Positions 1-64,000 of a stretch of 64,000 nt of DNA are shown piece by piece. Source of the DNA: Caballeronia sp. SBC1 (GTDB lineage: Bacteria > Pseudomonadota > Gammaproteobacteria > Burkholderiales > Burkholderiaceae); contig NZ_CP049156.1 in NCBI RefSeq assembly GCF_011493005.1, positions 1,798,001 to 1,862,000 of the forward strand, written 5' to 3'. Made by a program: the position numbers and the translations under genes. A model generated the notes under the pieces. The model searched no databases and had not been told where the DNA came from. It worked only from the letters and a program-made list of their open reading frames with translations. Every line of letters starts with the position of its first letter. Positions within the stretch are counted from its first letter, which is position 1.

Positions 1-31
1 ACCAAACGACGAACCGAACGAGAGACACACC

Positions 32-1207
32 ATGAGCGTGATTGACCTGGATACGATTTTCCGCGGCTATCGTCGCGACAATGGCCGCGTCGGCGTGCGC
101 AACCACGTGATCATCCTGCCGGTCGACGACCTGTCGAACTCGGCGGCGCTGGCGGTCGAGAACAACATCAAGGGCACGATGGCGCTGCCCCATCCGTATG
201 GGCGCCTGCAGTTTGGTGCCGACCTCGACCTGCATTTCCGCACGCTGATTGGCGCCGGCAGCAATCCGAACGTCGCGGCGGTGGTCGTGATCGGTATTGA
301 GGAAGGCTGGACCAAGCGAGTGGTGGATGGCATTGCCAAGACGGGCAAGCCGGTGATGGGCTTCGGCATTGAACTGCATGGTGACCACGACACCGTCATG
401 CGGGCGTCGAAAGCGGCGAAGGAGATGGTGCAGTACGCAACCGCGCTTCATAGAGAGGAATGTCCGATCTCGGATCTGTGGGTGTCCACCAAGTGCGGCG
501 AGTCGGACACCACTTCCGGCTGCGGCTCGAACCCTACCGTGGGCAATGCTTTCGACAAGCTATACGGTCTCGGCACCACCCTCGTGTTCGGCGAGACCTC
601 CGAACTGACAGGCGGTGAGCAGATCGTGGCCGCGCGTTGCGCCAACGACGGCGTGCGCGAGCGCTTCCAGTTCATGTTCGACCGCTATCAGGACATGATC
701 AACCGCTGGAAAACGGACGATCTTTCCGAGTCGCAGCCGACCAAGGGCAACATTGCGGGCGGCCTGACGACCATCGAGGAAAAGGCGCTCGGCAATATCC
801 AGAAGATCGGCAAGAAGTGCATGGTGGACGGCGTGCTCGACAAAGCGGAGGAGCCAACACATCCGGGCCTCTGGTTCATGGACTCATCGTCGGCGGCAGC
901 AGAAATGGTGACGCTGTGCGCGGCGTCGGGCTTCGCGGTGCACTTCTTCCCGACGGGCCAAGGCAACGTGATCGGCAATCCGATCGTACCTGTCATCAAG
1001 ATCTGCGCGAACCCGCGTACAGTGCGTACGATGAGCGAGCATATCGACGTGGATGTGTCGGGTATTCTGCAGCGCGAGCAGAATCTCGACCAAAGCGGCG
1101 ACAAGCTGCTCGAATGCATGCTCGCTACCGTGAACGGCCGCTTCACGTCGGCGGAAGCGCTCGGGCATCGCGAGTTCGTACTGACCCGGTTGTTCGAAAG
1201 CGCCTGA
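32..1207 (+). CDS. suyB: (2R)-sulfolactate sulfo-lyase, large (beta) subunit, SuyB-like
   Basis: A 391-residue protein of the UxaA/GarD dehydratase superfamily, containing the large catalytic part without the small N-terminal SAF domain. That split is the arrangement of SuyAB, where SuyA is the small subunit. The conserved cysteine-rich stretch [18 protein letters not shown] lies near residues 154-171. SuyAB splits (R)-sulfolactate into pyruvate and sulfite in the cytosol. Homology alone cannot separate it from altronate or galactarate dehydratases. I choose SuyB because the next genes encode SlcC-like and ComC-like dehydrogenases and a SoeABC-like sulfite dehydrogenase, which is the full known sulfolactate route. 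The gene starts 31 bases from the window edge, so suyA is expected just upstream. A 153-base gap separates it from the transporter gene. Confidence 0.75.
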
Positions 1208-1360
1208 GGATCAAGCGGCGGGGTCTGTGCGGGATCTGACCAGACAGTGAACCCCGGCGCGCGCCGGCACGGAGAAGGCACACGCCACCCGTGCCGGCAC
1301 ACCCATGCCGCAAAGGCGCCGGCTCGACATGTAGCGGCAGCGAGTGGAGGAGACACCATC

Positions 1361-2692
1361 TTGCGCGTGCTGAAACATCTATACGTGCAAGTCCTGATCG
1401 GACTTGCGGCCGGCGTCGTTGTCGGTTATTTCGCGCCTTCGTTCGGCGTGGAAATGAAGCCGCTCGGCGACACCTTCATCCGTCTCATCAAGATGCTGAT
1501 CACGCTCGTGATCTTCTGCACGGTCTCCGTCGGCATCGCGCGAATGGAAAGCCTCAAGCAGGTGGGCCGCGTCGGTTTCAAGACGTTGCTCTACTTCGAG
1601 GTGATGACCACCATTGCACTGGTGATCGGGCTGGTCGTGGCGAACGTGCTGCACCCCGGCGCGGGTCTGAACATTGATCCGGCCACGCTCGATCCCCATG
1701 CGATCTCTCACTATGTAGCGGACGCGCATGCGGCATCGTCGAGTTTCTTCGAATTGATCGTGCCCAACTCGGTAGTGGGTGCATTCGCGCGCGGTGATCT
1801 CCTGCAGGTGCTGTTGTTCTCGGTGCTCTTCGGCATTGCGCTCTCAATCATGTCGCAGCGCAGCCGGCTGCTGATGCGCGGGATCGAGCAATTCGGCGAA
1901 GCGCTCATGAGCATCGTCGGCATGATCATGCGGCTTGCACCGCTCGGCGCATTCGGCGCGATCGCATTCACGGTCGGCAAATACGGCATTTCGACCTTGC
2001 AGCAACTCGGGCTGCTTATCCTCTGCTTCTATGTCACCAGCATCCTGTTCATTGCCATCGTGCTGGGTGCCGCCGCGCAGTGGGCAGGCGTCGGGCTGTG
2101 GCCGTTGCTCAAGTATTTCCGCGAGGAACTACTGATCGTGCTCGGCACGTCCACCACGGAATCCGTGTTGCCGCGTCTGATGGAAAAGCTCGAACGCATG
2201 GGCTGCCCGAAGGCCATTGTCGGGCTCGTGCTGCCGACGGGGTATTCATTCAACCTCGACGGCGCGGCGATTTATCTCACGATGACATCGCTCTTCATCG
2301 CTCAGGCGACGAACACGCACCTCACGCTGATGCAGCAAATCGGCTTGCTGGCAATCCTTATGCTGACGTCCAAAGGCGGTGCGGGCGTAGCGGGTGCGGC
2401 GCTGGTTGCGCTGACAGCAACGCTTTCCACGCACAACATCATTCCGGTAGCGGGCATCACGCTGATACTGGGCGTCGACCGGGTGCTCAACGAAGTTCGC
2501 GCAATCACCAACATGATCGGCAATGTGGTGGCAGCGCTCGTGGTGGCACGCTGGGAGGGCGCGTTCGATGCACGTGCTGCGTGCGAGTTTCTTGCCGCGC
2601 CAAGCGAACGTCAGGCAGATCCCGTTGGGCCGAGCCAGGAAGAAATACGTCTTCCCGCGTCGGCTCAATTGATGGAAAAGGCGGCCGAATGA
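1361..2692 (+). CDS. DAACS-family (DctA/GltP-like) carboxylate:cation symporter, candidate sulfolactate importer
   Basis: A 443-residue polytopic inner-membrane protein of the dicarboxylate/amino acid:cation symporter family. The conserved TM7-HP2 region is visible: GTSTTESVLPRLMEKLERMG and then the NLDGAAIYLT motif. DctA homologues carry C4-dicarboxylates with protons or sodium. Here it lies between suyB and slcC, and slcC starts inside its stop codon (ATGA). This makes sulfolactate, a C3 sulfonate-carboxylate dianion resembling malate, the likely substrate (inference). I place the start at the TTG at 1361, because GGAGG at 1346-1350 is well spaced from it and the predicted N-terminus then matches DctA. 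The reading frame stays open back to an ATG at 1247, but that would add a non-homologous arginine-rich leader. Confidence 0.8.
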   Translation: MRVLKHLYVQVLIGLAAGVVVGYFAPSFGVEMKPLGDTFIRLIKMLITLVIFCTVSVGIARMESLKQVGRVGFKTLLYFEVMTTIALVIGLVVANVLHPGAGLNIDPATLDPHAISHYVADAHAASSSFFELIVPNSVVGAFARGDLLQVLLFSVLFGIALSIMSQRSRLLMRGIEQFGEALMSIVGMIMRLAPLGAFGAIAFTVGKYGISTLQQLGLLILCFYVTSILFIAIVLGAAAQWAGVGLWPLLKYFREELLIVLGTSTTESVLPRLMEKLERMGCPKAIVGLVLPTGYSFNLDGAAIYLTMTSLFIAQATNTHLTLMQQIGLLAILMLTSKGGAGVAGAALVALTATLSTHNIIPVAGITLILGVDRVLNEVRAITNMIGNVVAALVVARWEGAFDARAACEFLAAPSERQADPVGPSQEEIRLPASAQLMEKAAE

Positions 2693-3618
2693 AGAAGATC
2701 GTCATCAGTGAGTTCATGGACGAAGCAGCAGTCGATACATTAAGACAGCGCTTCCAGGTCCGCTACGATGCCACGCTCGTCGATCATCCCGAGCGCCTTG
2801 CCGCCGATCTTGCAGATGCGCACGCGTTGATCGTGAGGAACCGCACGCAGGTTTCGGCGGAGCTGCTGCAAATAGCGGCGCATCTGAGCGTCGTGGGCCG
2901 GCTCGGCGTTGGGCTCGACAACATCGACATGTCCGCATGCGCCGCGCGCAACGTGGCCGTCTTCCCCGCGACGGGCGCTAACGCGCAAGCAGTCGCGGAG
3001 TACGTGATTGCTGCCACGCTCATGCTATTGCGCGGCGTGTACCTGCGCAGCGCTGATGTCGCCGCGGGCGAGTGGCCGCGTCAGGTGCTATCCAATGGTC
3101 GCGAGGCGGCAGGAAGCGTGTTGGCGGTGATCGGCTTTGGTGGTATCGGCCAGCTTGTGGCGCGGCTTGCGCGGGGCCTTGGCATAACGGTGGTCGGCTA
3201 TGATCCGCAGCAGCCCGCGGACGCGCCATGCTGGCACGAAACCGGCGCGCGCTGCATGGCGCTTGATGAAGCACTCGCCGCCGCCGATGCCGTCACGCTG
3301 CATGTCCCGCTGACCGATGCCACGCGCAACCTGCTCGACACCACGCGCATCGGCCTGCTGAAACCCGGCGCGATCGTGATCAATACGGCGCGGGGCGGTA
3401 CCATCGATGAAAGCGCACTCGCTGCTGCACTGCAAGAGAAACGGCTCGCCGGCGCCGCGCTCGATGTCTTCGCCGATGAACCCCTGCGCGCCGGTTCGCC
3501 TCTTGCGGCCGCGCCGAACCTGATCCTCACGCCGCATATTGCGGGGCTGACGGTGCAATCGAACGAACGCGTGAGTTCGCTCGTAGCGGCACGGGTCGCG
3601 GCTGCGCTTACAGAGTGA
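2689..3618 (+). CDS. slcC: (S)-sulfolactate dehydrogenase, SlcC-like 2-hydroxyacid dehydrogenase
   Basis: A 309-residue NAD-dependent D-2-hydroxyacid dehydrogenase of the SerA type. The Rossmann motif GFGGIG is at residues 149-154. The catalytic Arg (NTARGG, R235), Glu (E264) and His (TPHIAG, H283) are all present. In SlcC this enzyme oxidises (S)-sulfolactate to 3-sulfopyruvate. The next gene, comC-like, would reduce sulfopyruvate to the (R)-isomer that SuyAB cleaves. The ATG overlaps the transporter stop by four bases, so the two are probably translationally coupled. By sequence alone it could be a phosphoglycerate or hydroxypyruvate dehydrogenase. The assignment rests on the neighbours. 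Confidence 0.72.
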   Translation: MKKIVISEFMDEAAVDTLRQRFQVRYDATLVDHPERLAADLADAHALIVRNRTQVSAELLQIAAHLSVVGRLGVGLDNIDMSACAARNVAVFPATGANAQAVAEYVIAATLMLLRGVYLRSADVAAGEWPRQVLSNGREAAGSVLAVIGFGGIGQLVARLARGLGITVVGYDPQQPADAPCWHETGARCMALDEALAAADAVTLHVPLTDATRNLLDTTRIGLLKPGAIVINTARGGTIDESALAAALQEKRLAGAALDVFADEPLRAGSPLAAAPNLILTPHIAGLTVQSNERVSSLVAARVAAALTE

Positions 3619-3645
3619 ATATCCACAATCTCAAAGGAATGATCG

Positions 3646-4641
3646 ATGGCCCGACTGCTTCCCGAGGCGCTCACCGCGCTTGCTGTTGACTCGCTGCTTG
3701 CCGCCGGCGCGCTGCCCGCGACCGCGCAATCGACAGCCCGTGCGCTTGTTTATGCTGACCAGCGCGGGTTGTCGTCGCATGGCGTATCGCGTCTGCCGAT
3801 GTATTGTGCGCAACTCAGGAACGGCCGCGTTGATCCTTTGGCGCGACCGGGCATCGTTTCGGATCGCGGCGCGGCCGTGCTGGTCGACGGCGCGGATGGG
3901 CTCGCCTATCCCGCCTGCGATCTCGCGATCAGCGCGTTGATTGAACGCGCGCGGCAGTTCGGCAGTGCGGTGGCGGGCGTCAGGCGCAGCCATCATTTCG
4001 GCGTCGGCGCGGCGCATTTGCAGGCGCTCGGCGCGGCGGGCATGGTCGGTCTCGCGTTCAGCAACTCGCCGGCGGCCATGCCCGCGTGGGGCGGCCGGCG
4101 CGCGCTCTTCGGCACCAACCCCATTGCCGCCGTCTTCCCGCGCCGTCAAGGGGAACCGCTGGTGATCGACCTCGCGCTCTCGCAGATTGCGCGCGGCAAG
4201 ATTGCCATTGCCGCCCGTGACGGCAAGCCGATTCCTGAAGGCTGGGCGACCACCCGCGACGGCCACCCGACGACCGATGCCCGGGCTGCCCTCGATGGCA
4301 TGATGCTGCCGTTCGGCGGGGCGAAGGGCGCGATGCTGGCGCTGGTTGTCGAGTTGCTGGCGGCGGCGCTGACCGGCGCGAACTTCGGTTACGAAGCCGG
4401 TTCGTTCCTGACGGAGGAGGGCGAGCGTTCGCGTATTGGTCATTTATTCTGGGCGATCGATCCGGGCGCGCTGGCCGGTGACGACACCTATCTCTCGCGC
4501 GTGGAAACGCTGATTGAAATGATGCTCATGGACGACGATGTCCGGCTTCCCGGCTACCGGAGAGAACGTCTTGCCGAAGCGTCGGAGCAGGAAGGCGTTG
4601 ATGTTCCCGACGCACTGGTCGCGCAACTGAAGGCAAATTGA
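3646..4641 (+). CDS. comC: (R)-sulfolactate dehydrogenase, ComC-like (Ldh/malate dehydrogenase family)
   Basis: A 331-residue member of the non-Rossmann Ldh2/MDG2 NAD(P)-dependent oxidoreductase family. The family signatures RGLSSHGVSRLPMY (residues 40-53) and RSHHFGVGAAH (114-124) are visible, and the latter carries the substrate and cofactor histidines. ComC from coenzyme M biosynthesis and sulfolactate degradation interconverts sulfopyruvate and (R)-sulfolactate. Paired with the slcC-like gene 27 bases upstream, it would invert the stereochemistry of (S)-sulfolactate so that SuyAB can act. L-malate, ureidoglycolate or other 2-hydroxyacids are alternative substrates in this family. The gene pair next to suyB makes sulfolactate the best reading. 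Confidence 0.72.
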   Translation: MARLLPEALTALAVDSLLAAGALPATAQSTARALVYADQRGLSSHGVSRLPMYCAQLRNGRVDPLARPGIVSDRGAAVLVDGADGLAYPACDLAISALIERARQFGSAVAGVRRSHHFGVGAAHLQALGAAGMVGLAFSNSPAAMPAWGGRRALFGTNPIAAVFPRRQGEPLVIDLALSQIARGKIAIAARDGKPIPEGWATTRDGHPTTDARAALDGMMLPFGGAKGAMLALVVELLAAALTGANFGYEAGSFLTEEGERSRIGHLFWAIDPGALAGDDTYLSRVETLIEMMLMDDDVRLPGYRRERLAEASEQEGVDVPDALVAQLKAN

Positions 4642-4768
4642 AACCATCAGCGTAGCGGATAGTTCCTCTCACAAATGGCGATTTCCCTTTAGAACCGGCG
4701 GCGATTAGGATGGTCAGGATTGGATCGGTAGCGCCTGGACATACCAGAAGCAGCGAGGGAGACCCAGC

Positions 4769-7699
4769 ATGGAACATCACGCACGCACGCAGGACGAGCG
4801 GCTCGAGATCAAGACGACCACTTGCTACATGTGCGCTTGTCGCTGTGGCATTCGCGTGCATTTACGCGAAGGCGAAGTGCGTTATATCGATGGCAACCCG
4901 GAACACCCGCTCAACCAGGGCGTGATCTGCGCGAAGGGGGCGTCGGGCATCATGAAGCAGTATTCGCCCGCCCGGCTCACGCAGCCATTGATGCGCCGAG
5001 CGGACGCCGAGCGTGGCAGCGCGCAGTTCGAACCGGTCTCGTGGGAAGTCGCCTTCGATATCCTCGAAAAACGCCTTGCCGGAATCCGCGCCACCGACCC
5101 AAAGAAGTTCGCGCTCTTTACCGGCCGCGATCAGATGCAGGCGCTCACAGGCCTCTTCGCCAAACAGTTCGGTACGCCTAACTATGCGGCTCACGGCGGT
5201 TTTTGTTCGGCGAACATGGCGGCCGGCATGATCTACACGATCGGCGGCTCGTTCTGGGAATTCGGCGGTCCCGATCTCGACAGCGCCAAGCTGTTCTTCA
5301 TGATCGGGACGGCGGAGGATCATCATTCCAATCCGCTGAAGATCGCCATCTCGAAGTTCAAGCGCGGAGGCGGACGCTTTATCGCGATCAATCCCATACG
5401 CACCGGTTACGCCGCCATTGCCGACGAATGGGTACCGATCAAGCCCGGCACCGACGGCGCGCTGTTCATGGCGTTTCTCCACGAGCTAATTGCTGCCGAC
5501 GCCTGGGACCACGAGTTCGTGCAGCGCTATACGAACGCAGCCGACCTCGTTGACCTCAACGAAGAGAGCGAGAACTTCGGCCTGTTCGTGAGCGACCCGG
5601 ATACACCCGCGGGCAATCCGCTATTTCCGCAAAATCATGCATGGTGGGATACCGAAGCGGCGCGCGCCGTGCCACATCATTCACCGGGGGTGACACCCGC
5701 GCTCGACGGCCGCTATACGCTCGGGGACGGCACGCCCGTTGCGCCGTCGTTCACGCTGCTGCGTGAGCGCGTGGCGGATTGCACGCCCGAGTGGGCGGCT
5801 GATATTACGGGCATTCCCGCCGCCACCATCCGCCGTCTCGCGCAGGAGATGATCCAGACGAGCCGCGATCACCGGATCACACTGCCCATTCGCTGGACCG
5901 ACGCGTGGGGCGAGACGCACGAAACCGTCACCGGCAACCCCGTCGCGTTTCATGCCATGCGCGGGCTCGCTGCGCACTCCAACGGCTTCCAGTCGATCCG
6001 TGCGCTCGCGGTGCTGATGTCGCTGCTGGGCACTATCGACCGGCCCGGCGGCTTTCGACATAAATCGCCGTTTCCGCGTGCCGTGCCGCCATCGGCGAAA
6101 CCGCCGAACAGCCCCGACGCCGTCAAGCCGAACACGCCGCTCGCGACCGGACCGCTGGGCTGGCCCGCGGCGCCGGAAGATCTTTTCATCGATGAAAACG
6201 GCGGCCCCGTTCGCATTGATAAAGCGTTCTCGTGGGAGTACCCGCTTGCCGTGCATGGTGTGATGCATAGCGTGATCACCAACGCGTGGCGAGGGGATCC
6301 GTACCCAATCGATACGTTGATGATTTTCATGGCCAACATGGCCTGGAACTCGTCGATGAATACGACGAAGGTGCGCGAGATGCTCGTCGACAAACACGCG
6401 AACGGTGACTACAAGATTCCGTTTCTCGTGGTGTGCGACGCGTTCCAGTCGGAGATGACGGCGTTCGCCGACCTCATCCTGCCGGACACGACTTACCTTG
6501 AGCGCCACGACGCGATGTCGATGCTCGATCGCCCGATCTCCGAGTTCGATGGTCCTGCCGATTCCGTGCGCGTACCGGTTGTGCCGCCTTCGGGCGAATG
6601 CAAGCCGTTCCAGGAAGTGTTGATCGAACTGGCGTCGCGGCTGAAGTTTCCGGCCTTTACAACGGCGGAAGGCACGAGGCGCTATCGTGACTATCCTGAC
6701 TTTGTCGTCAATTTCACGACTACACCTGATTCTGGAGTGGGTTTCCTGATTGGATGGCGTGGCAAAGACGGCGATAAGGCGCTGGTCGGCGAGCCGAATC
6801 CGAAGCAGTGGGAGCAGTACGCGAAGAACAACTGCGTGTTCCATTATGTGATGCCGGAAGACTTGCAGTACATGCGCAACTGCAATGGGCCGTATCTGGA
6901 CTGGGCGGTGAAAAACGGTTTTCGCAAGTTCCGCGAACCCATCGTCATCCAGCTTTATTCCGATGTCATGCAGAAGTTTCGTCTCGCGGCGCAAGGGCGA
7001 ACGAAAGGGCGGCAGCCTCCCGATCACTTGCGCGAGCGCGTCGAAAAATACTTCGATCCGCTGCCGTTCTGGTACGCGCCGCTTGAGAGCAATTCGACCG
7101 ACCTTGAGCGTTTCCCGCTCGCCGCTGTGACGCAACGGCCGATGGCGATGTATCACTCATGGGACTCGCAGAATGCGTGGCTGCGTCAGATCCATGGCGA
7201 GAATTATCTCTACATGAATCCGTTGATGGCGGCTGAGAAAGGCATTGCGGACGGCGGCTGGATTTATGTTGAGTCGCAATGGGGCCGCGTGCGCTGCATG
7301 GCTCGCTTCAGTGAAACGGTTGAGCCGGGGACGGTGTGGACCTGGAATGCGATCGGGAAGGCGTCGGGTGCATGGAGCCTCGGCCCGGACGCAAACGAAT
7401 CGCAACGTGGTTTCCTGCTCAATCACCTGATCACTGACGAATTGCCCGGCACGGATGAAGCGGACCAAGCCGCCGGACGTGTCTCGAACTCGGACCCGGT
7501 GACAGGGCAGGCTGCGTGGTATGACGTGCGCGTGCGGATCTATCCGGCTGAGGCCGACGCGCAGCACACGCTGCCGCAGTTCGACGCCATGCGTGCGCTG
7601 CCGGGTTCAAACGGTGTGATATCGCGGATCGTGCAGACCTACTTCGCAGGGCAAGGCGAATTTGCGGCACGGCTGCGCGGCGCAGTAGGGCGCAAGTAG
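4769..7699 (+). CDS. soeA: Molybdopterin oxidoreductase, SoeA-like sulfite dehydrogenase catalytic subunit
   Basis: A 976-residue molybdopterin guanine dinucleotide enzyme of the DMSO reductase family. The N-terminal [4Fe-4S] motif uses C19, C22, C26 and C54 (CYMCACRC, then VICAKG). A cysteine in the stretch GGFCSANMAA (C146) is at the expected molybdenum-ligand position, as in PhsA, PsrA and SoeA. The MGD-binding C-terminal domain is complete. No twin-arginine signal is present, which fits the cytoplasmic SoeABC type. soeB and soeC follow at 27 and 11 bases. In sulfonate degraders this enzyme oxidises sulfite to sulfate and feeds electrons to quinone. Other related reactions (thiosulfate, polysulfide or formate) cannot be excluded by sequence alone. 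A separate promoter may lie in the 127-base gap before it. Confidence 0.72.
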   Translation: MEHHARTQDERLEIKTTTCYMCACRCGIRVHLREGEVRYIDGNPEHPLNQGVICAKGASGIMKQYSPARLTQPLMRRADAERGSAQFEPVSWEVAFDILEKRLAGIRATDPKKFALFTGRDQMQALTGLFAKQFGTPNYAAHGGFCSANMAAGMIYTIGGSFWEFGGPDLDSAKLFFMIGTAEDHHSNPLKIAISKFKRGGGRFIAINPIRTGYAAIADEWVPIKPGTDGALFMAFLHELIAADAWDHEFVQRYTNAADLVDLNEESENFGLFVSDPDTPAGNPLFPQNHAWWDTEAARAVPHHSPGVTPALDGRYTLGDGTPVAPSFTLLRERVADCTPEWAADITGIPAATIRRLAQEMIQTSRDHRITLPIRWTDAWGETHETVTGNPVAFHAMRGLAAHSNGFQSIRALAVLMSLLGTIDRPGGFRHKSPFPRAVPPSAKPPNSPDAVKPNTPLATGPLGWPAAPEDLFIDENGGPVRIDKAFSWEYPLAVHGVMHSVITNAWRGDPYPIDTLMIFMANMAWNSSMNTTKVREMLVDKHANGDYKIPFLVVCDAFQSEMTAFADLILPDTTYLERHDAMSMLDRPISEFDGPADSVRVPVVPPSGECKPFQEVLIELASRLKFPAFTTAEGTRRYRDYPDFVVNFTTTPDSGVGFLIGWRGKDGDKALVGEPNPKQWEQYAKNNCVFHYVMPEDLQYMRNCNGPYLDWAVKNGFRKFREPIVIQLYSDVMQKFRLAAQGRTKGRQPPDHLRERVEKYFDPLPFWYAPLESNSTDLERFPLAAVTQRPMAMYHSWDSQNAWLRQIHGENYLYMNPLMAAEKGIADGGWIYVESQWGRVRCMARFSETVEPGTVWTWNAIGKASGAWSLGPDANESQRGFLLNHLITDELPGTDEADQAAGRVSNSDPVTGQAAWYDVRVRIYPAEADAQHTLPQFDAMRALPGSNGVISRIVQTYFAGQGEFAARLRGAVGRK

Positions 7700-7726
7700 C
7701 GACTACAAGAAGCAAGGGGGTATGCA

Positions 7727-8470
7727 ATGACTCAGATGGCGCTGGTGATCGACCTGAACGTTTGCGTGGGATGCCACGCTTGCGTGACGAGTTGCAAGGA
7801 GTGGAATACTTCGGGCGAGTCGGGCAGTCTTGCCGACCTGAATCCCTACGACGCTGATCCGTCCGGCACGTTCTTCAATCGTGTCCAGAGCTTCGAGGCG
7901 GGCAGTTATCCGAACGCCGAGACCATCCATTTTCCCAAGTCATGCCTGCACTGCGAGGACCCGCCGTGCGTGCCGGTGTGTCCAACCGGTGCGAGCTATA
8001 AGCGCAAGGAAGACGGGCTCGTGCTGGTGGACTTCGATAAATGCATCGGCTGCAAGTACTGCGCGTGGGCGTGTCCGTACGGTGCACGCGAACTCGACGA
8101 AGAGCGCAAGGAGATGACGAAGTGCACCTTGTGCGTGGATCGTATCCATGACGAAAACCTCTCTGAGCGAGATCGACAACCTGCGTGCGTGCTCGCGTGT
8201 CCGACCTCTGCAAGATTGTTCGGGGACATTCACGATCCCGAATCCGTGGTGTCGAAGGCGATCAAGGAACGCGGCGGTTATCAGTTGATGCCTGAATGGG
8301 ACACGAAGCCCGCGAACCACTATTTGCCGCGTAAGACGACGTCGGCTTCGGGCTGCGGGGAAGGCGCGTGCTCATGCAAGACGGCTTCCGCTGAGTCCAT
8401 GCCGCAAACGGTGGACGCGCAACTTGAGCGTGGGCAATTGCATCTTGCGTCGATCGCGACGCGCATCTAA
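7727..8470 (+). CDS. soeB: 4Fe-4S electron-transfer subunit, SoeB-like (DmsB family)
   Basis: A 247-residue ferredoxin-like subunit with four cysteine clusters: CVGCHACVTSC near the N-terminus, CEDPPCVPVCP, CIGCKYCAWACP and CTLCVDRI together with CVLACP. This is the pattern for four [4Fe-4S] centres that carry electrons between the molybdenum subunit and the membrane anchor in DmsB, PsrB and SoeB. It has no signal peptide, which agrees with a cytoplasmic-side complex. An extra cysteine-containing tail (GEGACSC) lies beyond the ferredoxin fold. The RBS AAGGGGG lies just upstream of the ATG. It is encoded directly between the catalytic and anchor subunits. Confidence 0.82.
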   Translation: MTQMALVIDLNVCVGCHACVTSCKEWNTSGESGSLADLNPYDADPSGTFFNRVQSFEAGSYPNAETIHFPKSCLHCEDPPCVPVCPTGASYKRKEDGLVLVDFDKCIGCKYCAWACPYGARELDEERKEMTKCTLCVDRIHDENLSERDRQPACVLACPTSARLFGDIHDPESVVSKAIKERGGYQLMPEWDTKPANHYLPRKTTSASGCGEGACSCKTASAESMPQTVDAQLERGQLHLASIATRI

Positions 8471-8481
8471 AGGACTCCGCA

Positions 8482-9432
8482 ATGAACCCCGCTTTCTCAG
8501 TTGTCTTTCTCACCACGCTAAGCGGCGCGGCGCAGGGCCTGCTGATCGCGCTTGTCGGCGTGGAGGCAGCCGCGCATCTCGGTCTTCTCGCAGCGCCGTC
8601 AACGGCGTTCTATGTCACGGGTGCGGCGTTGTCGGTGGTGCTTGGCGGACTCGGTCTCATCGCATCGTTCTTCCATCTCGGGCATCCTGAACGCGCGTGG
8701 CGGGCGGTCGCCATGTGGCGAACCTCGTGGTTGTCGCGTGAATGCCTCTGTCTGCCGGCGTTTCTCGCATGCGCGTTTTTCTACGGCGTCGCGCACTGGT
8801 TCGGCTCGCCGTGGTCGCTCGCAATAGGGGCGCTTGGTGTGCTCGCGAGCGCCGCGCTGTTCGTTTGCTCGGCCATGATCTATGCATGCTTGCGCTTCCT
8901 GCAGGAGTGGGCCACGCCGCTCACGCTGGCCAACTTCGTCCTGCTTGGCTGTGCGTCCGGGTTCACGCTGGTCACCGCTTTAAGCGCATGGTTCGCGCCC
9001 GCACTCACAGTGGGTCTTGCCGCCTGCGCGTGCGTGCTGACGCTTGCGGGTTGCGCGAGCCGGTCGGCATCGCTCGTGCGCAATGCACGACTGCGGCCCA
9101 AGTCCACCGTGCAGAGCGCGACGGGGATCAAGAACGCCAAGGTCGTGCAGGTATCGCGCGGCTTCACTGCCGGCGCATTCAATCTGCGCGAGTTCTTTCA
9201 CGGTAAATCGGCGGGCACGCTGCGCGGGATCAAGTGGGGATTTCTTGCGACGGCGTTCGTTGCTCCCATTGTGCTGATGGCATTGGGCGCAGGCGTGCAT
9301 TCGGTCGGCATCTCGGTCGCGCTGTTGGCCGCGGCGTGTCTCGTGCAGTACGCAGGCCTGGTGGCGGAACGATGGTTCTTCTTCGCCGAGGCGAAGCATC
9401 CGCAGAACCTGTATTACGCGCGAGTGGGATGA
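8482..9432 (+). CDS. soeC: DmsC-type membrane anchor, SoeC-like quinone-reactive subunit
   Basis: A 316-residue polytopic membrane protein of the DmsC family with about eight hydrophobic segments. The conserved DmsC stretches FHLGHPERAWRA and WRTSWLSRE fall near residues 62-87. It would anchor the SoeAB-like subunits on the cytoplasmic face and pass electrons to or from the quinone pool. The ATG is 11 bases after soeB, with AAGGA as RBS. It is the last gene of the putative sulfolactate and sulfite operon, and about 790 bases without a recognisable gene follow. Confidence 0.82.
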   Translation: MNPAFSVVFLTTLSGAAQGLLIALVGVEAAAHLGLLAAPSTAFYVTGAALSVVLGGLGLIASFFHLGHPERAWRAVAMWRTSWLSRECLCLPAFLACAFFYGVAHWFGSPWSLAIGALGVLASAALFVCSAMIYACLRFLQEWATPLTLANFVLLGCASGFTLVTALSAWFAPALTVGLAACACVLTLAGCASRSASLVRNARLRPKSTVQSATGIKNAKVVQVSRGFTAGAFNLREFFHGKSAGTLRGIKWGFLATAFVAPIVLMALGAGVHSVGISVALLAAACLVQYAGLVAERWFFFAEAKHPQNLYYARVG

Positions 9433-10219
9433 CGAGCGAGATGGCGCCCGGCTTAGTGGTGGAGGCGCGGTCGTACCGCGCACGATCGACTCGATCGGCA
9501 GGCATTGGCAGGCGCCACGTTGACGCTCGCGGAAATTTCGCTGTCACGCACATACTCCTGCTGGATGGCGGTGCATTCGGTGATCTCGCGTGGGTGGACC
9601 AGGCCGCTCCAGCGTGGAAGCCAGGCGTTCGAGCAGTTGCTACAAGGCTTTATAGGGTCGAGAAAAGTGATCTTGTTGCGGGAGTAGCGCGGCGCCGGTT
9701 GCCGTGGGTCTGATACAAGACAAAAAAGGCCGTACGCGTGCCTGAAAATAACGATCCACGGCCGACCACTACAGCGGAGCAGATCGCTCCCGGAGCAACA
9801 AGTATTCAGTTGCTTCCTTCAGAACCATGCATGCGCAACGATCGGCGGGATGTTGAACCGCTGGATCATTTTGTGCGCTCAAACCACGCGTGAAATATTG
9901 CGTAAGGCCTTGAGAAGGTCGCCTCCTTTTCGATCGGTTCATTCGCTCGAAAACTAGGATCATCCCCTTAACGAACTCAGCCGTCAGGCATGCGCCCAAG
10001 GAACGTTCTTGTATAGGCGATGGCGGACCGCGCTTGGGGCAGACAGGCATCGGAAACTAAGCGATGAAACGTGAACATTCACGCGTCATCAGAAGTGCTT
10101 CCGGGGGGCAGCGTGCGACCGTTTCGTTCCGAGGCCACTGCTGAAAAGGCTGAGCCGGGCGAATGGCAGGCATCGTGTTCGATCAGCGCAACTTCAACGA
10201 TGGATCAACGGGGGCAGGT
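9433..10219. other. Gene-poor stretch after the soe genes
   Basis: I recognise no protein here on either strand. Reading frames of up to about 93 codons exist, for example 9769-10050 on the minus strand, but none resembles a known family or has a convincing RBS. An interrupted inverted repeat sits at 10063-10090. The stretch could hold decayed genes; I cannot tell what they were. Confidence 0.5.
10063..10090. promoter_or_regulatory. Palindromic site, possible operator
   Basis: CGTGAA-CA-TTCACG (10070-10083) is a perfect inverted repeat. It is flanked by GATGA (10063-10067) and its complement TCATC (10086-10090), giving two nested arms around a two-base centre. It lies about 130 bases before the LprI-like gene. 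Its function is unknown. The symmetry fits a dimeric repressor site. Confidence 0.3.
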
Positions 10220-10705
10220 ATGACAAGGTCAGGAAAATTGGAATCGAAGCTGTTCAACGTGAGGCGTGCTACCGGGACCGCCACGCTTGCATTACTGCTG
10301 TTGGGCGGAGGCTTTTCCGGATCCGCGCAGGCCGCGAGCTTCCATTGCGGCAAGAAGGTCTCAAGCTCGGAAAAGCTCGTTTGCAACGACCCCGAACTGT
10401 CGTCTCTCGACGACAAGCTGGCGATCGCCTACAAGCGCGCGAAAGACGTTACGCCCGATACTGCAGCGTTTGAGGACGACCGCGTCAAGCAGTGGCAATG
10501 GCGTCAACACAACTGCAAGGACAAGGCCTGCGTGACCAACTGGTACAACCGTCGCATCAGTGAGCTCGACGCGGACTTCGATCAGGGAACCGAGAACCAG
10601 GTTACCGTGCTTAAAGCCAGCCTCGCTGAGCAAAATCTGGCGCCCCCGGCTCAAGCCGCCGTGTTGAGGATAAAAGGCGACGCAGGTTCCTTGTCGATGC
10701 AATAG
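10220..10705 (+). CDS. Exported LprI-like (DUF1311) protein
   Basis: A 161-residue protein with a hydrophobic signal peptide (TLALLLLGGGFSGSAQA, cleavage after AQA) followed by a compact domain of the lysozyme inhibitor LprI N-terminal/DUF1311 type. The mature part opens with FHCGKKVSSSEKLVC and continues CNDPELSSLDDKLAIAY, the usual start of this family. Further cysteines (HNCKDKACV) lie about 60 residues on. Family members are periplasmic or lipoprotein-like; some inhibit lysozyme, but most have no known role. I prefer the ATG at 10220, with GGGGGCAGG just upstream. An in-frame GTG or ATG further back (10163) would push the signal peptide too far from the N-terminus. It stands alone, with no obvious operon. 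Confidence 0.75.
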   Translation: MTRSGKLESKLFNVRRATGTATLALLLLGGGFSGSAQAASFHCGKKVSSSEKLVCNDPELSSLDDKLAIAYKRAKDVTPDTAAFEDDRVKQWQWRQHNCKDKACVTNWYNRRISELDADFDQGTENQVTVLKASLAEQNLAPPAQAAVLRIKGDAGSLSMQ

Positions 10706-10822
10706 CGTGCGGACGCTGCTTGTCTAATGAGGGTTTCTTGTGCGGAGGTCTTTGCGCAGGACTCCCCGAACTGGCAGCGACTACCCTGAGCGCGTAGTGC
10801 CCGCCTTATGGTGGTTGATCTG

Positions 10823-10863
10823 GCTGGGGCCGAACTAACGAATCATTGGGTATCGGCCCCGGC
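10823..10863. repeat. Stem-loop (11 bp, 19-base loop)
   Basis: GCTGGGGCCGA at 10823-10833 pairs with TCGGCCCCGGC at 10853-10863, with one G-U pair. It lies 118 bases after the LprI-like gene and has no T-tract. It could help terminate transcription or be a protein-binding site. Confidence 0.35.
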
Positions 10864-10896
10864 ATGCCTCGCGCGAATTCGCTACGACTTGGCGGA

Positions 10897-10921
10897 GGAT
10901 GTCGCCAGGCAAGCGACATCC
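10897..10921. terminator. Stem-loop near the end of the small minus-strand gene
   Basis: GGATGTCGC (10897-10905) and GCGACATCC (10913-10921) are perfectly complementary around a seven-base loop. The structure begins 21 bases past the stop codon of the minus-strand gene that ends at 10943. It could terminate that gene or, from the other side, transcription coming from the LprI-like gene. No T-run follows on either strand, so Rho-independent termination is only a possibility. Confidence 0.35.
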
Positions 10922-10942
10922 GAGTAGTAGCCTGTTGTTAGT

Positions 10943-11176
10943 TTACTTGGTCTGTGGTTGTTCAAACGGTGACCGTGGCAAGGGCTCGCCATCTACGAAT
11001 GCCGTGGCGCTGCGCACAGCAAATTCGAAGGCACAGTCACGATTGGCGAACTGTCCAAGATTGCCAAGAGAGGTCGCTTCGCCATCCTCCTCCAGGATGG
11101 AAACGCGTGCGAGAAACGTGTTGCCTAGTCTTGTTACCGACGGTTGAATAGCCGCGCCATGGTGATAAAAGACCAT
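10943..11176 (-). CDS. Small conserved hypothetical protein (77 aa)
   Basis: A soluble 77-residue protein that resembles small Burkholderia hypothetical proteins. Visible features are an HHG near the start, LARVSILEEDG, a glycine-rich GNLGQFAN, and FAVRSATAFVDG towards the end. There is no signal peptide or membrane segment. AAAGGAGA sits five bases before the ATG at 11176, which decides the start. A longer version from 11191 would begin inside that RBS. Function is unknown. Protein-like composition and the strong RBS make it a probable real gene. It is monocistronic. Confidence 0.65.
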   Translation of the reverse strand: MVFYHHGAAIQPSVTRLGNTFLARVSILEEDGEATSLGNLGQFANRDCAFEFAVRSATAFVDGEPLPRSPFEQPQTK

Positions 11177-11763
11177 CGCATCTCCTTTCATTGATTGCCG
11201 AGCTTAGATAACTGTAGCGCTGCCATTAGTCGAATCAAAATATTATTTTTTGCTCCGGGCACATAATTAAAAGCAGAAGCCCTGTACCTGGACGATGGGC
11301 GCGCACGCCCCGATGCACTACGTGCGAGCGTGCTGAAGGTGGCGTTGCTATGGTGAAGTGGGCACATAAAAACGTTCGAGCGGGGAGCCTCATAAAGCTA
11401 CCCGGGTCTGGCGACCATTATGTGACGCGAGTGTTTTTACGCTGACGTAAGTATGAGGACCGCCTCGACGAGCGGCACCGTTGGGTGCCGAGATGCATCG
11501 CAGCGTGTTTGACATTATTGTGTTGCAGAATCAGGGTGCGACCGCAACTGGTGAGCGGTTAGACAGCGCGAGGTTGTCTTGAGTCGCACGTGCACAGGTA
11601 ATATGACGCTGCATTAAGGATCATCCAATCGAATGCATATTCTTCGGCCTCTCATGGTTCAGTTCGTGACCGACGACCCGATCGCGCTGTCGGCGCCATC
11701 TGAATCCTTCATCTCGAACATATCGAACCCTAATGCACAGCGGCAAGTTTTCAGGCGGTCCCG
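11177..11763. other. Intergenic stretch without recognisable genes
   Basis: Its right part must hold the promoter of the membrane protein gene that starts at 11764, and its left part that of the small minus-strand gene. An AT-rich patch (about 11235-11275) and a short hairpin CGGCACC-GTTG-GGTGCCG near 11472-11489 are the only features I can point to. Confidence 0.5.
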
Positions 11764-12777
11764 GTGACCGGCGCTCACACACGTAACGTCGCAATCCTGC
11801 TTGCTTTGCTTGGGGTCGGTCTCTCAATGGGCGTGCCTTTCATATTGGGCTCCCACTCTTTGTTTGCTGGCCTTCGAACCATCCCGGTAGACGTATTCCT
11901 GGTGCTCGCTGCAAGCGCCGCCGTGAGCGCGCTAGCGAAAGCCGGCAAGCTGCAGCTCATGCAAACCACGCTTGGCTTGCGCCTTCCTTTCATGCGTACG
12001 TTTGCGATCACCCTCGTGACCGATTTGGCCTTTCTGGTGTCTCCGCTGGGAGCGGCGGGGTACGGAGTCAATATCGGTTTGCTGCAGCGCGCCGGGGCGT
12101 CGTGGGCGATCGCCACCACGGTGGTGGGCGCCGACCAGGCACTCGACCTGACGTTCTTCGGGGTTGCGGTCCCCATCGCACTTTTGTTCTCCATCGGCCC
12201 GCTGGCTCATTTGCTTCCGAAAGTGAGTTTATCCACGGTCGCGGCAACGCTGGCAGGTCTCGCAATCGTGATGGGCGCTCTTTGGATGTGCCGCCGATAT
12301 GTCGCGCGTGCACTCGACGCGGCGGGCCATCTTGTTCCATGGCTCAGGGCCCGGCGGTCCCGCTGGGACAAGTTTCGCCGCAGCGTGCACCAGCAGTGGC
12401 GGCTGCTCATCACAGGCCCTCGTGACCGGTTCGTCGCACTGTTGCTGCTGACCACGCTGCAGTGGCTGCTTCGCTATAGCGCCTTATGGTTCATCTTGCT
12501 GGAACTCGGGTACCGTTTGCCGCTCGGATTTGTCCTCGCGGTGCAGGCGGTGGTATTGCATGCGGCGCTCTGGACCGGCGTACCCGCAGGTGGGGGCGGT
12601 GGCGATCTGGCGCTTGCAGCTGCGTTCGCGGCCTGGGTTCCGAGGGGAACCATGGCGACGGCGCTGGTGCTTTGGCGATTCGCGACGCTCTATTGCCCGC
12701 TGATGCTGGGCGCAGTGGGTTTTCTCGCGCTTGCATGGCGTCGTCGTGCGGCCATGCCTGCTCCCGCTCGTGACTGA
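11764..12777 (+). CDS. Lysylphosphatidylglycerol synthase TM-domain (UPF0104-like) membrane protein
   Basis: A 337-residue integral membrane protein with about eight hydrophobic segments. It resembles the flippase-like lysylphosphatidylglycerol synthase transmembrane family, but it lacks the soluble aminoacyl-transfer domain of MprF. A glycine-rich loop (PAGGGGGDLAL) before the last helices is typical of the family. The start is a GTG; the frame is closed by a stop 30 bases upstream and no ATG fits better. It converges with a glycosyltransferase gene on the other strand. Such pairs often take part in lipid-linked sugar or hopanoid-type envelope chemistry, but nothing here fixes the substrate. 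Confidence 0.75.
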   Translation: MTGAHTRNVAILLALLGVGLSMGVPFILGSHSLFAGLRTIPVDVFLVLAASAAVSALAKAGKLQLMQTTLGLRLPFMRTFAITLVTDLAFLVSPLGAAGYGVNIGLLQRAGASWAIATTVVGADQALDLTFFGVAVPIALLFSIGPLAHLLPKVSLSTVAATLAGLAIVMGALWMCRRYVARALDAAGHLVPWLRARRSRWDKFRRSVHQQWRLLITGPRDRFVALLLLTTLQWLLRYSALWFILLELGYRLPLGFVLAVQAVVLHAALWTGVPAGGGGGDLALAAAFAAWVPRGTMATALVLWRFATLYCPLMLGAVGFLALAWRRRAAMPAPARD

Positions 12778-12831
12778 CGCTTTGAAGTGATGCCTAGACT
12801 GAACCTTTCAACGGAACCCTTCGAAGGAACC

Positions 12832-13596
12832 TCAAGCCACGTTGTCGCGCGGGCTCCTGATTCGTACGAAGAACGGCGCGTGTCCCGCATGATCGACTCT
12901 TAACGAAAAGAGATGACATGTCTGTGACAGGAGCGCGAGCGGATAACTGACTTTCAACAAGTCGGCGATCATGCGCCACTCCGCGCGAACGCCGGCCCAG
13001 TAGCCGAGTTTTTCCGTCTTGCGCGCCTGCGTTACCTTCGGCCAGTGGGTGACTGCAATCGAGAGCCGGCGTTCAATGATCAGGTGGTTCATGAACACCT
13101 CAATGCCAAAGCGCGGCAAGCGGTGAATTTCCTTGAGTGCCTCGCTCAACAGTTCTTTCCTGACCACGCGCTCACCCGAAACGAAATCCAGTCCGATGGC
13201 GCGAAACAGCAGCAGGCTGTTCTGCCGCAGGCTCAGGCTGACGTCCGCAGTGCCGCTCAGTACGGGGGCGGCGAGCGCGGTGATGTGTTCGCTGGCGAGG
13301 CCCTTGAGGTCGGCATCGAGCAGCATGAGCAACGCGTTCTCGGCTGCGGCGATGCCTACGGCCATCGCCGCGCTTTTACCGCGGTTCACCGGGCATGTAA
13401 TCAGCTTGACAGAGGGGAAGCGTCTGACGATGTCGGCGGTACCGTCGGTCGATCCGTCATCGACCACGATAACCTCGGCCAGCAGCGGATGCACCGTTGC
13501 AACGGCCAGCACCGCGCCGATCCGAGGGGCTTCGTTAAATGCGCAAATGATGCATGAAACACGGTGGCGATTGGACAATGTCGAAAGGGCAGTCAT
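12832..13596 (-). CDS. Family 2 glycosyltransferase
   Basis: A 254-residue GT-A fold enzyme. The nucleotide-binding motif VVDDGSTDGT is at residues 44-53, and the metal-binding DxD (LLDADL) is at 92-97. The C-terminal part has hydrophobic stretches that suggest membrane association but no full set of transmembrane helices. It probably transfers an activated sugar to a lipid or protein acceptor at the inner membrane. It ends 54 bases from the convergent flippase-like gene (11764-12777), which may act on its product. The acceptor and donor cannot be read from sequence. Confidence 0.8.
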   Translation of the reverse strand: MTALSTLSNRHRVSCIICAFNEAPRIGAVLAVATVHPLLAEVIVVDDGSTDGTADIVRRFPSVKLITCPVNRGKSAAMAVGIAAAENALLMLLDADLKGLASEHITALAAPVLSGTADVSLSLRQNSLLLFRAIGLDFVSGERVVRKELLSEALKEIHRLPRFGIEVFMNHLIIERRLSIAVTHWPKVTQARKTEKLGYWAGVRAEWRMIADLLKVSYPLALLSQTCHLFSLRVDHAGHAPFFVRIRSPRDNVA

Positions 13597-13738
13597 GCGG
13601 GACGGCAGATGAGCAATTGGAGAGATGCGGCGCTAAGCTGCCGCAGCGCGCCGGTGCAGAGCGCGGTTTGCGATCTGGCATCCTACCCCACGAAGCGGCG
13701 CCGCGCCCCTCAAGCCGAAGAAATCTTGGCGAGGTGCC

Positions 13739-13765
13739 GGGTGAAGCTGATTGACAGCTTCACCC
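13739..13765. terminator. Strong stem-loop downstream of the liv operon
   Basis: GGGTGAAGCTG (13739-13749) and CAGCTTCACCC (13755-13765) form a perfect 11-bp stem with a five-base loop. It lies between the end of the minus-strand liv operon (13883) and the next minus-strand gene (start 13596), where a terminator is expected. There is no T-tract. The remaining bases of 13597-13882 show nothing else. Confidence 0.45.
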
Positions 13766-13882
13766 AACTGGCATTCTCTAATGGAACTTTAGTCCGATGA
13801 TTTTGTGCTGGCTGGCGCCTTTAGCGCAGGCGTATTTGCGCCCAACGCGGAGAGACAACGGAGGTGGCAGAGACAACAATGG

Positions 13883-15397
13883 CTATTCGCAACCCGGATG
13901 CACCCTCGAGCCGTCGACTACCTCCGCTTCGAGATATCCCCGGCCCATCTCCTTGGCAAAGCGTGCCGGATTACCTTCCCAGACTATGCGGGCGTGCTCG
14001 AGCACGTAGACGCGATCGGCGTGAGGCAAAGCAAAGGTGACGTTCTGCTCGCCGAGCAGAACGGTTATCGGCGTGGTCTGTTGCAGCCTTTCAAGTGCCT
14101 TCGAGAGTTGTTCCAGGATCACCGGTGCGAGCCCCAGGGTCGGCTCGTCCAGGATCAGGAGCTTGGGCTGCATCATGAGCGCGCGTGCAATAGCCAGCAT
14201 CTGCTGTTCGCCGCCGGACAGCGTGCGAGCTGTCTGGCTCTGCCGTGACTTGAGGATCGGGAATAGCTCGAAAAGCCAGGTCAGCTGTTGCGATCGTGCG
14301 GTGGAGGGAAGGTGATAACCGCCGAGATCGAGGTTCTCACGCACGGTCATGTCGCCGAAGAGCTCGCGGGTCTCGGGGCATTGAACTATGCCGGCGCGAG
14401 CGACCGCCGCCCCGGTCATGCCCTTCAGGTCGCGTCCACCGAAGCGGATCGCGCCCTGGTAGGGAAGCAGCCCGGAAATGGCGTTGAACAACGTCGTCTT
14501 GCCGGCACCATTTAGTCCTACTACCGAAACAAACTCGCCTTCGCGAACGTGGATACTGACCTTGTCCAGCGCACGCGCCTTGCCGTAAAACACGCTTACG
14601 TCCTGAACCTCCAGGATCGACACTTTACTGCGTGCCTCATCAGGCGGACGCTCCCTGGTTTCGATCTTGCCGCCTATATAAACTCGCCGGACGGTTTCAT
14701 TCTGCATCACCTCCTCGGCAGTGCCTTCCGCCACATGCTCGCCAAGATACATGGCGAGGACACGATCGACCAATGCCGCCAGACTCTTGACGTTGTGGTC
14801 GACCAGTAGCACCGCGCGGCCCTCGGCGCGAAAGCCTCGGATCAGCGCCGAGAAGGATTCCGACTCAGCCGCGTTGAGCCCGGCAAAGGGCTCGTCGACC
14901 AGCACCACCTTTGGATCACGCGCGATGGCCTTGGCCATCTCCATTCGGCGCAGATCGGCGAAGGGCAGGCTTGCGGGGTGGCGGTGCATCACTGCGCCAA
15001 GCTCAACGCGCTCTGCGATTTCACGGGCCCGGCGCTCGACGTGGGGATCGGCGAACAGCTTGATCAGGGAGTCGGGCAGAAGCGCCAGCTTGATATGTTC
15101 GAGCACCGTTTGCCGATGCAGCGGCCGCGAGTGCTGGAACACGATACCGACGCCGGCTCGCGCGATTTTATGCGGCGCCCAGCCAGCCATTTCCACACCG
15201 TCGAGCTTGACCGACCCTGCATTGGGCCGTTCGATGCCCATGATCAGCTTCATCACAGTCGATTTGCCCGAGCCGTTCGGACCGATAAGGCCGAGAATTT
15301 CGCCGGCCTGAATGTCGAAACCGATATCCTTCACAGCCAGCAAGCCGCCGAAGCGTTTGGTCAGGCCGCGTACCTGGAGGCGAGGCGTATCGCTCAT
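13883..15397 (-). CDS. livGF: Fused LivG-LivF ABC transporter ATPase
   Basis: A 504-residue protein with two complete-length ABC ATPase domains in one chain, corresponding to LivG followed by LivF. Domain one has Walker A GPNGSGKST (39-47) and Walker B VVLVDEPFAGL, but its signature reads LPFADLRRMEMAKA where LivG has an LSxGQ-type sequence. Domain two has Walker A GLNGAGKTT, an intact LSGGEQQM signature and Walker B LILDEPTLGL. A linker of about 25 residues near position 245 joins them. It energises a branched-chain-amino-acid/amide-type (HAAT) importer. The start ATG lies inside the livM stop region (four-base overlap). In most genomes livG and livF are separate genes. Confidence 0.88.
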   Translation of the reverse strand: MSDTPRLQVRGLTKRFGGLLAVKDIGFDIQAGEILGLIGPNGSGKSTVMKLIMGIERPNAGSVKLDGVEMAGWAPHKIARAGVGIVFQHSRPLHRQTVLEHIKLALLPDSLIKLFADPHVERRAREIAERVELGAVMHRHPASLPFADLRRMEMAKAIARDPKVVLVDEPFAGLNAAESESFSALIRGFRAEGRAVLLVDHNVKSLAALVDRVLAMYLGEHVAEGTAEEVMQNETVRRVYIGGKIETRERPPDEARSKVSILEVQDVSVFYGKARALDKVSIHVREGEFVSVVGLNGAGKTTLFNAISGLLPYQGAIRFGGRDLKGMTGAAVARAGIVQCPETRELFGDMTVRENLDLGGYHLPSTARSQQLTWLFELFPILKSRQSQTARTLSGGEQQMLAIARALMMQPKLLILDEPTLGLAPVILEQLSKALERLQQTTPITVLLGEQNVTFALPHADRVYVLEHARIVWEGNPARFAKEMGRGYLEAEVVDGSRVHPGCE

Positions 15398-16326
15398 TCA
15401 CGCTCCCTGGCCGTAACACGCAGCAGATTGCCGAGAAGGCCGTCCGGGAAAAACAGGATGACGGCCAGCGCCACGGCCGCGACCACGAAGGTGTTGATCT
15501 GGCCAAGGGGGCGCAGGAACTCTCCGGCCACGATCAGAAACACCGAGCCGAGCACGGCGCCAAGTATGGTGCGCCGCCCGCCGAGCACTGCAGCAATGAT
15601 GATCTGGACACCCACGCCCAAATCAACCACGGTGCTGACCGACGCGGTTCCCTGATAGAAGATCAGCATGGCCCCGGCGACGCCCGAAAACACCGCACTG
15701 ATGCAAAAGGCCGCGAGCTTGTGCTTCGTCACATTGAAGCCGAGCGCTTGCGCGCCAACGGCATCCTGACCGCTCGCTTGCAAAATGAGTCCGATCGCCG
15801 AACGCGACAAGCCAAACAGAATGATCGCGCAAACAATCAGAAAGCCGAGCGCGTACCAGTAGTTGTCTTCTGCGCGCACGGACAGGACGTCCGGCACCGT
15901 CATGCCGATCTCGCCACCGGTCACGCCCGCGAAAATCACGATGCAGTTCTGCAGCAACAGTACGGCGACCAGCGTGACGAGACCGAAGTAGGGGCCGCGC
16001 AAGCGCAGCGCCGGCAGGGCAAGCAGCAGGCCCCCGATCAACGCGACCAGCCCCCCGGCGATGATGCAGACCGGAATCGGCGGTCCCCACTTGGCGTCAA
16101 GTATGGCGGCTGTGTAGGCACCCAGGCCGATCAGGAACGTGGGGCCGAAGTTGACCTCGCCGGCGAAGCCGAACAGCAGGTCCCAGGCCATCGAGAAGAC
16201 GCCGAAGTAGTAAGCAACCGTCAGGATGCCGAGCACGTAGCCGGACAGCCACCAGGGCAGCGTAGCGGCCACTGCCGCCAGCAACAGCGCGGCCCACAGC
16301 ACAGGAGAACGAAGCAGGTTCTTCAT
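15394..16326 (-). CDS. livM: HAAT-family ABC transporter permease, LivM-like
   Basis: A 310-residue inner-membrane permease of the branched-chain amino acid type. The LivM region from FGFAGEVNFGPTFLIGLGAY onward is visible, and so are the LALRGPYF-like motif (ALRLRGPYFGLVTL) and many hydrophobic segments. I chose the ATG at 16326 because homology begins there. An open frame further upstream reads into the livH region. It lies 14 bases after livH and overlaps the fused ATPase gene by four bases. The transported compound is unknown. Confidence 0.87.
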   Translation of the reverse strand: MKNLLRSPVLWAALLLAAVAATLPWWLSGYVLGILTVAYYFGVFSMAWDLLFGFAGEVNFGPTFLIGLGAYTAAILDAKWGPPIPVCIIAGGLVALIGGLLLALPALRLRGPYFGLVTLVAVLLLQNCIVIFAGVTGGEIGMTVPDVLSVRAEDNYWYALGFLIVCAIILFGLSRSAIGLILQASGQDAVGAQALGFNVTKHKLAAFCISAVFSGVAGAMLIFYQGTASVSTVVDLGVGVQIIIAAVLGGRRTILGAVLGSVFLIVAGEFLRPLGQINTFVVAAVALAVILFFPDGLLGNLLRVTARERE

Positions 16327-16340
16327 GGTGGCTCGCCGGG

Positions 16341-17216
16341 CTAGCGCCGGCCCAGCAGGCCCTGAGGCCGTACATAGACCACGAGCACCAACAGCAGGAG
16401 CGCGGGCAGGGGACGCAGCGTCGGCGCGATGAGATAGGCGGTAATGGTCTCCAGATACCCCACGACGTACGCCGCCATCAGCGAGCCCGAGACGCTGCCC
16501 AGTCCGCCGAGAACCACGATCGAGAAGGCGCTTGCCGTGAGTTGGCCGGTGTTGTTGGAACTCACGCCGAGGAACGACGCCAGCAGCACCCCGGCGACCC
16601 CGGCAAGCACGCCGTAGATGCTCCATGCCAGCAGGTAGACGCGAGAGAGTTCGAAACCGAGCAGCGTCAGCCCGCGTGGGTTGATCGATGCGGCGAGCAG
16701 CGCCTTGCCGGCGCGCGTCCGGTTGACGAACACCCAGAGCAAGCCGATCACGAGCCAGCAGATCACCGCGATCATGATCTCGTTAAGCGGGGTGCGAACG
16801 CCGGCAATGCTGACTACGCCCGCAATCAGCGGACGCATTGTCACCGGGTTGTCGGTGAAAAGATAGGCCATGCCCTGCTGGATCATGATGCCCCACAGCA
16901 GTGTGCCGGTGAGCACGAAGATCTCTTTCTCCTCGCGCGGAATCGCGGCGGAGCGCTGGATGGGCCGCACGACCATGAGATAGGTCACATAGGCGCAGGC
17001 CAGCCCTGACAGCACACCTAGCAGCGTGCCGAGATAGGTGCCAATACCGGCTTCGCCCGCAAGCATCCAGCCCATCAGCGCCGCAACGAGCATGACGCCC
17101 CCGTGCGCGAGATTGAGGACGCCCGATACGCCGAAAATCAGCGTGAAACCAATCGCACCCAGCGCGTACAGGGAGCTGATCGCAAAACCGTCGATCAAGA
17201 TTTGCAGCCAGACCAT
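16341..17216 (-). CDS. livH: HAAT-family ABC transporter permease, LivH-like
   Basis: A 291-residue permease with the LivH opening (LIDGFAISSLYALGAIGFTL) and the conserved GVLNLAHGGVML motif near residues 32-43. The C-terminal IVVLGGLGSVSGSLMAAYVV stretch is also typical. About eight transmembrane helices are expected. It is the first permease after the substrate-binding protein gene, from which it is separated by 123 bases. It forms the membrane channel together with LivM. Confidence 0.88.
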   Translation of the reverse strand: MVWLQILIDGFAISSLYALGAIGFTLIFGVSGVLNLAHGGVMLVAALMGWMLAGEAGIGTYLGTLLGVLSGLACAYVTYLMVVRPIQRSAAIPREEKEIFVLTGTLLWGIMIQQGMAYLFTDNPVTMRPLIAGVVSIAGVRTPLNEIMIAVICWLVIGLLWVFVNRTRAGKALLAASINPRGLTLLGFELSRVYLLAWSIYGVLAGVAGVLLASFLGVSSNNTGQLTASAFSIVVLGGLGSVSGSLMAAYVVGYLETITAYLIAPTLRPLPALLLLVLVVYVRPQGLLGRR

Positions 17217-17339
17217 TCCCGCCCCTTTGGCCCGGCAAGTGGCCGGAATCCCTTGACGACGTGCTTGAACGAGTCACCTGAACGAGAAGCGGCCGTGATC
17301 CAGACTCATACCGGAACGCGGTCGCTTTGTTTTCCGGAG

Positions 17340-18605
17340 CTAGTTGGCCGCGGCTTGCTGCAGTTTGATGAACGACGGGAATTTGACCGTCGCGTTGGCC
17401 ACGCTTTTCGGCCAGATCGCTACTTGCTTGCCATCCTGCCACTGAAGGTTGATGCCGGTAATGTAGCCCGGACCGTACTTGAGCGCGTGCGTGAACTGGT
17501 CGTTTCTGCCATAGAACTGCCAGCGGCCTATGGTCCCTACATAGTCGGTTTTCTCGAGTGCGTCGACCATCTTGTCCGGATCGGTCGCACCGTGGTTTCG
17601 CTTGATGGCATCCGCGAGGATATAGACCAGGTCGTAGCTCGTGAACCCGCAATAGGCCGGAGAGACGCCAAACTGCTTCGTGTAGGCATCAACGAACGGC
17701 ACGGTCTTCGGCGTGATGGCCACGCCCGGAGCCGCGGCGCTCGCCGTGATGACCCCTTCAGTGGCGCCGTTGGTGTCCTTCCAGAAACTGCTGGTCGTGG
17801 CCTGCGAACTTTGGCCGGTCAAGGGGATCGGCACTTGCTGATCATGCCATTGCACGGTCGGTTGAACGCCCACATGGCTGATGCCCGTGGTGATCGTGTC
17901 CGGGTGCTTGCTTTCGATCTGATTGAAGATCGGCGTGAAGTCCGACGTGTCCGGATTGAAGCGGATGTGATCCAGCACCTTGAGGCCGGCTTTCGGCAGG
18001 CATTCGAGGAAACGATCGTCGAGCGGTTTGGTCCAGGCGGCATCTTCGCTCATGACCACCGTCGTCTTCATGTGGAACTGGCCCACCAGGATGTCGTGCG
18101 AGAAGTCGCAAATCGACTGGGCGATAAACGCCGAAGTCATCCAGCCGTGAAACGTGTACTTGTAGTTGTTGTAGTCATCGTGGACGTGCTTGGAGATGTC
18201 GTTGCTCGCCGCGCCGGGCGTGATGAAGGGCATCTTCAGGCGTGCCGACCAGGGTTCCATTGCGAGTGCAACCTCGCTGATGTAGCTGCCGATCACGGCG
18301 ATGACCTTGTCCTGGGTGGCCGCGCGCTGGAAGGCGCGGACCCCGTCGGATGCCGAGGAGTGATCGTCGTAGGCGATGATCTGGATCATCCTCCCGTCAA
18401 CGCCGCCATGAGCGTTGATCTCGTCGGCCGCGAGCTGGGCCGCCTTGGTAATCGACGCGCCGGCCACGGCCGACTCTTCGCCGATAACCCCGATCTTGAT
18501 GGGATCTCCCGCAGCATGCGCTGAGACCGCCACCCCGAGCGCTGCAAACGCTGTACCCACCTGAACAAGGCTGCACAGGCGCCGCCACGTTGAATTCTTG
18601 GACAT
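17340..18605 (-). CDS. livK: Periplasmic substrate-binding protein, LivK-like (type 1 PBP)
   Basis: A 421-residue exported binding protein. The signal peptide ends at VSAHA-AGDPI, and the mature chain begins KIGVIGEESAVAGASITKAA, the standard opening of branched-chain amino acid or amide binding proteins. Ligand contacts cannot be assigned, so the substrate is open: amino acid, amide, urea-like or aromatic acid. The start at 18605 is preceded by GGAG and gives a normal signal peptide. The reading frame extends further upstream to 18794, but with no signal-like sequence. It is the first gene of the livK-H-M-GF operon. Confidence 0.87.
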   Translation of the reverse strand: MSKNSTWRRLCSLVQVGTAFAALGVAVSAHAAGDPIKIGVIGEESAVAGASITKAAQLAADEINAHGGVDGRMIQIIAYDDHSSASDGVRAFQRAATQDKVIAVIGSYISEVALAMEPWSARLKMPFITPGAASNDISKHVHDDYNNYKYTFHGWMTSAFIAQSICDFSHDILVGQFHMKTTVVMSEDAAWTKPLDDRFLECLPKAGLKVLDHIRFNPDTSDFTPIFNQIESKHPDTITTGISHVGVQPTVQWHDQQVPIPLTGQSSQATTSSFWKDTNGATEGVITASAAAPGVAITPKTVPFVDAYTKQFGVSPAYCGFTSYDLVYILADAIKRNHGATDPDKMVDALEKTDYVGTIGRWQFYGRNDQFTHALKYGPGYITGINLQWQDGKQVAIWPKSVANATVKFPSFIKLQQAAAN

Positions 18606-18996
18606 CGTCGGTTCTCCGATTCTTTTATCGTGGAGTAGCACCTGACAGAAGACATTCCAGGAAATAAGTAGGTGCGCAAATAACAATAGCATTCGCACAG
18701 AAGTCCGACATTGGTAGTAACGATGATGGGCCTTGATCCCAGGCGCGACGCCCGGAGAGAATGGGGCGGCAATCAAATGACATGAACTGAGCAAACGAAC
18801 TGGCAGCAGGTGGGGCGCTGAAGCGGGTAGTTCCCCGTGCGTCGGGCAGTTGCGTCACTTGCTGGTCGCTACATTCATCAGGCTAGGTGAAGGACGGACG
18901 CCGGCCGCTCGATGGCGTCACGGTCGTTTGGTGAGCAACTAATATTTCGTTATCCTTTTTATTTATTAGCAGCCGATAAAAACTGATCGACCTACG
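18606..18996. other. Promoter region of the liv operon
   Basis: No gene is recognisable. The stretch contains the livK promoter on the minus strand and an AT-rich segment (about 18945-18985) just before the MFS relic. Confidence 0.5.
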
Positions 18997-19272
18997 CGCC
19001 TCGAGCTTGCGTTCTCGCGGGAAGAGACCTTCTATACCGTGCTTATCTCCGCCATCTCTCTTTCCTATCAGCTATGCGCGGCGTTGGCGGGCGGATTGAC
19101 ACCGTTGATTGGAACGGTGCTCGTGCATCAGTACGCCGGGCAATGGTGGCCGCTGGCCGCGTTTTACAGCGTTCTTGCGGCGATTACGCTGATTTGCGTG
19201 TCCACGTTGGCGCGGCGACGCATGGCAGGATCGCCCTCGATGAATCGGGCGTTTGTCGAGCCGCAGTCGTGA
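18997..19272 (+). pseudogene. C-terminal relic of an MFS (MHS-type) transporter
   Basis: About 92 codons encode the end of a major facilitator protein: an amphipathic lead, then SLSYQLCAALAGGLTPLIGT and another helix ending LAAITLICVSTLARRR. This matches the last two or three helices of metabolite:H+ symporters, which usually have 420-440 residues. Nothing upstream continues the protein, and no good start codon with an RBS exists. I read it as a decayed remnant left after a rearrangement. Confidence 0.6.
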
Positions 19273-19321
19273 AACCGGGTCCGTTCGCAACGAGGCGCCA
19301 CCGGCGCTCCGGCGAACATAC

Positions 19322-20215
19322 TCATGGCATCTCCCGCAGCATGTCGACAAACGCTTTCAGCCCTGATGGCACATGGCGGTGCCCGGGGTAATAGAGGAAC
19401 AATCCGGGGATGGACGGGCACCAGTCGTCCAGAACCGTCACGAGCTTTCCGGTATCGATAAACGGCTGTGCGGACCGGTCCGGCACGTAGGCAATCCCCA
19501 CTCCGTCCGCGGCCGCCTCGGTCATCAACCCCGGATGGTCGAGGGTCAGCGGACCCGGCACATCGACTGTCAGTTCCTGCCCGTGCTTCTCGAATTCCCA
19601 TCGATAAAGCTTGCCGCTTGGCAGGCGAACGCGAATGCAAGCATGGTCCTTGAGATCGTCCGGTACGAGCGGCGGCTTGCGCCCGGCGAGATAGGCGGGT
19701 GACGCGACGGCAAGAAAGCGGAGTGGGCCGCCAAAGCGCACGGCGATCATGTCCTGCGGCAGTGCTTCGCCGAGTCTTACGCCGGCATCGAAACCACCGG
19801 CGACTATATCGACCAGCCGGCCCTCCGTTACCAAATCGACAGACATGTCCGGATATCGCGCCAGGAACGCAGGGATAACCGATTGCATAAGCAGCCGTGC
19901 CGCCGGCTCACTGGCGTTGATACGAAGCGATCCACTCGGACGATTACGCACCGCATCGACTTCTTCCAGCGCAAGGTCGAGCTCCCTCAGCACAGGTTGC
20001 AAGCGCGAGACGAGACGTTCGCCGGCCTCGGTCGGGGACACGCTGCGTGTCGTGCGGTTCAGCAGACGCACGCCCATCTTAAGCTCGAGCGTTCGCATCA
20101 TGTGGCTGAGCGTGGAGGGTGAGACCCCCAGTTCGTCCGCCGCTTTGCGGAAGCTGCGATGCGTGACGATCGCGGCCAGCGCTGTCAGGTCGCCAAGAGC
20201 GGGCCGGTCATTCAT
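19322..20215 (-). CDS. LysR-family transcriptional regulator
   Basis: A 297-residue LysR protein. The winged helix-turn-helix is at residues 5-65 (FRKAADELGVSPSTLSHMMR) and a substrate-binding-like effector domain follows. It resembles regulators that sit beside and control an oxidoreductase gene. It is divergent from the short-chain dehydrogenase gene, sharing a 119-base intergenic region that should hold both promoters and its binding site. The effector is unknown. Confidence 0.87.
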   Translation of the reverse strand: MNDRPALGDLTALAAIVTHRSFRKAADELGVSPSTLSHMMRTLELKMGVRLLNRTTRSVSPTEAGERLVSRLQPVLRELDLALEEVDAVRNRPSGSLRINASEPAARLLMQSVIPAFLARYPDMSVDLVTEGRLVDIVAGGFDAGVRLGEALPQDMIAVRFGGPLRFLAVASPAYLAGRKPPLVPDDLKDHACIRVRLPSGKLYRWEFEKHGQELTVDVPGPLTLDHPGLMTEAAADGVGIAYVPDRSAQPFIDTGKLVTVLDDWCPSIPGLFLYYPGHRHVPSGLKAFVDMLREMP

Positions 20216-20334
20216 GGCTGATTTTCACCAAGTCATCAAATATTGTGCGGATAGTATCAGGAATAGACGGGGTCTAGCATCGCCTTCAAGACGTGCCGCA
20301 ATTTCGCAGCACGGTTCTTTTGGGGGCAATCCAC

Positions 20335-21168
20335 ATGGCTCAAACATGGTTTATCACCGGCAGCTCTTCCGGATTCGGGCGCTTGCTGGCCGAAAAGTTA
20401 TTGGCGCGCGGCGACCGCGTGGCAGCGACGTTGCGCAAGGTGCACGCCCTCGACGATTTGAAGGAGCAATTCGGCGAGCGCCTCTGGGTTGCGTCGCTGG
20501 ATGTGACTGATACGGAAGCCATTCGGCAGGTAACCTGCCGGGCCTTTGCCGAGTTGGGGCTCATCGATGTGGTCGTCAGCAATGCTGCCTACGGATTGGT
20601 AGGCGCAGCAGAAGAGTTGAGCGACGAGCAGATCCGGCAGCAGGTCGACACCAATCTGATCGGTTCGATCCAGGTCATACGCGCCGCGTTGCCGTTTTTG
20701 CGGGCGCAAGGCGGCGGGCGGATTTTGCAGGTGTCGTCAGAAGGCGGACAGATCACGTATCCGGACTTCAGCCTGTATCACGCGACGAAGTGGGGAATTG
20801 AAGGCTTCGTCGAGGCGGTCGCCACGGAAGTTGCATCGTTCGGGATCGAATTTACGATCGTGGAGCCGGGTCCCGCAAAAACGAGTTTCGGCGGCGGCAT
20901 CGTCAAATCGACACCCATGGCAATCTACGACAACACCCCGGCCGGCGATGTCCGGCGCGCACTCGAAGCAGGTTCGTTTGCGGTGAAAGGCGACCCGGAC
21001 AAGATGGTCCAGGCGATGATCGATAGCGTTAAGCGCACGCCTGCGCCGCTGCGGCTGACCTTGGGTAGCGACGCTTTTGACAGGGTTCGCGCCGGGCTGT
21101 CGAAACGGCTCGCCGAGCTCGATGCGCAGAAAGACATCGCTAGGTCGACCGAGCTGGACGGCGCGTGA
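20335..21168 (+). CDS. Short-chain dehydrogenase/reductase
   Basis: A 277-residue classical SDR. The cofactor motif TGSSSGFG is at residues 8-15. NAAYG follows near residue 83, and the catalytic Ser with YHATKWG (Tyr and Lys) falls near 147-153. I place the start at the ATG at 20335, since the cofactor-binding strand then begins at residue 3. A longer open frame from 20293 is unlikely. It is divergent from the LysR gene and probably regulated by it. Substrate unknown; the type is often annotated simply as oxidoreductase. Confidence 0.85.
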   Translation: MAQTWFITGSSSGFGRLLAEKLLARGDRVAATLRKVHALDDLKEQFGERLWVASLDVTDTEAIRQVTCRAFAELGLIDVVVSNAAYGLVGAAEELSDEQIRQQVDTNLIGSIQVIRAALPFLRAQGGGRILQVSSEGGQITYPDFSLYHATKWGIEGFVEAVATEVASFGIEFTIVEPGPAKTSFGGGIVKSTPMAIYDNTPAGDVRRALEAGSFAVKGDPDKMVQAMIDSVKRTPAPLRLTLGSDAFDRVRAGLSKRLAELDAQKDIARSTELDGA

Positions 21169-21169
21169 C

Positions 21170-22081
21170 TCAATGTTTTCCGTAGACGTTGTTGTCGTTC
21201 GCGAATAGTTGCGGTTCGCGTCGGATCCTGCGTTTTTCGAGCGATTGCCGATGCGTCATGACTGGAGAAGAATCGATGCGTTGGTTGACCTTGACCGCAG
21301 TGGCCTGGTTTGCGCCCGTGCGCGTGACGGCGCGTAGCAGCATTCCGCGCGCTTCGGAGTCGGATACGTCGCTCGCCAAAGCGTCGCCTGCTGATCGCAA
21401 CACGCACGGCACGTCGCCTGCCTTCTCGCAGGCCCGGGCGAGGCCCAAAGCCGAATCTCTTGCGTGTTCGCGCTGGACCAGTTCGTCGGTGATTCGCCGG
21501 ACATCTGCTCGTTGATCCTCACCTGGCGGAAGCATCGCCAGTTGCTGGCGAGCGGTTTTCAGCTCGCCTCGCACCATGGCCGAACGCACGGCATCGATGG
21601 TTCCCATCACATCGATCGAGGCGTTTTTTACGGTGACTGGGGCATTAATGCTGCCCGGCTGAGCGGCAACAGCTAAGCCGTTCTCAGCGAGCGAGCCGGT
21701 CCCGGGCTGCGCTTCGTGGCTGTAGTAGTGATGAGCGGACCCGCTATAAAGATACGAAGCGCCCGCAATCAGCGCAGTCACGGCTATAACGACGGCCCCG
21801 GCAAGTTTGATGCGCCGGTTCGACTGGTTTTGTGAAGCGAAAGCAGAAATTTCCGGTTCGGACACGCTCGGATAGGGCGAATCCACCGGGATCCGCTTCT
21901 CATGGAACCGGTCGGGAATCACTTCATTGGGCGATGCTTCAGGCAAGTGTGATTCGGCCGCGCTCACGGCCGCAGATTTCGTTTTGCATCGCGGACACGC
22001 CGCGTCAGGCGATGCCAGCGGGTTGCCGCATACGAGGCAATCACTGGCGGTTTCGGGGGTACGCACGTTTAAGTCAGTCAT
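21170..22081 (-). CDS. Zinc-ribbon membrane protein of unknown function
   Basis: A 303-residue protein with an N-terminal zinc ribbon (C15-x2-C18 and C29-x2-C32). A low-complexity linker, one transmembrane helix (about residues 92-112, LAGAVVIAVTALIAGASYLY) and a C-terminal helical region of about 190 residues follow. The predicted topology is ribbon inside, helical domain in the periplasm. The C-terminal part has two cysteines (ACEKAGDVPCVLRS) and tetratricopeptide-like helices, but I cannot name a family. It converges with the SDR gene, one base apart. Function unknown. Confidence 0.65.
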   Translation of the reverse strand: MTDLNVRTPETASDCLVCGNPLASPDAACPRCKTKSAAVSAAESHLPEASPNEVIPDRFHEKRIPVDSPYPSVSEPEISAFASQNQSNRRIKLAGAVVIAVTALIAGASYLYSGSAHHYYSHEAQPGTGSLAENGLAVAAQPGSINAPVTVKNASIDVMGTIDAVRSAMVRGELKTARQQLAMLPPGEDQRADVRRITDELVQREHARDSALGLARACEKAGDVPCVLRSAGDALASDVSDSEARGMLLRAVTRTGANQATAVKVNQRIDSSPVMTHRQSLEKRRIRREPQLFANDNNVYGKH

Positions 22082-22444
22082 CAAAAGGCTTGGAAAAGCA
22101 TTATGCAGGCCATGGTGTTTTCTTACTGCGCGGAGGCAGACAGATGCTGAAGCGTTCGCCCCACGTTGAGCCCGCCACGCAGCGTTTGGCAATACCTGGT
22201 CGTATCCGGCGGCCCGTCTGACCTAACCGGCTGCTTCCTGCCTATTCTCGCTCTAAAGCGTTACTTTAACGCGGCACGTCCGTGACGCGAGATCGCGCGC
22301 TGCGACATCGGCTAGTGAATTGGCTGTTTCAAGCGGGTTTTGACCGTTCCTTACGTTTCCTGCCTTCGATACGTTTCGCGCGCGCAGCAATGTTGCGCAT
22401 GCCGCAAGCGAGCCGGTTGAACGCGGTTGTCGCGAACCACACGC
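22082..22444. other. Intergenic region upstream of the zinc-ribbon gene
   Basis: No gene is recognisable. It contains a small perfect stem-loop, GCGTTA-CTT-TAACGC at 22258-22272. The promoter of the zinc-ribbon gene should lie within it on the minus strand. Confidence 0.45.
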
Positions 22445-23251
22445 TCATTCCGTGCCACCATGCCGGCCGGCACCGGCGGCAAAGCGGCCCGCACCTGCAA
22501 GCCCTTCGGCAAACACCGCCGCATAACCACCCGCGCCTTCGCGGCGCAGTGCATCGGTCAGATCATCGGCGAGTGCGTTCTCATAGACTGAGCGCCGGTC
22601 GGCGCGCATCGCCGCCTGGGGCAGGGCGGCGAGTTCGCAGGCGAGCGTTTCAGCCGCCGCACGCGAGGCGCCAGGTTTGACCACTCGATTCGCAAGACCG
22701 ATCGCCAGCGCTTCGTTGGCATCGACAGCACGCCCAGTGAGAATAAGGTCCATCGCCCGCGACATCCCGATCAGGCGAGGCAGCCGCAGCGTCCCGCCAT
22801 CGATTAGCGGCACACCGAAGCGCCGGCAGAAAACGCCTAGCACCGCATCTTCCTCTACGACCCTCAAATCGCACCACGCCGCGAGTTCCAGGCCACCCGC
22901 CACCGCATGTCCCGCGATGGCCGCGATGATAGGCTTGCTGAGCATCATCCGCGTGGGTCCCATCGGACCTGGACCCGTGCCGTCGGCATGAATCTCGTTG
23001 CGATGCTCGTCATCGTTCAGCGCAGTGAGGTCCGCGCCCGCGCAGAACGTGCATCCCGCGCCCCACAGCACGGCGACGGCCAGCGAGTGGTCAGCGTCGA
23101 ACCTTTCGAAGGCTGCGCGCAAAGCATTGGCCACCTGCCGGTCAACCGCATTTCGCCGCTCCGGCCGGTCGAGCACGACCGTTGCAACACGCGAATCCAT
23201 TGGATGCAATTCGAGCCGAACGTGATCTCCGAAGCGAGTGACTTGCGGCAT
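22445..23251 (-). CDS. Enoyl-CoA hydratase/isomerase family protein
   Basis: A 268-residue crotonase-fold protein. The oxyanion-hole stretches are CTFCAGADLTALND (near residue 68) and AIAGHAVAGGLELAAWCDLR (near 113-132). VEEDAVLGVFCRRFGVPLIDG follows. The catalytic glutamates of classic enoyl-CoA hydratases are not both obvious, so it may act on another CoA thioester. Crotonase-like proteins of this subtype are common in proteobacteria without a defined role. The ATG at 23251 starts the homologous region. It stands alone on the minus strand. Confidence 0.8.
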   Translation of the reverse strand: MPQVTRFGDHVRLELHPMDSRVATVVLDRPERRNAVDRQVANALRAAFERFDADHSLAVAVLWGAGCTFCAGADLTALNDDEHRNEIHADGTGPGPMGPTRMMLSKPIIAAIAGHAVAGGLELAAWCDLRVVEEDAVLGVFCRRFGVPLIDGGTLRLPRLIGMSRAMDLILTGRAVDANEALAIGLANRVVKPGASRAAAETLACELAALPQAAMRADRRSVYENALADDLTDALRREGAGGYAAVFAEGLAGAGRFAAGAGRHGGTE

Positions 23252-23489
23252 GGCCTTTTTCCTCAGCAAACGGCATTCGAGAAAGCATACGCCGCGGGAT
23301 CGCGAGGCACGACCGTCCGCGATGCTTCGGAAAATAGTTGGCAAGCCATGTCGATTACTGAACGCGCCGTACGTCGTGTGGACAGGGCGGTGATCTGGCG
23401 CTGCAATGCGACCTGGTCCGAACGATGTCGCTTCGCGCCCCTATTTGTTCTTCGCAAGGAAACAACGACCCAACGAAAGGAGAGCGTTC

Positions 23490-23843
23490 ATGACTTACAT
23501 AGATGGATTCGTCGTCGCGGTGCTGACGACGAATCGCGAGACATATAGGAAATTTGCTGAAGCGGCGGCGGCTGTGTTCAAGGAGAACGGCGCATTGAAT
23601 GTGGTCGAGTGCTGGGGTGATGACGTGCCGGAAGGGAAGTTGACCTCATTTCCAATGGCGGTCAAACGCAAGGACGACGAGACTGTGGTGTTCTCATGGG
23701 TCGTCTGGCCGTCGCGTCAGGTCAGGGATGAAGGAATGAAAGCGGTGATGGCCGATCCTAGATTGCAGCCCGACACGAACCCGATGCCTTTTGACGGCAA
23801 GCGCCTGATCTACGGCGGCTTCGAGGTGATCGTGGACGCGTGA
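23490..23843 (+). CDS. DUF1428 (YbaA-like) protein
   Basis: A 117-residue protein of the DUF1428 family, related to dimeric alpha-beta barrels. It starts MTYIDGFVVAV and contains VVECWGDDVPEGKLTSFPMA and VVFSWVVWPSRQ, which are the conserved stretches. GAAAGGAGAG precedes the ATG at 23490, which settles the start over a longer frame. It is cytoplasmic and widespread in Burkholderia. The function is unknown. It converges with the DMT exporter gene. Confidence 0.88.
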   Translation: MTYIDGFVVAVLTTNRETYRKFAEAAAAVFKENGALNVVECWGDDVPEGKLTSFPMAVKRKDDETVVFSWVVWPSRQVRDEGMKAVMADPRLQPDTNPMPFDGKRLIYGGFEVIVDA

Positions 23844-23904
23844 ATACGCGTGAGTAGGCACCGGGCGATGCGGTTGCCAGGAAAAATACTCACGCCCACC
23901 CGCT

Positions 23905-24843
23905 CTACTTCACAGGCGCTCCACGTCGCACACCCATGCCGGGAAGCCGCTTGATCACACCGGTAGCCAGTGCCGTCCCGACAAGAATAGTGGCGCATGC
24001 CTTGATCATTCCGGGTGATACGTGTTCCGAGAGGAAGAGCGCGCCCCATAGGATGCCGAAGATCGGGATGACAAACGTGACGCTGATCGTACGCGCGGGG
24101 CCAGTTGCCGCAATCAACTGGAAAAACAGCATATAAGCGATACCGGTACACGCTACGCCAAGCGCGATTACCGCTCCCCAGGACTGCGTCGAGATAGGCG
24201 TAGCCGGCCACCAGAACACGGCGAACGGCAGCAGCACGATGGTCGCGGCGGTCATCGTGCCGGCGGCGACGGTGAGCGAATCGACACCGGTGAGATTGCG
24301 CTTGGTGTAGCTCGCCGCGATCCCATACAGCAGCGTGGCGCCAAGTGCCGCGGCGGCGGCAAGTGCGGTAGTCGCCGGTGTCACGGCGGCTCCCGCGCTA
24401 GTGCCCACGGCCATCTGATTCCAGACCAGCAAGACCACGCCCACAAAGCCAATCACCAAGCCAGCGATACGTAGCCCGCTCAGCCGATCCTTCAGCCACA
24501 GGAACGCCACGATCGCGCCCCACAGCGGCGTAGTTGCGTTAATCACCGACGTCACGCCCGCTGACAGCGTGAGTTCCGCGTAAGCGAAGAGGCAGAACGG
24601 CGCGGCCGAGTTCAGAATGCCAACCACAAAAAGCGGCCATGCGTGGGTGCGCAGTATCTGAAAAGAGCCGCTCGCGGATCTGCGCGTGACCAGCACGAGC
24701 AGCAGGAACAACGCGCCGATACCCACCCGCAGCGCCATCAACGGCGCGACGCCAAAGTCGGTGACGCCGACGCGGATAAAAAGGAACGACCCTCCCCATA
24801 AAGCGGCGAGGATCAGCAACTGGACGATATTTATAGGATTCAT
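23905..24843 (-). CDS. EamA/DMT-superfamily transporter
   Basis: A 312-residue membrane protein with two EamA repeats and about ten helices. The opening ILAALWGGSFLFIRVGV and the second-repeat GVACTGIAYMLFFQLIAATG are typical. Family members export amino acids, metabolites or drugs; the substrate cannot be read. I place the start at the ATG at 24843, where homology begins, not at 24972. It is divergent from the GntR regulator of the tetronate operon, with a 344-base region between them. Confidence 0.85.
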   Translation of the reverse strand: MNPINIVQLLILAALWGGSFLFIRVGVTDFGVAPLMALRVGIGALFLLLVLVTRRSASGSFQILRTHAWPLFVVGILNSAAPFCLFAYAELTLSAGVTSVINATTPLWGAIVAFLWLKDRLSGLRIAGLVIGFVGVVLLVWNQMAVGTSAGAAVTPATTALAAAAALGATLLYGIAASYTKRNLTGVDSLTVAAGTMTAATIVLLPFAVFWWPATPISTQSWGAVIALGVACTGIAYMLFFQLIAATGPARTISVTFVIPIFGILWGALFLSEHVSPGMIKACATILVGTALATGVIKRLPGMGVRRGAPVK

Positions 24844-25036
24844 TTTTGGGCGTCGAGCGCAGTGGAGTCGCGACGCGGAGCCATCGTACAGGCGCCGCAA
24901 CGCGAGATGTTTCAGGCCGGCGCGAAATAAGCGAAGTGAGCGCAGCGGAGTGACCAGGCATGCCAACCACAAACATTTTTGGTCCGCTATACGGCTGCAA
25001 TCGTAGGCTGTAGACCCGCGAGCGGCAAACGAACAA

Positions 25037-25056
25037 TTCTCATGCGTATGTGAGAA
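25037..25056. promoter_or_regulatory. Inverted repeat, possible operator
   Basis: TTCTCA (25037-25042) and TGAGAA (25051-25056) are complementary arms around eight bases. It could be the site of the adjacent GntR-type regulator or of an unlinked protein. Confidence 0.3.
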
Positions 25057-25060
25057 AGAT

Positions 25061-25075
25061 TACGATCAGATCGTA
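25061..25075. promoter_or_regulatory. Inverted repeat, possible operator
   Basis: TACGAT-CAG-ATCGTA is a perfect six-base inverted repeat with a three-base centre. It sits four bases after the previous repeat. The compact symmetry fits a dimeric winged-helix regulator such as the FadR-type protein encoded at 25188. Confidence 0.35.
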
Positions 25076-25187
25076 CGGCAGGGGAATCGGCTATGCGACA
25101 TAGGGCTGTCCTCAGGGTTATCGCCAGTATATGAAATTGCCGTCAAATTTGTATGATGACCACATCACCTAACAAATCAGAGGCTGC

Positions 25188-25892
25188 ATGTTCGACAAGA
25201 TTCCTGCGCAAGCCTTGAGCGATACGGTCGCGCAGCAGCTTCAGTTGCAAATCGAAAAGGGTAGCTTCGCAAAAAGCGGCAAGTTGCCGACCGAAGCCGT
25301 GCTCGCGCAGGAGTTCGGGGTGAGCCGCACGGTCATCCGCGAGGCGATCTCGCGGCTAAAAAACGAAGGCATGGTCGAACCGCGCCAGGGCAGCGGCGTG
25401 TTTATCGTTGAGCGGGCGGGGATCAGGCCCCTGCGGATCGATTACGCGCAGGCGGTCGAACCGGGCGCGGTCGTACAGATTCTGGCGCTGCGCCGGGCGA
25501 TCGAGGCGGAAGTCGCGTCGGAGGCGGCCATGCGCCGCACGGACGAGCAGATGGACGTGATCGAAGCAAAGCTGGCGCAGATCGATGTTGCCGTTGCGCA
25601 AGGCGAGGACGGCGTGACCGAAGACGTCGAGTTTCATCGGGCGATTGCCAGCGCTACCGGCAACCCGTATTTCCTGACCACGCTTGCATTCCTGAATCAG
25701 TATCTCGAAGCCGGCACGCTGGTTACGCGCCGCAACGAATCGTTGCGAGAAGACTTTTCGCGGCAGGTTCGCGAGGAACACGCGCGGATCGCGGCTGCCA
25801 TTCGGGCGGGCGACCCCATGGCTGCGCGCAATGCCGCGCAGACCCACCTTTACAACGCTGCTCGCCGCCTCGCGGAAGCCGGCATTTGCTGA
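25188..25892 (+). CDS. FadR/GntR-family regulator of the tetronate operon
   Basis: A 234-residue GntR protein of the FadR subfamily. The winged helix is at residues 8-75 (LPTEAVLAQEFGVSRTVIRE), followed by an all-helical FCD domain. The FCD metal and ligand positions appear present (EDVEFHRAIASATGNP, then EEHARIAAAI with its histidine). It is the first gene, 24 bases before ltnD, so it probably controls its own operon in response to a tetronate or its oxo-acid. The ATG has AGAGG upstream. Confidence 0.85.
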   Translation: MFDKIPAQALSDTVAQQLQLQIEKGSFAKSGKLPTEAVLAQEFGVSRTVIREAISRLKNEGMVEPRQGSGVFIVERAGIRPLRIDYAQAVEPGAVVQILALRRAIEAEVASEAAMRRTDEQMDVIEAKLAQIDVAVAQGEDGVTEDVEFHRAIASATGNPYFLTTLAFLNQYLEAGTLVTRRNESLREDFSRQVREEHARIAAAIRAGDPMAARNAAQTHLYNAARRLAEAGIC

Positions 25893-25916
25893 TCAGATAA
25901 TCAGAAGGATAACGAA

Positions 25917-26819
25917 ATGTCGAGAAACGTGGGAGTGATCGGCTTGGGTGCAATGGGCCTGGGCGTCGCGCGTTCGTTGTTGCGCGCGGGCTTCAAGGTT
26001 CATGCTTGCGACGTGCGCACTCAAGTGCTCCAAGCCTTCGCGGGCGAGGGCGGCATTGCGTGTGCCACGCCGGCGGAGTTGGGCAGCCAGTGCGACGTCG
26101 TCGTGACCGTTGTTGTTAATGCGGCGCAAACAGAGACTGTGTTATTCGGCACCGAGACCCAGCCCGGCGCTATCTCCACGATGAAACGCGGTGGCGTGGT
26201 TCTAGCGTGCGCGACGGTGTCTCCCACATTTGCAATCGAACTCGGCAAGCGCGTGGAAGCGGCCGGCCTGCATATGCTCGATGCACCGCTGTCCGGTGGC
26301 GCGGCACGCGCCGCATCCGGTGAGATGACGATGATGACGTCAGGCCCCGCAGCCGCCTATGCGGCCTGTGAGGACGTGCTCGAAGCGATTGCGGGCAAGG
26401 TGTACCGGCTTGGCGATGAATATGGCGCGGGCTCGAAGGTGAAGATCATCAACCAGCTTCTTGCCGGCGTGCATATAGCTGCAGCGGCCGAGGCCATGGC
26501 GCTCGGCCTGCGCGAAGGCGTGGACCCGGACGCGCTCTACGACGTCATCACGCATAGTGCGGGTAACTCGTGGATGTTCGAGAACCGCGTGCCGCACATT
26601 CTTGCAGGAGACTACACGCCGCTTTCAGCGGTGGATATCTTCGTGAAGGATCTCGGTCTTGTACTCGATACAGCACGCACGTCGAAGTTTCCGCTGCCGT
26701 TGTCGGCTGCGGCGCATCAGATGTTCATGATGGCGTCGACGGCCGGGCACGGCGGCGAAGACGACTCGGCGGTGATCAAGATTTTCCCAGGCATCGACGT
26801 CCCGAAGGGAGCCAAATAA
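25917..26819 (+). CDS. ltnD: L-threonate dehydrogenase
   Basis: A 300-residue 3-hydroxyisobutyrate-dehydrogenase-family enzyme. The nucleotide motif GLGAMGLG is at residues 9-16, the substrate stretch DAPLSGGAARA is near 122-132, and the catalytic lysine lies within GSKVKIINQLLAG (about residue 175). LtnD oxidises L-threonate at C2 to 2-oxo-tetronate. OtnI then isomerises it, OtnK phosphorylates it and OtnC decarboxylates it to dihydroxyacetone phosphate. The specific call rests on the otnK, otnC and otnI neighbours. AAGGATAACGA provides an RBS. Its last base is shared with the otnK start. Confidence 0.87.
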   Translation: MSRNVGVIGLGAMGLGVARSLLRAGFKVHACDVRTQVLQAFAGEGGIACATPAELGSQCDVVVTVVVNAAQTETVLFGTETQPGAISTMKRGGVVLACATVSPTFAIELGKRVEAAGLHMLDAPLSGGAARAASGEMTMMTSGPAAAYAACEDVLEAIAGKVYRLGDEYGAGSKVKIINQLLAGVHIAAAAEAMALGLREGVDPDALYDVITHSAGNSWMFENRVPHILAGDYTPLSAVDIFVKDLGLVLDTARTSKFPLPLSAAAHQMFMMASTAGHGGEDDSAVIKIFPGIDVPKGAK

Positions 26820-28093
26820 TGACTAAGGCTCTGCTTGGCTGCATTGCCGACGATTTCACCGGCGCGACCGATCTCGCCAACATGCTCGTGCGCGGCGGCA
26901 TGCGCGCGGTGCAGACCATCGGCGTGCCAGCATCGGATACAAAGATTGAAGCGGACGCGCTGATCGTCGCGTTGAAATCGCGCACCATCCCCGCGGAAGA
27001 AGCGGTCGCGCAATCGCTGGCGGCGCTCGAATGGTTGCGCGCGCAAGGCTGCCGGCAGTTCCTGTTCAAGTACTGCTCGACCTTCGATTCCACCGATAAA
27101 GGCAACATCGGCCCGGTCGCCGATGCGCTGCTCGACGCGCTTGGCGGGGACTTCACACTCGCCTGTCCCGCGTTCCCGGAGAACGGCCGCACGATCTTTC
27201 GCGGCAACCTGTTCGTGGGCGATGTGCTGCTGAACGAGTCGGGCATGCAGAACCATCCGCTCACGCCCATGGCCGATCCGAACCTCGTGCGCGTACTGCA
27301 ACGCCAGACGAAATCGAAGGTCGGGTTGATTGCTTACGACGTTATCGCGAAGGGGCCGCAAGCCGTGCGCGACAGGATCGCTTTGTTGCGCAACGAAGGT
27401 GTGCGTCTGGCCATTGCAGACGCAATCTCCGATGCCGATCTCTACGTGCTGGGCGAAGCGTGCTCGGATCTTTTGCTGATCACGGGCGGCTCGGGCATCG
27501 CGCTCGGCTTGCCTAATAACTTCCGCGCGGAGAACTTGCTGACCGAAGCAGGCCATGCGTCGGACTTGCCCAGGATCGAAGGGAAATCCGTCGTGCTGGC
27601 GGGTAGTGCGTCGAAGGCGACCAACGAGCAGGTGGCGGAGTGGCGAGCGACGAAGCCGAGCTTTCGTATCGATCCGCTCGCGCTGTCACGCGGCGAGCCG
27701 GTGGTTGAACAGGCCGTTGAATTCGCGGCAAAGCACGCCGATGAACCCGTGCTGATCTACGCCACATCCACGCCTGACGAAGTCAAGGCCGTGCAGAAGG
27801 AACTTGGCGTGGAGAAAGCGGGGTATCTGGTTGAACAAGCGTTGGCATTGATTGCAAGCGGGCTTCGCGATGTGGGCGTGCGGAAATTTGTTGTCGCGGG
27901 CGGCGAGACGTCCGGCGCGGTCGTGCAGGCGCTTGGCGTGAAGTCACTGCGGATTGGCGCCCAGATCGATCCGGGCGTGCCGGCGACGCAGTCTATCGGC
28001 GAAGAACCGCTGGCGCTCGCATTGAAGTCGGGCAATTTCGGCACGAAGGATTTCTTCGCGAAGGCGCTGAAGTCTCTTGAAGGAGCTGCGTGA
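26819..28093 (+). CDS. otnK: 3-oxo-tetronate kinase
   Basis: A 424-residue DUF1537-family kinase. The N-terminal domain starts LLGCIADDFTGATDLAN, with the Asp-Asp pair used for substrate. The C-terminal ATP domain contains VAGGETSGAVVQALG. It phosphorylates 3-oxo-tetronate at O4, giving 3-oxo-tetronate 4-phosphate for OtnC. The start ATG at 26819 overlaps the ltnD stop codon (TAATG). The open frame extends far upstream into ltnD, but that is not coding here. It overlaps the next gene at its stop. Confidence 0.88.
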   Translation: MTKALLGCIADDFTGATDLANMLVRGGMRAVQTIGVPASDTKIEADALIVALKSRTIPAEEAVAQSLAALEWLRAQGCRQFLFKYCSTFDSTDKGNIGPVADALLDALGGDFTLACPAFPENGRTIFRGNLFVGDVLLNESGMQNHPLTPMADPNLVRVLQRQTKSKVGLIAYDVIAKGPQAVRDRIALLRNEGVRLAIADAISDADLYVLGEACSDLLLITGGSGIALGLPNNFRAENLLTEAGHASDLPRIEGKSVVLAGSASKATNEQVAEWRATKPSFRIDPLALSRGEPVVEQAVEFAAKHADEPVLIYATSTPDEVKAVQKELGVEKAGYLVEQALALIASGLRDVGVRKFVVAGGETSGAVVQALGVKSLRIGAQIDPGVPATQSIGEEPLALALKSGNFGTKDFFAKALKSLEGAA

Positions 28094-28095
28094 TC

Positions 28096-28749
28096 ATGGC
28101 GACCAATGAGAATCGCATTCGCGAGGAAATTTGCGAGACGGGCGCGAGTCTTTATGAGCGTCGTTATACGGTTGGCACTGCCGGGAACATCAGTGCGCGA
28201 CTTGACGACGGCTGGCTGATCACGCCGACCGATGCCTGCCTCGGACGCCTCGATCCGGCCGATATCGCCAAGGTCGATGCATCAGGCAATCACGTGTCTG
28301 GCGGTAAGCCATCGAAGACGTTGGCGCTGCATCGCAAGATCTACGAGAACAATTCCTACACGCACGGGATTGTCCACACGCACTCCACGCATCTGGTCGC
28401 TTTGACGCTTACCGATATCTGGCGCCGCGACGACGTCTTGCCGCCGATCACGCCGTACTACGTGATGAAGGTCGGCCATGTGCCGTTGATCGCGTACCGG
28501 CGTCCTGGCGACCCCATTGTCGCGGAACAAGTCGCGGCGCTTGCGTCGAAGGTGCGTGCCGTCCTGCTGGAAAGGCTGGGGCCGGTTGTCTGGGAAAAAT
28601 CGGTCAGCCATGCGTCGTATGTGCTGGAAGAGCTTGAGGAAACCGCACGGCTTTGGCTTCTCGCGCGTTCGACGAACGCACCGCTTCCTGAGCCGCTCGA
28701 CGAGACGGACATCGACGATCTGCGCAAGACCTTCAACGCGCGCTGGTAG
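28096..28749 (+). CDS. otnC: 3-oxo-tetronate 4-phosphate decarboxylase (class II aldolase fold)
   Basis: A 217-residue zinc enzyme of the AraD/FucA family. The conserved TAGNISARLDDGWLITPT is near residues 28-45 and the zinc histidines fall in HTHSTH (about residue 95), with another histidine downstream (SHASYV). OtnC decarboxylates 3-oxo-tetronate 4-phosphate to dihydroxyacetone phosphate. AAGGAG lies upstream and the ATG at 28096 fits it. A GTG at 28090 overlapping the otnK stop is the alternative. Confidence 0.87.
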   Translation: MATNENRIREEICETGASLYERRYTVGTAGNISARLDDGWLITPTDACLGRLDPADIAKVDASGNHVSGGKPSKTLALHRKIYENNSYTHGIVHTHSTHLVALTLTDIWRRDDVLPPITPYYVMKVGHVPLIAYRRPGDPIVAEQVAALASKVRAVLLERLGPVVWEKSVSHASYVLEELEETARLWLLARSTNAPLPEPLDETDIDDLRKTFNARW

Positions 28750-28751
28750 CG

Positions 28752-28982
28752 CCCGGGGCCTCATGCCTATCTATCGGCAATCTCGCGGTCTTTGCCAGCC
28801 CTTATGTGATTGGTTACCTGAAGGACCTCATGCACAGCACGGCGACGGGCATGGTCGTGCTCGCCGGCATGCTTGTGATCGGTGCCATTGCCACGTGGCT
28901 CGAGCTTTGCCAAGCTCGTGAATCGCTGAACTCATTCAAGGAGTCGATGTTATGCCCCGTTTTGCCGCCAATCTCACGATGA
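28752..28982 (+). pseudogene. C-terminal relic of an MFS transporter inside the otn operon
   Basis: Directly after otnC the frame encodes NLAVFASPYVIGYLKDLMHS and then a last hydrophobic helix (GMVVLAGMLVIGAIATWLE), ending just inside the next gene. This is the final two helices of an MFS sugar-acid transporter of the anion:cation symporter type. About 350 upstream residues are missing and there is no start codon with an RBS. A deletion seems to have removed the tetronate transporter and left its tail between otnC and otnI. Confidence 0.65.
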
Positions 28983-29749
28983 TGTACACCGAACACGCGT
29001 TCCTCGACCGTTTCGCGGCTGCAGCGAAGGATGGGTTCAAGGCCGTGGAGTTCCTGTTCCCCTATGACTTCGCCGCAGCCGAAATCAAAGCGCGACTCGG
29101 CGAACATGGCCTCACGCAGGCCTTGTTCAACGCGCCACCGGGCGACTGGGCGGCGGGCGAACGCGGGATCGCTTCGCTGCCGGGACGCGAGGAAGAATTC
29201 GCGCGTGCACTCGATAAAGCGCTGGAATATACCGCCGTACTCGGCAACGAGACCTTGCATGTAATGGCGGGTCTCATCACGCCGGAACAGTCGCGCGAAA
29301 AACATCGCGCGGTGTATCTGAAGAGCCTCGAACTGGCCGCGAACGCAGCACGCGCAGCGGGCATTACGATCGTTATCGAACCGATCAATACCCGCGACAT
29401 CCCCGGTTTTTTCCTCAACCGCCAGGACGAAGCGCAAGCGATCTGCGAAGAGATCGGCGCGCCAAACCTCAAGGTGCAATTCGATTGTTACCACTGCCAG
29501 ATTGTGGAGGGTGACCTCGCGGTCAAACTTCGGCGTGACATGAAACGCCCGCATGCAGGCATCGGTCATATCCAGATCGCGGGCGTGCCGGAGCGGCATG
29601 AACCGGACCTGGGCGAACTGAATTATCCGTACCTGTTCGACCTGATCGATTCGCTCGGCTACGAGGGCTGGATCGGCTGTGAATACCGGCCGAAAGCGGC
29701 GACGTCCGATGGGCTTGGCTGGATCAAACCTTATCTGCAACGTGCGTGA
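28952..29749 (+). CDS. otnI: 2-oxo-tetronate isomerase
   Basis: A 265-residue TIM-barrel enzyme of the hydroxypyruvate isomerase family. [18 protein letters not shown] opens the chain. The metal and catalytic glutamates are in [16 protein letters not shown] (about residue 143) and CEYRP near the C-terminus, with QFDCYHCQI between them. OtnI converts 2-oxo-tetronate to 3-oxo-tetronate. AAGGAG lies 12 bases before the ATG at 28952. The relic described above overlaps its first 30 bases in another frame. Confidence 0.88.
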
Positions 29750-29756
29750 GGGCGAC

Positions 29757-30722
29757 ATGAATATTCTCATTACCGGCGGCGCCGGCTTTCTCGGACAACG
29801 GCTCGCGCGCCGTCTTCTCGAACGCGGCACGCTGATGGGCAAGACGATCACCGGACTTACACTGCTGGACGTTGTGCGTCCGCCGGATCTGGGCGACAAG
29901 CGCGTGCGACCCGAGACCGGCGATATTGCGGATCGCAGCGTGCTCGAGCGGTGCATTGGTGCGGACACCCACGCGATCTTTCATCTCGCCGCGATCGTGA
30001 GCGGCCAGGCCGAAGCGGATTTCGAACTGGGCATGCGCATTAATCTTGATGCATCGCGCCTGCTGCTCGATGTGTGCCGCTCGCTCGGCCATGCACCGCG
30101 GGTGTTGTTCACCAGTTCGGTCGCGGTGTATGGGGGCACGCTACCCGAGGTCGTTCGCGACGATACCGCGTTGAATCCGAAGTCATCGTATGGAACGCAA
30201 AAAGCGATCGCTGAGTTGCTCCTGTGCGACTACTCGCGACGCGGTTTCGTCGATGGCCGCGTGCTGCGCCTGCCGACCATCAGCGTGCGTCCAGGGCGGC
30301 CGAATGCGGCGGCATCGTCATTTGCAAGCGGCATCATTCGCGAGCCCTTGAATGGCGAGCGCTCGGTGTGTCCGGTCGGCGGCGACGTGCGTTTGTGGTT
30401 GCTGTCGCCGAAGCAGGCGATTGAGTCGCTGATCGCCGGTTGCGAGCTTGAACAGGCCGAGCTTGGCACATGGCCGGTCGTCAACATGCCGGGACTTTCG
30501 GTCAGCGTGACGGAAATGGTCGATGCGTTGAAAGAAGTCGCTGGAGAAAAAGTGGCTGCGCTGATCGACTGGCAACCGGACCCGAAGATCGAAAAGATTG
30601 TCGGAAGCTGGCCGGGTGCATGGGAGACGGAACGAGGCGAAAAGCTGGGACTGTCGGCCGATCACAACTTCAGCGACGTTATTCGCGCCTTCATTGAAGA
30701 GAGCAAATCCGCTGGCGCTTGA
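29757..30722 (+). CDS. denD: D-erythronate dehydrogenase
   Basis: A 321-residue extended SDR (NAD-dependent epimerase/dehydratase fold). The nucleotide motif GGAGFLG is at residues 7-13, the catalytic Ser lies in LFTSSVAVYGG, and YGTQK (Tyr and Lys) falls near residue 148. DenD oxidises D-erythronate to 2-oxo-tetronate, giving the operon a second entry beside ltnD. It starts seven bases after otnI, with GAGGGCG as a weak RBS. It is the last gene of the operon. Confidence 0.85.
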   Translation: MNILITGGAGFLGQRLARRLLERGTLMGKTITGLTLLDVVRPPDLGDKRVRPETGDIADRSVLERCIGADTHAIFHLAAIVSGQAEADFELGMRINLDASRLLLDVCRSLGHAPRVLFTSSVAVYGGTLPEVVRDDTALNPKSSYGTQKAIAELLLCDYSRRGFVDGRVLRLPTISVRPGRPNAAASSFASGIIREPLNGERSVCPVGGDVRLWLLSPKQAIESLIAGCELEQAELGTWPVVNMPGLSVSVTEMVDALKEVAGEKVAALIDWQPDPKIEKIVGSWPGAWETERGEKLGLSADHNFSDVIRAFIEESKSAGA

Positions 30723-30789
30723 ATGCTCACGACGCTCACGACCTTACGATGACGCTCAAGCGTTCAGAGCGGGCGCTGGATAGCGCCCG

Positions 30790-31482
30790 CTAAAGTTCCA
30801 GCCGATACCCCACGCCGTACACCGAAACAATCGGCTCGCTGTCAGGGCGCACGACCTGGAGTTTGCGGCGCAGGTTTTTGATGTGACTGTCGATGGTGCG
30901 ATCGGTCACGACCCGGTGATCGTCGTAAAGCTGATTGAGCAGGTAATCACGCGGGAAGATCCTGCCCGGTGATTTCATTAGTAATGCCAACATACGCAAC
31001 TCGACCGGCGTCAACTTCAGTTCCTCGCCGTCGAGCCGTGCGCTATGAAATTCCTGGTCCACCTCAAGGCCCGTTGCAACGAGGACCGCTGTTGCTGCCG
31101 GCGGGGCCGCACGTCTCAGGATGGCCTTTACCCGCGCGACCACCTCGCGCGGACTGAAGGGCTTGCAGACGTAATCATCGGCTCCAATTTCGAGGCCGCG
31201 CAGACGATCGGCCTCATCTACGCGAGCCGTCAGGATGATCACCGGAAGCGTTGAGAACTGCCGCACCTCGCGGCATATATCCATTCCGTTGCGCCCGGGC
31301 AGCATCAGGTCGAGCAGCATCAGCGCGGGCGGGGTGGTGCGAATGAACGGAATCACCTCGGCGCCGTCGCTGATCCACGTCGTTTCGAATCCTTCGATAT
31401 GCAGATAGTCCGCCATGACCGCCGCCAGCTTCGGCTCATCCTCGACGATCAGGATTCGAACGCCGCGTCGCTCGGTACTCAT
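30790..31482 (-). CDS. baeR: OmpR-family response regulator, BaeR-like
   Basis: A 230-residue response regulator. The receiver has its acidic pair in VEDEPKLA, the phospho-acceptor Asp in LMLLDLMLPG and the lysine in VCKPFSP. The C-terminal winged helix ends SVYGVGYRLEL. The gene overlaps the upstream histidine kinase by four bases and is co-transcribed with it. BaeSR senses envelope stress and controls efflux in enterobacteria; there is no adjacent efflux pump here, so the regulon is open. It converges with denD. Confidence 0.85.
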   Translation of the reverse strand: MSTERRGVRILIVEDEPKLAAVMADYLHIEGFETTWISDGAEVIPFIRTTPPALMLLDLMLPGRNGMDICREVRQFSTLPVIILTARVDEADRLRGLEIGADDYVCKPFSPREVVARVKAILRRAAPPAATAVLVATGLEVDQEFHSARLDGEELKLTPVELRMLALLMKSPGRIFPRDYLLNQLYDDHRVVTDRTIDSHIKNLRRKLQVVRPDSEPIVSVYGVGYRLEL

Positions 31483-33287
31483 GCCACGCCTCCTTCCGGT
31501 TCAAAATAGGCTGTTATCCAGACCCCGCCAAGCGGTGATGGCCGAGCAATCGTGGTCCCGCCGTGCGCGGTCACAATGGCGCGGCATAGTGCAAGCCCGA
31601 GGCCCGCGCCACCGCTCTGGCGACTACGTGATTCATCGACTCTATACAAGCGTTCGAACAGATGCGGCAACGCTTCGGCAGGTACGCCCGGCAGAGAATC
31701 CTGAATATCGAGTTGCCAGCCGCGAGGGCCAACGGTCACCGAGACGCATACGCTTCCGCCCGGATCGGTGTAACGCAACGAATTGAGCAGCAGGTTCTTA
31801 AGCAACTGCACAAAGCGCGCGGGATCGACCTGGAAGATCATGCCGGCTGCGCCATTAGGTGACGCTTGCTGCGACTCTTGCGCCGACGGCTCCGGCAGCG
31901 TCAGGCTCAATGCGATCTGTTTGGCCCTGAATGACTCCCGCATTGCTTCGACCGATGCGCGCACCAACTGTCCGATGTCGGCCGGCACCTTCCGGTAGCT
32001 CAACGCACCGACATCGCTCAGCGATAACTCGTACAGGTCTTCGATCAATTTGTTCAGCATGGCGACTTCGGTTTGCAGCGAGGCCAGCGAATGGTGATCG
32101 AATGCATGTACGCCGTCTTCGATCGCTTCCAGTTCGCTGCGCAATACCGCCAGGGGCGTGCGCAGCTCGTGCGAAATATCGGCGATGAAATCCCGGCGCG
32201 AGCGTTCCGCGCGCTGGAGCGAGTCCGCGAGCACATTGAAGTCACCCGCAAGCCGGTCCAGTTCATCCCGGCGTCCGGCGGCGACCCGCGTGGTGTAGTC
32301 GCCGCCCGCGAGCCGGTGAGTGGCGATCATCAGGCGCTTGACCGGTGCCAGCACGATCCGCGCAAGCAGCATGGCAACCAGTGCAGCCACGATCACGGCC
32401 ACGCCAGCGATCTCCCAGGTCGCGCGCGCCTGCTGGGCCTGGAACGCGATATCGGCGGCATCGGAGAGTGTATTGGGCGCGTTGGCCGCGACCCAGCCGA
32501 CTATCTTGCCGTTGTAGACCACCGGCTTGAGGGCGGCGTCGGGCGGTGGCTCGGCATCAGTCGTGGCGACCAGCTCATGATTGGTGTCGTAGAGCGTGGC
32601 AGGCTGGGGATTGCCACGTCCGGCGCGTCCCATCAGCGGGCGCGGAGGACGCTCGTAGGACGGTTCATCGTACGTCACGTCTCGTCCGGCGCTGCGGTCG
32701 CGGTTTGCCGCCACGCCCGAGTCGGCGAATGCGGGCGCGGGCAGGCGCATGCCCCAATGTGAACCCTCTTCGTTGCCAGAGAGCGGCCCGAGCATTTGTT
32801 GCACGCTTGCGCTGCCGGGGAAGGTGCGCCAACTTGGCAGCTTGTTTGTCTGCGCCTCGACCATCTCCTGCCTGAGAGCCTGATCATGCGCGGCGTCGAG
32901 CAGCGTTATCCATTCTTCGGGATGCTGGCGCAGGAAATCCCAGCTGCCGTGAGCGGCGTATTCGGCCGTCACCTTGGCCATGACGGCGTTCAGCCGCCCG
33001 GCGTCGCGCGCGCGGACGTAATGCAGGAAGCCGTTCTCGAAGCTCAGGCGCAGCGCGTATCCCATCGTGAGGGAAATCGTCAGGCAGGCGATCAGCACCG
33101 CGAGGAACATCTTCCACGTAATCCCGAAGCGAATCTTGCCCGCCCGCGCGCGGGAGCGGGTTCCAAGTGCTTTCAAAATGTTACCGGAGCGGCGGCGAGG
33201 CGTCTGGGCGCTGGATGAGCCCGTAGTAGAGCTCGCAGGTGAGCCTGCCTGGGCGCCGAGTGGTTCGCTATGTGTTTCGCTGTGCAT
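31479..33287 (-). CDS. baeS: Sensor histidine kinase, BaeS-like
   Basis: A 602-residue membrane sensor kinase. It has a disordered Ser/Thr-rich N-terminus (1-50), TM1 (about 59-80), a long periplasmic region of about 210 residues and TM2 near 295-315. HAMP, a HisKA domain with SHELRTPL and an HATPase ending SGGAGLGLALC follow. It pairs with the response regulator that overlaps its 3' end. The periplasmic domain is longer than in enterobacterial BaeS and includes an Arg/Pro-rich loop (ERPPRPLMGRAGRG). It probably monitors envelope damage or a small molecule; the signal is unknown. Confidence 0.85.
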   Translation of the reverse strand: MHSETHSEPLGAQAGSPASSTTGSSSAQTPRRRSGNILKALGTRSRARAGKIRFGITWKMFLAVLIACLTISLTMGYALRLSFENGFLHYVRARDAGRLNAVMAKVTAEYAAHGSWDFLRQHPEEWITLLDAAHDQALRQEMVEAQTNKLPSWRTFPGSASVQQMLGPLSGNEEGSHWGMRLPAPAFADSGVAANRDRSAGRDVTYDEPSYERPPRPLMGRAGRGNPQPATLYDTNHELVATTDAEPPPDAALKPVVYNGKIVGWVAANAPNTLSDAADIAFQAQQARATWEIAGVAVIVAALVAMLLARIVLAPVKRLMIATHRLAGGDYTTRVAAGRRDELDRLAGDFNVLADSLQRAERSRRDFIADISHELRTPLAVLRSELEAIEDGVHAFDHHSLASLQTEVAMLNKLIEDLYELSLSDVGALSYRKVPADIGQLVRASVEAMRESFRAKQIALSLTLPEPSAQESQQASPNGAAGMIFQVDPARFVQLLKNLLLNSLRYTDPGGSVCVSVTVGPRGWQLDIQDSLPGVPAEALPHLFERLYRVDESRSRQSGGAGLGLALCRAIVTAHGGTTIARPSPLGGVWITAYFEPEGGVA

Positions 33288-33443
33288 TCGCGGATTCTAG
33301 TGGAAACGGGGGAGCCGTCTCACGTTCGCGGGACGTTCCCGCGCAACCTCCACGATTTCTCCTTCTTTTGTTCATTGTCAGTGCGTGATGCCTGACTAGT
33401 ATTCGATCCTGCCAATGGGGTCATTCAACCCGATCCACTTAAT

Positions 33444-33490
33444 TGCCGATTCAGCTGCCAATTTAACTGCCGATTCAATGTCGATTCTGG
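33444..33490. repeat. Imperfect 12-base tandem repeat
   Basis: Four consecutive near-copies can be read: TGCCGATTCAGC, TGCCAATTTAAC, TGCCGATTCAA and TGTCGATTCTGG, with a period of 11-12 bases. The array ends ten bases before the start codon at 33500, so it lies in the leader of that gene and between it and baeS on the other strand. It could be a multi-site protein-binding array or a slippage-prone region. Confidence 0.5.
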
Positions 33491-33499
33491 AGAGAACAC

Positions 33500-33865
33500 A
33501 TGCACACCGCGTCGAGCGTTCAGCACACCCCATCGAAGGTCTTCGGACGCATCGCGTCGCCGTCTTGTGACAACGGTAATCGGCGCGCGGCGAAGGCACC
33601 CGAGGCCACCTCGGCGAGCGCTGCGCAACGAGTCATCAAGCTGCGTGGCGCACGGGTGTCAGAAGCGCTGCCGCGGCCGTGGGGCGAGTGCTGCAGGATT
33701 GTGGAATGGGTCAATCGCGAAGGGCAATATTCGTGTCTCGCGGTGCCGGGCGACGCATCGGAAGATGAAATTCGACATCGCATGCGCTCGCACAGGAACG
33801 GTCCGCAGTACCTCGTGACGGACGACCGTGAGTTGCCGGCGAAGGTGGTGTTGCCGCGGGCATAA
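33500..33865 (+). CDS. Hypothetical protein (121 aa)
   Basis: A soluble, basic 121-residue protein without signal peptide or membrane segment. The first 45 residues are low-complexity. The second half (IVEWVNREGQYSCLAVPGDA, then RHRMRSHRNGPQYLVTDD) looks folded. I do not recognise a family. GGAGAGAACAC precedes the ATG. A tandem repeat array lies immediately upstream. Its position between a two-component system and a degenerate response regulator gives no clear hint of function. Confidence 0.55.
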   Translation: MHTASSVQHTPSKVFGRIASPSCDNGNRRAAKAPEATSASAAQRVIKLRGARVSEALPRPWGECCRIVEWVNREGQYSCLAVPGDASEDEIRHRMRSHRNGPQYLVTDDRELPAKVVLPRA

Positions 33866-33885
33866 CGACATGTCGAAAAGCGAGC

Positions 33886-33917
33886 GTTGCATGGTCCCGA
33901 TGTTGCATGGTCCCGAT
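33886..33917. repeat. Exact tandem duplication of 16 bases
   Basis: GTTGCATGGTCCCGAT occurs twice back to back (33886-33901 and 33902-33917) in the 109-base gap before the degenerate response regulator. It may be recent slippage or a doubled binding site. Confidence 0.7.
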
Positions 33918-33974
33918 CGTTAGCGCTTATGGTACCGCTCAGGAAATCCTCAAGAAGCGCTTTAGGAAACACAG

Positions 33975-34775
33975 ATGAAAACACGCATCTTTTTTGTCGA
34001 GGCCAATCCGGCTATCCACGGGAATCTTCGCGATGTCCTGGAAAGCCGCTACATGGACGTCCACACGCTCAGCGGCGGCAGCGCGTTGATCGGGCGCATG
34101 GAGCACGACGTCCCGGCGCTGATCGTGTTGCGGGACGGCTTGCCCGACATGAAGGCGTCGGCCGTCCTGCGGGCGCTCCAACAGGCCGGCCATGACACGC
34201 CGGTAATCGTGATCGGCGACGCGGTGAACACGCTCGACTCGGTGGAACTGATCGTATGCCTCGAACTGGGCGCCGATGATTACGTCAGGATGCCTTGCAA
34301 TCCACGCGAGCTGCTGTCGCGGGTCGAGAACGTGCTGCGCCGCGCACCGCACAAATCCCAGATGCCAGCGAATACGATGGGACGATGCGACATCGGCGAT
34401 TTTGTCCTCGATTTCCGGGCCCGCATGCTGACTCGCCATGGCGCGCCCGTTGCCCTCCATTCGAGCACGTTCGCGTTGCTGCGCCTCTTCGCGGAACATC
34501 CGCTGGAGGTGCTGTCCCGACGGATCATCGCCGACAAATTGCGCGGCGCCGGCGAAGGGCATTGCGACCGTTCGCTGGATGTGCTGGTCTGCCGGTTGCG
34601 GCGGATTGTCGAACCTGACCCTTCGACGCCTCGCCTGATCCAGACCATTCGCGGGCGCGGTTATGTCTTCACCCCGTCCGGGATGAGCGCCGCTCCCCCG
34701 TATTACGACGAACTCGATGTCATGCCGCCGGCACAAGCGTGGAAGCGGGCCTCTGCGGTGAACAGCTACGCGTAG
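33975..34775 (+). CDS. OmpR-type regulator with degenerate receiver domain
   Basis: A 266-residue protein with a receiver-like domain (1-125) and a C-terminal OmpR winged helix (about 130-235, ending IQTIRGRGYVFTP). The receiver keeps the fold signature LELGADDYV but has lost its chemistry. The phospho-acceptor position reads Arg53 (LIVLRDGLPD), the second residue of the acidic pair is Ala10, the conserved Thr/Ser is Gly81, and the conserved Lys is Met106. It therefore cannot be phosphorylated in the usual way. No kinase is adjacent on this strand. It probably binds DNA constitutively or responds to a ligand or redox cue. A 30-residue C-terminal tail lies beyond the DNA-binding domain. Confidence 0.8.
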   Translation: MKTRIFFVEANPAIHGNLRDVLESRYMDVHTLSGGSALIGRMEHDVPALIVLRDGLPDMKASAVLRALQQAGHDTPVIVIGDAVNTLDSVELIVCLELGADDYVRMPCNPRELLSRVENVLRRAPHKSQMPANTMGRCDIGDFVLDFRARMLTRHGAPVALHSSTFALLRLFAEHPLEVLSRRIIADKLRGAGEGHCDRSLDVLVCRLRRIVEPDPSTPRLIQTIRGRGYVFTPSGMSAAPPYYDELDVMPPAQAWKRASAVNSYA

Positions 34776-34809
34776 GCGCTGCGCTGTCCATACCCTCTAA
34801 CCACTCCCT

Positions 34810-35742
34810 CTAGCCGTGCGGACGCGCTGCCTGCCGGGTCAGCCGTGCGAATGCCGCAAGCACGCGGTTGCACGTCAGCGTTTGCCGCCATAGTTTCTCT
34901 TTCAGAAACGCGGTCGGCACCCACTGCCACGGCAACACCACATCGACAATGCCCCACGCGGGCCGCCAACGCTCGGCCACCCGGCGACGCCGGAACAGGC
35001 TCAGACTCGGAACGCCGAGATTCGAGGCGAGATGGCCAATGCCCGAGTCGTTGCCGATAAACCAGCCCGACTCGTACACGCAGCAGGCAAGCTCGTGCAG
35101 GTTCGCAAAATGGGGGGCCGGAATATCCAACGTCGCAAGATTGCTCCAGCGTTCGCGCTCATGCGGCGCGATCACGAACTGCACGTCATAACCGCGCTTG
35201 CGCAAGCGCTGGGCAAGCCTCACGAAGCGCTGCGAGAGCCAGCGTTTGTCCTCGGTGCTGGCCTCGGGGTGAATCATCACGCGCTTGGCATTCCTGCGAT
35301 GCACGAGGCGCGCAGGCGCTGTCATACCGTTATCCAGCACCGGCGCACTCAACGCCAGATCGTCCCGGCAGAAGTCAGCAAAGCGCTGCGCCATGCAACC
35401 CGGGCGGTCGCCGAATTCGACGTCGTGCAACGTGACCACGTGAGGATGGACATCGACGAGATCGCGCAGCGGCTGGTTCCATTGCATCTGGAAGACCGTG
35501 TCGTACTGAGCGAACTCGGTGGCGAGGTTGTCCTGCGGCAGTGCCAGGATAGTGACGCCGGGAAACCAGTGCCGAAGCGCATGCGCGGGCGTGCCGAACA
35601 CGGTGACGTCAATGCCGTTATCAATCAGGTTCCTGACGATCACCATTGACACCAATGTGTCGCCTATCGCGTTGGACGTCACGAACGCGACCCGGCCGAA
35701 CGGGGCAAGCGCACGCGCCGAGGGACTGGTGCGGTTATTCAT
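34810..35742 (-). CDS. Glycosyltransferase family 9-like protein (copy 2)
   Basis: A 310-residue protein resembling ADP-heptose:LPS heptosyltransferases (GT9, GT-B fold). The N-terminal GRVAFVTSNAIGDTLVSM and the C-terminal YESGWFIGNDSGIGHLASNL are the family signatures. It has no signal or membrane segment and would work at the cytoplasmic face on LPS or a related polymer. It is a clear paralogue of the gene starting at 36698, which shares the same ESGWFIGNDSG motif and similar length. The two are 32 bases apart and transcribed together. Confidence 0.75.
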   Translation of the reverse strand: MNNRTSPSARALAPFGRVAFVTSNAIGDTLVSMVIVRNLIDNGIDVTVFGTPAHALRHWFPGVTILALPQDNLATEFAQYDTVFQMQWNQPLRDLVDVHPHVVTLHDVEFGDRPGCMAQRFADFCRDDLALSAPVLDNGMTAPARLVHRRNAKRVMIHPEASTEDKRWLSQRFVRLAQRLRKRGYDVQFVIAPHERERWSNLATLDIPAPHFANLHELACCVYESGWFIGNDSGIGHLASNLGVPSLSLFRRRRVAERWRPAWGIVDVVLPWQWVPTAFLKEKLWRQTLTCNRVLAAFARLTRQAARPHG

Positions 35743-35774
35743 ACGTAGATGCGTTCATGCGTAAATGCAAGCGT

Positions 35775-36698
35775 TCATGCGTTGGCCGTGAGTGCGCGTA
35801 GCCGGTCGAATGCCTCAGACACCTTGTTGACCGACAGCATGTATTTCCAGTAACGCTCCTTGAGCCACCCGGTCGGCAGATACGCGCTGCCGATCAGCAC
35901 CTGACCCACACCCCAGCCGGGGCGCCATGTGCGAGCGGTGCCGCGGCGCATGAAGAGCGATAGCGTGGGGATCTGGAGGCTCGACGCAAGGTGGCCCACA
36001 CCCGAATCGTTGCCGATGAACCAGCCGGACTCGTAGAGCCACCCGGCGACCTGATCGAGCGGTCCGAGATCGGTGAGCGTGAGCCCGAACTGTTCAATAT
36101 GCGTCCAGTGCGCGCGTTCCTCGGGCGCTACGACGAATTGCGGGTCAAACCCGCTGTCCCGCAGCTTGATCGCAAGACCGATGAAGCGTGACGCCAACCA
36201 GCATTTGTCGGTCGTGCTTGCCATGGGGTGGATCGCGACGCGCAGCGAGCGCTGGCGATGCGTCAGGCCGGGCAGGGGCGTGATGCCGTTGCCCTTGTCG
36301 ACGAGGGTCAGGCGCAGGTCGTCGCGGCAGAAGCGGGTCAGGCGTTCGGCCATCGACTCCGTCGAATTGGCGCTGCACAAATGGGCCAGGATCATGACCT
36401 TGGGATGCAGCCGTTCAAGGTTCACAAACGGTTTGTTGGCGTGGAGCTGGATCACGGTGTCGAAGCGGGAGAGTTTTTCCGCGCAGTCGTCCGGTTTCAG
36501 TTCAGGTTCAATATCCATGCCGGGAAACCAGCTCCGCATGTTATTGATTTGCTGGCCGAACACAGTGACCGACACACCATTCAATCTGAGATTGCGTGCA
36601 ACGGTCATCATCAGCAGCGAATCGCCGAGCGCCGACGAGAGGATCAATGCCACACTCGATAGTGGCTGGGTTGCGTGCGGCATACATGCTTCCGGCAA
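35775..36698 (-). CDS. Glycosyltransferase family 9-like protein (copy 1)
   Basis: A 307-residue GT9-like protein. It opens LSSVALILSSALGDSLLMMT and carries YESGWFIGNDSGVGHLASSL near residue 230, the nucleotide-sugar-binding region of heptosyltransferase-like enzymes. It is the first of two tandem paralogues. Both contain a conserved HPxAST segment (IHPMASTTDKCWLASRF here). The sugar and acceptor are unknown. No other LPS-core genes are near, so a role in surface polysaccharide or protein glycosylation is only inferred. Confidence 0.75.
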   Translation of the reverse strand: MPEACMPHATQPLSSVALILSSALGDSLLMMTVARNLRLNGVSVTVFGQQINNMRSWFPGMDIEPELKPDDCAEKLSRFDTVIQLHANKPFVNLERLHPKVMILAHLCSANSTESMAERLTRFCRDDLRLTLVDKGNGITPLPGLTHRQRSLRVAIHPMASTTDKCWLASRFIGLAIKLRDSGFDPQFVVAPEERAHWTHIEQFGLTLTDLGPLDQVAGWLYESGWFIGNDSGVGHLASSLQIPTLSLFMRRGTARTWRPGWGVGQVLIGSAYLPTGWLKERYWKYMLSVNKVSEAFDRLRALTANA

Positions 36699-36931
36699 GG
36701 CACTCCGCTGTCGGGGGAGCGCTTTCCGCTCAGGATGGATCCCCGAGCCGGAGGCAGTCTAAGATCACATTCCATTACGTGGGTTACGACACAACTTACC
36801 AAGGCTTAGGAAGCAGGATATTTCGCGGCAAAGACTAACCGCGCCGTATGGATTGTCCCGTGCCAATGGCGAGCCCGATCATGCGATAACCACGTGACCA
36901 CCGTGTGTCGGATGTGCATCTGATCGTCGTT

Positions 36932-38557
36932 TCAGGCGTAGCCGCTACCGCTTGCGTCCACGGAGTCAAGCCTGCCGAGGCGTACTTTGAGAAGGCGTCC
37001 CGACCACGGCGCGCTGGTGAGCGATTCCAGTGATTGCAAGTGCCGGTCGCTGGTGACATACAGCGCGGGGCCGTTTGCTTCGGCAACAAAAGCGAGGCCC
37101 GTCGGCGCGGCTACAGGCAGGCTGACCAGCCTGTCTACGCTGCCGTCGCCGGTGAACCGCACGACGCTCCAGCCGTCTTTGAGCGTGGTCCAGAGACCGC
37201 CGCAGTTGTCGAGGGCGACGCCTGACAAGCGTCCCGATCCCTTGGGCATTGATGCTAGCCGCCGCACGATCGATGCGCCTTTCTGCAACACGAACACGGT
37301 TCCGGAATCGGGCGCAACTGCGTAGGCCGTCACGCTGTCGCTGGCCCAGGTCATCGCTTCAATGCGCTCGCCGAAATGCCAATGTGACCTGAAACGGCCA
37401 TCCTCGCCGATCACGCCCAACTGACAGTCCGTTGTGGCTTCGTTCCAGTACGCGGCCCACGAGCACCCATCCGGAGCCGTGCAAAGTGCCTTCACCGCAG
37501 GGTCGTTCCACGCCGACATGTCGGCGATCTTCACGAGCTCTCCGTTCGCGCCCAGCCGGGAGTGCGAGGCGCCATGCACCACGATCATTCCATCGCCGTA
37601 GAGCTGCATGGCGGTGATCGGTGCATCGAGCCGGGCGACGATGCGGTCCGTCTTGCCATTGAAGCAATGCACCGCGGGCGCGAGCGTATCGGCCCAGTAG
37701 AGACAGTTCGATGTCTGCGACCACACGGGAAACGCGCCGTGGAATGCCCAGGCTTCGCTGACGGGCTCGACCTCTTCCGCGCCCGGCTGATGTTTGCTCA
37801 CGGCGAGTTGCGAGCCTACCCGACGCGCCGCTTCGGCGAGTTCCGGGCCGAGCAGTTCAAGCCGTGCAAGGCTCAGCCGGTACGCTGGCCCGGCGACGCT
37901 CAGCGCGCCGCGTACCTGTCCCGCCGAATCGATAATCGGCGCTGCCACGCAGCGCACGCCCAGCACGATTTCTTCGTCATCGATCGCGTAGCCGCGTGCC
38001 GCAGTGATGCCTAATTCGATCTGCAGGCGCCGGCGATCCGTGATGGTGCGCGGGGTCAACGGGTCGAGCGAGATGCTTCTCACGAGCGCCTCGCATTCGT
38101 CCTTGGGCAAGCGCGACAGGATCGCTTTTCCCTGACCCGTGCAATGCAGCGGCTTGCTTTGGCCCAGCGCCGCAGCAGAGCGCTGCGAGTGCGCACCGTC
38201 GCAACGTTCGAGCGACAGCACGGCGCCCCCGTCGAGCACGGCCAGATACGACGTCTCGCCCGTCAGGTCCCGCAGGGAGCGTAATTCGGCGCTCGCTGCC
38301 GCCACGAGATCGGGCATCAGGTACGCGTTGCGCACGAGTTCGAGATAGCGGAACCCGAGCCGATACACCCGCCTGACCTGATCGCGCCGCACGAGCCCAC
38401 GTTCGACGAGCGTCGCGAGAATCCGGTACAGGGTTGTCTTGGGCAGGCCGGCTGTGTCCAGCAATTCCGCGTTACTCATGCCGTCAGGCGCCGCGCCGAT
38501 CAGGTCGAGCACGCCGAGCGCTTTATCCAGTGAAGCGGTTCCTTCTCCTATTGCCAT
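36932..38557 (-). CDS. IclR-family regulator fused to an SMP-30-like beta-propeller
   Basis: A 541-residue protein with two parts. Residues 1-255 are a complete IclR regulator: an N-terminal winged helix (MSNAELLDTAGLPKTTLYR near 27-45) and a GAF-like effector domain. Residues 270-530 resemble the SMP-30/gluconolactonase propeller (SNCLYWADTLAP, later GVALDNCGGLW and ALYVTSDRH). The metal-binding residues of active SMP-30 enzymes (Glu of GEGPVW, Asn of PNG, Asp of PDG) are replaced by Ala, Glu and Ser, so it should not be a lactonase. It is divergent from the sugar-acid cluster and probably controls it through an inverted repeat at 38667-38683. Confidence 0.82.
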   Translation of the reverse strand: MAIGEGTASLDKALGVLDLIGAAPDGMSNAELLDTAGLPKTTLYRILATLVERGLVRRDQVRRVYRLGFRYLELVRNAYLMPDLVAAASAELRSLRDLTGETSYLAVLDGGAVLSLERCDGAHSQRSAAALGQSKPLHCTGQGKAILSRLPKDECEALVRSISLDPLTPRTITDRRRLQIELGITAARGYAIDDEEIVLGVRCVAAPIIDSAGQVRGALSVAGPAYRLSLARLELLGPELAEAARRVGSQLAVSKHQPGAEEVEPVSEAWAFHGAFPVWSQTSNCLYWADTLAPAVHCFNGKTDRIVARLDAPITAMQLYGDGMIVVHGASHSRLGANGELVKIADMSAWNDPAVKALCTAPDGCSWAAYWNEATTDCQLGVIGEDGRFRSHWHFGERIEAMTWASDSVTAYAVAPDSGTVFVLQKGASIVRRLASMPKGSGRLSGVALDNCGGLWTTLKDGWSVVRFTGDGSVDRLVSLPVAAPTGLAFVAEANGPALYVTSDRHLQSLESLTSAPWSGRLLKVRLGRLDSVDASGSGYA

Positions 38558-38615
38558 ATTCCCATCCGTTGGAACTCAAGAGGCGAAATGAGGATATCAC
38601 TGGTTTTCATGCATG

Positions 38616-38648
38616 GTTCACCGGTTTAGCATTCGATCCACGGTGAAC
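38616..38648. promoter_or_regulatory. Inverted repeat with long spacer in the regulator/cluster gap
   Basis: GTTCACCG (38616-38623) and CGGTGAAC (38641-38648) are perfect eight-base complementary arms with a 17-base spacer. It lies between the divergent regulator and the sugar-acid genes. It could be a second operator or a hairpin in the leader. Confidence 0.4.
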
Positions 38649-38666
38649 GAAGAAACATCGGGCCTG

Positions 38667-38683
38667 GTTCCAGAGGTTGGAAC
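38667..38683. promoter_or_regulatory. Probable IclR-type operator
   Basis: GTTCCA-GAGGT-TGGAAC is a perfect inverted repeat of six bases with a five-base centre, a form close to known IclR-family sites. A matching half-site TTGGAACT occurs at 38569-38576 beside the regulator's own start. It lies 47 bases before the GTG at 38730 that I take as start of the first cluster gene. Confidence 0.55.
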
Positions 38684-38729
38684 TGGGGCTTTGATTTCAC
38701 GCATCCAGCCTCTACGACAGGACACTCCA

Positions 38730-39536
38730 GTGAAGATCCATCACTATGCAGATTCCCTTGCCACCGCTGCGCCTCGCGACGTGGTGGTGAGCGACGAAAC
38801 GCTCGCAAAGCTGGCCAAGGTCAGCAGCGGCTCCCTCACCACGCAGCTTTTCAAACACGGTTATCGACAGCCGGCGCTAGTGGGTTTGCGCGCGCTGAAC
38901 AAGCATGTCGAATCGTTCGCCGGGCGCGCTTTTACGATGCGGTTCATCCCGGCGCGCGAGGGCATTGATACCTACGGCACGATGACCACCAAGCCGAACA
39001 TGGACAACCTGCAGTGGCAGGGCGTCGAGCAGGTGAAGCCCGGCGATGTGCTCGTGATCGACAGCCAGAACGATCCGCGCGCGGCTTCCGCCGGGAACAT
39101 TCTGGTCACCCGTTTGCTCGCGCGGGGCGCCAAAGCCATCATCACCGACGGCGCATTGCGCGACGGCAGCGAGATCGCCAACTTGCCGCTGCCGGCTTAT
39201 GCGCGCGAGGTTACGGCGACTACCCGAATCTCGTACCACCACGTGGCGGACTTGCAAGTGCCGATAGGCTGCGCGGGCGTGGCGGTGTATCCGGGCGACA
39301 TCATTGTTGGCGACGCGGACGGTATCACGGTAGTGCCGCCGCATCTGGCGCAAGAGCTAGCGGATTTCTGCACGCAGCAGGACGACCTGGAGCGCTATCT
39401 CGCCATGCGTATTGCTGCGGGTGAAGCATTGTGGGGCGTCTACCCGCCGAGTCCGCAAGCCTACGAAGACTACAACGCGTGGGTGGCAGCGGGGCGGCCG
39501 GCGATTGCGTCTGTCATTGCCAAGGAGAACCGCTGA
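38730..39536 (+). CDS. RraA-family aldolase/decarboxylase-like protein
   Basis: A 268-residue protein of the RraA superfamily, which includes 4-hydroxy-4-methyl-2-oxoglutarate/4-carboxy-4-hydroxy-2-oxoadipate aldolases and oxaloacetate decarboxylases. The signature AIITDGALRDGSEIANLPLP, with its Arg-Asp metal site, is present near residue 140, followed by VYPGDIIVGDADGITVVP. It probably makes the final C-C cleavage or decarboxylation of a sugar-acid intermediate. I prefer the GTG at 38730 (AGGA eight bases before) over an ATG at 38613, because the longer form would place the operator within coding sequence. The next gene starts at its stop codon (TGATG). Confidence 0.75.
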   Translation: MKIHHYADSLATAAPRDVVVSDETLAKLAKVSSGSLTTQLFKHGYRQPALVGLRALNKHVESFAGRAFTMRFIPAREGIDTYGTMTTKPNMDNLQWQGVEQVKPGDVLVIDSQNDPRAASAGNILVTRLLARGAKAIITDGALRDGSEIANLPLPAYAREVTATTRISYHHVADLQVPIGCAGVAVYPGDIIVGDADGITVVPPHLAQELADFCTQQDDLERYLAMRIAAGEALWGVYPPSPQAYEDYNAWVAAGRPAIASVIAKENR

Positions 39537-39994
39537 TGGCCGTGATCGATCACACTCGCTACGCCACATTGATCCGCCGTTATTTCGATGCCTGCAATGA
39601 AGCGGACTACGACAAGCTGGTGTCATGCTTCACGCCCGACGCGGTTCATTATTTCCCGGCGGGCCTGCCTGAAATTCCGTGGCGCACGGCGGACGTCATT
39701 GCCCGCAAATGGCAATGGTGCGTGGAAAACCTCGGCTCGCAATGGACCATCGAAAAGATTCTGGTGAGCCACGACAGCCACGAAGCGGTGATTGAGTGGA
39801 CCCACTGGAAGGCGAAGTTGGGCGCGGCGTTGCGCGGTGACGAGTGGTATGTCTTCGACGAAACCAGCGGGCTCATCAAGGAGATTCGCGCGTATTACGC
39901 ATCGCCTGCGGACAAGGACGTGATGATCAACGAGCTTGTCGATTTCGCTTATGAAGCGCGCGGCTACCATCTGAACGCGACCAAGAAGGCATGA
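39536..39994 (+). CDS. SnoaL-like (NTF2-fold) protein
   Basis: A 152-residue NTF2-fold protein. It opens YATLIRRYFDACNEADYDKL and continues LVSCFTPDAVHYFPAG, the standard SnoaL arrangement. Members act as isomerases, cyclases, hydratases or lactonases on small ring compounds, or have no known activity. The start overlaps the RraA-like gene's stop, so co-translation is likely. Within this sugar-acid cluster it may open or isomerise a lactone or keto intermediate, but this is inference. Confidence 0.75.
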   Translation: MAVIDHTRYATLIRRYFDACNEADYDKLVSCFTPDAVHYFPAGLPEIPWRTADVIARKWQWCVENLGSQWTIEKILVSHDSHEAVIEWTHWKAKLGAALRGDEWYVFDETSGLIKEIRAYYASPADKDVMINELVDFAYEARGYHLNATKKA

Positions 39995-40010
39995 AGCGGA
40001 GAGGGACGTC

Positions 40011-40319
40011 ATGGTCATGAAACACATCGTCATGTTTCGTAGGCGAGCGAACGTGGTGAGCCAGCCGGGGCTTGAAGCGCAACTCGTTGAGCGCATGCGC
40101 ACGCTGGACCGCGAGATCGCATTCGTGCGCGGATGGAAGGTCTCGGCGAACGAACTGGATCGCGCGATCTGCTGGGACTATCTGCTCGAATCCACCTTCG
40201 ATGACCGGCAAGCGCTCGAGCAATACCTGCCGCATCCCGCTCATGTCGCGCTGATCACCGATCTGAAACAGTACTTCGACTGGGCTGCCGTCGACTACAC
40301 GGACTCACTTGCCACCTGA
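40011..40319 (+). CDS. Dabb-domain (stress-responsive A/B barrel) protein
   Basis: A 102-residue dimeric alpha-beta barrel protein. It begins KHIVMFRRRA and ends its fold HPAHVALITDLKQYFDWAA, as in Dabb proteins. GGAGAGGG precedes ATGs at 40011 and 40017; either could start the chain. Such proteins serve as small enzymes (for example cyclases or decarboxylases) in many pathways. It lies 16 bases after the SnoaL-like gene and 102 before the transporter, so it probably belongs to the same transcript. Its reaction is unknown. Confidence 0.75.
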   Translation: MVMKHIVMFRRRANVVSQPGLEAQLVERMRTLDREIAFVRGWKVSANELDRAICWDYLLESTFDDRQALEQYLPHPAHVALITDLKQYFDWAAVDYTDSLAT

Positions 40320-40421
40320 ACATTCGAACCCGGTTCGACAAGAAGCGGAACAGCTTCGCGGGTTCGCTCACACGCATGACGGCTGCGCTCGAAACAGAGC
40401 GAGCCGACTGGAGACAAAGCA

Positions 40422-41837
40422 ATGAACAAGCACCCGTCGTCCGCGCATGCGGACCTGGGGCTGGCAGCCACCACGGCTGCCAAGGTGACCCAATCCGTGA
40501 CCGCGGCCACGGCGCAGAACGGTCTGGCCGCAAGTACGCGTACACGATACCGTTTTATCACGCTGGCCTTGATCACGGTGGTCCTCGCACTCAGTTCCGG
40601 CGACCGGGCGGCCATGTCCGTCGCCGGTTCAGGCATGGCGAAGGAACTCCGCATTACATCAGTCGAACTGGGTTACATTTTTTCCGCGTTCAGTTGGGCC
40701 TATGTGATCTTCCTGATCCCGGCGGGCTGGCTGACGGATCGCATCGGCTCCAAGAAAGCGATGTTCAGCGCGATCGTAGTGTGGTCAATTTTCACCGTGT
40801 GCATGGGCCTGGTGCACTTCGTCGGGCTGGTGGTGCCCTTGTTGCTCGCGCTTCGTTTCCTGCTCGGTATTGCCGAGTCGCCTGTCGGGCCCGCGTCGGG
40901 GAGGATCATTGCCGCATGGTTCCCGGCCTCCGAGCGAGGAGTGGCCGGCGCCATCTTCAATAGCGCGCAATACCTTTCGCTCGCGCTATTCACACCGCTG
41001 ATGGGCTGGCTGTGCCACGCGTTCGGATGGGAATACGTGTTCATCGTCATGGGCTGCGTGGGGATCGTGATCGGCGCTATCTGGTGGAAGAACTACTACC
41101 TGCCGATCAAGCACCCGGCCATGAGCGTAAGCGAGCTCGACTACATTCGGGCCGGCGAAGGACTCGTTGATCTCGAAGCCACGCAAAAGCTGGAGAAGAC
41201 GGGACCCAAACGTTCGCAGTGGCGTGACATCGGCTCGCTCTTCGGGAGCCGCATGATGGTCGGCATCTTCATAGGGCAGTACTGCATCAGCGCGATCACG
41301 TGGTTTTTCGTCACGTGGTTCCCGATCTATCTGGTGAAGGATCGCGGCTTCGACATCCTCCAGGCGGGCTTTGTAGCGTCCATTCCGGCGGCAGCGGGTC
41401 TGATCGGCGGCGTGGCAAGCGGTTTTGTCTCTGACGGCCTGCTTAAAAAGACCGGCTCGCTGAGCATTGCACGCAAAGGCCCGGTCATCCTCGGCTTTCT
41501 GCTCAGTGCGAGCATGATTCTCTGCAACTACGTGAACACGCAATGGCTGGTGGTCGGACTGATGAGTCTCGCGTTCTTCGGCAAAGGTTTCGGTGCGTTG
41601 AGCTGGACCATTCTCGCGGACACAGCACCTCGAGAAATCATCGGCACGACCGGTGGCGTGTTCAACGCGCTCGGCAATAGCGCAGGCATTGTCACGCCAG
41701 TGGTGATTGGTTATCTCCTGCAAAGCACGGGGTCGTTCGCCGCCGCCCTTGTTTATGTTGGCGCGCATGGGCTGATCGCGGTACTGAGCTATGGGTTGAT
41801 CGTCGGGAAAATCCAGCGTTACAAATTGAAGGACTAA
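40422..41837 (+). CDS. MFS sugar-acid transporter (anion:cation symporter family)
   Basis: A 471-residue MFS protein with 12 expected helices. It has a disordered cytoplasmic N-terminus of about 45 residues, then LALSSGDRAAMSVAGSGMA and the loop WLTDRIGSKKAM after helix 2. The helix 1 to 4 region resembles GudP, ExuT and GarP, which import glucarate, galactarate or hexuronates with protons. It is followed 69 bases later by the dehydratase gene. It is the likely importer of the cluster's growth substrate. Confidence 0.82.
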   Translation: MNKHPSSAHADLGLAATTAAKVTQSVTAATAQNGLAASTRTRYRFITLALITVVLALSSGDRAAMSVAGSGMAKELRITSVELGYIFSAFSWAYVIFLIPAGWLTDRIGSKKAMFSAIVVWSIFTVCMGLVHFVGLVVPLLLALRFLLGIAESPVGPASGRIIAAWFPASERGVAGAIFNSAQYLSLALFTPLMGWLCHAFGWEYVFIVMGCVGIVIGAIWWKNYYLPIKHPAMSVSELDYIRAGEGLVDLEATQKLEKTGPKRSQWRDIGSLFGSRMMVGIFIGQYCISAITWFFVTWFPIYLVKDRGFDILQAGFVASIPAAAGLIGGVASGFVSDGLLKKTGSLSIARKGPVILGFLLSASMILCNYVNTQWLVVGLMSLAFFGKGFGALSWTILADTAPREIIGTTGGVFNALGNSAGIVTPVVIGYLLQSTGSFAAALVYVGAHGLIAVLSYGLIVGKIQRYKLKD

Positions 41838-41906
41838 TCTTCAGAAGACGGGACGCGGATTCATGCACGTCGCGGCAATGGCATCCATTTTTCGTAAGGA
41901 GAAGTT

Positions 41907-43100
41907 GTGAGCACATTATCTAAATCATCGTCGGGTAAAGACCCGCTTGCACACTTGGCACGCGGTGCGGCCAGCGCGGATCGCATTACCGGCGTGAAGG
42001 TCTCGCTGACCTATCTGCCGCTTGCCGCCCCCATCAGCGACGCCAAGGTGCTGACCGGCCGGCAAAAGCCGCTGACAGAGATCGCGTTTATCTTCGCGGA
42101 GATTCGCACGGAAGGCGGTCACGAAGGCATCGGTTTCGGCTATTCGAAACGCGCCGGCGGACCGGGCATCTATGCACATGCGAAGGAGATCGCACCCGAG
42201 TTGATCGGCGAAGATCCGAACGACATCGCGCGCATCTGGAACAAGCTCTGCTGGGCCGGTGCATCAATGGGGCGCAGCGGCCTGACGACGCAAGCCATTG
42301 CGCCGTTCGACATCGCGCTTTGGGACATGAAGGCGAAACGCGCCGGCTTGCCGCTCGCGAAGCTGCTTGGCGCGCATCGCGATTCGGTGCAGTGCTACAA
42401 CACCTCGGGCGGTTATTTGTCGATGCCGCTCGAACAGGTGATCGAGAACATAGACGCGTCGCGCGAACGCGGCATTGGCGGTATCAAGATCAAGGTGGGC
42501 CAGCCGCAGACAGCCATCGACCTGCAACGGGTAACGGCCGTGCGCAAGCATCTGGGTGACAGCTTCCCGCTTATGGTCGATGCGAACCAGCAATGGGACC
42601 GCGCTACCGCGCAGCGCTTCGGGCGTGTGCTCGAACAGTTCGATCTCACGTGGATTGAAGAGCCGCTGGACGCCTACGACGTGGAAGGACACGCGGCGCT
42701 GAGCGCATCGCTTGATACGCCGATCGCGACCGGCGAGATGCTGACGAGCTTCGGCGAACATGCGCAGTTGATTACGGCGCAGGCGTCGGATTTCATCCAG
42801 CCGGATGCACCGCGCGTGGGGGGCATCACGCCGTTCCTGCAGATCATGAGTCTGGCCGATTTCAAGGGCTTCAGCCTTGCGCCGCACTTCGCGATGGAGA
42901 TTCACCTGCATCTTGCCGCCGCGTATCCGCGTGAACCGTGGCTTGAACATTTCGAATGGTTAGAGCCGATGTTCAACGAACGTCTCGAGTTGCGCGACGG
43001 CCGCATGCATGTGCCGAATCGTCCGGGCCTGGGCTTCAGTCTGAGTGATCAGGCTCGGGCGTGGACCAGGGACACGGCGTCGTTCGGTTCGGGCGTTTGA
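41907..43100 (+). CDS. Enolase-superfamily sugar-acid dehydratase (L-talarate/galactarate dehydratase-like)
   Basis: A 397-residue mandelate racemase-subgroup enzyme. Catalytic K194-x-K196 lies in GIKIKVGQP, the metal ligands are D225 (MVDANQQW), E251 and E277 (GEML), and the His of the His-Asp dyad is H327 (LAPHFAMEIH). This spacing closely follows that of L-talarate/galactarate dehydratases, which yield 5-dehydro-4-deoxyglucarate. GTG at 41907 with AAGGAG upstream fits as a start. Substrate specificity within the subgroup cannot be settled from sequence. It belongs with the MFS and UxuA genes. Confidence 0.8.
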   Translation: MSTLSKSSSGKDPLAHLARGAASADRITGVKVSLTYLPLAAPISDAKVLTGRQKPLTEIAFIFAEIRTEGGHEGIGFGYSKRAGGPGIYAHAKEIAPELIGEDPNDIARIWNKLCWAGASMGRSGLTTQAIAPFDIALWDMKAKRAGLPLAKLLGAHRDSVQCYNTSGGYLSMPLEQVIENIDASRERGIGGIKIKVGQPQTAIDLQRVTAVRKHLGDSFPLMVDANQQWDRATAQRFGRVLEQFDLTWIEEPLDAYDVEGHAALSASLDTPIATGEMLTSFGEHAQLITAQASDFIQPDAPRVGGITPFLQIMSLADFKGFSLAPHFAMEIHLHLAAAYPREPWLEHFEWLEPMFNERLELRDGRMHVPNRPGLGFSLSDQARAWTRDTASFGSGV

Positions 43101-43215
43101 GCGCTGTCCTAAAGCGCGTTTCTAAGCGTAGGGAATACATTATGGCCGCATTACATCTGAACGAATTCCAACGCGGCCTTATCAACTTAGCGACTTAGCC
43201 GGAAGTGTGTCAATC

Positions 43216-44292
43216 ATGAAGATGATTTTTCGCTGGCATGGTCCGAAGGACCCGATCAGTCTGCAGTACATTCGCCAGATTCCTGGGCTCTATGGAATCG
43301 TGTCGTCGCTTTACGACTTGCCGCTCGGAGAAGTGTGGCCCATCGAGCGGATCAAGGGACTCCAGAGCGCCGCGGCGGCGCATGACCTGAAGATGGAAGT
43401 GGTCGACAGCTTCCGGGCGCATGAAGAGATCAAGCTCGGGCGCCCCGGGCGTGAGCAACTGATGCCGCAATATGTCGCGACGCTCAGGAATCTTGCGGCT
43501 AGCGGCATCAAGGTAGTCTGCTACAACTTCATGCCGGTGTTCGACTGGACCCGCACGCAGATGGACTATGCGCTGTCCGATGGGTCGAATACGCTGTCGT
43601 TCGAAGCGGCCAGGGTGGAGGCGCTGGATGTGTCAAAGGGCATTCCGTTGCCGGGTTGGGGAACCCGTTATACGCCGGAGAAGCTGCAGTCATTGCTCGA
43701 CGAATACGCTACGGTCAGTACGGAGCAGATGTGGCGCAATCTGGAATATTTTCTCTCGCATCTCGTGCCGGTCGCGCAAGAGCTCGGGCTGAAGCTCGCG
43801 CTGCACGCCGACGATCCGCCGCGCTCCGTGTTCGGGCTGCCGCGCATCATCAAGAATATTGAGGACCATCGTCGCGTGCTCAATATTGTCAATTCAAAAG
43901 CGAATGGGTTGACGCTTTGCAGCGGTACGCTGGGATCAGACCTGCGCAACGACGTGCCTGCTTTCATCAATGAATTCGCGGCGCGGCAACGCGTGCATTT
44001 CGTGCATCTTCGCAACGTCAAGGTGAGCGATAACGGCGACTTCTACGAGTCGGCGCATCCAACCGAATGCGGCTCGCTTGACATGGCCGAGATCATGAAG
44101 GCGCTTCATGATGCCAACTTCCAGGGTTATGCGCGTCCCGATCACGGCCGCATGATCTGGGGCGAAACGGGCGTGCCGGGGTACGGTCTTTATGATCGCG
44201 CGTTAGGCATCATGTATCTGCAAGGGCTGTGGGAAGGCATTGGTAAAGAGAAGGCCCGTGCGCAGCTTTTGCAGGGCCGCGTGGCGGCCTGA
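43216..44292 (+). CDS. uxuA: Mannonate dehydratase
   Basis: A 358-residue TIM-barrel protein of the UxuA family. It opens MKMIFRWHGPKDPISLQYIR and contains CYNFMPVFDWTRT, LALHADDPP (a metal ligand region) and FVHLRNVKV, all conserved in D-mannonate dehydratases, which give 2-keto-3-deoxygluconate. I prefer the ATG at 43216 to a GTG at 43207. A short gap of 115 bases separates it from the dehydratase gene. With the enolase-type dehydratase present as well, the cluster would handle two acids or two steps. Confidence 0.87.
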   Translation: MKMIFRWHGPKDPISLQYIRQIPGLYGIVSSLYDLPLGEVWPIERIKGLQSAAAAHDLKMEVVDSFRAHEEIKLGRPGREQLMPQYVATLRNLAASGIKVVCYNFMPVFDWTRTQMDYALSDGSNTLSFEAARVEALDVSKGIPLPGWGTRYTPEKLQSLLDEYATVSTEQMWRNLEYFLSHLVPVAQELGLKLALHADDPPRSVFGLPRIIKNIEDHRRVLNIVNSKANGLTLCSGTLGSDLRNDVPAFINEFAARQRVHFVHLRNVKVSDNGDFYESAHPTECGSLDMAEIMKALHDANFQGYARPDHGRMIWGETGVPGYGLYDRALGIMYLQGLWEGIGKEKARAQLLQGRVAA

Positions 44293-44468
44293 ACGTTCGC
44301 ATGACGCGCCAACGTTTTAACAATCGATCGGCAGTCTAAATCCAAGGTATTCACCGGGTCGTGCTTTTCATGCACGACCCGGGCTGCCGCATGCAAACAG
44401 TCGACGCGATGACTTCGCCGGATGCGATCAAACCGGCTCGTATAAATATCGAAGCAGGAGACAAAACA

Positions 44469-45758
44469 ATGACGCAAGATTATGGCGACTGGCCCCGGAA
44501 AATCGGGCGCCGCAGATTCTGCGCGGGCGTCGCTGCTGCAACGGCCACAGCGGTTGCGCCTTCGCTAAGCAGGGCAGCGCGTACGTCGGAAGACGCCGCG
44601 TTCTACGTGGCGGTGGGTGCAACGTTGACGGTGTACCGGCCGGACACGCAAGCGCAAACGTTGATACGCGACAGCGAGACTGTGTTGCCGGAGGCAATTC
44701 AATATGCGTGGGCGCATCCTGCGTTGCCATTGCTATACGTCGCATTCAGTAACCGCTATTCCACGAAGGCCGACAATCATCACGGCGTGTCCGTCCTGCG
44801 AATCGATCAGGCAACGGGCAGGCTATCGCCTTTCGGCGAACCGTTGATTCTGAAGAACCGGCCGGTGAATGTCACGCTCGACCCCAAAGGCCAATACCTG
44901 CTGGTCGCCTATAACGCCCCGAGTGACCTTACTGTGCATCGGCTTGCAGCAGATGGTGCCATGGGCGAAGCGGTGGCCCAGCAACACGCCGTAGACGCCG
45001 GCATTTATGCTCATCAGGTCCGTGTTGCGCCCGACGATTGCACCGTTGTCCTCCCCACACGCGGAAACGACGCAACCGCAAGCAAGCCCGAGGATCCCGG
45101 TGCACTGAAAGTATTCCGTCTCGAAGACGGGCAGCTCACAGGCGAGCAATCAGTTGCGCCTAACGGTGGTTTCGGCTTCGGCCCGCGTCATGTGGATTTT
45201 CATCCGGCGAAGCCGTGGATGTATGTATCCATGGAACGTGAAAACCAGTTGCAGATGTTCGATCTGAAAGCGGGACGGCTTGCACCACAGGCGCGTTTCA
45301 TCAAGACGACTCTCGCTCGTCCCAGCGACGTTCATCCGCAACAGCTCGCGGGTCCCATTCATATGTCGCGTGACGGGCGCTTGGTCTACGTCGCCAATCG
45401 TGCCGACGCCACCACGGACTTCGGTGGCAAGAAAGTATTCGCGGGAGGAGAAAACAGCATAGCGGTGTTCCGTATCGACCAGCAGACTGGCGAGCCGGTA
45501 CTGGTCCAGACAGCGGCCACGGACAGCTTTCATCCGCGCACGTTTTCCCTTCATCCAAATGGACGCATGCTCGTTTCCGCTGAGATCGAACCGCTCGATG
45601 TGCGTGACGGCAACACGGTGCGCACGGTCAACGCGGCGCTGAGCGTGTTTCAGATCGCCGCCGACGGTCGGCTTCGACGCGTGCGGAAATACGACGTTGA
45701 AACGGGCACCGACTGGATGTTCTGGTGCGGCATGGTGCCGTTACGCGCACGCGCGTGA
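44469..45758 (+). CDS. Exported lactonase-like beta-propeller protein
   Basis: A 429-residue protein of the 6-phosphogluconolactonase (YbhE-like) seven-bladed propeller family. A twin-arginine-like signal (KIGRRRFCAGVAAATA) precedes it, so it is probably folded before export to the periplasm. Propeller repeats appear as VTLDPKGQYLLVAYN, FHPAKPWMYVSMER and SRDGRLVYVANRAD. It would hydrolyse a sugar lactone outside the membrane before import. The ATG at 44469 is preceded by GCAGGAGAC; a longer frame from 44361 has no RBS or signal. It follows uxuA by 176 bases. Confidence 0.78.
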   Translation: MTQDYGDWPRKIGRRRFCAGVAAATATAVAPSLSRAARTSEDAAFYVAVGATLTVYRPDTQAQTLIRDSETVLPEAIQYAWAHPALPLLYVAFSNRYSTKADNHHGVSVLRIDQATGRLSPFGEPLILKNRPVNVTLDPKGQYLLVAYNAPSDLTVHRLAADGAMGEAVAQQHAVDAGIYAHQVRVAPDDCTVVLPTRGNDATASKPEDPGALKVFRLEDGQLTGEQSVAPNGGFGFGPRHVDFHPAKPWMYVSMERENQLQMFDLKAGRLAPQARFIKTTLARPSDVHPQQLAGPIHMSRDGRLVYVANRADATTDFGGKKVFAGGENSIAVFRIDQQTGEPVLVQTAATDSFHPRTFSLHPNGRMLVSAEIEPLDVRDGNTVRTVNAALSVFQIAADGRLRRVRKYDVETGTDWMFWCGMVPLRARA

Positions 45759-45819
45759 AGTCGGTCACTTTGAGTTTCGCGATCCGGGCTTCGGTGGCAA
45801 GAGAAGCATAGCCCGATAT

Positions 45820-45837
45820 CTTTTAACGCTTTTAACG
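45820..45837. repeat. Doubled 9-base sequence before the porin gene
   Basis: CTTTTAACG occurs twice in tandem about 100 bases before the porin start codon. It may be a promoter-proximal binding site or slippage. Confidence 0.5.
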
Positions 45838-45940
45838 ACTAACAAGACCCATCAATTTCCGGTCTCTGCATGAACGTTCCAGCGTTCGTGCAGGGCGAAG
45901 CTTTGGCCTTAACAACAACGACGAATCAGGAGATCCATCC

Positions 45941-47122
45941 ATGAAGAAAGTCCTTTTCAGTGCCGCCCTGTTCGGCACGCTCGCCAGTGCAGCGAATGCG
46001 CAAAGCAGCGTCACGCTTTACGGCATTATCGATGAAGGTATTAACTACAACAGCAACATGAACGGCGGTCGTTCGTATGCAATGCAAGGCGGCGTGAGTC
46101 AGGGAAGCCGCTGGGGTTTCAAGGGCGTTGAAGACCTGGGTGGCGGTCTGAATGCGATATTCACACTTGAAAACGGTTTCGACCCCAGCACCGGCAAATT
46201 CAGTCAGGGCGGCCTGGAATTCGGACGCCAGGCCTTTGTCGGATTGTCGAGTCAGTGGGGTACGGTTACAATCGGGCGGCAATATGACGTCAACGCAGAC
46301 TTCGTCGGACCGCTGGAAGCCGGGTCGCAATGGGCCGGGAACATTGGCGCTCATCCGGGTGACCTGGACAACCTGAACAACTCGGTTCGCACCAACAACG
46401 CCGTCAAACTAAAGAGCCTGTCATATGGCGGTTTCTCGTTTGGCGGCATGTACAGCCTCGGTGGCGTAGCCGGCGATGCCACCCGCAACCAGGCGTGGTC
46501 AGTCGGCATGGGTTACAACCGTGGGCCGCTGGTCCTCGGCGCCGGTTACATGAACGTGCGCAATTCGAACGTGAGCTTCTTCGGCAACGCCACTTCGGGC
46601 ACCCCTTCGGTTACCGCGGCCAACTCCGCATACCCCATTTATAGCGGCTTCCTGTCCGCACGCACTTACCAGGTCGCGAGCGTGGGCGGCGCTTATTCGT
46701 TCGGGGCATCGACTCTTGGTTTCACTTATTCGAATGTTGCGTTCAAGGATCTCGGCGATACCAGCAGCGGCCCGAACGCGTCCGGCTACACGGGCAGCGT
46801 GCATTTCAACAATGCGGAAGCGAACTTCAAGTATCAGATCACGCCTGCGCTGCTCGTGGGACTCGCTTACGACTATACGAAGAGCAGCAGCGTTTCATCG
46901 GCAACGGGAACCAACGGCGGCGCAACTTATCATCAGGGAATGGCCGGCCTGGATTATTTCCTTTCGAAGAGGACCGATGTGTACTTGCTGGGTATCTACC
47001 AGAAGGCATCGGGTACGGACTCGCTTGATCACGCAGCGGTGGCATCCATCAATAATCAGTCGTCGCCCTCAAGCAATGACCATCAGGCCGTCGTGCGAGT
47101 CGGCATTCGTCACAAGTTTTAA
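45941..47122 (+). CDS. Gram-negative porin (OmpC-like, Burkholderia type)
   Basis: A 393-residue outer-membrane porin. The signal peptide ends LASAANA-QSSVTLYGIIDEG, and the beta-strands have the usual alternating pattern with RWGFKGVEDLGGGLNAIF near residue 50. The chain ends VRVGIRHKF, with the terminal aromatic residue needed for outer-membrane insertion. It should form a trimeric, 16-stranded general porin. It may admit the sugar acids of the upstream cluster, though it has its own 182-base gap and probable promoter. Confidence 0.9.
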   Translation: MKKVLFSAALFGTLASAANAQSSVTLYGIIDEGINYNSNMNGGRSYAMQGGVSQGSRWGFKGVEDLGGGLNAIFTLENGFDPSTGKFSQGGLEFGRQAFVGLSSQWGTVTIGRQYDVNADFVGPLEAGSQWAGNIGAHPGDLDNLNNSVRTNNAVKLKSLSYGGFSFGGMYSLGGVAGDATRNQAWSVGMGYNRGPLVLGAGYMNVRNSNVSFFGNATSGTPSVTAANSAYPIYSGFLSARTYQVASVGGAYSFGASTLGFTYSNVAFKDLGDTSSGPNASGYTGSVHFNNAEANFKYQITPALLVGLAYDYTKSSSVSSATGTNGGATYHQGMAGLDYFLSKRTDVYLLGIYQKASGTDSLDHAAVASINNQSSPSSNDHQAVVRVGIRHKF

Positions 47123-47748
47123 TGAAATAAAGACGGCGTGCGGCCTGAAATGAATGCGCGTTGTTCGCAACCATTCCGCGGTCCTACGCGAAGACGCAAG
47201 CCCGGTAGTCCATGGTGTTACCCCGCAGTGCAACAGCGAATCATGGGGCGTCGGGCGTCTATCAAGGCTGGGGGATCGAGGTGGACAAGGGCACGCATCG
47301 GGTAGCAATATCCCCTCGTTAAAGCGGGCTGCGGTAAAGCATGCCACTACCGCGCGTCCTGTTCGTGTTCGCGAAGCTGACGTTCAACTCAGATCGTTAA
47401 ACAAGCATATTTCCTGCGTGTTAGAAAAACCGACTGAGAACGCAAGCGCCCGGGTTATCACGCCAGGCGTCCGGGAAAACCTTTGCAGAAACCGGTTGAT
47501 TGACCGGCGTTACGAACTATATTTAAGAGAATAAAAAACACGGTCATGCGGGCGATAGGTTTAATAGAGGTCTGACTATCGGCCCAACGCACACCGGAGA
47601 GACGAGCGAACAGCCAGGCCATGGCGACAATTGATTGATCGCCGCGTCTGCTCGTTCGCTAAAGGCGGTTCCCCGCCACGGCCGGCAACCGACACGTTGC
47701 AATCCGCGGGGACGTCGCTAATTCGCCAGCAGGCGAGGAGGTTCCACC
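47123..47748. other. Upstream region of the hydrogenase operon
   Basis: No protein-coding gene is recognisable in these 626 bases. An AT-rich patch around 47515-47545 is the best candidate for a promoter. I searched for a sigma-54 element with the GG-N10-GC spacing and found none convincing. GAGGAGG at 47735-47741 is a strong RBS for hhyS. Confidence 0.5.
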
Positions 47749-48807
47749 ATGGATCCGGCAAGCGCCATTCCGTATGGCCGCAAAACTCAACACGCCCCTG
47801 CACTGAGTGAAGTACATATCCTGTGGATCACCGCGGGCCTCGGTTGCGACGGCGATTCCGTATCGATCACCGCCGCCACGCAGCCTAGCATTGAAGACGT
47901 GCTGCTCGGCGCCATCCCCGGACTACCGAAGGTTCATCTGCACAATCCGGTGTTGGCTTATGAAAACGGCGCGGAGTTCATGGCGCCGTTTCATGCTGCA
48001 GCGCGGGGTGAGATGGACAATTTCGTGCTGGTCATGGAAGGCTCGATCCCGAACGAGAAGATCAATCGAGAGGGGTACTGGGCTGCCATGGGAACGGACC
48101 CCGACACGCATGAACCGATCACGATTCCGCAATGGCTCGATCGCCTGGCGCCTAAAGCGCTGGCCGTGGTCGGTGCGGGCACGTGCGCGACCTACGGTGG
48201 CATTCATGCGATGGAAGGCAATCCCACGGGCTGCATGGGCCTTGCGGACTATCTTGGCTGGGACTGGAAATCGAAAGCGGGCCTGCCTATTGTGAACGTC
48301 CCGGGTTGTCCGGTTCAGCCGGACAACTTCATGGAGACGCTGCTATACCTGCTGTATCAACTGGCGGGCCTCGCGCCCATGATTCCGCTGGACGCGGCTC
48401 TTCGTCCCAAGTGGCTGTTCCAGCGCACCGTGCACGATGGATGCGACCGCGCGGGTTCCTACGAACAGGCGCTGTTCGCGAAGGAATACGGGAGTCCGAA
48501 CTGTATTGTCAAGCTCGGATGCTGGGGGCCGGTGGTCAACTGCAACGTTCCCAAACGCGGCTGGATCAACGGCGTGGGCGGGTGTCCTAACGTGGGCGGA
48601 ATCTGTATCGGCTGCACGATGCCCGGGTTCCCTGACAAGTTCATGCCGTTCATGGACGAGCCTCCGGGTGCGGTCCTTTCGTCGAATCTCATCAAGTCTT
48701 ACGGCGGACTTATCCGCAGCCTGCGCAAGCTGACCAATTCGACCGTCAACGAGGAACCGAAATGGCGGCATAACCGTCCCACGCTGACGACTGGTTACCG
48801 TCCCTGA
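47749..48807 (+). CDS. hhyS: Group 1h [NiFe]-hydrogenase small subunit
   Basis: A 352-residue small subunit. The proximal cluster motif reads GLGCDGDSVS, so Asp36 replaces the second cysteine of the usual CxxC. This Asp-ligated proximal [4Fe-4S] is known from the actinobacterial-type hydrogenase of Ralstonia eutropha and marks group 1h. Further ligands appear in GTCATYGG, NVPGCPVQPDN, LGCWGPVVNC and GGICIGCTMPGFPD. There is no twin-arginine signal, so the enzyme stays on the cytoplasmic side. The enzyme would oxidise H2 at very low concentrations in the presence of O2. A strong RBS precedes the ATG. Confidence 0.93.
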   Translation: MDPASAIPYGRKTQHAPALSEVHILWITAGLGCDGDSVSITAATQPSIEDVLLGAIPGLPKVHLHNPVLAYENGAEFMAPFHAAARGEMDNFVLVMEGSIPNEKINREGYWAAMGTDPDTHEPITIPQWLDRLAPKALAVVGAGTCATYGGIHAMEGNPTGCMGLADYLGWDWKSKAGLPIVNVPGCPVQPDNFMETLLYLLYQLAGLAPMIPLDAALRPKWLFQRTVHDGCDRAGSYEQALFAKEYGSPNCIVKLGCWGPVVNCNVPKRGWINGVGGCPNVGGICIGCTMPGFPDKFMPFMDEPPGAVLSSNLIKSYGGLIRSLRKLTNSTVNEEPKWRHNRPTLTTGYRP

Positions 48808-48897
48808 ACTGTTTGTTGCGCGGAGCATATGCGGATACCGCCGCTGATCAACATCACGGCGGTCGCGGAGAGAGGCAGAAGTATCCAGGAGGGGGTC

Positions 48898-50724
48898 ATG
48901 GCGGACATTGCGGCACCTGAACTGAAGTCGGGCACGGCGTCACAGCCTGGCAAACTGGTCGAGATGAACTGGGACCCGATTACGCGGATCGTTGGCAGTC
49001 TCGGCATTTATACGAAGATCGATTTCGAGCAGCGCAAGGTCGCCGAGTGCTACAGCACGTCGTCGATTTTTCGCGGCTACAGCATCTTCATGAAAGGCAA
49101 AGACCCACGCGACGCGCACTTCATTACCAGCCGGATCTGCGGCATCTGCGGCGACAACCACGCGACCTGCTCGGTGTATGCGCAGAACATGGCGTACGGC
49201 GTGAAGCCGCCGAACATCGCGGAATGGATCGTCAATCTTGGCGAAGCGGCCGAGTACATGTTCGATCACAACATCTTCCAGGACAATCTGGTCGGCGTGG
49301 ATTTCTGCGAGCAGATGGTCAAGGAAACCAACCCCGGCGTATGGGAGAAAGCGCAGAAAGCCGCCTCGCCGCACGCGGAGATTCACGGCTACAAGACTAT
49401 CGCGGACATCATGACCGCGCTGAATCCGTTCACCGGCGAGTTCTATCGCGAGACGCTCCATGTGAGCCGTTATACGCGCGAGATGTTCTGCCTGATGGAA
49501 GGCCGTCACGTGCATCCGTCAACGCTGTATCCGGGTGGAGTGGGGACAGTGCCGACCGTGCAGCTGTTCACCGACTACATCACCCGTTTGATGAAGTATG
49601 TGGAGTTCATGAAGAAGGTCGTGCCGCTGCATGACGACCTGTTCGATTTCTTTTATGAAGCGCTGCCGGGTTATGAGGAAGTCGGCCGTCGCAGGATTCT
49701 GCTGGGGTGCTGGGGCTCGTTCCAGGACCCGGACGTATGCGACTACAACTACAAGACCATGACCGACTGGGGCCGCAGCATGTTCGTCACGCCCGGCGTG
49801 GTGGTGGACGGCGAACTGGTCACCACGGATCTGGTCGAGATCAACCTGAACATCCGCATTTTGCTCGGCAGTTCGTTCTACGATGACTGGGATCATGAAC
49901 AGACCTTTGTCCGGCAAGACCCTCTGGGAAATTCGATCGATCGCAAGCATCCGTGGAACCAGACCACCTTGCCACGGCCGCAGAAACGCAAGTTCGACGG
50001 CAACTACACGTGGGTCATGTCTCCGCGCTGGTACGACAAGCGCACGGGCGATTACCTCGCGCTGGATACCGGCGGTGGACCGATTGCACGGTTGTGGACG
50101 ACAGCGCTCGCGGGCCTGGTGGATATCGGCTATGTGAAGTCCACTGGTCACAGCGTGAAGATCTATTTGCCGAAGACGGCGCTTAAACCCGAAGTCGAGT
50201 TCGAATGGAAGATCCCGAAGTGGAGCAACGCGATTGAACGTGATCGTGCGCGCACCTATTTTCAGGCCTATTCGGCCGCGTGTGCGCTGCATTTCGCGGA
50301 GAAGGCGCTGGCCGAATTGCATGCGGGCCATACCCGCACATTCACGCCGTTCCAGGTACCCGATGAAGCTATCGGCTGCGGTTTTCATGAAGCGGTGCGC
50401 GGGGTGTTGTCGCATCACCTGGTGATCAAGGGCGGCAAGATAGCGAACTACCACCCGTATCCGCCAACCCCGTGGAATGCGAATCCGCGCGATATCTACG
50501 GCACGCCCGGACCGTATGAAGACGCGGTGCAAAATACGCCCATCTTCGAAGAGAACGGGCCGGACAAGTTCAAGGGTATCGACATCATGCGGGCGGTGCG
50601 CAGCTTCGATCCGTGCCTGCCGTGCGGTGTCCATATGTATGTCGGGGATGGCAAGACCGTCGATGTCGCGCACTCGCCGACCTTCGGCGTTCCGCCGGGC
50701 ATGAAGCCGGGAGGGCACTCATGA
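48898..50724 (+). CDS. hhyL: Group 1h [NiFe]-hydrogenase large subunit
   Basis: A 608-residue catalytic subunit. The first nickel-binding pair is in RICGICGDNHATCS (about residue 79), the second in FDPCLPCGVHMY near the C-terminus (about residue 573). About 30 residues follow this motif. AGGAGGGGG precedes the ATG at 48898, which I choose; an ATG at 48829 is in frame. The Ni-Fe(CN)2CO site is assembled by the hyp genes downstream, and the protease at 53995 probably trims the tail. It pairs with hhyS 91 bases upstream. Confidence 0.93.
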   Translation: MADIAAPELKSGTASQPGKLVEMNWDPITRIVGSLGIYTKIDFEQRKVAECYSTSSIFRGYSIFMKGKDPRDAHFITSRICGICGDNHATCSVYAQNMAYGVKPPNIAEWIVNLGEAAEYMFDHNIFQDNLVGVDFCEQMVKETNPGVWEKAQKAASPHAEIHGYKTIADIMTALNPFTGEFYRETLHVSRYTREMFCLMEGRHVHPSTLYPGGVGTVPTVQLFTDYITRLMKYVEFMKKVVPLHDDLFDFFYEALPGYEEVGRRRILLGCWGSFQDPDVCDYNYKTMTDWGRSMFVTPGVVVDGELVTTDLVEINLNIRILLGSSFYDDWDHEQTFVRQDPLGNSIDRKHPWNQTTLPRPQKRKFDGNYTWVMSPRWYDKRTGDYLALDTGGGPIARLWTTALAGLVDIGYVKSTGHSVKIYLPKTALKPEVEFEWKIPKWSNAIERDRARTYFQAYSAACALHFAEKALAELHAGHTRTFTPFQVPDEAIGCGFHEAVRGVLSHHLVIKGGKIANYHPYPPTPWNANPRDIYGTPGPYEDAVQNTPIFEENGPDKFKGIDIMRAVRSFDPCLPCGVHMYVGDGKTVDVAHSPTFGVPPGMKPGGHS

Positions 50725-51260
50725 GCGACGCGCGCGTGCTTGAGGAACAACAACGGCGCATCGACGAATTGATTGCAGCACTGGCGGCACTGGACGACAC
50801 GCATGCGCGCGATATTGCGCAGGCATTGTTGCAGGTGGTGCTCGATCTGCATGCAAGCGGCCTTGCCCGGCTGGCGGAGATCGTGACCGAGGCGGATGGC
50901 GCTGATGGTCCGATCGTCGCCCGGCTGATGCAGGACAAACAGGTCAGCGCATTGTTGTTGCTGCATGGGTTGCATCCGCAGGACCTGGCTAGCCGCGTCG
51001 CGCATGCGGTCGAGGGACTGCGGGCGCCGCTTGGTGCGCAAGGCGTGAGGATCGAACTGGTCGATGCAGGGGAGGACCTGGTACGCGTTCGTCTGGCGGG
51101 CGTGCTGACTGGCAAGCACGTTACGCCTGCCGATGTGCAGAACGATATCGAGCGGGCGATTTTTGAACAGGCGCCGGACGTGGCGCGCATTGAAATAGAC
51201 GGGATGCCGGACGTCAATGTCCATGAGCTGCGGTTTGTCGCAACGCTGCCAACATCATGA
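50721..51260 (+). CDS. NifU-like hydrogenase-associated protein without cysteines
   Basis: A 179-residue protein. Its second half (about 80-165) resembles the NifU/Nfu C-terminal scaffold domain as found in hydrogenase operons of actinobacteria. The lead LLLLHGLHPQDLASRVAHAV is visible, then VRIELVDAGEDLVRVRLAG. Where Nfu proteins carry the cluster-binding CxxC, this sequence reads VLTGKHVTPADV. The whole chain has no cysteine at all. It therefore cannot bind an iron-sulfur cluster in the usual way and may serve as a structural or targeting factor. It overlaps the hhyL stop by four bases (ATGA), suggesting fixed stoichiometry with the large subunit. Confidence 0.78.
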   Translation: MSDARVLEEQQRRIDELIAALAALDDTHARDIAQALLQVVLDLHASGLARLAEIVTEADGADGPIVARLMQDKQVSALLLLHGLHPQDLASRVAHAVEGLRAPLGAQGVRIELVDAGEDLVRVRLAGVLTGKHVTPADVQNDIERAIFEQAPDVARIEIDGMPDVNVHELRFVATLPTS

Positions 51261-51913
51261 ATGCACGCGGGGGGGAGCAACCCGGGCAAACCGGGCAACG
51301 TGGCTGGGTAGCTGCGCTGCGCGCGTTCGCCCGGCCGCCGGTGGCCGCGCTATGTGAACTGTGCGGCGAACCGCTCGACGGCACTCATCCTCATCTGCTC
51401 GAACTGGAACAACACGCGTTGCGGTGCTGCTGCCGCGCGTGCGCGTTGCTGTTCGGGAGCCAGCAAAACGCGCGCTACAAGCGGGTGTCGGAAAACGTTC
51501 GCTGGCTCAGCGAATTTCATTTGAGCGACGACCAATGGGACGCATTGGCGATCCCGATCGGCATTGCATTTTTCTATAAGGACTCGGCGGCGCAACGCGT
51601 GATCGCGATGTATCCGGGTGCTGCCGGCGCGATGCAGTCGTCGCTTGATCTGAGTGCGTGGGACCGTCTGGTTGCCGACAACCCCATCCTCGATACCCTC
51701 GAACCCGATGTCGAGGCGCTATTGGTGAATCGCGTGGAAGGCGCGCGCGAGCATTATCGCGTGCCTATCGACCAGTGTTACGCATTGACCGGCGTGATCC
51801 GGGCGCGCTGGCGCGGATTGTCGGGTGGTGTGGATGCATGGCGCGCGATTCACGCTTGTTTTGCGGCGCTGAAAGCGGGCGAGCGTTTGCCCGAGGGAGT
51901 GCCGAATGCCTGA
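51257..51913 (+). CDS. DUF5947-like hydrogenase-associated protein
   Basis: A 218-residue protein with an N-terminal zinc-ribbon-like pair: CELCG (C33, C36) and CCCRAC (C57-C62), which leads into ALLFGS. A following domain contains GIAFFYKDSAAQRVIAMYPG. This matches the DUF5947 type, which I recall from group 1h hydrogenase clusters. Function unknown. The four conserved cysteines may hold zinc or an iron-sulfur cluster and so could support maturation or electron transfer. It overlaps both neighbours, by four bases on the left and eight on the right. Confidence 0.72.
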   Translation: MNARGGEQPGQTGQRGWVAALRAFARPPVAALCELCGEPLDGTHPHLLELEQHALRCCCRACALLFGSQQNARYKRVSENVRWLSEFHLSDDQWDALAIPIGIAFFYKDSAAQRVIAMYPGAAGAMQSSLDLSAWDRLVADNPILDTLEPDVEALLVNRVEGAREHYRVPIDQCYALTGVIRARWRGLSGGVDAWRAIHACFAALKAGERLPEGVPNA

Positions 51914-52601
51914 TCTTGACTTCGTCGTCGAGGGTGCGGAAGTTGCGCTGAATTCGGTTTCGCCGTTGCTGTTGTTCAAGCTGCGCGTGAGTAATAAGGG
52001 CGCGTCGAACGGGTTGAGTGCTAGAGAGGAAATCGCGAGCCTTGCGCTGCATTGCCAGATCCAGATAGAAGCGACCCGGCGAACTTACGATCCGCTCGAT
52101 CAGGCGCGGCTTAGCGAATTGTTCGGCGTACCGCAGCGCTGGTCGCAGACGTTGCGAACCCTGTTGTGGACGCACGCAAGTGCTGCTGTTCCTTCGTTCA
52201 CTGAAACCTGCACGGTCGATCTTCCGGTGCCGTGCACGTTCGACTTCAATGTGGCAGCCGCAAAGTATTTCGAGGCGCTGGCAAACGCAGAGGGAGAGAT
52301 TCCCTTGATGCTGCAATTCAGCGGCACGATTTTTTATCGCGAGAGCGACGGCACGTTGCAAGTCGCGCGCGTTCCGTGGCACAAGGAGGCCGCGTTCCGC
52401 CTGCCGGTTGCAACCTGGCGCGCGATGCGGGACTACTACTACCCGAACACTTCATGGATGTGCGTGCAGCGCGACGTGTTCGAGCGGCTGGAGCGTTATC
52501 GGATCGAGCGAGGTTTGACCGGCTGGGACCAAGCACTCACGTCCTTGCTGGACGAGACACGCAGCGAACAGGCGTGGCCCGCGCAGGGAGGCTTGAAATG
52601 A
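51906..52601 (+). CDS. DUF6084-like hydrogenase-associated protein
   Basis: A 231-residue protein of the DUF6084 type. It begins PDLDFVVEGAEVALNSVSPL with a beta-rich domain, contains LMLQFSGTIFYRES and ends with a helical segment including YYYPNTSWMCVQRDVFERLE. There is no signal peptide or membrane helix. The family is found with high-affinity hydrogenases, as I recall, and its role is unknown; an assembly or docking function is plausible. Translation is coupled to the neighbours by overlapping start and stop codons. Confidence 0.7.
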   Translation: MPDLDFVVEGAEVALNSVSPLLLFKLRVSNKGASNGLSAREEIASLALHCQIQIEATRRTYDPLDQARLSELFGVPQRWSQTLRTLLWTHASAAVPSFTETCTVDLPVPCTFDFNVAAAKYFEALANAEGEIPLMLQFSGTIFYRESDGTLQVARVPWHKEAAFRLPVATWRAMRDYYYPNTSWMCVQRDVFERLERYRIERGLTGWDQALTSLLDETRSEQAWPAQGGLK

Positions 52602-53998
52602 ACGCTATCGAGGGGATCGTTCAGGCCGTGCTGTACGAGGGGTACATGCTTTATCCGTACAGACCGTCCTCGGTGAAGAACCGGCAGCGCTGGACTTTTG
52701 GGAGCGTGTATCCGCGAGCGTGGGCCGACTGGTCCGGCAGCGATGCATCGATGATGCAGACCGAATGCGTGATTCAAGGCGATGATGAAACGCGCGTAAC
52801 GGTACGTCCATGTTTTCTGCATCTGATCGAGCGGGACGTGCGTGAGTTGAGTGAGCCTGCGTCTGCATGGACAGGCCTAGATGAAGGCTCGTCCCGGTCG
52901 GTGGCTTCGCTGGAAGTGGGCGGCCGGCGTTTCGACGCGTGGCAGGAAGCCGGTGAACAACACGTCGAAGTCCCGGTATTGAAGCTTGGGGAATTGTGCA
53001 TAGCGGGGTTACGTCTGCCGTTTTCGCTGGCCGGAAGCCGTGCTGTGGAACCGCTGGCGGAAACGGATGGCCGCGTGCGCGGCGCGCTTGTGCGCACGCG
53101 GGCGGCGATCGTTGGCCGTGTGGAATGCTGCGCAACGCGGATCGACGAACGCACCTTCAGGCTCACGGTACGCATAGTCAACGTGACACCGGTCGATGAA
53201 CCGCAGCGTTTGAATCGCGATGCTGCTTCATCATTCGCTTTGCTGTCATGCCATGCAGTGTTGGCCGTGGAGGGGGCGGCGTTCGTCTCGTCAATCGAAC
53301 CGCCGGACGAACTCGCTGAGGCCGTTGCGGGTTGCACGAATATCAGCTTATGGCCGGTGCTGGTCGGCTCCGGTGAACGCCACGACACCATGCTCGCGGC
53401 GCCGATCATCCTCTACGACTACCCGCAGGTCGCGCCGGAAAGCGCAGGCGATCTCTTCGATGCCACCGAGATCGACGAGATCCTGACGCTGCGAATCCTC
53501 ACCATGACCGACGCGGAAAAGCGCGAGATGGCCGCTGGCGATGAACGCTCACGCGCGCTGCTCGAACGCACGGAAAACCTGACAGCCAGCGACTTGCAGC
53601 GGCTGCATGGAACCTTGCGTGAAGTGCGCGCGGGGTCGGGCCAGGGTTGGCCTGACGTGTCCGAGGAAACAGGTGAGGCGCCCGAAGACATGGCTCCCTG
53701 GGCCGAGCTTGACGCCAAGCCACGGCTTTCTTGCGTCAACGTCGACGGCGTGGCGTTGCAGGTCGGGGCGCGCGTCGTGCTGCATCCCCACGCCCGCGCC
53801 GATATCTTCGACCTGGCTCTGCGCGATCAGATAGCGACCATCGAATCCATTGAGCGCGATTTCGAGGATCACGTCCATGTAGCGGTGACGATCGACTCCG
53901 ATCCCGGGCGTGACTTCGGCCTTGCGCGTATGCCGGGTCATCGCTTCTTTTTCGCGCCCGACGAGATCGAGCCGTTGCGTGAGGAGGGGGCCTCATGA
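52598..53998 (+). CDS. Large hydrogenase-associated protein of unknown function
   Basis: A 466-residue soluble protein. It starts at the ATG at 52598 (overlap with the previous stop), giving IEGIVQAVLYEGYMLYPYRP as N-terminus, a motif I associate with a conserved protein of group 1h clusters. The middle contains a beta-rich region (TFRLTVRIVNVTP), and the C-terminus (MPGHRFFFAPDEIEPL) looks like a small barrel. No catalytic motif is visible. It is positioned after the other accessory genes and before the protease, and may serve as an assembly scaffold. Confidence 0.7.
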   Translation: MNAIEGIVQAVLYEGYMLYPYRPSSVKNRQRWTFGSVYPRAWADWSGSDASMMQTECVIQGDDETRVTVRPCFLHLIERDVRELSEPASAWTGLDEGSSRSVASLEVGGRRFDAWQEAGEQHVEVPVLKLGELCIAGLRLPFSLAGSRAVEPLAETDGRVRGALVRTRAAIVGRVECCATRIDERTFRLTVRIVNVTPVDEPQRLNRDAASSFALLSCHAVLAVEGAAFVSSIEPPDELAEAVAGCTNISLWPVLVGSGERHDTMLAAPIILYDYPQVAPESAGDLFDATEIDEILTLRILTMTDAEKREMAAGDERSRALLERTENLTASDLQRLHGTLREVRAGSGQGWPDVSEETGEAPEDMAPWAELDAKPRLSCVNVDGVALQVGARVVLHPHARADIFDLALRDQIATIESIERDFEDHVHVAVTIDSDPGRDFGLARMPGHRFFFAPDEIEPLREEGAS

Positions 53999-54558
53999 CT
54001 TCGATGCTGGTGGCAGGAGTTGGCAACGTCTTCCTGGGTGACGACGGTTTCGGCGTCGAGGTCGTGCGGCGTCTACACGAAAGACGGACCGACGCGTGGC
54101 CACCGAATGTGCGGGTGATCGACTATGGAATCCGGGGAATCGATCTGTATTACACGCTGCTGGATGGTGTGGACCTTGCCATCCTCGTCGATGCAACGCA
54201 TCGGGATGGGCCACCGGGCACGTTGTACATCGTCGAGCCCTCTACAAAGAACAACAACGATGGTTTTGAAGGTGATGCTTCGCCCGTTCTGTTGTCGCCA
54301 CATGATCTCGATCCGGCGAAAGTCCTTCAGGCCGTGCAAGCGATGGGTGGTGAAGTCGGACGTATTGTTCTGATCGGTTGTGAGCCGGAAAGTCTCGGGA
54401 CGGAGGATGGGCAAGAGGGGCGCATGGGACTGAGTGCCCCCGTCGCGGTGGCGGTAGACAAAGCAGTAGACACCATTGAAACAATGATCGAAAGCATGCA
54501 GGCGCAGACCACCTCGGTCAACGCTGGATGCGTGTCGCAGGACCACTGGAGAGCATGA
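53995..54558 (+). CDS. Hydrogenase maturation endopeptidase
   Basis: A 187-residue protease of the HyaD/HybD/HoxM family. GVGNVFLGDDGFG is at residues 7-19 with the metal-sensing acidic residue, and a second Asp lies in VDYGIRGIDL-like sequence (IDYGIRGIDL near 42-51). It removes the C-terminal tail of the large subunit once nickel is in place, here presumably the residues after the DPCLPC motif of HhyL. It overlaps both neighbours by four bases, as is usual in this operon. Confidence 0.88.
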   Translation: MTSMLVAGVGNVFLGDDGFGVEVVRRLHERRTDAWPPNVRVIDYGIRGIDLYYTLLDGVDLAILVDATHRDGPPGTLYIVEPSTKNNNDGFEGDASPVLLSPHDLDPAKVLQAVQAMGGEVGRIVLIGCEPESLGTEDGQEGRMGLSAPVAVAVDKAVDTIETMIESMQAQTTSVNAGCVSQDHWRA

Positions 54559-54659
54559 TGAGGTTCTTGCTGAAGTACTTGTTATTGTCAGGGCTGATTG
54601 TTGGCGTTGCGGCGAACCTGAAGGATATCCGCCGCTATATCCGTATTCGCAACATGTGA
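54555..54659 (+). CDS. 34-residue membrane peptide (DUF6893-like)
   Basis: A very short gene that starts ATGATG within the protease stop and ends where hypF begins. The peptide has one hydrophobic segment (LLKYLLLSGLIVGVAA) followed by a basic, tyrosine-containing end (DIRRYIRIRNM). It resembles small proteins from actinobacterial hydrogenase operons that I recall as DUF6893. It should insert in the inner membrane with its basic end inside. Tight coupling to both neighbours supports a real gene. A role in tethering the otherwise soluble hydrogenase to the membrane is an attractive inference. Confidence 0.7.
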   Translation: MMRFLLKYLLLSGLIVGVAANLKDIRRYIRIRNM

Positions 54660-57085
54660 CGGACGCGGCCATGAGCCTGTGCCTGCCGCCGGTCCGCGAC
54701 GAACCGCCCGTGACATCACGGGTCGGTGAGGTCATTCGTGTGCGCGGACTGGTGCAGGGCGTAGGCTTCAGGCCGACAGTATGGCGTCTTGCGCGTGCGT
54801 GCGGCGTGAGCGGCGATGTAGGCAACGACAGCGAAGGTGTGCTGATTCACGCATGGGCCAACACACGTACGCTCGACGAATTTGTCGAGCGTTTGCGAAG
54901 CGAGTGCCCACCGCTTGGGCGGATTGATGCCATCGAACGTTACGCTTTGCACGAGATACCACCGCCTTCCGGCGGCTTTCGGATTGTCGCGAGTACAAGT
55001 AGCCACGCGCGTACCGGTGTCGTGCCGGACGCGGTCACGTGCCGTGCGTGTATCGACGAAACGTTTGACCCGTCGAGCCGGCGGTATGGTTATGCGTTCA
55101 CGAACTGCACGCATTGCGGGCCGCGCTTGTCGATTGTCCAGTCGATCCCTTATGACCGCCCGAACACCACGATGGCAGCGTTTGCGTTATGTGATGCCTG
55201 TGCAAATGAATATGACGATCCGGACGACCGGCGCTTCCATGCGCAACCGATTGCGTGCCCGGCTTGCGGGCCGCGACTGTGGCTCGAGCACGCCGATGGT
55301 TCAATTGCAGAAGATGATCCGCTGGATGCGACACGCCGCCTTATCGAGCGCGGCAAGATAGTCGCCATCAAAGGGCTTGGCGGTTTTCAGCTTGCATGCG
55401 CCGCGTCAGATCACGCTGCCGTTGCGAAATTGCGTGCGCTGAAACATCGCGAGTGCAAGCCGTTTGCGTTGCTGGCGCGCGACGTGGCAATGATTGAGCG
55501 CTATTGCGTGGTGAGCGCGGCGGACGAAGTCCCGCTTGAAAGCTCCGCCGGCCCAATCGTCATCATTCCGACGATCGATCGCGGCACACGTGATCCGTTT
55601 CCGGGCGTTGCACCGGGTATCGCGACACTTGGTTTCATGCTGCCGTCAACCCCGCTGCATCATCTGCTGATGCAATCGCTTGACGGCCCCATCGTGTTGA
55701 CCAGCGGCAATCTCTCAGACGAACCGCAATGCATCGATAACGAAGAGGCTCGCCAGCGCCTCGCAGGCATGGCAGACGCTTGGCTGATGCACGACCGCGA
55801 TATCGCCCGGCGCGTGGACGATTCGGTCGCGCGGGTCATGGGCGGAGCATCACGCTTGCTACGCCGCTCGCGCGGTTATGCCCCTGCGCCGTTGCGTTTG
55901 CCGCGTGATTTTGCTACTGCGCCGCCGGTCCTCGCAATGGGTGCTCAGCAGAAAAACACCTTCTGCCTGCTGCGCGATGGCGAAGCGGTCGTGTCGCATC
56001 ACATCGGTGAACTGGAGAACAGCGAGACGTATCGCGACTACAGCGTGTCGCTCGCGCGTTATCAACACTTGTTCGAACATGAAGCGCGCTTTGTCGCAGT
56101 CGACCTGCACCCTGAGTATCTGTCGCGCAAGCTCGGTATCGATATCGCGCGGCAGCGGTGTTTGCCGCTCGCCGAGATCCAGCATCATCACGCGCATCTC
56201 GCAGCGTGCCTTGCCGAAAATGATATCGGTCTGGGCATTGACGTTCTTGGCATCGTGCTCGACGGGCTCGGCATGGGCCTGGACAACGCGCTGTGGGGCG
56301 GCGAATTTTTGCTCGGCGGCTACGTGAATTTCAAGCGTCTCGCGAGCTTCACACCGGTCGCTCTGCCCGGCGGCGCGCACGCGATCTACGAGCCGTGGCG
56401 CAACACGTATGCGCATCTGTCCGCGAGTCTTGGATGGCCGCGTTTCGCGAAGCACTATGCGAAGCTCGACCTCCATCGTTTTCTCGCCGACCGTCCGCTG
56501 ACGCTGCTCGATCAGATGATCGACGGCGGGATTAATAGTCCTGTTGCAAGCTCGGCCGGGCGTCTGTTCGATGCAGTCGCCGGGGCACTCGGTGTATGCC
56601 GCGAACGCGTGCAATACGAAGGGCAAGCGGCGATCGAACTCGAAGCGTTGATCGATACCGGCACGCTCCACGATGAAGACGACGCGCGAGCCTATCCGTT
56701 CGAAATCGTGGAAAAGGATACTTCGTTGTTGATCAATCCGAAACCGATGTGGATCGCGCTTCTCGACGACATGCTGCGTGCCACGCCGGTACGAGTGATG
56801 GCCGCACGTTTTCACAAGGGCCTGGCAATCGTTATTGTGCAGATGACCCTCCGTTTGCTTATACCCACGCAGGTCAGAACCATCGCTCTCTCCGGCGGGG
56901 TCATGCAGAACCGCGTGCTGTTCGAGCAGCTCACCGCACGCCTTGTAGCATGCGGCTTTGATGTACTGGCACATCGCCAGGTACCGTCCAACGACGGTGG
57001 CATTGCGTTGGGGCAAGCGGCAATCACTGCCGCGCGTGCCCTTGCATGCGCGTTTGTTGAACCACGGAGTACGTCATGTGCTTAG
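54656..57085 (+). CDS. hypF: Carbamoyltransferase HypF
   Basis: An 809-residue HypF. It has an N-terminal acylphosphatase domain (RVRGLVQGVGFRPT near residues 24-37), two zinc motifs (CRACIDETF with CTHCGP, CDACANEYD with CPACGP), a YrdC-like domain and a C-terminal Kae1-like domain (EIQHHHAHLAACLAEND). It activates carbamoyl phosphate and carbamoylates HypE to make the cyanide ligands of the active site. A GTG at 54656 overlaps the small peptide stop; the ATG at 54671 is the alternative start. It overlaps hypC by ten bases. Confidence 0.93.
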   Translation: MTDAAMSLCLPPVRDEPPVTSRVGEVIRVRGLVQGVGFRPTVWRLARACGVSGDVGNDSEGVLIHAWANTRTLDEFVERLRSECPPLGRIDAIERYALHEIPPPSGGFRIVASTSSHARTGVVPDAVTCRACIDETFDPSSRRYGYAFTNCTHCGPRLSIVQSIPYDRPNTTMAAFALCDACANEYDDPDDRRFHAQPIACPACGPRLWLEHADGSIAEDDPLDATRRLIERGKIVAIKGLGGFQLACAASDHAAVAKLRALKHRECKPFALLARDVAMIERYCVVSAADEVPLESSAGPIVIIPTIDRGTRDPFPGVAPGIATLGFMLPSTPLHHLLMQSLDGPIVLTSGNLSDEPQCIDNEEARQRLAGMADAWLMHDRDIARRVDDSVARVMGGASRLLRRSRGYAPAPLRLPRDFATAPPVLAMGAQQKNTFCLLRDGEAVVSHHIGELENSETYRDYSVSLARYQHLFEHEARFVAVDLHPEYLSRKLGIDIARQRCLPLAEIQHHHAHLAACLAENDIGLGIDVLGIVLDGLGMGLDNALWGGEFLLGGYVNFKRLASFTPVALPGGAHAIYEPWRNTYAHLSASLGWPRFAKHYAKLDLHRFLADRPLTLLDQMIDGGINSPVASSAGRLFDAVAGALGVCRERVQYEGQAAIELEALIDTGTLHDEDDARAYPFEIVEKDTSLLINPKPMWIALLDDMLRATPVRVMAARFHKGLAIVIVQMTLRLLIPTQVRTIALSGGVMQNRVLFEQLTARLVACGFDVLAHRQVPSNDGGIALGQAAITAARALACAFVEPRSTSCA

Positions 57086-57402
57086 GCATACCGGGACAGA
57101 TCGTCGAGATCAGCGACGCGGACAATAACCTCGCATTAGTCGATGTAGGCGGGGTGAAGCGGATCATCAATATCGCGTTCATCGTCGATGACGACCGGCC
57201 GCCGGCAGCGTGTGTCGGCAACTGGGTGCTGGTGCATGTCGGCTTCGCGATGAGCCGTCTCGACGAAGCAGAAGCCATGCGCACGCTTGCCCTGTTGCGT
57301 GAACTCGGCGAAGCGCAGGCGGAGATGGCCGCGATGATGGAAGGAGGCGGCACGCCGCAGCCTGACACGTTCAACCACTACAACGGAGCGCGCCATGACT
57401 GA
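57076..57402 (+). CDS. hypC: Hydrogenase assembly chaperone HypC
   Basis: A 108-residue HypC. It begins MCLGIPGQIVEI with the essential Cys2. VDVGGVKRIINIAFI follows, then a helical segment. It is longer than the usual 75-90 residues; the C-terminal extension ends HYNGARHD. HypC works with HypD as platform for the Fe(CN)2CO unit and delivers it to the large subunit. Its start lies within the end of hypF and its stop overlaps the next gene by eight bases. Confidence 0.93.
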   Translation: MCLGIPGQIVEISDADNNLALVDVGGVKRIINIAFIVDDDRPPAACVGNWVLVHVGFAMSRLDEAEAMRTLALLRELGEAQAEMAAMMEGGGTPQPDTFNHYNGARHD

Positions 57403-58102
57403 ACATCGGGCGCTACAGGGCCTGTATCCGTTTCTTCACGGTGAGCATCAGGACGCGGCGAAGCTCGATGCCGCGTTGCTCGAATCGGTCGCGCAGAAGG
57501 CACAGGCAAGCATCGACGCGAAGCGCGCATTCTTCGCGGATAACGCTAGCGCCGTGATCGCTGTAGCCCATGCGATCGCGGATGTTTATCGCCGTGACGG
57601 GCGGCTCTTTTCAATGGGCAACGGCGGTTCGAGTTGCGATGCCGCGCACATCGCGGTGGAGTTCCTGCATCCGATAACGGCCGGGCGTCCGGCGCTCACC
57701 GCGGTCAACCTCGTCGCCGATACAGCCATGATGACGGCCGTGGGCAACGACGTCGGCTTCGCGCATATCTACGTTCGGCAACTGGTGGCGCAGGCGCGTC
57801 GCGGCGACGGGCTGATCGGGGTATCGACAAGCGGTAACTCGGACAACCTGCTCGCCGCATTCGCGAAAGCGCGGGAGATGGGCGTAGTGACCATCGGCTT
57901 GGCCGGGCATGACGGGGGCAAGATGGCGGCGCCGGGTGCGCTCGACCATTGCCTCGTGGTGCCGAGTGACAGCATTCATCGGATCCAGGAAACTCACGTC
58001 GCGATTTATCACATCCTGTGGGACCTGGTCCATACGCTGCTCGCTGATGAACGCGGCAGCCTGAGTGTCCCTGACACAGCGGCAGGGGAGCGCGTGCCAT
58101 GA
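57395..58102 (+). CDS. SIS-domain isomerase, GmhA-like, embedded in the hyp genes
   Basis: A 235-residue sugar isomerase-domain protein close to sedoheptulose-7-phosphate isomerase GmhA. GNGGSSCDAAH is at residues 75-85 and STSGNSDN is at 144-151. The zinc ligands of GmhA are conserved in spacing: H85 and E89, then Q198 and H206. It should be an active phosphosugar isomerase. It sits between hypC and hypD with start and stop overlaps on both sides, so it is expressed with the maturation machinery. Why a hydrogenase operon needs it is not known. It might also supply heptose for envelope synthesis. Confidence 0.85.
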   Translation: MTEHRALQGLYPFLHGEHQDAAKLDAALLESVAQKAQASIDAKRAFFADNASAVIAVAHAIADVYRRDGRLFSMGNGGSSCDAAHIAVEFLHPITAGRPALTAVNLVADTAMMTAVGNDVGFAHIYVRQLVAQARRGDGLIGVSTSGNSDNLLAAFAKAREMGVVTIGLAGHDGGKMAAPGALDHCLVVPSDSIHRIQETHVAIYHILWDLVHTLLADERGSLSVPDTAAGERVP

Positions 58103-59280
58103 AATACGTCGACGAATTCCGCGATCCGGAGAAAGCCCGTACGCTCACGCGCGAGATCCATCGGCTGGTCGAGCAGATTGTGCACGATCGTGGCGGCCTT
58201 AAACGGCCGCTGCAAATCATGGAGGTTTGCGGCGGCCATACGCATTCCATCTTCAGGTATGGGATTCACCAGATGTTGCCTCCTGAAGTCGAATTCGTCC
58301 ACGGCCCCGGTTGCCCGGTCTGCGTGTTGCCGATGGGCCGCGTGGACGATTGCGTAGCGCTCGCCGAGCGCTCTGAAGTGATCTTCACGACCTTCGGCGA
58401 CGCGATGCGTGTTCCCGGTTCGCGCAAGAGCCTGCTGAAAGCGAAGGCGGACGGCGCTGATGTACGGATGGTCTATTCGCCGCTCGACGCACTTGCTATT
58501 GCGCGCGCAAATCCGCATCGGGAGGTGATCTTCTTCGGGCTGGGTTTTGAAACTACCATGCCGAGCACCGCGATGACCGTGTTGCAAGCGCATGCCCAAC
58601 GTATCAATAACTTCTCGCTGTTTTGCAACCACATCACGATCATCCCGACGATCAAGGCCATTCTCGATTCTCCCGACCTGCATCTCGACGGCTTCCTTGG
58701 ACCCGGACACGTGAGCATGGTGATCGGCACGCGGCCGTACAGGTTTATTGCAGAGCATTATCGGCGACCAATTACTGTTGCCGGATTCGAACCGCTGGAC
58801 GTGCTGCAATCGGTGTGGATGGTGCTGCGTCAGATCGCCGAAGGCCGCTGCGAAGTGGAGAACCAGTACGGCAGGATCGTGCCGGAAGACGGCAATGCGC
58901 AGGCGTTATCGGCGATCGAGCAAGTGTTCGAGCTGCGCGAATTTTTCGAATGGCGCGGGCTGGGATCGGTTGATCATTCGGGCGTGCGGATACGCGAACG
59001 CTTCGCCGCTTACGACGCCGAGCGCAAGTTCCCCGTCGCGAACCTGAAGATCGCCGATCCGAAATCCTGCCAGTGCGGCGAAGTGCTCAAGGGCGTTATC
59101 AAGCCGCAACAGTGCAAGGTATTCGGCACCGCGTGTACGCCGGAAACGCCGCTCGGATCGTTGATGGTATCAAGCGAAGGCGCGTGCGCGGCGCATTACC
59201 GTTATGCACGCATCGATACATCGGCGTTGTATGCGCATGGCGCTGCGTCGGACACGCTCAAGCAGGGAGCGCAGGCATGA
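58099..59280 (+). CDS. hypD: Hydrogenase maturation protein HypD
   Basis: A 393-residue HypD. The conserved EVCGGHTHSIFRYG is near residues 43-56, GPGCPVCVLPMG at 69-80, and the C-terminal [4Fe-4S] region contains SCQCGEVLKG, QQCKVFGTACTPETPLG and GACAAHY. Together with HypC it coordinates the iron atom and receives CN and CO. ATG at 58099 overlaps the isomerase gene stop by four bases, and its own stop overlaps hypE. Confidence 0.94.
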   Translation: MKYVDEFRDPEKARTLTREIHRLVEQIVHDRGGLKRPLQIMEVCGGHTHSIFRYGIHQMLPPEVEFVHGPGCPVCVLPMGRVDDCVALAERSEVIFTTFGDAMRVPGSRKSLLKAKADGADVRMVYSPLDALAIARANPHREVIFFGLGFETTMPSTAMTVLQAHAQRINNFSLFCNHITIIPTIKAILDSPDLHLDGFLGPGHVSMVIGTRPYRFIAEHYRRPITVAGFEPLDVLQSVWMVLRQIAEGRCEVENQYGRIVPEDGNAQALSAIEQVFELREFFEWRGLGSVDHSGVRIRERFAAYDAERKFPVANLKIADPKSCQCGEVLKGVIKPQQCKVFGTACTPETPLGSLMVSSEGACAAHYRYARIDTSALYAHGAASDTLKQGAQA

Positions 59281-60323
59281 ACGACCGGATCGGCAGGCTA
59301 CGCGATGTGACGATCAATCTCGCGCACGGCGGCGGCGGCCGGGCGATGCGCGATCTGATCGAGGACGTATTTGTCACCGCTTTTGATAACCCCGCGTTAG
59401 CCGCGCTCGAAGACCAGGCTGTGTTTCCGCTCGCAGACCTCACGCGTCTCGGCGACCGGCTCGCGTTCACTACCGATAGCTACGTGGTCGACCCGTTGTT
59501 TTTCCCCGGCGGTGACATAGGCACGCTGGCGGTATCGGGCACGGTCAACGACCTCGCCATGTCGGGCGCGAAACCGCTGTTTCTATCGTGCGGGATGGTG
59601 ATTGAAGAGGGCCTTGCGATAGATATTCTGCGTCGCGTGGCGGCAAGCATGCAGCGGGTCGCGGTCGAAGCGGGCGTGTCTATTGTGACGGGCGACACCA
59701 AGGTGGTCGAGCGCGGTTGCGCAGACAAACTCTTCATCAACACAGCGGGTGTGGGGGTCGTGCCGCCCGGCGTGAATATATCGGCGCGGCGGGCGCAGCC
59801 AGGCGACGTGGTGATCGTGAACGGCTTTCTTGGCGACCATGGCGCGGCAATCCTGATCGCACGAAAACAGCTTGCGTTGCAGTCCGATATAGCAAGCGAC
59901 TGCGCGCCGCTAGCGTCACTGGTGGATGCAATGCTGGGTGCGTGCACAGACATCCACTGCATGCGCGACGCAACGCGCGGCGGTGTCGCCACGGTGCTCA
60001 ACGAGTTCGCGGTGTCGTCGGGTGTGGCGATCCGCATCCAGGAAAACGCGCTGCCGATCCGCGAGGAAGTGAAGGGCGCTTGCGAGATACTCGGCTTGGA
60101 TCCGCTGTATCTGGCGAACGAAGGCAAGCTGGTTGCGCTGGTTCCCGCACACGCCGCATCAAGCGTGCTCGCGGCGATGCATGCGCACCCGGCTGGCGCG
60201 CGGGCGGCTGTGATCGGCGAGGTAGTGGCGCAGCCCTCGGGCATCGTGGTGCTGCATACGGTGTTTGGCGGGCAGCGAATTGTCGACATGCTGACGGGCG
60301 AGCAACTGCCCCGGATCTGTTAG
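59277..60323 (+). CDS. hypE: Carbamoyl dehydratase HypE
   Basis: A 348-residue PurM-like HypE. AHGGGGRAM at the N-terminus and TGDTKVVERG near residue 140 belong to the ATP site. The chain ends PRIC, the C-terminal cysteine that carries the carbamoyl and then thiocyanate group. It dehydrates the carbamoyl thioester with ATP and hands cyanide to the HypCD complex. The ATG at 59277 overlaps hypD; an open frame further upstream is not used. Confidence 0.94.
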   Translation: MNDRIGRLRDVTINLAHGGGGRAMRDLIEDVFVTAFDNPALAALEDQAVFPLADLTRLGDRLAFTTDSYVVDPLFFPGGDIGTLAVSGTVNDLAMSGAKPLFLSCGMVIEEGLAIDILRRVAASMQRVAVEAGVSIVTGDTKVVERGCADKLFINTAGVGVVPPGVNISARRAQPGDVVIVNGFLGDHGAAILIARKQLALQSDIASDCAPLASLVDAMLGACTDIHCMRDATRGGVATVLNEFAVSSGVAIRIQENALPIREEVKGACEILGLDPLYLANEGKLVALVPAHAASSVLAAMHAHPAGARAAVIGEVVAQPSGIVVLHTVFGGQRIVDMLTGEQLPRIC

Positions 60324-60360
60324 CTGGCTTCATACGTAAGGGAATAGGAAGCGCACTGTC

Positions 60361-60690
60361 ATGCATGAACTGAGCATTGCGAATAGTGTCGTTGAACTGT
60401 GCGCCGAACGCGCGATGGGCGCTCGAGTGTTGCGCGTGACGCTGGAAATCGGCCGGTTGTCGGCGGTGATGCCGGACGCAATCCGCTTTTGCTTCGATGT
60501 CTGCGCGAAAGACACCGTGGTCGAAGGCGCAACATTGGAGATTGTCGAGACACCGGGCCTGGCGCGATGCCTGGACTGCGGCGGCAACGTGGACATGATC
60601 GACCTGCTCGAACACTGCGCTTGTGGGAGCGTCAATCTCGAACTGCTGGCTGGCAGCGAGCTGAGGATAAAACAGATGGAGGTGGTTTGA
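60361..60690 (+). CDS. hypA: Nickel metallochaperone HypA
   Basis: A 109-residue HypA. The N-terminal MHELSIA includes nickel-binding His2. The zinc site uses C70, C73, C86 and C88; the second pair reads CACGS, one residue shorter than the common CPxCGS. It passes nickel to the large subunit with HypB. It starts 37 bases after hypE and overlaps hypB by one base. Confidence 0.92.
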
Positions 60691-61718
60691 TGTGTACCAC
60701 ATGCGGTTGCTCGAAAGGTGCCGGCACGGTGATCACAGACCCTGAGACCGGTGAGCGGATTGAGACACCGGCACAAGGGAAGAGTGGTGCTGCGCGTGAG
60801 CCGGGCTCGTGGCGGCAACTTGCGACTGCGCCGACGGGCGCGAGTGTGGTTGCGCATCTGCATGCACGCGCGCATCGGCACGCTCATGAAGCTCATGTTC
60901 ATGAACACGACGGGCATGAACATATCCACGAGCACGTTGATGAACACCACCACGCACAAACGCCTGCAGCCTTCGCGGGCACCAAACACTCGCCCATATC
61001 CCTGTCCGAAGTGGCGATTGCCGCTGCAACTCATGGCACAACGATCGCACTCGAACAGGACATTTTGGCGAAGAACCAGTTGCTCGCAGAACACAACCGT
61101 GGCTGGCTGGCGAGCCGCCATATCACTGCACTGAACCTCGTCAGCTCACCGGGAGCGGGAAAGACCACGTTGCTTGAACGGACTATCCGAGATCTCCAGG
61201 CGTTACACAGTACCCAGTCGATCCAGGTAATCGAAGGCGACCAAGCGACGCTCAACGACGCCGAGCGTATTCGCGCGACCGGTTGCCGTGTGGTCCAGAT
61301 CAACACAGGCACGGGTTGTCATCTCGATGCCGGTATGGTCTCGCGCGCGCTGGCGCAACTCGATCCGCCTTCGCATGCGTGGCTGATGATCGAGAACGTC
61401 GGCAATCTTGTATGTCCCGCGTTGTTCGATCTCGGCGAACAGGCGAAGGTGGTCATCCTGTCAGTGACCGAGGGCGAAGACAAGCCGCTTAAGTATCCGC
61501 ATATGTTCCGTGCAAGCCGCGTGATGTTGCTGAACAAGGTCGACCTGCTGCCGCACTTGCGTTTCAATGTTGAACGCTGCATTGCGTATGCGCGACAGGT
61601 GAATCCTTCTATTGAAGTACTGCAGGTATCGGCGGAAACCGGGGCGGGGATGAAGGCGTGGTATGCGTGGCTGGAAGCAGCCGCGCAGGCGGAGGTGGTC
61701 GGGGAAACAGTGCGCTAG
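60690..61718 (+). CDS. hypB: Nickel GTPase HypB
   Basis: A 342-residue HypB. The high-affinity nickel motif CTTCGC is at residues 2-7. A histidine-rich stretch between 56 and 88 has 15 histidines. The GTPase domain has its P-loop SSPGAGKTT at 152-160 and the dimer metal site GTGCH (C210, H211). It inserts or stores nickel with HypA. The histidine segment suggests nickel storage for periods of scarcity. The start shares its A with the hypA stop. Confidence 0.93.
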
Positions 61719-61782
61719 AGCACGAGCAGCGCGCCGGTCGGATCGTGTGAAGGGTACGAGTGCGGGCAAGAATGCGAGGCTC

Positions 61783-62844
61783 ATGATGCTAAAACAAATG
61801 GCTCAGCTTTTTAACGACCGTCCAACGGGCCTGCGCCACAAAATCACCGGTATCTACGCGCTCCTGCTGGTCTTCAATGTGGTTGCATGGACGTGGGCGC
61901 TGACGGCCTTTCACGGGCAGCCAGCGCTCCTGGGCACAGCGCTTTTAGCGTACACGTTCGGGCTGCGCCACGCGGTGGATGCGGACCACATTGCTGCTAT
62001 CGACAACGTCACGCGCAAGCTGCTCCAGATCGGCCGAAGCCCGCTTGGCGCCGGTTTGTTCTTCTCGCTCGGCCACTCAACGGTGGTCGTCGCGCTCACA
62101 GTCGGCGTCGCGTTCGCCGCGACCGCGCTGACGACGCACTTCGATGACCTGAGAGGCATTGGTGGTCTTATCGGCACCAGCGTTTCGGCGCTGTTCCTGT
62201 TCGTGCTGGCTATCGCGAACCTGGTTGTGCTGGCGTCCGTGATCAGGACATTTCGCGCCGTGCGCCGCGGTGAACCGATGGTCGAAACCGATCTCGACCT
62301 CTTGCTGAACAACCGCGGTTTCCTCTCGCGTTTGCTTCGGCCGTTGTTGAGACTGGTATCGCGCAGCTGGCATCTTTATCCGGTAGGTTTCCTGTTCGGA
62401 CTCGGATTCGATACCGCGACCGAGGTTGCGTTGTTCGGCATATCGGCGGCCCAGGCGTCGCATGGGCTCTCGTTCTGGTCGGTGCTCGTGTTGCCGATCT
62501 TGTTCACGGCGGGCATGTCGCTGGTCGATACCACCGACGGCATTCTGATGCTCGGTGCGTATCGCTGGGCCTTTGTCCGGCCCATGCGCAAGCTCTACTA
62601 CAACATCACGATCACGTTCGTTTCGGTAGTGGTCGCTGTGTTGATCGGCGGGATAGAGGTGCTGGGTTTGCTCCAGGACAGCTTGGGGCTCAAGGGCACG
62701 TTCTGGGATTCAATTGGCAGCCTCAACGATCACTTCGGATTATTGGGCTACATCGTCATCGGCATATTTATTCTGAGCTGGATCGTCTCCATCGCGATCT
62801 ACAAGCTAAGGCGTTACGACGATATCGCCGTGAAAACGCTCTGA
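61783..62844 (+). CDS. hoxN: High-affinity nickel permease (HoxN/NixA family)
   Basis: A 353-residue NiCoT transporter with about eight helices. The signature RHAVDADHIAAIDNVTRK is near residues 61-78, and FSLGHSTVV and LGFDTATEVALFG follow. It imports Ni2+ (possibly Co2+) for hydrogenase assembly. The ATG at 61783 or 61786 starts the homologous region. It lies 64 bases after hypB, probably in the same transcript. Related permeases also serve urease, but none is seen here. Confidence 0.9.
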   Translation: MMLKQMAQLFNDRPTGLRHKITGIYALLLVFNVVAWTWALTAFHGQPALLGTALLAYTFGLRHAVDADHIAAIDNVTRKLLQIGRSPLGAGLFFSLGHSTVVVALTVGVAFAATALTTHFDDLRGIGGLIGTSVSALFLFVLAIANLVVLASVIRTFRAVRRGEPMVETDLDLLLNNRGFLSRLLRPLLRLVSRSWHLYPVGFLFGLGFDTATEVALFGISAAQASHGLSFWSVLVLPILFTAGMSLVDTTDGILMLGAYRWAFVRPMRKLYYNITITFVSVVVAVLIGGIEVLGLLQDSLGLKGTFWDSIGSLNDHFGLLGYIVIGIFILSWIVSIAIYKLRRYDDIAVKTL

Positions 62845-63015
62845 CACCACCGCTAGACGCTAAAATTCGCGTACGTACAGCAAGTACTGAAGCCTTCGAA
62901 TGCCTTGCGCCGGAATTAGGTAAGCTTGGCCGCGCTTAACCCGGCCTAACAGGCGGCATTTCTTACTGGCGTATAAACACCCCTAACAGTTATTGGAATC
63001 AAAGAAGGAACACGC

Positions 63016-63867
63016 ATGCTCAAACTTCATCCGCGACCGCAACTCGATCCGGATGCAGCGTCCGAGCGTCGCTGGCCTGTAACAGGATATCCCCTCGCAC
63101 TGAAGGTCACGGCGGCCTGGCATGCGTTTGCGCTGGCCGGCTGCGCCACCGCGCCGGAGATGTGGCCATGGTGGCTAGCCGGCACAGTGATAAATCATGC
63201 CACCGTCACGGCAGCGGGATTATGGCCGCGCTCAACGCTGCTTGGTGCCAACTGGACGCGCTTGCCCGCCATCCCGCGCAATGCAAACGCCATTGCGCTC
63301 ACGCTCGACGACGGTCCTGATCCGCTCGTCACGCCCCAGGTTCTCGATCTGCTCGATGCGCACCGGGTTCGCGCCACGTTTTTCCTGATCGGCGAACGTG
63401 CTCGCCGATATCCCGCGTTGACTCGCGAGATCGTCGCGCGCGGGCATGCCGTGGAGAATCACTCGCAGAAGCATGTGCATACTTTTTCGGTGACGGGCAT
63501 GAGCGCGCTAAGCCGGGAAATCGATGCGGCACAACGCACGCTGACGAAACTGACGGGCGAGCGCCCGGCTTTTTTTCGTGCACCGGCGGGCTTGCGCAAT
63601 GTCCTGCTGGAGCCAGTCTTGCAAAAGCACGATCTAAGGCTGGCTGCCTGGACGCGACGCGGCTTCGATACCCGCGAGCGCAACCCCGAGATCGTCGCGG
63701 AGCGATTGCTGCGCGATCTGGCACCGTGCGACATCCTGCTGCTCCACGATGGCGACGCCGCCATTACCGATGACGGTCAACCCGTCTTGCTCTCTGTATT
63801 ACCGCGGATCTTTGATGCCGCCAAAAAACAAGGGCTGCGCTTCGTTACCTTACGGGAAGCATTCTGA
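63016..63867 (+). CDS. Polysaccharide deacetylase (NodB homology domain)
   Basis: A 283-residue carbohydrate esterase family 4 protein. Two hydrophobic segments (about residues 28-70) anchor it, followed by a NodB domain with TLDDGPDP, the metal histidines in ENHSQKHVH, RAPAG and the final LLLHDG. It removes N-acetyl groups from a chitin-, peptidoglycan- or exopolysaccharide-like polymer at the membrane. GAAGGAACACGC precedes the ATG. It has its own 171-base upstream gap and is unlikely to belong to the hydrogenase operon. Nothing is recognised in the last 130 bases of the window. Confidence 0.85.
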   Translation: MLKLHPRPQLDPDAASERRWPVTGYPLALKVTAAWHAFALAGCATAPEMWPWWLAGTVINHATVTAAGLWPRSTLLGANWTRLPAIPRNANAIALTLDDGPDPLVTPQVLDLLDAHRVRATFFLIGERARRYPALTREIVARGHAVENHSQKHVHTFSVTGMSALSREIDAAQRTLTKLTGERPAFFRAPAGLRNVLLEPVLQKHDLRLAAWTRRGFDTRERNPEIVAERLLRDLAPCDILLLHDGDAAITDDGQPVLLSVLPRIFDAAKKQGLRFVTLREAF

Positions 63868-64000
63868 TCTCGCGGCCGAACAGGGTGTAAAAAGAGTACG
63901 GCAGTACGTCCAGTCGCGCCATCAAGTAAGAGACGTTACGCATTGTACGAAGCCGAGCGGCGCGCCTATCAGGTCACGGTGTTGAGGCTTATATCTTGCC

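Follow-up and report, generated by a model that had tools for sequence, protein, structure and literature searches.

The first genes of the window (the whole 64,000-nucleotide stretch of Caballeronia sp. SBC1 DNA analysed here) raise the question of which sulfonates are fed into a sulfo-lyase of the SuyAB type, and of whether sulfite oxidation is a fixed part of the same unit. A preliminary description had proposed a complete route from sulfolactate to sulfate, encoded on one strand with short gaps. Open reading frames and Pfam/NCBIfam matches agree with this gene set at 32-9432, to which a gene outside the window has to be added.

L006:9588-9932, outside the window: suyA, small subunit of 114 aa (P0001), located 99 bp upstream of suyB
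32-1207, + strand: suyB, predicted large subunit of (R)-sulfolactate sulfo-lyase, a GD_AH protein (Pfam/NCBIfam, homologues)
1247-2692, + strand: DctA-type C4-dicarboxylate symporter, likely for sulfolactate uptake (NF002461, 578.2 bits, cut-off 513)
2683-3618, + strand: slcC-type 2-hydroxyacid dehydrogenase (2-Hacid_dh), putative (S)-sulfolactate dehydrogenase by context (Pfam/NCBIfam, suy-cluster homologues)
3646-4641, + strand: comC-type Ldh_2 dehydrogenase, putative (R)-sulfolactate dehydrogenase by context (NF040650 best of five NCBIfam models)
4769-7699, + strand: soeA, putative molybdopterin sulfite dehydrogenase subunit (ORF, Pfam, homologues, xsc-linked relative)
7727-8470, + strand: soeB, iron-sulfur electron-transfer subunit (Pfam/NCBIfam)
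8482-9432, + strand: soeC, DmsC-family membrane anchor (Pfam only, with no NCBIfam match)

From suyB to soeC, the successive gaps are 39, -10, 27, 127, 27, and 11 bp, and the two 2-hydroxyacid dehydrogenases are, as had been noted, of unrelated folds (2-Hacid_dh and Ldh_2). Since suyA lies upstream, outside the window, the window genes are the 3' portion of a unit that starts further upstream, and the genes form a real operon for sulfolactate use. Folding of the RNA 3' of soeC gave no signal beyond chance (z -0.53). The DctA-type carrier was absent from the preliminary account.

The family assignment of SuyAB is good. The product of suyA, whose place before suyB had been left to be checked, is 43 to 82% identical to the small subunit preceding SuyB in all seven plasmid clusters compared, and its sole NCBIfam match is to the N-terminal part of galactarate dehydratase. 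SuyB combines the Pfam domains GD_AH_second and GD_AH_C and is 86.7% identical to the SuyB adjoining hpsN/hpsO in Cupriavidus pinatubonensis HN-2. Among the plasmid matches listed (40 of 314), 13 were 61 to 93% identical and the next one 40%, a gap that places the lyase with SuyB and apart from altronate/galactarate dehydratases, as judged by identity levels and model scores rather than by a phylogenetic tree. The galactarate dehydratase model scored 150 bits against a cut-off of 731, which together with the 13 close matches led us to reject that assignment. With good confidence, SuyAB is predicted to be an (R)-sulfolactate sulfo-lyase releasing sulfite and pyruvate.

The two dehydrogenases are identified largely by their surroundings. 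SlcC has homologues in four of the seven plasmid suy clusters (53 to 57% identity in L009, L010, and L011; 42% in L013); no specific model appeared among the 25 NCBIfam hits, and it is recognized by its family and its location with SuyAB and ComC. For ComC, the sulfolactate dehydrogenase model NF040650 gave 210.8 bits, below the curated cut-off of 500, so we call it ComC-type by context, a fair family assignment. Sulfolactate clusters with SuyAB, SlcC, and ComC have been described in Chromohalobacter salexigens and Paracoccus, where the SlcC/ComC pair was proposed to racemise (S)-sulfolactate (PMC9594981). The Caballeronia locus has the same three functions, which in Paracoccus likewise lie in one neighbourhood; it differs from the clusters as presented in the available text of that paper in its carrier, DctA, in having SoeABC where Paracoccus and Cupriavidus are said to use a cytochrome c-linked sulfite dehydrogenase, and in the genes found upstream (see below).

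The assignment of SoeABC is also fair. The subunits follow each other in the order A-B-C (Mo/Fe-S catalytic, Fe-S, and DmsC/NrfD-type anchor in Pfam/NCBIfam), and the translation of SoeA has a CxxCxxxC motif from residue 19 with no twin-arginine leader visible, in keeping with SoeA enzymes, which are cytoplasmic and lack a Tat signal. It reached no NCBIfam cut-off (best PhsA, 224 vs 694 bits), and its best PDB chain is a thiosulfate reductase (E 3e-42). The molybdoenzyme is compatible with the identity proposed in the preliminary description: seven of the 120 best listed homologues bear the JGI name SoeA, others being called formate dehydrogenase or plain molybdopterin oxidoreductase, and a 53% homologue is encoded near xsc together with B and C subunits of its own. 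The three-subunit make-up is that of the Ruegeria pomeroyi and Allochromatium vinosum enzymes as these have been described. What did not hold up is the claim of a fixed linkage of soeABC to the sulfolactate genes, as only 3 of the 71 genomes in the order that carry SuyB, and 1 of the 14 in the genus, have SoeA no more than 20 kb away from it. In two of three other genomes of the genus inspected, the genes preceding SoeABC are a divergent LysR gene and one for a SuyZ/YeiH-like exporter. Nor is it new for soeABC to lie in a sulfonate cluster: in R. pomeroyi, as described in the available text of PMC4334477, soeCBA adjoins pta, whereas here soeABC adjoins comC of the SuyAB cluster.

The conserved partner of SuyB is instead a module upstream of suyAB, sdhB-sdhD-sdhC-fumA-fumB-sdhA, which encodes a complex resembling succinate dehydrogenase (SDH) and a class I fumarase-like pair. 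It lies outside the window and was hence invisible to the preliminary description. Of the 399 genomes of the order, 71 have SuyB and 51 the SdhA-like protein, and 50 of the latter also carry SuyB (Fisher p about 2e-45 by genome); by genus, the SdhA-like protein occurs in 25 of 31 SuyB genera and in none of the 127 others (p about 9e-24). The two lie at most 20 kb apart in 40 of the 71 genomes with SuyB, and all 40 of these stretches contain SdhB, SdhD, SdhC, FumA, and SdhA, with FumB in 39. The association has exceptions that count against a shared pathway: the SdhA-like protein is absent from 21 of the 71 SuyB genomes; among the 50 genomes with both, it lies on another contig in nine and far away in one (the other, type 2, fumarase is present in 2 of these 10); within the genus it occurs in only 5 of 14 SuyB genomes; and SuyB is missing from two fragmented assemblies that have it, G211 in the order and G764 in the genus.

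The linked stretches also differ in their racemase genes. With thresholds of at least 45% identity for SlcC and at least 42% for ComC, neither was found in 14 of the 40 and both in 11, although five of the 14 have a weaker ComC match (32 to 40%) and five are shorter than 20 kb, which weakens any argument from their absence. One genome of the genus (G767) has two suyAB copies, one running with dctA and comC and the other with the module.

Next, we compared the module with complex II and class I fumarase, with which it shares the subunit set and the catalytic His and Arg residues. In FrdA numbering (with Met), H233, R288, H356, and R391 are kept in all 141 SdhA-like relatives aligned; R288 is the catalytic Arg and the others are the substrate-binding His, His, and Arg. 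In the same 141 proteins, Glu replaces T245, the Thr that binds the dicarboxylate. A conserved Thr-Arg/Lys insertion just before this Glu forms an extra loop. A Cys directly precedes the motif T[RK]M.QGG in all 141, at the place of the FAD-linking His, which precedes the same motif in E. coli FrdA and SdhA and in four paralogues from the same genome; the Cys falls there when anchored on the following QGG, while the alignment puts a Gly there because the SdhA-like clade is one residue longer, and we do not propose the Cys as a new covalent flavin anchor. The six paralogues found in the genome are 26 to 38% identical; all six retain Thr or Ser where the SdhA-like clade has Glu, and four keep the FAD-linking His. 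This distance and the different signature led us to reject a housekeeping SDH. L-Aspartate oxidase, the name given in several NCBI records, was also rejected (nadB model, 372 bits, below the cut-off of 452.75). FumA exceeds the generic fumarate hydratase alpha cut-off (298.5 vs 276), while FumB, the beta subunit, falls below all model cut-offs and has an altered GPTT[SA] motif unlike that of class I fumarase. The module further differs from complex II with class I fumarase in being tied to sulfonate genes.

Related cassettes occur in other lineages. A plasmid of Methylobacterium oryzae (NZ_CP090350.1, the L010 cluster above) carries SdhB-D-C, FumA, FumB, the SdhA-like protein, TauE, suyAB, DctA, SlcC, and ComC in one stretch, and so shares module, lyase, carrier, and both dehydrogenases with Caballeronia; its last genes, however, encode SorA (which passes the NF052245 cut-off), a small protein, and a SuyZ-like exporter in place of SoeABC. 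In two haloarchaea, a gene of the fumarase/aspartase superfamily replaces FumAB beside SdhA-like, SdhB-like, and SuyAB genes. Roseovarius nubinhibens ISM, whose presence had been set beforehand as a check, carries a related cassette (type 2) with SdhA 63%, FumA 32%, and FumB 29% identical to those here, and SuyAB was not found within its 21.7-kb locus. This match is not very surprising, since the scan started from type 2 queries of alphaproteobacteria and only the best 80 of 563 were retained, and the low identity of FumA and FumB limits its weight. R. nubinhibens has been reported to convert 3-sulfopropionate to sulfoacrylate and then sulfolactate (thesis by J. Mayer, cited in PMC11489063), the same order of intermediates as proposed below, and, according to a paper's title, degrades sulfolactate via Xsc and CuyA, unlike the SuyAB route here.

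Cupriavidus necator H16 forms 3-sulfopropionate from homotaurine. The compound is made when Enterococcus gilvus ferments sulfoquinovose and DHPS, and it also arises when homotaurine is used (PMC11489063). The available text of that paper calls its bacterial degradation unreported apart from the thesis, that of PMC9594981 states that it needs further investigation, and that of PMC12890257 that the Bilophila mechanism is still unclear. In the available text of the open-licence PMC papers searched, no gene is named for 3-sulfopropionate dehydrogenation or sulfoacrylate hydration.

The locus is best explained as an organosulfonate island in which two feeds meet at a single desulfonation step. Very probably, DctA, SlcC/ComC, SuyAB, and SoeABC serve sulfolactate use ending in sulfite oxidation: DctA would import sulfolactate, SlcC and ComC would convert the (S)- into the (R)-enantiomer via sulfopyruvate, and SoeABC would oxidize cytoplasmic sulfite to sulfate, passing electrons to quinone. 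The second feed, to which we give a probability of roughly 0.65, would be sulfolactate made from 3-sulfopropionate by the upstream module. The substrate of the SDH-like membrane complex would be 3-sulfopropionate, which is the sulfonate counterpart of succinate; its dehydrogenation would yield 3-sulfoacrylate and feed quinone, and the fumarase-like hydratase would then convert 3-sulfoacrylate to sulfolactate. If this step parallels the formation of (S)-malate, the product expected from CIP rules is (R)-sulfolactate, which SuyAB would cleave directly, so that no racemase would be needed. We infer every substrate and direction in this second part from gene order, families, co-occurrence, and the residue signature. 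Genomic support for the prediction is strong, coming from the co-occurrence and linkage of SuyB and the SdhA-like protein, the frequent lack of racemase genes, the second suyAB copy of G767 with the module, the invariant signature, the linkage in M. oryzae and the haloarchaea, and the related cassette of R. nubinhibens.

Some features could be read differently. FumA passing a fumarate hydratase model, a carrier of the C4-dicarboxylate type, and the 21 SuyB genomes that manage without the module would suit an operon devoted solely to sulfolactate and ending in SoeABC, with an independent succinate-to-malate module nearby by chance; the near-complete co-occurrence, the 40 close linkages, the divergent paralogues, and the recurrence of the linkage in M. 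oryzae and two haloarchaea make this improbable. A module working in reverse, dehydrating sulfolactate to sulfoacrylate and reducing it to 3-sulfopropionate as an electron sink, deserves similarly little credence. E. coli FrdA mutants without the FAD-linking His favour fumarate reduction over succinate oxidation, so the loss of this residue might let the complex run that way, and several homologues are named fumarate reductase; yet sulfonate-type uptake systems, sulfite exporters, and sulfite dehydrogenases lie near the module in several loci, the nearby SuyAB would compete for sulfolactate, and the degradation reported for R. nubinhibens (PMC11489063) runs in the opposite direction.

Slightly less doubtful, though still unlikely, is a different sulfonate or acid, such as a longer or amino-bearing analogue, with the Glu binding a positive or hydrogen-bonding group. 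Replacing Thr by Glu is unusual where an anion is to be bound, and Glu is not an obvious sulfonate ligand, although the Thr-Arg/Lys insertion adjoins it. In addition, 18 of the 40 type 1 stretches and 36 of the 80 type 2 loci (best 80 of 563) have a gene for a TPP-dependent enzyme of unassigned role near the module. However, only 3-sulfopropionate would reach the SuyAB substrate by just a dehydrogenation and a hydration. For the type 2 loci, we also considered hydration of sulfoacrylate at C3 to malonate semialdehyde and sulfite, suggested by genes for a CoA-acylating methylmalonate-semialdehyde dehydrogenase in Pseudomonas sp. MPC6 and Cupriavidus sp. P-10; this idea is weakened by R. nubinhibens, which has a type 2 cassette and is reported to go via sulfolactate (PMC11489063).

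Extending the 3-sulfopropionate reading beyond this locus, we hold it slightly likelier than even that a distinct complex II-type clade, with members in Proteobacteria, Rhodococcus, and haloarchaea, acts in the membrane as a 3-sulfopropionate:quinone dehydrogenase whose pocket has been rebuilt and in which Cys stands in place of the FAD-linking His. Together with one or the other of two fumarase-like hydratases, or an unrelated fumarase/aspartase-superfamily enzyme in haloarchaea, it would yield sulfolactate, to be desulfonated by SuyAB or, in roseobacters, by Xsc/CuyA. The names now given to homologues of its flavoprotein, L-aspartate oxidase or fumarate reductase, would then mislead pathway reconstruction. 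The module offers candidate genes in named strains, making an open step of the organosulfur cycle directly testable; if the reading is true, it would reproduce with sulfonates the part of the citric acid cycle that leads from succinate through fumarate to malate.

In the source genome (8.85 Mb in five contigs), open reading frames and family models bore out the gene set of the preliminary description: suyB, dctA, an slcC-type gene, a comC-type gene, soeA, soeB, and soeC, all on the forward strand, with gaps of 39, -10, 27, 127, 27, and 11 bp from suyB to soeC. The objection that a missing suyA would have raised is removed, since this gene lies outside the window, 99 bp before suyB. Upstream of suyA, past a block of genes on the opposite strand, we found a module with the order sdhB-sdhD-sdhC-fumA-fumB-sdhA, in which sdhA codes for a complex II-type flavoprotein (SdhA-like).

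Genes upstream of the window, in two overlapping stretches of the same contig (L014, 1773001-1790000; L006, 1788001-1808000; the window begins at 1798001, so that subtracting 10000 from an L006 coordinate gives the window coordinate)
L014:14847-15581, +, sdhB
L014:15578-15922, +, sdhD
L014:15919-16302, +, sdhC
L006:1344-2237, +, fumA, passes two fumarase-family NCBIfam cut-offs
L006:2227-2862, +, fumB, passes no NCBIfam cut-off
L006:2889-4625, +, sdhA, passes no NCBIfam cut-off
L006:4556-5473, -, LysR
L006:5486-6244, -, TauE-type exporter, named from 33% identity with a TauE/SafE-annotated protein of the Methylobacterium oryzae plasmid cluster L010, no NCBIfam hit
L006:6267-7175, -, ABC permease, NCBIfam Ssu/Tau/nitrate transporter matches, all below cut-off
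L006:7168-7965, -, ABC ATPase, matches as for the permease
L006:7967-8986, -, ABC binding protein, matches as for the permease
L006:9588-9932, +, suyA

An xsc-like gene (46% identical to annotated xsc) and a pta-like gene lie within L014:5135-8092, a region ca. 7 kb before the SDH-like genes and ca. 17 to 20 kb from the window on its upstream side, and a PhnW-like aminotransferase gene is found still further upstream; the pta-like and PhnW-like genes were named from reading their translations only. Given these neighbors, the island may have a role in C2 sulfonate metabolism as well.

To place the lyase, 72,556 plasmid records were searched with SuyB by tblastn. Among the best 40 of 314 matches, 13 had 61 to 93% identity and the fourteenth 40%, so that in this comparison a clean gap separates the SuyB group from other UxaA-family proteins, and the lyase falls in the former, as first proposed. 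Among the matches listed, identity was highest to Caballeronia insecticola (93.3%) and to Cupriavidus pinatubonensis HN-2 (86.7%); in the latter, hpsN and hpsO precede suyAB. For C. pinatubonensis JMP134, PMC9594981 describes HpsN, HpsO, and HpsP together with SuyAB, the latter as the desulfonating enzyme. The DctA-type carrier scored over the cut-off of a DctA model, while for the Ldh_2 protein sulfolactate dehydrogenase was the top of five models with a score below cut-off. No specific model was found among the NCBIfam hits of the 2-Hacid_dh protein.

The assignment of the molybdoenzyme set to SoeABC is well supported, although not proven. The molybdoenzyme stayed below every curated NCBIfam cut-off; seven of its 120 best homologs listed carry the JGI name SoeA (others are called formate dehydrogenase, selenocysteine-containing dehydrogenase, or molybdopterin oxidoreductase). 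Besides, a 53% SoeA homolog with B and C subunits lies in Azospirillum sp. TSH58 between xsc and the genes of a putative sulfoacetate route (aldehyde dehydrogenase, two CoA-ligase-type genes, and a Tct transporter). In R. pomeroyi, soeCBA adjoins pta, according to PMC4334477.

The fixed linkage of suyAB with soeABC that had been claimed did not hold. Within the Burkholderiales sample, SuyB was present in 71 of 399 genomes and SoeA in 43 of these 71; the two were ≤20 kb apart in 3/71 (a lower bound, as many assemblies are fragmented, and one of the three hits is incomplete, lying at the end of a contig), farther apart on the same contig in 4, and on another contig in 36. In the genus of the source strain, 14 of 58 genomes had SuyB and 12 of those 14 SoeA, with both on one contig only in the genome of the window (1/14). 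Two genomes of the genus (G797 and G780) have a divergent LysR gene, a SuyZ/YeiH-like exporter gene (30 to 31%), and then SoeABC; this LysR-exporter pair was not found by SoeABC in the third one examined (G813). Since SoeABC usually stands apart from SuyB, we infer that a separate sulfite oxidase set came to lie behind comC in this strain. The corresponding cluster of Methylobacterium oryzae ends in SorA and an exporter, so that the genes for the sulfite step appear to form a terminal part that can be swapped.

The position of soeABC is a strain-level curiosity, and the upstream module is the more important feature. The SdhA-like protein was detected in 51 of the 399 Burkholderiales genomes (E ≤ 1e-180), and 50 of these 51 also carry SuyB (Fisher p ~2e-45). 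Related genomes are not independent, so the count by genus is fairer: 25/31 genera with SuyB versus 0/127 others (p ~9e-24). Both genes were ≤20 kb apart in 40/71 SuyB genomes. All 40 linked stretches, nine of them shorter than 20 kb owing to contig ends, contained SdhB, SdhD, SdhC, FumA, SdhA, and SuyB, and 39 each had FumB and SuyA. At the thresholds used, SlcC appeared in 11 stretches, ComC in 26, both in 11, and neither of these racemase genes in 14 (a weaker ComC hit of 32 to 40% in five of the 14, none in nine). SorA-like genes were present in seven, and SoeA only in the window's own. The 11 genomes with SdhA-like not within 20 kb of SuyB had the same FumA type (69 to 78%) in nine cases and another type (35%) in two. 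In the genus, six of 58 genomes carry SdhA-like, five of them with SuyB and four within 20 kb, and nine of the 14 SuyB genomes are without it. One genome, G767 (locus L199, G767:C82:5000-24900), has two suyAB copies ca. 13 kb apart, whose suyB genes differ at 23/1173 bases: dctA and comC accompany one copy, and the other shares a run with a DctA-type gene, the complete module, and a gene for a TPP enzyme.

The conversion of 3-sulfopropionate to 3-sulfoacrylate and 3-sulfolactate is the exact sulfonate analog of succinate to fumarate to malate. By this analogy, the SDH-like complex would oxidize 3-sulfopropionate to 3-sulfoacrylate, dehydrogenation being the presumed direction, and the fumarase-like hydratase would convert the latter to 3-sulfolactate. 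A point that limits this reading is that FumA passes the generic fumarase alpha model. Because CH2SO3 outranks COOH and flips the CIP label, the facial choice of a fumarase would yield (R)-sulfolactate, the SuyAB substrate. Such a product would account for the joint occurrence of the module and suyAB, for the frequent lack of racemase genes, and for the second suyAB pair in one genome.

More widely, SdhA-like was found in 11/398 genomes of a phylum sample (E ≤ 1e-160) and in 18 plasmid records (E ≤ 1e-100). Two cassette types were distinguished, type 1 ordered as in the source strain (sdhB-D-C-fumA-fumB-sdhA) and type 2 as sdhB-D-C-sdhA-fumA-fumB, with 32 to 35% (FumA) and 26 to 31% (FumB) identity between them. 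TauE, Tct transporters, SuyZ-like exporters, and sulfite dehydrogenases occur in varying numbers near type 2. On a plasmid of Rhodococcus jostii RHA1, homologs of SdhA, FumA, and FumB (ca. 50%) lie at a distance of some 19 kb from SuyB. Two haloarchaea, Haloarcula sp. GH36 and Natribaculum luteum (plasmid loci L062:7416-14413 and L063:7485-14453), have SdhA-like and SdhB-like genes beside TauE, a SuyAB pair (SuyB 35 to 36%), and an argH-annotated gene of the fumarase/aspartase superfamily. The argH-like proteins pass the argH model; they also have a match, below cut-off, to XcbC, a family of coenzyme M synthesis. These plasmids perhaps carry an archaeal version of the route; a different hydratase in the place of FumAB, as the argH-like protein may be, is what the sulfopropionate hypothesis expects.

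Near the module, 18/40 type 1 stretches and 36/80 type 2 loci encode a TPP-dependent member of the acetolactate synthase superfamily (e.g., L010:5559-7184, L199:9195-10814, and L058:9317-10918), which could decarboxylate a 2-oxo sulfonate, e.g., from homocysteate. NIPSNAP-family genes occur in 9/80 type 2 loci. The type 2 loci of Pseudomonas sp. MPC6 (L056:15325-17377) and Cupriavidus sp. P-10 (L057) include a CoA-acylating methylmalonate-semialdehyde dehydrogenase gene, possibly for direct desulfonation via malonate semialdehyde.

We aligned 141 distinct sequences of the SdhA-like clade (41 type 1, 17 plus 80 type 2, and 3 from haloarchaea and Rhodococcus) with E. coli FrdA and SdhA and six paralogs of the source genome. 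All 141 have Glu at the position of FrdA T245 and keep H233, E246, R288, H356, and R391, residues whose roles we take to be those of the structural literature on FrdA. At the Glu site five of the paralogs have Thr and the sixth has Ser; one paralog, at 26% identity, aligns poorly. In 61 aligned sequences the Glu comes after an insertion reading Thr-(Arg/Lys)-(Met/Ile/Leu)-Thr-Gly, with Ala for the first Thr in 1/61. Directly before the T[RK]M.QGG motif, the FAD-linking His of E. coli FrdA, E. coli SdhA, and four paralogs is replaced by Cys in all 141; the clade has one extra residue just before this Cys, and the alignment therefore puts Gly in the His column. In the FastTree phylogeny the 141 sequences grouped together (support 1.0), as did the 41 of type 1 (0.90), while type 2 formed no separate clade, its smallest group including type 1. 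Where TtdB reads GPTTS and E. coli FumA reads GPTTA, the FumB motif is GTTTS in 33/33 aligned sequences of type 1 and Rhodococcus and TATAS in 6/6 of type 2. Public records call members of the SdhA-like clade (P0125, P0126, P0129, and others) either L-aspartate oxidase or fumarate reductase, apparently a systematic misannotation. For the 3-sulfopropionate reading, the pocket Glu is chemically no obvious ligand of a sulfonate.

According to PMC11489063, degradation of 3-sulfopropionate had been reported only in a thesis about the use of homotaurine by Roseovarius nubinhibens ISM, cited there for a route via sulfoacrylate and sulfolactate. Chosen beforehand as a test case, this strain was among the best 80 of 563 SdhA relatives kept in a scan of named genomes, and its locus holds the full cassette beside TauE, LysR, and a Tct transporter. 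The query, five aligned type 2 SdhA sequences from alphaproteobacteria, favors its group, so the test is supportive rather than severe. suyAB was not found in the cassette locus, which fits the degradation of sulfolactate via Xsc and CuyA announced for this strain in the title of a paper. The module of the source strain is a candidate for the missing 3-sulfopropionate dehydrogenase and sulfoacrylate hydratase.
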